13,921 nt of DNA from Candidatus Poribacteria bacterium (lineage in GTDB: Bacteria > Abyssobacteria > SURF-5): the NCBI GenBank assembly GCA_016215705.1, contig JACRIR010000042.1, forward strand, positions 1 to 13,921, given 5' to 3'. Positions 1 to 13,921 of this stretch are shown in pieces. The notes under the pieces are model-generated. The model did not search any database. It saw nothing but the letters and a program-made list of their open reading frames with translations, and had not been told where the DNA came from. The number at the start of each line of letters is the position of its first letter. The first letter of the stretch is position 1. The position numbers were made by a program, and so were the translations under genes.

Positions 1-1230
1 GGCGCCGCCGGCTCGAAATGGTATGATGGATTTGGTGTTCCATCGGCTGGTCTCGGGATAGATGACGATTATTATCTTGACAACAATACGGGTGACGTGT
101 ATGGCAAGAGCGCCGGCGCATGGTCTGCAATAGCAAACATTCAAGGTCCTGCCGGTTCTGGCGGAGGAACGCCGAGCTACTACCATGTGAAAACCGTGGC
201 CGTGTCGGGCGGCGACTACAATTCGATTGTCAACGCGCTGGCCGCCATCACTGACAACTCGGCCTCGAACCCTTATCTCATCCGCGTGATGCCGGGCGCG
301 TACCCGGGCTTCACGATGAAGCCGTATGTGCGCATCCAGGGAGCGGGGTCTGATCAGTGCAGGATTATGAATCCTATCACGGGGGCTGACCACGCGACAC
401 TCGATGGGTTCTTACTGAATGGATTGGTTACATGCGACGGAGTCTCTCCGACCATTTCCAACTGCGCCACCACCGTTGCGCTTGCGCTTGTCAAGAACTA
501 CGCATCTCCCCGGATCATCAACAATGATGTCTCGTTGCCGACAACGTCGAGCGTTGCAGCAATTTCTGTTGAAACCGGCTCAACGCCCGAGGTCATAGAC
601 AATATTATTAGAATAAACGGCACGAACACAAGTCTCACAGGAATCAAGATCGTCAACGGCTCCGGTGGTCGCTACATCGGCAATAAACTTGTCGGCTTGA
701 AGTTCTGGGTTTACGGCACGAGCGGATTGACGCCGGACTTGGGCGCCAGCAACCCCGTCATCATGAACAATGAAGTGGTGGGGCCGAACTACGGTGTCCT
801 TATGTCTGAGTCAAACCCGGTGATCTTGAACAACAATTTCAAGGATATATGGATGTACGGGATATACATAACCAACAGTAATCCCGTAGTTCAGGGCAAC
901 CGCATTCAGGCGGGGCCCCTGCCCGCCGGCACTTCTACGGGCTATATAGGCATCTATGTGTCCAACAGCGCCGGCAAGCCGGCCCGAATCGCAAACAATG
1001 TGATGCAAGGCATAACCGACGTTTCATACATGTACAACTACGGGATACGGGTGGAAGCCAACTGCGAACCGGTGCTTGTCAATAACATCATCACGGGCCA
1101 TGCGACGGATGTCTACGTCCCATACGTTGGCCCGAAGCTTGTGTTCAACGTGTTCGATACGATCTCGGGTAACGGAGGCGACGGAAACTACAACACGACC
1201 AGCGCGGGCGCCACAATTGCGGTTCCTTGA
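1..1230 (+). CDS. Collagen/tail-fibre-like and right-handed beta-helix surface protein (5' end outside the window)
   Basis: The frame is open from base 1 without a stop, so the gene starts upstream; the GTG at 97 is internal. At least 409 residues are encoded. The first 55 or so match a pattern common in bacterial collagen-like and phage tail-fibre-like proteins: GSKWYDGFGVPS, then DDYYLDNNTGDVYGK, GAWS, NIQGPAG and a Gly-rich linker. After it comes a beta-helix with recurring NPVIMNNEV, NPVILNNNF, NPVVQGNRI, PARIANNVM and EPVLVNNII rungs, like NosD or pectate-lyase-type parallel beta-helix (PbH1) repeats. The protein is probably extracellular or surface-exposed and may bind or act on polysaccharide, but I see no catalytic residues I can name. 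The next gene starts 48 bp downstream on the same strand, so the two are probably co-transcribed. The fold class is fairly sure; the function is unknown. Confidence 0.8.
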   Translation, partial: GAAGSKWYDGFGVPSAGLGIDDDYYLDNNTGDVYGKSAGAWSAIANIQGPAGSGGGTPSYYHVKTVAVSGGDYNSIVNALAAITDNSASNPYLIRVMPGAYPGFTMKPYVRIQGAGSDQCRIMNPITGADHATLDGFLLNGLVTCDGVSPTISNCATTVALALVKNYASPRIINNDVSLPTTSSVAAISVETGSTPEVIDNIIRINGTNTSLTGIKIVNGSGGRYIGNKLVGLKFWVYGTSGLTPDLGASNPVIMNNEVVGPNYGVLMSESNPVILNNNFKDIWMYGIYITNSNPVVQGNRIQAGPLPAGTSTGYIGIYVSNSAGKPARIANNVMQGITDVSYMYNYGIRVEANCEPVLVNNIITGHATDVYVPYVGPKLVFNVFDTISGNGGDGNYNTTSAGATIAVP

Positions 1231-1278
1231 CATGCAAGAACGGCCGAAAATCACAGGAAGGGCAAAGGTGTTCAGACT

Positions 1279-2460
1279 ATGAAAAGACTAAAAAGCGTCA
1301 CGAGCCCGCTGTTCCTGTTGCTGATCGCGGTTGCTCTTGCCGTGCCCATCGCCTTCACCCTCGCTCAGGATGAACCGACCGACGGCGAATACGCGATTCA
1401 GAATCAGCAGATTGACAGCGGCTCGGGCGAGATGACTGACGGCGAGTATACGGTCTTTGGCACAGCCGGTATTCCCTATGCCGGCGAGGCGATGACCGAT
1501 GGCCAGTATACCGTCGAGCCCATCGTCCATACGCCGCCTCCTCCCGCGAACGCGTACATTCGCCTGAGCGCGATCGTGTTCGAGTTCGGAGATAATTGGC
1601 AGGGTGTTTCCAAGAGGCCGATATCGAACATGTACGTCGAGGTGTACGACGAGAGCTGCCCGGACGTCGCCGGCTACGGCAATTGGAGCTGGAAGGCTGA
1701 TCTGCGCGCCGATTACTTTAACGCCGTACGGACCAACTGTTCTCCTCCGATTAACACCGGTGTGACAGGCCCAAACGGCGAAGCTGAAATCGGCGTATAC
1801 GTAGTACCCGGCCGCCATGTCGTCATCGCCTTTTACGAGAAGGTAATCGATGGGCAATTGTACCAATTGCATCTGGCCAAGCGCGTGCAAATTGACACGC
1901 CCGGCTCCACGGCTGAGGTGAAGCTGGGGGCCATGATCTACACTTCCCGGTTTGTCTCGAAGCGGCGCGTGCTGCCGCTCATGGGCACGACCGTGTACGG
2001 CTCGCAACTCGATATCTACGAGCCCGAGTATATAGTGTGGGAACCCGGTCAAACTCAGGAAGACTTCCCGTTTGTCGAGGAGTCAGCCCAAACATGGCAG
2101 GTCGACACTTCGTTGTATCCTCCGGAGGGTTACGTGCCCGATGAAACGAGCAAGAGCACCCATGTTGAAGGAACCACGGAAACCACTGTGTTCCAGGTGA
2201 CTGAAGTCGGCTCGGTGATGGATGCGACACGGGTGGACTATGACATCAAGGAACTCAAGGACGGCAAGGTCATCAAGCAGCATCGTTTCTCGCACACGAT
2301 CGGAACAAAGTCGAGCGGCGTGTCCGAGAAGTTTGCTAAACCCGTCCCGAAGGGAAAACGTGAAGTTGCGCCTGCCGTCGAAAAGCGGCCAGAGACCATC
2401 AAACTGCACGAGGTATTCGCCGGAGAGAAAGAAGGAAAACCGAACAAACCGACCGAGTAA
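1279..2460 (+). CDS. Secreted hypothetical protein with TDG(E/Q)Y repeats and a beta-sandwich-like domain
   Basis: This 393-residue protein has a clear Sec signal peptide: MKRLK, a hydrophobic core at about 11-27, and likely cleavage after A29 (TLA/QD). Residues 34-80 carry three spaced TDGEY/TDGEY/TDGQY units with an intervening FGTAGIPYAGEAM. This looks like a degenerate form of the SGGxYxLxGTIGQPxAG motif seen in many secreted proteins of poorly cultured bacteria. Residues 90-220 look like an Ig/prealbumin-type sandwich (IRLSAIVFEF, VTGPNGEAEIGVYVVPGRHVVIAFYEK). The C-terminal 170 residues are polar and unrecognised, ending Lys/Glu-rich. A weak AAAGG lies about 12 bases before the ATG. The gene follows the beta-helix gene closely and is followed by a strong terminator, so the pair forms the end of a transcription unit. 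No enzyme motif is visible. Confidence 0.8.
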   Translation: MKRLKSVTSPLFLLLIAVALAVPIAFTLAQDEPTDGEYAIQNQQIDSGSGEMTDGEYTVFGTAGIPYAGEAMTDGQYTVEPIVHTPPPPANAYIRLSAIVFEFGDNWQGVSKRPISNMYVEVYDESCPDVAGYGNWSWKADLRADYFNAVRTNCSPPINTGVTGPNGEAEIGVYVVPGRHVVIAFYEKVIDGQLYQLHLAKRVQIDTPGSTAEVKLGAMIYTSRFVSKRRVLPLMGTTVYGSQLDIYEPEYIVWEPGQTQEDFPFVEESAQTWQVDTSLYPPEGYVPDETSKSTHVEGTTETTVFQVTEVGSVMDATRVDYDIKELKDGKVIKQHRFSHTIGTKSSGVSEKFAKPVPKGKREVAPAVEKRPETIKLHEVFAGEKEGKPNKPTE

Positions 2461-2478
2461 TAAACTGTCTCGCAATTG

Positions 2479-2513
2479 TAGGGGCGGCTCTGTGTTGCCG
2501 CCCCTATATTTTT
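2479..2513 (+). terminator. Rho-independent terminator after the secreted-protein gene
   Basis: A perfect 10-bp GC-rich stem (TAGGGGCGGC pairing with GCCGCCCCTA) with an 8-nt loop is followed by TATTTTTG. It begins 18 bp after the stop at 2460. The GTAGGGGCG...CGCCCCTA outline resembles the palindromic repeats at 10351-10469, so this terminator may belong to a dispersed repeat family. Confidence 0.85.
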
Positions 2514-2798
2514 GTCATGCCGTTTCCACACTGTGTAGATTGGTGGCGGTCTGAAGACATACACTGCCGATGATGTAAGAAGTTCCAATCATTCCGTCTT
2601 CCTTTCCCGGAGATTTGGCCTGTGCCATAATGAAGAGACTTGGCACCGATAGCAGAAACACATGAAACCGCCGATAAACGGCGATTTGTCTGCGTGCATT
2701 AGCATGAATCTTCGGTTCCCATTTCTTCCTTGCGGTTCTTTTTTCCAACCTGAAACTTGGGACTCGCGACTCGCAACCTCCTTGTCGTGTCCTTGTCG
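2514..2798. other. Repeat-like intergenic stretch without a gene
   Basis: I see no supported gene in this stretch. It contains short text-like degenerate repeats: a GCCGATAAACGGCGATTTG patch, ACTCGCGACTCGCAAC, and CCTTGTCGTGTCCTTGTCGTT near 2780-2800. The open minus-strand frames here translate this repeat type rather than a protein-like sequence, and none has a convincing ribosome binding site. Confidence 0.6.
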
Positions 2799-2827
2799 TT
2801 GACCACACACTGCGATTATGCTAAAAT
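2799..2827 (+). promoter_or_regulatory. Sigma70-like promoter of the tRNA-Thr gene
   Basis: TTGACC at 2799-2804 and TAAAAT at 2822-2827 are separated by exactly 17 bp. The predicted transcription start near 2834 is about 9 bases before the mature tRNA 5' end, as expected for a tRNA gene. Confidence 0.75.
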
Positions 2828-2842
2828 TGTGCGGTTAGCGAA

Positions 2843-2915
2843 GCTGGAGTAGCTCAGTCGGTAGAGCACCTCACTCGTAATGAGGGGGTCGTGGGTTCGA
2901 GTCCCATCTCCAGCT
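2843..2915 (+). tRNA. tRNA-Thr (anticodon CGU)
   Basis: The 73-nt cloverleaf is complete. The acceptor GCTGGAG pairs with CTCCAGC, the D arm is GCTC...GAGC, and the anticodon stem CCTCA/TGAGG encloses the loop CTCGTAA, which gives anticodon CGT and decodes ACG. The T arm is GTGGG TTCGAGT CCCAT. The discriminator is T, and CCA is not encoded. A short T run follows directly. It reads as an intact, functional tRNA gene in its own small transcription unit. Confidence 0.95.
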
Positions 2916-2943
2916 CTTTTTATTGTGACTAATACCCGCTTCT

Positions 2944-3225
2944 CTACTCTCGATGCGGCTTCAACCCAAGCTCTTTCGCATTCACGATGCTCGGCGCGGC
3001 CTTCGGAGAATTATCGCCCAAGAATGAGCTTATATCATTCGTATCTTGCCAAATACCGTAACCGTTCAAGATTCCGCTCACATTACTGGCTGCCAGAATG
3101 GCCATTCCTTCCCTTGTCCAACGGGTCGCAGAGGCAATATGCGGCACAACTACAGCATTCGCCAACTCCTTGAGGCCAACTATCACTTCCGATTCCTCAT
3201 CCTGAACCACGCACAGATCCGGCGC
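2944..3225 (-). pseudogene. C-terminal relic of hydroxypyruvate reductase / glycerate dehydrogenase (D-2-hydroxyacid dehydrogenase family)
   Basis: The minus-strand frame ending at the TAG at 2944-2946 encodes GLKELANAVVVPHIASAT, then RWTREGMAILAASNVSGIL, and ends in APSIVNAKELGL. This is the C-terminus of the NAD-dependent D-2-hydroxyacid dehydrogenases, closest in my recollection to plant-type peroxisomal hydroxypyruvate reductase (VVPHIASASKWTREGMATLAA...SPSIVNSKALGL). The His in VPHIAS is the family's catalytic His. Everything before it is missing: the Rossmann GxGxxG and the catalytic Arg and Glu are absent, and homology fades upstream of about 3177-3225, where an unrelated membrane-protein reading frame ends. 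Only about 80-90 of the roughly 320-380 residues expected remain, so this is a truncated fragment and not a working enzyme. It lies 28 bp after the tRNA gene. Confidence 0.75.
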
Positions 3226-3626
3226 AGAACATACAAGAATAATGATATAGCAAAGGGCGAAAGAATTACTGCATATTTCTGTGTGCACTGGAGTGCTTCC
3301 TGTAAATTACTGACATTTTCATAGAGAAAGAGAGCCGAGATAACCGAAGGAACTGCTATCCATGCAAACAATTTATGCCGCAGCAGCTTCTTAAGGAGCG
3401 CAGGCAAGAGCGGGAGAAGTGGGATAACATGTTTCTCCAACATCCTCTCCAGCAGATCATAGAATGACCCAGCGGAAGAATTCGGACCATCTCTATCTGG
3501 GTTTGAACGTTGAGTTAGCCCGCAATTGACATCCGGAGACCGTTCCTTCAACTCTGGTTCGTGAACTTGACATGGAGGTTCCTCCTGTTTCCTTCCATGT
3601 TTCCATCTTCGTTTTCCCGGGGACAT
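3183..3626 (-). CDS. Small hypothetical membrane protein
   Basis: I chose the ATG at 3626 because AAGGAGAG sits 9 bases upstream; a longer GTG-started version at 3686 lacks such a site. The 147-residue product has a polar, charged N-terminal half (residues 1-55, many Lys/Arg/Glu/Pro). An amphipathic Leu-rich stretch follows (LLERMLEKHVIPLLPLLPALL), then two predicted membrane helices at about 85-103 and 118-134, and a basic tail (RRICAWFRMRNRK) suited to the cytoplasmic side. I do not recognise a family. Its last codons overlap the dehydrogenase relic in another frame, so its 3' end may have been remodelled when that relic was truncated. It could also be a degraded gene itself. Confidence 0.5.
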   Translation of the reverse strand: MSPGKRRWKHGRKQEEPPCQVHEPELKERSPDVNCGLTQRSNPDRDGPNSSAGSFYDLLERMLEKHVIPLLPLLPALLKKLLRHKLFAWIAVPSVISALFLYENVSNLQEALQCTQKYAVILSPFAISLFLYVLRRICAWFRMRNRK

Positions 3627-4185
3627 TGTCCAAGTCTCTCCTTCATGCCACCGCGACATCAAGAAAAGAGTTGGTCTTAAAAACACTCTCAGGAAACTGC
3701 CACTCTCAATCTGCCGTCTCCATCACTTGCACATAAACGCGAATCCATGTTTCCTTCCCTGCTCGAAATTAGATACGAAGCTGTACCGCTATATGAAAGC
3801 AAAGGCAAACAAAAAAGTCAATCCGGTCGTATCACTGTAAACCTTGTTATCCACAATGGCTTGTGCCACAATTTCTTGGGGCGAAAGTTCTCATACCACT
3901 CCCTGTTGTATGGATTAAACCAAACTGTGGCCTCCCCAAGAGAAGAAGAAAAAAATCTGCAACCCAGTCGGCCAGGCCGGTCTCGCCAGCGCATTGCCAA
4001 GGTCGAGACGCCTGCGCCTGATGATGCAGTCGAGTATGGCTGTGCGTCCAGCAGACTATTGGGACGATCTCTCGATGGGGGGTTGAAATACGAGTTTCAG
4101 CGAACTTATAATAATCATCGTCGCTCGCGTGTACCGGAGGCAGCGGAGTCGAATTCACAATTCAACAACAACGAAAGGACATCCG
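3627..4185. other. Gene-poor stretch between the membrane-protein gene and the VOC gene
   Basis: I find no gene here that meets the usual criteria. A minus-strand frame open from about 4096 to 3818 encodes an aromatic-rich peptide (VWFNPYNREWYENF, then KKLWHKPLW) that looks protein-like. It has no start codon with a ribosome binding site, so it may be a gene relic. The right end holds the promoter at 4083-4112 and the leader of the VOC gene. Confidence 0.45.
4083..4112 (+). promoter_or_regulatory. Predicted sigma70-like promoter of the VOC gene
   Basis: TTGAAA at 4083-4088 and a perfect TATAAT at 4107-4112 are 18 bp apart. They would give a leader of roughly 65 bases before the ATG at 4186. 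Confidence 0.6.
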
Positions 4186-4644
4186 ATGGAAACGAATAAC
4201 AGCCAAAACGGCGAGCCTCTTTTTAACCGTATCGACCAGGTTGGCGTCGTGGTCAAGGACGTGGACGAACGCGTTAGGAACTATGAAACAATCTTCGGCG
4301 AAGGGGCCTTTGTGATCGTTGAAGGGGAGGGACAGGCTACTCTCGCCGACGGGCGCGGAATAATGATCAAAGGGAAATTGGCCTTTGTGCAACTCGGGCC
4401 GGTGCAGGTGGAACTGATAGAAATCAAGGACGGCCCCTCCATCCATGTGGATTTCCTGAAGACCCACGGCGAGGGGATACACCACGTCGCGAAGTATGTT
4501 GAAGACTTCGACAAAGAATTGCAGAAGTTTCGCGAGCGCGGCATTAGGGTGCTCCAACAGGGCAGCGGAATGCGTCGCTACGCATATCTGGATACAAAAC
4601 CGTTCATATTAGAACTTATAGAGGGCCAACCTATGAACAAATGA
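4186..4644 (+). CDS. VOC-superfamily protein, methylmalonyl-CoA-epimerase-like
   Basis: The ATG at 4186 is preceded by AAAGGA at 6-base spacing, which decides the start; upstream in-frame codons have no such support. The 152-residue product has two beta-alpha-beta-beta-beta modules typical of glyoxalase/bleomycin-resistance/epimerase folds: IDQVGVVVKDVDERVRNYETIFG at 16-38 and GIHHVAKYVEDFDKEL at 97-112. Candidate metal ligands by analogy with methylmalonyl-CoA epimerase are Gln18 (His in classical epimerases), Gln74 or Glu76 in VQVELIE, His99 or His100, and Glu143 in ILELIE. Members act on CoA esters, glutathione adducts or aromatic diols; the IDQVGVVV start is close to an epimerase-like subgroup. 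The gene has its own promoter and is separated from the next operon by 157 bp. The substrate is not established. Confidence 0.8.
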   Translation: METNNSQNGEPLFNRIDQVGVVVKDVDERVRNYETIFGEGAFVIVEGEGQATLADGRGIMIKGKLAFVQLGPVQVELIEIKDGPSIHVDFLKTHGEGIHHVAKYVEDFDKELQKFRERGIRVLQQGSGMRRYAYLDTKPFILELIEGQPMNK

Positions 4645-4730
4645 TGTCGGCTCATAACCTCATTTCTTCATTCATAAGCGATTGTTCACCAATGACATAT
4701 CTATGCTGTGGGATGGCTTCAAGAATTCTC

Positions 4731-4759
4731 TTGACAAATGTGACCGCCCGTGGTAATAT
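4731..4759 (+). promoter_or_regulatory. Strong sigma70-like promoter of the Fe-S/molybdopterin operon
   Basis: A perfect TTGACA at 4731-4736 and TAATAT at 4754-4759 have an ideal 17-bp spacer. Transcription would begin near 4766, giving a leader of about 36 bases before the ATG at 4802. The palindrome at 4762-4779 covers this start. Confidence 0.75.
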
Positions 4760-4761
4760 CT

Positions 4762-4779
4762 GGACTAACCGGTCAGTCC
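4762..4779. promoter_or_regulatory. TetR-type palindromic operator overlapping the transcription start
   Basis: GGACTAACCGGTCAGTCC is an 18-bp inverted repeat in which 16 of 18 positions are symmetric, centred on ACCGGT. Its form closely resembles the GACTGACCGGTCAGTC-like operators of TetR-family repressors. Lying immediately after the -10 element, it would block initiation when occupied. No TetR gene is in the window, so the regulator must be encoded elsewhere. The site is seen directly; the regulator family is inferred from resemblance. Confidence 0.65.
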
Positions 4780-4801
4780 TAAACAAATAAGGCATTCCCC
4801 A

Positions 4802-5665
4802 ATGAACTTCAAGCTCTACGACAATCCGACAACCTTCTACAGAAACTTTCTTGCCCGGTTCTTCGACAATATCTACGAATCACTGAGCTTCTATGATTTC
4901 CTTGGAAGGGCTTCGGACACGCCTTTGGTCGGGCCGCTGTTGAAACCGTTCCTGGGGCTTTATGCTGAACGACTCCATGCCGCGGCGCTGCCGCTGCCAC
5001 TCCCCGAGATCATCAAACTGATTAATCAGGCGAAAGTGATTGCCGTGGATGAATGTGTGTGCCGCAACCTTTGGCACAACTGCGACCGGGAGCGAAGCAC
5101 ATGTTTCAAGATAAATACGTCCGCCGAAGCCTATGCTGCGGGACATGCGAACAGCTTGATAACGAAGGAAGAGGCGATAAGGATTGTTCAGAAGGCGGCA
5201 CAGCAGGGATTGGTCACGCAACTCGAGAGTTGCATGCCGCCGTATAATTATTCCATCTGTTGCTGCTGCCGGTGCTGCTGCGTAGCCATGCGCTTGCGCT
5301 ATGACCACGGAATCTACAACGCAATGAAATCCGGTTATTATGTTCCCGAGTTCGACCAGAGCAAATGCACTGAGTGCGGGACATGTGTCGTCATATGTCC
5401 ACCGAAAGCGCTCAAGGCCGGTTCAATGCCTGAAGTCGATACGCCGACTTGCCTCGGCTGTGGCCTCTGCGCCGAGCATTGTCCGTCCGGCGCGATCACT
5501 ATGGCAAACAAAAGGCAGGTTGAGCGAATCGAGGAGCGGCCAAATCCTGTCGAGTGGATTGCCCTCTGGGCTTATGTGCTCGGTTTCATGATTCCCGCCG
5601 TGGTCGTGTACTCGTTTTTCACAGGTCGAAAGACGAAACAGCTAGGCAAACTGGCAAAGCGATGA
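4802..5665 (+). CDS. Membrane-anchored cysteine-rich dicluster ferredoxin (first gene of the operon)
   Basis: This 287-residue protein carries 23 Cys. A first module has C85-V-C87-R with C94 and C101, then C144 and a remarkable run SICCCCRCCC at 151-160 (C153-156, C158-160). Two classical [4Fe-4S] motifs follow: CxxCxxCxxxCP at 189-200 and 217-228. A single membrane helix lies at about 251-273 (EWIALWAYVLGFMIPAVVVYSFF), followed by a basic tail, so the clusters are probably tethered to the membrane with the tail in the cytoplasm. It is paralogous to the genes at 5850, 9155 and 10568 but lacks their winged-helix region; its first 70 residues are different and aromatic-rich. AAGG lies 9 bases before the ATG, and the promoter and operator are just upstream. 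The likely role is electron transfer between the membrane and the molybdopterin enzyme. The metal bound by the extra cysteines is unknown. Confidence 0.85.
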   Translation: MNFKLYDNPTTFYRNFLARFFDNIYESLSFYDFLGRASDTPLVGPLLKPFLGLYAERLHAAALPLPLPEIIKLINQAKVIAVDECVCRNLWHNCDRERSTCFKINTSAEAYAAGHANSLITKEEAIRIVQKAAQQGLVTQLESCMPPYNYSICCCCRCCCVAMRLRYDHGIYNAMKSGYYVPEFDQSKCTECGTCVVICPPKALKAGSMPEVDTPTCLGCGLCAEHCPSGAITMANKRQVERIEERPNPVEWIALWAYVLGFMIPAVVVYSFFTGRKTKQLGKLAKR

Positions 5666-5849
5666 CTTTCTTTTTTCCCTTTTCACCAAAGGAGGATAAA
5701 GGGAGTTTGTGCGGATCAGGTCCCAAAACTTACACATGACACGAGATGCTCAGTACCTACTAGGAGAAAGACAGAAAGGTTTTCCTTGATGATGTTCCCT
5801 TTCGCCTTGTTCCTTTCGCCTTTCGCCTGTTAATCAAAGGAGGACTAAC
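5666..5849 (+). other. Intergenic leader inside the operon with low-complexity CCTTTCGCC repeats
   Basis: This 184-bp gap holds a strong but apparently unused AAAGGAGG at 5688-5695. Three near-copies of CCTTTCGCC lie at 5796-5829, just before the real AAAGGAGG of the next gene. I find no terminator, so readthrough from the upstream promoter is expected. Confidence 0.5.
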
Positions 5850-6941
5850 ATGTCTCAGCAAACTATTTATGATCAACTGGCCGAATACCTCAATTCCATG
5901 CCTATAGGCGCGCCGAAGACTCCGGAACTAATTGAAATTTTGAAGACGCTTTACACCGAGGAAGAGGCCGCGCTCGCGGTCAAGCTCCCGTTCCTGCCTA
6001 TGACGCTCGACGCGCTTGCGGACCGGACCGGCATCGCAGAGGCCAAGTTGAAGCCGACAATCGAGAGAATGGCAAAGAAGGGCATCGTGTTCGTACAGCT
6101 TGGTGGTGACGAACCGATGTATCGGCTCCTGCCGACAGTCGTTGGCTTCAGCGAAACGCCGTTCTGGCCGGGCAAACGCACTCCACACACGGAAAAGCTC
6201 GCGGCCCTCTGGAGAAAATACGCGAAGGATGCCTTCTACCATGAGGTTGGCGGCATCTCCGATTTGCCGATGGTTCGTGTCATCCCCGTGCAGCAATCGC
6301 TCTCGGACGACCGCAAAGTCTCCGTCTACGAGAAGCTGGCTGAAAAAGTGAAAGAGACGTCATATCAGGCTGTGGCGCACTGCCCGTGCCGGATCATGCG
6401 CGACTATTCGGGCGAGGGAAAATGTGAACACTCGACTGAAAACTGCCTGCATTTCGGCAGCCTGGGCCAATATATGGTCGCCAACGGCATGGCTCGCGAG
6501 ATTACGGTTGACGAAACGCTGAATATCCTCAAGAAGTCGAATGAGGAAGGGCTCGTTCACATCACAGGAAACCATCAGGCCGAAATCGACACGATCTGCA
6601 ATTGCTGCGCAGACGCATGCATCTTCTTGACGGGACTACTCGCAATGGGCGAGAAGAACATGTTTGCGCGCTCGAACTTTGTATCGGAAATAAATCAGGA
6701 CACGTGCGCCGAATGTGGCACGTGCGCTGAAAGGTGTCCGGTCAAGGCCATCTCACTCGATGACGGGCCGGCCAAGGTAGACGCGGGCAAATGCATCGGG
6801 TGCGGAGTGTGTTATCCGACTTGCCCATCGGAATCGGTCTCGCTGGCCGCAAGGCCGCAATCTGAGCAGTTGCCGATTCTGCCCCCGGGCGAAATGGTCA
6901 TGAAAGTGATGAGCGACAAGAAACGCGAGTTCAAATTCTGA
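5850..6941 (+). CDS. Winged-helix/cysteine-rich dicluster ferredoxin protein, paralogue 2
   Basis: The start is fixed by AAAGGAGG 7 bases before the ATG. The 363-residue product has an N-terminal helical region, then a winged-helix-like segment at about 51-95 (MTLDALADRTGIAEAKLKP, IERMAKKGIVFVQLGGDEP, MYRLLP). The shared cysteine module is C178-P-C180-R, C192, C199, then CNCC at 250-253 with C257. Two [4Fe-4S] motifs follow: C286, C289, C292, C296-P and C315, C318, C321, C325-P. There is no signal peptide or membrane helix, so it is cytoplasmic. It is followed after 30 bp by the molybdopterin oxidoreductase, which suggests it serves as that enzyme's electron partner. The winged helix may bind DNA (redox sensing) or may be a protein-protein module; sequence alone does not decide. 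Family membership is clear, the specific function is not. Confidence 0.85.
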   Translation: MSQQTIYDQLAEYLNSMPIGAPKTPELIEILKTLYTEEEAALAVKLPFLPMTLDALADRTGIAEAKLKPTIERMAKKGIVFVQLGGDEPMYRLLPTVVGFSETPFWPGKRTPHTEKLAALWRKYAKDAFYHEVGGISDLPMVRVIPVQQSLSDDRKVSVYEKLAEKVKETSYQAVAHCPCRIMRDYSGEGKCEHSTENCLHFGSLGQYMVANGMAREITVDETLNILKKSNEEGLVHITGNHQAEIDTICNCCADACIFLTGLLAMGEKNMFARSNFVSEINQDTCAECGTCAERCPVKAISLDDGPAKVDAGKCIGCGVCYPTCPSESVSLAARPQSEQLPILPPGEMVMKVMSDKKREFKF

Positions 6942-6971
6942 TCCCTGCGAAATCCAAAGAGGAGAAAGAAT

Positions 6972-9143
6972 ATGAGTGACAACTGGAAATCCACAGCCTG
7001 CATAATGTGCGGAAACAATTGCGGCCTGGAGGTACAAGTCGAAGACGATCATATCGTCAAGGTTCGGGCCGACAAGAAGAACCCCTTCAGTAAGGGATAT
7101 GTCTGCAACAAATCGCTCGCGGTCGGCCGTTATCAGAACCACAATCAACGCGTGCTTTCGCCACTAAGGCGGCGAGTCGACGGAACATTCGACGAAACCG
7201 ACTGGGACACCGCCACAAGTGAAATCGCCACCAAGTTGAACAAGATTATCAATATCCACGGGGCCAAGAGCGTCGCTTTCATCGGCGGCGGTGGACAAGC
7301 GAACCACCTCGACGTGCCCTATGCAATGTTCTTCTTGAAGGCGCTCGGAACAAAATATCTCTACAATGCCCTGGCGCAGGAATACACGCAGAAATACTGG
7401 ATCAACGGCGAGATGTTCGGCAGTCAGAACATGGACTTCCATGCCGACGAGCATCGATGCGACGTGTTCCTCATCATCGGAAGCAATCCGTGGATGAGCC
7501 ACGGAATGCAGCGCGCGCGCCTGGTGATAGGGGAGATATCCAAAGACCCGAATCGCAAGCTCATCGTCGTAGACCCGCGCCGACATGAAACCGCTGAAAA
7601 GGCCGACATATATTTACAGATAAAGCCCACGACCGACACCTATTTTCTGCTGGCGCTCATCAACGTCATTGTGAAGGAAGGCTTGTGCAACAATGATTAC
7701 ATCGCCGGGAACACAACCGGCTGGGATGAAGTAAAATGGCTGGCTGAGCTTGTTACGCCCGAAAAAGCGGCCCAATTGTGCGATCTCAAGGCCGACCAAA
7801 TCCGTGAGGTGGCCCGCATCTTCGCAAAGGCGAAACGAGCTGCCACCCGGATTGACCTCGGAATCTATCACAACATACGGATGTTCGAGAACGTCTACCT
7901 CGAGCGCATCCTGCTTGCGATAACAGGAAATCTCGGCGTGCCCGGCGGCGTTGCGTTCCCGGAATCGTTCATGGCGCTCGATCTGCCCGAAGGTCCGGAA
8001 GAGAAATGGAAGACGCGCGTCGCTGGAATAGAGCAAATTCGCGGCATGTTCCCTCCCAACGCATTGCCCGAGGAAATACTGACACCGGGCGACGGCCGCA
8101 TCCGCGCCGTCGTGGTTGAGGGCTCGAATCCGCTCCGCTCATATGCGGACTCGAAAACGTTCGAGAAGGCATTCAAGGCTCTCGACCTGCTTGTGGTGAT
8201 TGATCCTGCCATGAGCGAGCCGGCGCGCCTTGCCCACTATGTGCTGCCGGCAAAGTGCGGATACGAGAAATTCGAAGCGTCTTTCTTCCCCAAAGGATTC
8301 CCTGGTATTTACTACCACTTGCGCCAACCTGTCGTCAAGGGGCCGAAGCTCGCAAAACAAGAATGCGAAATATTTACGCTGATCCTCGAAAAGATGGGTG
8401 TCGATCTCTCCGGATTGTTGCCCTACGCAATGCTGAAACAGGCGCAGCAGGAGAGTGACAAGCCTCCTGTCCTCTCGCTCGTAAAAGCGTTTTGCATGAT
8501 GTTCGCCATGAAACATCGCGAATCGCTGATAAAGAACGGCATTATCACGGGCGAAGGCGACGATACCTCGGAGCTTTTTGAGGCAATCCTTCGGCATCCT
8601 GAAGGGCTTTACCTTTGCGACACATTTGATGAGAACAATCTGGAGAACCTTAAGACTGAGGACAAGAAGATTCATCTGGCGATTCCCATGGTTCCGGATA
8701 TGCTCCGAAGATTGGCGATCCCCCAAAAAATCGACCTCGATGAGGGGTCGGAATATCCGTTTATTCTTCAGACGGGCGAGCGCACAAATTACACCGCTAA
8801 CACGATTCAACGCGATAGCGACTGGCGCTCAGCTCAACTGCCGACGAATTATCTGCGAATAAATCGCAAGGACGCTGAAAGGTTGGAAGTCTCTGAGGGA
8901 GAAACGGTGAAACTCGTCACCGATACATCCACCGTCTCGATTCCCGTGAAAGTCACGGACGATATTTACCCCGGAAATGTGTCTATTCCCCACGGGTTCG
9001 GGCTGCTGCACACGAACAAGAAGACGGGAAAACTTGAGCAAATCGGCGTGAACGTCAACGAGCTCATCTCGGCAGACCACCGGGATCAGTTCACCGGCAT
9101 CCCATTGCATAAATGCATTCCATGTAGAATTCAAAAACAATAG
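6972..9143 (+). CDS. Molybdopterin (Mo/W-bisPGD) oxidoreductase with N-terminal [4Fe-4S] cluster
   Basis: The ATG follows GAGGAG at 8-base spacing. This 723-residue protein is of the MopB/formate-dehydrogenase-like superfamily. The N-terminal [4Fe-4S] motif is C10-x2-C13-x3-C17-x27-C45. Cofactor-binding segments include FIGGGGQAN (103-111), LIIGSNPWMSHGMQRAR (about 167-183), VVDPRRHETAEKAD, VVVEGSNPLRSYAD, and the C-terminal dinucleotide-binding domain from about 590 (FILQTGERTNYTANTIQRDSDW to IPHGFG). At the position where acetylene hydratase and formate dehydrogenases place Cys or SeCys, the aligned residue appears to be Glu137 (NALAQEYTQKYW). There is no twin-arginine signal, so it is cytoplasmic. 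It sits between two cysteine-rich ferredoxins in the operon, which probably exchange its electrons. The substrate is unknown; an aldehyde, hydroxylation or hydration reaction cannot be told apart here. Confidence 0.92.
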   Translation: MSDNWKSTACIMCGNNCGLEVQVEDDHIVKVRADKKNPFSKGYVCNKSLAVGRYQNHNQRVLSPLRRRVDGTFDETDWDTATSEIATKLNKIINIHGAKSVAFIGGGGQANHLDVPYAMFFLKALGTKYLYNALAQEYTQKYWINGEMFGSQNMDFHADEHRCDVFLIIGSNPWMSHGMQRARLVIGEISKDPNRKLIVVDPRRHETAEKADIYLQIKPTTDTYFLLALINVIVKEGLCNNDYIAGNTTGWDEVKWLAELVTPEKAAQLCDLKADQIREVARIFAKAKRAATRIDLGIYHNIRMFENVYLERILLAITGNLGVPGGVAFPESFMALDLPEGPEEKWKTRVAGIEQIRGMFPPNALPEEILTPGDGRIRAVVVEGSNPLRSYADSKTFEKAFKALDLLVVIDPAMSEPARLAHYVLPAKCGYEKFEASFFPKGFPGIYYHLRQPVVKGPKLAKQECEIFTLILEKMGVDLSGLLPYAMLKQAQQESDKPPVLSLVKAFCMMFAMKHRESLIKNGIITGEGDDTSELFEAILRHPEGLYLCDTFDENNLENLKTEDKKIHLAIPMVPDMLRRLAIPQKIDLDEGSEYPFILQTGERTNYTANTIQRDSDWRSAQLPTNYLRINRKDAERLEVSEGETVKLVTDTSTVSIPVKVTDDIYPGNVSIPHGFGLLHTNKKTGKLEQIGVNVNELISADHRDQFTGIPLHKCIPCRIQKQ

Positions 9144-9154
9144 GAGGTTATCTC

Positions 9155-10240
9155 ATGAGTGGCAATGTCTATGAACGGCTGGCACAAAAACTCGACGCGC
9201 TTCCGAACGGATATCCTCGCACGAAGAGTGGAATCGAGGTGAGGGTCCTCAGGAAGATTTTCACTGAGGACGAGGCCGAAATAGCGTGCACATTGAAACT
9301 GATACCGGAAGCGCCGGAGCAGATAGCGGAACGCCTCACACGGGACCCGAAGGCCCTCGGAGAAATCCTCGAGAAAATGGTGGCTCAAGGCGAGATAGGG
9401 GGAGCGGGGCCGTTGGGCGCGCGCAGGTACCACGTGTTGCCGTTTGTCGTCGGTGTCTATGAGTTCCAACTCTCCCGCATGGATAAGGAACTTGCTGAAC
9501 TTATGGAAGAATATATCGCCGAAGGATTCCTGACCGGAGTAGGCAACAGCAGCCCGGCTTTCCTGCACACGATACCAATCGAACAGGCAGTTGATGCGCA
9601 ATTGGAGGTTCACCCGTTCGAAAGCGTCCGGCAACTGATGGACAAAGCAAAAGTATTTTGCACACACGACTGCATTTGCCGCAAGGAACAAGCTCTCATC
9701 GGGAAAGCATGTGACAAGCCGCAGGGGAATTGCATCTCGATGTCAATGGATGAGCATGCGTTTGATATCAATTACGGAGGCAAGATCGTGAACAGGAAAG
9801 AAGCGGAACGTATCATGAAGGAAGCCGAAGACGCGGGTCTTGTGCATGCCACCATGACAATTACCGACGAGACTTATCATTTCTGCAACTGTTGTGCGTG
9901 TTGTTGCGGGTTGCTGCGCGGCGTCAGCAAATTCAACGCGCCCGGAATGCTCGCCAAATCGAACTATTGGGCCTCAATTGACCCGGACACCTGCGCCGCA
10001 TGCGGAACGTGTGCGAATGATCGTTGTCCCATGGGAGCAATATCGGAGAAGGACGGTTCCTATGAGGTCGACCAAAAGCGTTGCATAGGCTGCGGTGTAT
10101 GCTCGCCGACGTGTCCCACGGAATCCATCTCGCTGGTGCGTAAGCCGGCTGACCAATGTATTCAGCCGCCCCCGAACATGGTCTCCTGGATGATGGAACG
10201 AAGCATGAACACCGGCAAGCCCCTGGACAAGTTTATGTAG
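9155..10240 (+). CDS. Winged-helix/cysteine-rich dicluster ferredoxin protein, paralogue 3
   Basis: Only 11 bp separate this gene from the molybdopterin gene, and its ribosome site (TAGGAGG) overlaps that gene's stop, so the two are translationally close. The 361-residue product has the same plan as the gene at 5850. A winged-helix-like region lies at about 50-100. The module has C169, C173-I-C175-R, C186 and C193, then CNCCACCC at 244-251 with six Cys. Two [4Fe-4S] motifs follow at 280-291 and 310-320. The first is CxxCxxCxxxxC, one residue longer than canonical before the last Cys, as found in some cluster variants. No signal peptide or membrane helix is seen. It ends the operon, with its stop running into a G-rich hairpin. 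It probably relays electrons to or from the molybdopterin enzyme. Confidence 0.85.
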   Translation: MSGNVYERLAQKLDALPNGYPRTKSGIEVRVLRKIFTEDEAEIACTLKLIPEAPEQIAERLTRDPKALGEILEKMVAQGEIGGAGPLGARRYHVLPFVVGVYEFQLSRMDKELAELMEEYIAEGFLTGVGNSSPAFLHTIPIEQAVDAQLEVHPFESVRQLMDKAKVFCTHDCICRKEQALIGKACDKPQGNCISMSMDEHAFDINYGGKIVNRKEAERIMKEAEDAGLVHATMTITDETYHFCNCCACCCGLLRGVSKFNAPGMLAKSNYWASIDPDTCAACGTCANDRCPMGAISEKDGSYEVDQKRCIGCGVCSPTCPTESISLVRKPADQCIQPPPNMVSWMMERSMNTGKPLDKFM

Positions 10241-10264
10241 GGGGGAGACCTTGCTTCCCCCTTT
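10240..10264 (+). terminator. G/C-rich hairpin right after the operon stop
   Basis: GGGGGAG at 10241-10247 pairs with CTTCCCCC at 10254-10261 (7 bp with one G-T pair, 7-nt loop), followed only by TTT. It is a weak terminator candidate on its own; the second hairpin at 10316-10339 backs it up. Confidence 0.45.
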
Positions 10265-10315
10265 GGTAAAGAGGAATTGACGGGGATTTGTTCTTCAAAT
10301 ATGGACTGTACAACA

Positions 10316-10339
10316 AAAGGGGCCACGTGTGGCCCCTTT
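10316..10339. terminator. Bidirectional terminator between convergent genes
   Basis: AAAGGGGCCAC and GTGGCCCCTTT form a perfect 11-bp inverted repeat around GT. On the minus strand the stem is followed by TTTTGTTGT, and on the plus strand by TTTGCTTCTT. It lies between the converging genes ending at 10240 and 10568. Confidence 0.7.
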
Positions 10340-10350
10340 GCTTCTTGTGA

Positions 10351-10469
10351 GGGCGACCCACCGGGTCGCCCCTACGCTAACCTGAACCTTGAAACGGCAT
10401 CATGGAAAACAAGCCGGTCAAGACATCGCGACCACCGGGTCGCCCCTATGCGAACCTGAACCTTGGAAC
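10351..10469. repeat. Two direct copies of a palindromic GGGCGACC..GGTCGCCC repeat
   Basis: Copy one (10351-10395) has GGGCGACCC-ACC-GGGTCGCCC, a perfect 9-bp hairpin, followed by CTACGCTAACCTGAACCTTGAAAC. Copy two (10429-10469) repeats the right part with a few changes (CTATGCGAACCTGAACCTTGGAAC). The offset is about 75 bp. The outline matches the terminator stem at 2479-2506. These appear to be dispersed palindromic intergenic repeats. Confidence 0.7.
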
Positions 10470-10527
10470 CTCAATAATAAGATACCCCCCACGTCAATAG
10501 GCTCCCCTCGGTCGCACTTCAATAAGC

Positions 10528-10551
10528 TACCCCCCTTTGCAAAGGGGGGTA
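10528..10551. repeat. 24-bp perfect palindrome with six-C/six-G arms
   Basis: TACCCCCCTTTGC followed by AAAGGGGGGTA forms a perfect palindrome 17 bp past the stop of the minus-strand ferredoxin gene, followed by a further AGGGGGGATT. Without a T tract on the minus side it is not a classical terminator. It resembles the C-run/G-run intergenic repeats common in some anaerobe genomes. Confidence 0.6.
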
Positions 10552-10567
10552 GGGGGGATTTGGTGGC

Positions 10568-11569
10568 CTACGGCGCCTTCGGAATAAACTCTACCGGTCT
10601 CACCTCGTCGAAATGTATCGCCTCCGACGGACAGACGATGCTGCACAGCCCGCAGCCAACGCACTTCTCGCCGTCTACCACGGCCTTCGGCTCATCTTTG
10701 CCATTTGTGACGCTTATCGCGCTGAAATAGCATCGGTCAACGCATGACTCGCAGCCGACGCACGCATCCTCATCAACGACCGCCTGAAACCTTGAAGGCG
10801 ACACGAACTTTGTTCCTTGCGAGATCATGTACCTCAGTCCGATACAGCAGTCAGAGCAACAATTGCAGATATAGTGGTCGATGTGGTCGGTGTTCATCGT
10901 GACGTGGACAAGGCCTGCTTCTTCTGCCTTGCGTATGATGTCCATAGCCTCTTTCTTGTCGATCTCCCTGCCTGTGCCGCGCGTGATGGCGTAATCGGCC
11001 GCTCTGTTAATCTGGATACAGACCTCGACCGGCAATCCGCATTTACCGTCCACAACGCGGCATGTACACTTCGTGACGGCTATCCTCTTCGCGCTTTCGA
11101 CGATCTCCTTGACGTTTTCATAGTGCAGTATCTGGTTCTTCGCGTCGAGCGCGGCCGCCACCGGAATAATCCGTGTGGGCGGACCGGGCAGCATTGATTC
11201 GATGATCTTTACGGTTGGCCCCCATTCCTTATCCGTAAACTCCTTCCAGAGGTTATGGAATTCCTTTGGCGCTTCCGGCCACAATATTGTGGCGTCATGG
11301 AATTGAACGATGTCGCGGCACATGCGATACTTGCCCGAGTTGCCTGAGACAAAGGCCAATCCCTTGTGGAACAAGAGGTCGAGTGATTTCTTGACGTCAT
11401 CTGCTGAACGACCTGTGGCAGCGGCAAGATCATCCGCTGTCCCCGGCATCGCCAGAAGCAACTTAGCCTCCTTCTCGTCCGCCACCATACTGAAGAGGCG
11501 TTTGATGGTTTCGGAATGCCCCATCATCAGCTTATCGGCCAGTTCCTGATACACATTTGTCTCGCTCAT
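10568..11569 (-). CDS. Winged-helix/cysteine-rich dicluster ferredoxin protein, paralogue 4
   Basis: This gene is convergent with the operon. The ATG at 11569 follows AGGAGAGG closely. The 333-residue product has a winged-helix-like region at about 44-85 (TADDLAAATGRSADDVKKSL, LLFHKGLAFVSGNSGKYRM). The shared module is C168-T-C170-R, C177, C184, then CNCC at 235-238 with C241 and C242. The [4Fe-4S] motifs are C270, C273, C276, C280 and C303, C306, C309, C313-P. The first motif ends CYFSAI, so the usual Pro after the fourth Cys is Tyr, which may shift the cluster's potential. It is predicted cytoplasmic. It is the fourth family member in 7 kb but in a separate transcription unit, suggesting either an alternative electron partner or a protein for another enzyme. 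The nearest minus-strand neighbour upstream is the DUF116 gene. Confidence 0.85.
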   Translation of the reverse strand: MSETNVYQELADKLMMGHSETIKRLFSMVADEKEAKLLLAMPGTADDLAAATGRSADDVKKSLDLLFHKGLAFVSGNSGKYRMCRDIVQFHDATILWPEAPKEFHNLWKEFTDKEWGPTVKIIESMLPGPPTRIIPVAAALDAKNQILHYENVKEIVESAKRIAVTKCTCRVVDGKCGLPVEVCIQINRAADYAITRGTGREIDKKEAMDIIRKAEEAGLVHVTMNTDHIDHYICNCCSDCCIGLRYMISQGTKFVSPSRFQAVVDEDACVGCESCVDRCYFSAISVTNGKDEPKAVVDGEKCVGCGLCSIVCPSEAIHFDEVRPVEFIPKAP

Positions 11570-11592
11570 ACATTCCTCTCCTATGAAAGACA

Positions 11593-11624
11593 GTTTATGG
11601 TTTAGGGTTCATGGTTCATGGTTA
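11593..11624. repeat. Degenerate TTTAGGGTTCATGG-type heptamer repeats
   Basis: The sequence GTTTATGGTTTAGGG then TTCATGGTTCATGGTT has units of about 7 bases. The complementary reading AACCATGAACC... is the same style as the array at 13121-13200 and the AACCTGAACCTTG tails at 10380-10469. Confidence 0.55.
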
Positions 11625-11658
11625 AAAGGAGGCCAAAGGGATTCTTTGCTTCTCTCTT

Positions 11659-11730
11659 GAGAAAGCGGCGACTGTCGCCCTTAATTCGGGGACACCTTGC
11701 CGCAAGGTGTCCCCGAATTAAGGGTTTCTC
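11659..11730. repeat. Large perfect hairpin element, REP/MITE-like
   Basis: Arms 11678-11699 and 11703-11724 are perfect 22-bp inverted repeats around a 3-nt loop (CCG); each arm contains TTAATTCGGGGACACC or its complement. A small hairpin GGCGAC-T-GTCGCC precedes it at 11667-11679, and GAGAAA/TTTCTC flank the whole. The TTAATTCGGGGACAC element resembles sequences associated with REP-type Y1 transposases, an association I recall but cannot check here. No transposase is in the window. Confidence 0.7.
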
Positions 11731-11780
11731 GCACATTTAACCCTGCCACAGGCGGAAATACAGTCTTTTTGAATTCATCA

Positions 11781-12404
11781 CTAATCATTCTTCGTCGATT
11801 TTTCCTTTTCCCCTTTTAATCGTTTCCCCGTTTCCGCCATTTCTGGCTTCCCATTGATAAGCATTGCGAGGGCTTCCTCGATGCGATCTAAACTTACGAC
11901 CGTGTTCTTGCAGGGCCCGTTCGGACGCTCATTAAGAATACCCCATAGCGGCAGCGGCATTGCCTCGCGAATGCCTGAGATCATATCTCTTTCGCAGGCG
12001 ACCGCAATTACGAAAGCCGGCCTGCGGTCATACACCGCCCTTCGCGCGGCCGAGCCGCCACCTACTACGCGCATTGAGACCTTGTATCTGTCGCCGATTT
12101 CTATGAGCTTCGGCATACTGCATTTCCCGCAGGCTTTGCAATTGTGAATGTCGGCGTTCAGACGATGCGGGCATTCCCAATCTTGCAGACAATGCGGGAA
12201 TACGAGCAGGACATCTCCCGGCTTGTATTTCTTTTGGGAACCCGCGATAAAACGATTGTTTCTCCCAATGAAACGATCGTCAATCCTTTCCCCTTCCATT
12301 CCCATCATAGTGCCGACCGTTCTGAAAATGGGGTAGAGGAAGTTCATCAGAAAGTTTCGTTTGCCCGATGTTTCATCGCCCGGAAGTTTCGGTTTCTTAG
12401 CCAT
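11781..12404 (-). CDS. DUF116 family protein
   Basis: This 207-residue protein contains the hallmark DUF116 pattern: FPHCLQDWECP (69-79), NCKACGKCSMPKL (88-100), a GGGSAARRA segment, VIAVACERDMISGI (132-145) and WGILNERPNGPCKNT (154-168). Conserved cysteines are C72, C78, C89, C92, C95, C137 and C165, which suggests metal or Fe-S binding, though no function is established for the family. The N-terminus has a hydrophobic patch (FLMNFLYPIFRTVGTMMGM) that may associate with membrane; the C-terminus is Lys/Glu-rich. The start at 12404 has only a weak upstream GGGATG. It lies 211 bp upstream of the fourth cysteine-rich ferredoxin on the same strand, so co-expression is possible, although a large hairpin lies between. 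Confidence 0.88.
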   Translation of the reverse strand: MAKKPKLPGDETSGKRNFLMNFLYPIFRTVGTMMGMEGERIDDRFIGRNNRFIAGSQKKYKPGDVLLVFPHCLQDWECPHRLNADIHNCKACGKCSMPKLIEIGDRYKVSMRVVGGGSAARRAVYDRRPAFVIAVACERDMISGIREAMPLPLWGILNERPNGPCKNTVVSLDRIEEALAMLINGKPEMAETGKRLKGEKEKSTKND

Positions 12405-12651
12405 CTAAGTATCACATCCCAATAAGTAAATCAGCCCAACCCACAGAGCGCACGGAGTTCTTAGAGCCTTTACGGGGATCCGTTCGTGTAATTCGCGTAA
12501 TTCGTGTTCCAAACTTTTTCTTCTTCTTTTTCTTTCTGTTCTTTCTGCGCGGGAATGACGTTGAGCTCCATTCGTGTGATTCGTTCCATTCGTGCTATTC
12601 GTGATCCCAGCTTCTTCTTTTCCATTCGTGACATTCGTGTTCCCAAAGTCT
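12405..12651. repeat. Degenerate 9-bp ATTCGTG(T/C)(A/G) repeats between two minus-strand genes
   Basis: Short arrays of ATTCGTG-like units occur at 12482-12507 (TTCGTGTAATTCGCGTA, then ATTCGTG), 12569-12606 and 12622-12644, separated by pyrimidine-rich TTCTTCTTTTTC tracts. No gene is supported here. Confidence 0.6.
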
Positions 12652-13080
12652 CTACGCTATCCCGACAAGCTGAATATCAAACGACAGATTCTTTCCGGCA
12701 AGCGGATGATTGGCGTCCACCGTGATTTCTGAGTTGGAAATCCCGGTTACAATAACCCGCATTATCTGTCCGTTCGGACTTCGCATTTGCAAAACCTGGT
12801 CAACCTTGAGGTCAAGATCCGGCGGGAGACGATCCCTCTGAAGCTTGACAACCATTTCCTCCATGCGAGGCCCGTATGCCTTTTCGATACCGATGGCGGT
12901 CGTTTTCGACTGGCCGATTTCCATTCCGACTACCGCTTCGTCGAAACCTTGTATCACTTCGCCTTCACCCACTTGAAACTCCAGCGGCTCCCGGCCCGTG
13001 GAGGAGTCAAATACAGTGCCATCCTCAAGTTTGCCCGTATAATGAACCTTGACAGTGTCGCCCTTCTTCGCCTGGGGCAT
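12652..13080 (-). CDS. FKBP-type peptidyl-prolyl cis-trans isomerase, SlyD-like
   Basis: The ATG follows GAGGAG at 6-base spacing. This 142-residue protein starts with KGDTVKVHYTGKLEDGTVFDSS, the FKBP signature, followed by EPLEFQVGEGEVIQGFDEAVVGMEIGQ and IGIEKAYGP. A chaperone-like insert (IF domain) spans about residues 72-120, and it ends VDANHPLAGKNLSFDIQLVGIA, where the FKBP core closes. This arrangement is that of the short SlyD/FkpA-like prolyl isomerases, which catalyse proline isomerisation and assist folding in the cytoplasm. The His/Cys-rich metal-binding tail of enterobacterial SlyD is absent. No signal peptide is seen. It is probably a single-gene unit; the neighbours suggest no specific client. 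Confidence 0.93.
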   Translation of the reverse strand: MPQAKKGDTVKVHYTGKLEDGTVFDSSTGREPLEFQVGEGEVIQGFDEAVVGMEIGQSKTTAIGIEKAYGPRMEEMVVKLQRDRLPPDLDLKVDQVLQMRSPNGQIMRVIVTGISNSEITVDANHPLAGKNLSFDIQLVGIA

Positions 13081-13120
13081 GCCCGTCTCCTCTTTTTTTA
13101 TGCCGTTGCTTTTATCTTCC

Positions 13121-13200
13121 GACCTTAGACTTTAGACTCTAGACCTTAAACCTTAAACTTTGAACCTTGAACCCTAAACCTTGAGCTTTAAACTTTGAAC
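13121..13200. repeat. Array of degenerate heptamers (CTTAGAC / CCTTAAA / CCTTGAA)
   Basis: About ten units of roughly 7 bases follow each other: GACCTTAGACTTTAGACTC, CTTAAACCTTAAACTTTGAA, CCTTGAACCCTAAACCTTGA. The array lies just upstream of the FKBP gene's start. It is not coding, and related units lie at 11593-11624 and 10380-10469. Confidence 0.7.
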
Positions 13201-13661
13201 TAGCTTACCATAAACCGCGCGATTTAGCGAGAAAAAAGAACGAGAAAACGCTGATATACGCCGATGGAAACTTTGAGGAAAAACGACGAAGAAGGGGAAA
13301 GGCGAAAAGGGAAGAAACGAAGAGAAAAGGTGGAATACAAATAAATAAATGCGCGGTCCGAGAACTACACGAACAAAACGGAAGAAAGTTTCTAACCACA
13401 GCGCTGCGCAGCCGCAACCGAAACCGAAGAGGAAAAAGAAACAGGGAATCCGCTGATTTCGCAGATTGCGCGGATTTTGGAAAAAAAGAAGAAGAAAAAG
13501 AGTCGTCGTTAACCACGGGTTGACACGGATCAACGCGGGGAGCACGGGGAAAAGCCATTCCTTCTCGACGAATCTTCTTTTCTTCGCTGATTCTCTCTTT
13601 GCGCCCTTTGCGCCTTGGGCCTGCGGCCCTCTGCGGTAAAAAAAAGCTGTTTTGGACGGCA
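13201..13661. other. Gene-free stretch of purine-rich, text-like degenerate repeats
   Basis: No gene is supported. Fragments include CGCTGATATACGCCGATGG near 13250, an inverted-orientation relative of the repeat at 13707; AATCCGC...GCGGATT at 13446-13478, which can form a hairpin; and a TTTGCGCCCTTTGCGCCTTG with CTGCGG tail near 13599-13637. Long A/G tracts lie between. Confidence 0.6.
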
Positions 13662-13921
13662 GTGAATTCCTGTCGTGATTCCTTTTCTTCTCCTTTTCGC
13701 AAATCAGCGTTCATCGGCGTGCATCTGCGGTTAAGAACGCCTTTTGTTGTTTCTTCTCTTTTTTCCAAAATCCGTGTGCATCTGTACTACTCAGTTTCGA
13801 AATCGTGAATTTGTGTCGTGATTTTCTTTTCTTCTTCTTTCCCAAATCCGCGTTCATCGGCGTGCATCTGCGGTTAAGAATACTTCCTTTGTTTCTTCTT
13901 CTTTTCCCCAAATCCGTGTTA
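13662..13921. repeat. Direct repeat of about 143 bp (second copy cut by window end)
   Basis: A 31-bp block starting GCGTTCATCGGCGTGCATCT and ending CGGTTAAGAA is identical at 13707-13737 and 13850-13880. Around it, TGTCGTGATT (13671 and 13814), pyrimidine-rich TTTTCTTCT tracts and AAATCCGTGT repeat in the same order. The period is 143 bp. Confidence 0.75.

Follow-up and report, generated by a model that had tools for sequence, protein, structure and literature searches.

The window analyzed here, a contig of 13,921 nucleotides from a Candidatus Poribacteria bacterium (JACRIR010000042.1), contains four genes encoding cysteine-rich ferredoxin-like proteins arranged around a gene for a molybdopterin (MopB) oxidoreductase (Table 1). 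All four open reading frames, which a preliminary description had recognized, are present at the positions given in the table, and their products are genuine paralogs that we refer to below by the start coordinates of the genes.

Table 1. Genes of the cysteine-rich family and adjacent genes in the window
Feature	Coordinates	Strand	Domains and context
Short family member (287 aa)	4802..5665	+	No winged helix; eight-Cys module and two [4Fe-4S] ferredoxin sites; Fer4 matches
Family member (363 aa)	5850..6941	+	Winged helix, eight-Cys module and 2x[4Fe-4S] ferredoxin domain
MopB (molybdopterin) oxidoreductase, cytoplasmic-type, FdhA-like (723 aa)	6972..9143	+	Pfam Molybdopterin, Molydop_binding, Molybdop_Fe4S4
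Family member (361 aa)	9155..10240	+	Winged helix, eight-Cys module and 2x[4Fe-4S] ferredoxin domain
Family member (333 aa)	10568..11569	-	Belongs to another sub-clade of the family tree; convergent to the MopB genes
DUF116 protein	11781..12404	-	Pfam DUF116, 2.3e-45; upstream of the 10568 gene, same strand

The MopB gene starts 31 bp after the 5850 gene and ends 12 bp before the 9155 gene, and the 4802 gene lies upstream of the 5850 gene across a gap of 185 bp. The earlier proposal that three of the paralogs flank the MopB gene in one operon, with the fourth facing it, is borne out by this spacing, the identity of the enzyme and the orientation of the 10568 gene, and is likely to hold also for the co-transcription of the 4802 gene with the 5850 gene. 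Orthologs of the 5850 product adjoin the same MopB in genomes G001 (84% identity) and G002 (78.5%), and an ortholog of the 4802 product (78% identical) adjoins the same genes in G002 (locus L078). The 10568 gene probably forms a separate unit with the upstream DUF116 gene; its ortholog in G001 (locus L080) adjoins a DUF116 gene as well (L080 9251-9835, product 63% identical), with no MopB gene beside it. The 4802 product carries its cysteines at residues 85-199, followed by a hydrophobic C-terminal segment with a hydropathy maximum of 1.96 at residue 253, which is probably a membrane-anchoring helix.

The four products share 16 cysteines in the same order, CxC(R)...C...C, then CxCC...C, and then two [4Fe-4S] ferredoxin sites, so that the common plan noticed at first inspection is present in all four proteins and was not reproduced in any of 20,000 shuffled versions of each. 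With residues numbered as in the 5850 product, C178, C180, C192, C199, C250, C252, C253 and C257, which make up the eight-Cys module, are invariant in an alignment of 14 full-length members, as are all eight cysteines of the two CxxCxxCxxxC ferredoxin motifs; among 72 members from many genomes, the module cysteines are 99-100% conserved and the ferredoxin motifs 100%. All four window proteins match Pfam Fer4 above the gathering score. The module itself gave only Fer4-type or chance matches in Pfam and NCBIfam searches with the four full-length proteins and with a varied set of 20 module sequences, and the best hit of a module profile (A3) among PDB sequences was to unrelated Sel1 repeats (E = 0.39). 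Thus, as previously suggested, the upstream cysteines lie outside any ferredoxin domain that can be named, and only the ferredoxin part of the proteins, rather than their whole length, was matched by a characterized family in profile searches. Judging by these comparisons, the eight-Cys module represents a domain that has not been named.

The halves of the module appear to behave as one unit, since all relatives of the divergent CExP-type branch have lost both C192 and C253, with Glu in place of C253, although this joint loss may be a single inherited event. Given this coupling and the strict conservation, an additional Fe-S site in the module is plausible, and the module probably holds one or two further clusters. 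The alternative, that the eight cysteines form a structural metal site (for example, for zinc) or disulfides, with electron transport left to the two ferredoxin clusters alone, seems unlikely. Cysteine quartets can bind zinc, and the models of the module show no confident fold or cluster geometry; disulfides, however, fit poorly with the near-absolute conservation of the eight residues, alongside the ferredoxin part, in different phyla and with the cytoplasmic location of these proteins in strict anaerobes, both of which favor Fe-S clusters over disulfides, whereas a zinc site is conceivable. AlphaFold models computed with the sequences of the window proteins (four) and of a single related locus had a mean pLDDT of 49 at full length and 55 for the module plus ferredoxin region, values too low to place the cysteines, and hence we make no claim on cluster geometry. 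For the latter model, the best Foldseek match (E = 0.07) was on the ferredoxin part, and the best match in a VIA search (Z = 2.4) was to winged-helix proteins; neither search yielded a confident match for the module.

The family has 14 matches in the host genome and strong matches in 123 of the 247 sampled Desulfobacterota genomes; in some lineages, a single genome contains 8-17 strong matches. The family is large, widespread and unnamed, and its members are probably electron carriers of oxygen-avoiding bacteria; a literature search yielded no description of the family and no biochemistry of any member. Family genes are mostly solitary, with unrelated genes beside them. Because most of them have no recurrent neighbor, a fixed partner enzyme is not apparent, and the possibility of a single operon partner was rejected given the heterogeneity of the close co-directional neighbors. 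At other loci, genes found beside family members encode ferredoxin-nitroreductases, an FMN reductase, an Fe-S aldo/keto reductase and an old yellow enzyme-like flavoprotein, and a TetR or MarR gene precedes several of the family genes.

The MopB protein scores above the cut-off for PF00384 (molybdopterin), PF01568 (dinucleotide-binding) and PF04879 (N-terminal [4Fe-4S]). Its closest characterized relatives are the formate dehydrogenase alpha subunit (TIGR01591) and the FdhF subunit of HDCR (7qv7 chain S, 1.9e-53), with which it shares the N-terminal [4Fe-4S] motif, but its score against TIGR01591, 277.6 bits, falls well short of the curated cut-off, 666. Moreover, ungapped alignment to 7qv7 and 9t1s and an alignment of the MopB clade place Glu137 and Tyr138 at the positions of the Sec or Cys metal ligand and the catalytic His, respectively, and the RGQNNVQG motif that includes the substrate-binding Arg is absent from the clade, whereas it is present in the true formate dehydrogenase of the same genome (locus L294). 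We therefore rejected the assignment of this protein as a formate dehydrogenase. This molybdenum or tungsten enzyme has an active site that looks unlike those of the formate dehydrogenases it resembles; Glu is not listed as a metal ligand for characterized superfamily members in one table from the literature. Members of this clade, which is represented in 44 of the 247 Desulfobacterota genomes, have neither the customary ligand nor the customary catalytic residues and may catalyze an undescribed reaction.

The pairing of the family with this MopB clade is real and recurrent but optional. In each of the three host-phylum genomes that were examined, family genes adjoin this MopB gene, and they lie within 6 kb in 5 of the 17 Desulfobacterota loci of the MopB clade, compared to about 0.5 expected from copy number. 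At the genome level, the family is present in 41 of the 44 MopB-positive and 82 of the 203 MopB-negative genomes (Fisher p = 2e-11, uncorrected for phylogeny or genome size). Conversely, no MopB gene was found within 6 kb of the family gene at any of 40 sampled loci elsewhere, and the MopB-adjacent family genes fall into several sub-clades of the tree. Co-occurrence is apparent from the side of the MopB clade and from genome content, but not from the family loci elsewhere, and the family lacks the regular genomic linkage of a dedicated MopB subunit (0/40; 5/17); that it represents a MopB-specific system was rejected on the same 0/40 count. Of the original view of an electron-transfer system built around one MopB enzyme, electron transfer stands as the best-supported role, whereas the focus on MopB does not, the family being widespread, mostly solitary and represented by 14 matches in the host.

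The electron-transfer reading is supported by the presence of two canonical [4Fe-4S] sites in all complete members, the eight further conserved cysteines, the joint loss of C192 and C253, the adjacency to the nitroreductases, flavoproteins and Fe-S aldo/keto reductase listed above, the recurrent association with the MopB clade, and a fusion found in gut clostridia. In Subdoligranulum, a winged helix, module and ferredoxin site are followed by Fer4_20, Pyr_redox_2 and Fer4 domains, so that a family member is joined N-terminally to an NAD(P)H flavoprotein of the GltD, NfnB and dihydropyrimidine dehydrogenase type; the C-terminal part has the electron-transfer layout of GltD and dihydropyrimidine dehydrogenase. 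The fusion is retained in five more gut contigs at 50-79% identity. Unlike the GltD-type flavoproteins, the window proteins contain no flavin or nucleotide domain.

The N-terminal region that the preliminary description considered winged-helix-like in three of the four products is likely to adopt this fold, as suggested by Pfam TrmB matches below the cut-off in two of them (E = 0.02-0.04) and by the Foldseek neighbors of the low-confidence full-length model (mean pLDDT 49), which are for the most part winged helices (mainly TrmBL2, MarR and ArsR; best E = 9e-4, with most probabilities at 0.9-1.0). Winged helices more commonly bind DNA than serve in docking, and this resemblance, along with the many, mostly solitary paralogs per genome next to unrelated genes, would be compatible with redox- or Fe-S-sensing transcription regulators, in which the winged helix binds DNA, the cysteine module and ferredoxin sense, and the paralogs control their neighbors. 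We nevertheless doubt this explanation. In contrast to the TrmB, MarR and ArsR regulators, the domain in this family is attached to Fe-S domains and is acidic (net charge averaging -2.3 among 70 members), with E and D dominating the recognition-helix columns and no basic DNA-contacting helix, which makes DNA binding less likely. Furthermore, short members, including the 4802 product, lack the winged helix yet keep the module and ferredoxin, the loci with a preceding TetR or MarR gene are already provided with a regulator, and the flavoprotein fusion is better suited to electron transfer. The winged helix is probably involved in docking or structure.

On balance, we favor, with somewhat better than even confidence, the interpretation that the four window proteins represent a family, large and as yet unnamed, of Fe-S electron-transfer (adaptor) proteins that combine a winged helix for docking or structure, the eight-Cys module with one or two further clusters, and a two-cluster ferredoxin domain, with the 5850 and 9155 products serving MopB and the 4802 product anchored in the membrane. 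Under this interpretation, family members would probably act as one-electron carriers that connect the pool of ferredoxin or NAD(P)H with a variety of oxidoreductases in the cytoplasm; the 5850 and 9155 products would probably be electron-transfer partners of MopB, similar to HycB- or FdhB-type subunits, and the 4802 product could provide a link to membrane electron carriers. More tentatively, the module could be a new Fe-S-binding domain in which the CxC and CxCC halves contribute to one site, and the family could comprise modular electron hubs, expanded in Desulfobacterota and their relatives to at least 17 copies per genome and here feeding a MopB class with Glu at the metal-ligand position.

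Bacterial 2[4Fe-4S] ferredoxin domains (Fer4, Fer4_21, Fer4_7; HdrA, RnfB, FwdF, MvhB) match the C-terminal ~60 residues of the family, including both CxxCxxCxxxC sites, but the upstream ~270 residues with the eight further cysteines match none of these families. The electron-transfer subunits of formate dehydrogenases and HDCR (FdhB, HycB-type) are likewise polyferredoxin-like and encoded beside a MopB catalytic subunit. HycB-type subunits, however, follow another plan, with four ferredoxin-type clusters and no winged helix or eight-Cys module, and no full-length match was obtained for the window proteins. It is quite improbable that these proteins are instead reductive activators or maturation factors, that is, low-potential donors reactivating or assembling metal, corrinoid or molybdopterin enzymes: multi-cluster proteins such as the RamA-type activases do have such roles, and family neighbors include a HypB/CobW-type GTPase, a B12-binding-type protein (L037, judged by eye) and the MopB enzyme, but neighbors of this kind are confined to single loci, and neither an ATPase nor any other activator domain was detected in family members by Pfam and NCBIfam searches.

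Anaerobes that oxidize fatty acids and aromatics depend on the routing of electrons that come from a large number of acyl-CoA and redox enzymes, for which many of the carriers are unknown. The family could well supply such carriers, given its 8-17 strong matches per genome in certain lineages, its conserved cysteine domain, which has no name, and its natural fusion to an NAD(P)H flavoprotein.

An open frame joining an AMP-ligase and a family member in L105 was considered as another fusion, which is unproven because it occurs in one genome and a close relative in G040 is unfused. Scanning of genome contigs with poorly conserved patterns of the chosen protein pointed to one locus only, and scans of viral contigs yielded no relative of the family. 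The 'phage' records in which tblastn detected family matches are unannotated human faecal contigs, which we read as bacterial DNA.

The window is one entire contig (C96, 13,921 bases) from a draft genome totalling 5.47 Mb, and the four genes of the cysteine-rich ferredoxin family that the preliminary description had marked are all present in it as open reading frames (see the table below). Their ordered cysteine plan is not a product of chance because none of the 20,000 shuffled versions made of each protein reproduced it. Alignment of 14 full-length members yielded 16 invariant cysteines, namely, C178, C180, C192 and C199, followed by C250, C252, C253 and C257 (numbering of the 5850-6941 product), and the eight ferredoxin cysteines; the same 16 are 99-100% conserved across 72 members from many genomes. 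The ferredoxin part is unremarkable, with Fer4-type matches in all four proteins, and the whole-family profile detected polyferredoxins in the PDB solely through this part. For the eight-cysteine module upstream of it, 20 diverse sequences matched no Pfam or NCBIfam family, apart from single chance matches, and no PDB sequence, which supports, within these libraries, the claim that the module is unnamed. No characterised family member was found in the openly licensed papers searched; a description elsewhere is possible.

Features of the contig, with strand for the family and MopB genes
Position	Strand	Feature	Remarks
1-2460		Two ORFs, 409 aa and 393 aa	409-aa ORF cut at contig end; no Pfam family matched by 393-aa ORF
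4186-4644		Glyoxalase / methylmalonyl-CoA epimerase-like gene	Upstream of the cluster
4802-5665	+	Family member	
5850-6941	+	Family member	72% identity to a Syntrophobacteria MAG relative
6972-9143	+	MopB (molybdopterin oxidoreductase)	
9155-10240	+	Family member	
10568-11569	-	Family member	Convergent to MopB genes; different sub-clade
11781-12404		DUF116 gene	

In a divergent short branch of the family (loci L014, L370, L372, L373, L375/L077 and L382/L050), C192 is absent and C253 is replaced by Glu, always jointly, with C178, C180, C199, C250, C252 and C257 kept. The remaining complete sequences retain both residues, except for a fusion protein from Subdoligranulum, in which C253 alone is changed. 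This joint loss, which may reflect a single ancestral event in the branch, suggests that C192 and C253 share a site. Separately, the member at L044 (genome G008) lacks C199 and about 10 adjacent residues between the CxC and CxCC halves, through either sequence error or true loss.

Most likely, the family members are soluble electron-transfer proteins, with the 4802-5665 product, which lacks the N-terminal domain and carries near its C-terminus a hydrophobic stretch and, after it, a basic tail, being a membrane-anchored version. Each protein would carry two clusters in its ferredoxin part, probably supplemented by one or two in the module, and could serve as an adaptor for various oxidoreductases; in the window, family members would have been recruited by the MopB enzyme. 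The main rival reading is that these proteins are sensing regulators. The N-terminal region resembles a winged helix, judging from Pfam TrmB matches at E 0.02-0.04 and from the Foldseek neighbours of a full-length model (mean pLDDT 49), which are TrmBL2, MarR and ArsR proteins. DNA binding by this domain is not favoured, however, because its net charge averages -2.3 and its recognition-helix columns consist mostly of Glu and Asp.

Where the neighbourhoods of family members show any theme, it is redox. Close co-directional neighbours are mixed (phosphoglycerate mutase, tRNA synthetase, thiolase, ABC transporter, TetR, FMN-dependent oxidoreductase and others); redox genes beside family members encode ferredoxin-nitroreductases, an FMN reductase (with SCP2) and, in genome G031, an Fe-S aldo/keto reductase. 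In that genome, the aldo/keto reductase gene adjoins a 14 kb stretch holding six or more family genes, some of them short and without the winged helix (L361, contig C364). The strongest clue among these data is the 925-aa Subdoligranulum ORF (L073:7830-10607), a fusion of the family part with Fer4_20, Pyr_redox_2 and Fer4 domains, the same layout as in GltD-type NAD(P)H flavoproteins; five further gut contigs encode a similar fusion (50-79% identity). Genes resembling the fusion are present in human faecal records that lack annotation and are labelled "bacteriophage" (MT835711, MT835522, MT835472, among others); the DNA in these records looks bacterial. In G113, an AMP-dependent acyl ligase and a family member share one 861-aa open frame (L105:1-2586), by true fusion or a missed stop.

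The family is widespread, and over 100 of its sequences were inspected. At E<=1e-20, its profile matched 14 times in the host genome, 17 times in one related genome and 11 times in another, the host lineage being small and the phylum-level comparison comprising these three genomes. At E<=1e-30, 123 of 247 Desulfobacterota genomes had matches, with copy numbers that are lower bounds given that at most 8 candidates were scored per genome. Full-length relatives are found in Cetobacterium and Acetoanaerobium.

The proposed electron-transfer system around one MopB enzyme stands as a recurrent partnership but an optional one. In the window, 31 bp separate 5850-6941 from the MopB gene and 12 bp separate the latter from 9155-10240, with 4802-5665 a further 185 bp upstream, and in both related genomes family genes adjoin a MopB gene of 75-80% identity, in differing gene orders. 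This MopB clade is present in 44 of the 247 Desulfobacterota genomes, and the family is carried by 41 of these 44 versus 82 of the 203 others (p 2e-11, uncorrected for phylogeny). A family gene lies within 6 kb at 5 of 17 Desulfobacterota MopB-clade loci, in 3 cases directly upstream on the same strand, against an expectation of about 0.5 from copy number alone (estimated as 17 x 13.4 kb at a density of about 8 copies per about 4 Mb). Viewed from the side of the family, the link is rare: no MopB gene was found within 6 kb at 40 sampled family loci elsewhere, nor at the eight other family loci examined in the host. The MopB-adjacent members are scattered over the family tree, requiring 12 changes, and therefore, the pairing either had more than one origin or has frequently disappeared. 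The orthologue of 10568-11569 in the related genome G001 adjoins a DUF116 gene (L080), as in the window, with no MopB. In the other related genome, G002, a gene 71% identical to the Glyoxalase-like gene of the window (L083:15027-15476) is located within a few kb of an array of three family genes.

The MopB protein itself scores best against formate dehydrogenases, far under the cut-off (277.6 vs 666). An ungapped alignment with HDCR FdhF (7qv7) and F420-linked FdhA (9t1s) sets Glu137 against the Sec/Cys metal ligand and Tyr138 against the catalytic His, and the RGQNNVQG motif is absent, unlike in the true formate dehydrogenase of the host (L294), which has both Cys-His and this motif. This Glu, a candidate metal ligand, is kept in essentially all aligned clade members; the entries in the ligand table of PMC10100899 include Sec, Cys, Ser, Asp or none for the superfamily. 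This clade is possibly an undescribed enzyme class. Glu-Tyr, or Glu followed by another residue, is kept at the Sec/Cys-His position in the Desulfobacterota members and in two more MopB genes of the host (contigs C228 and C81).
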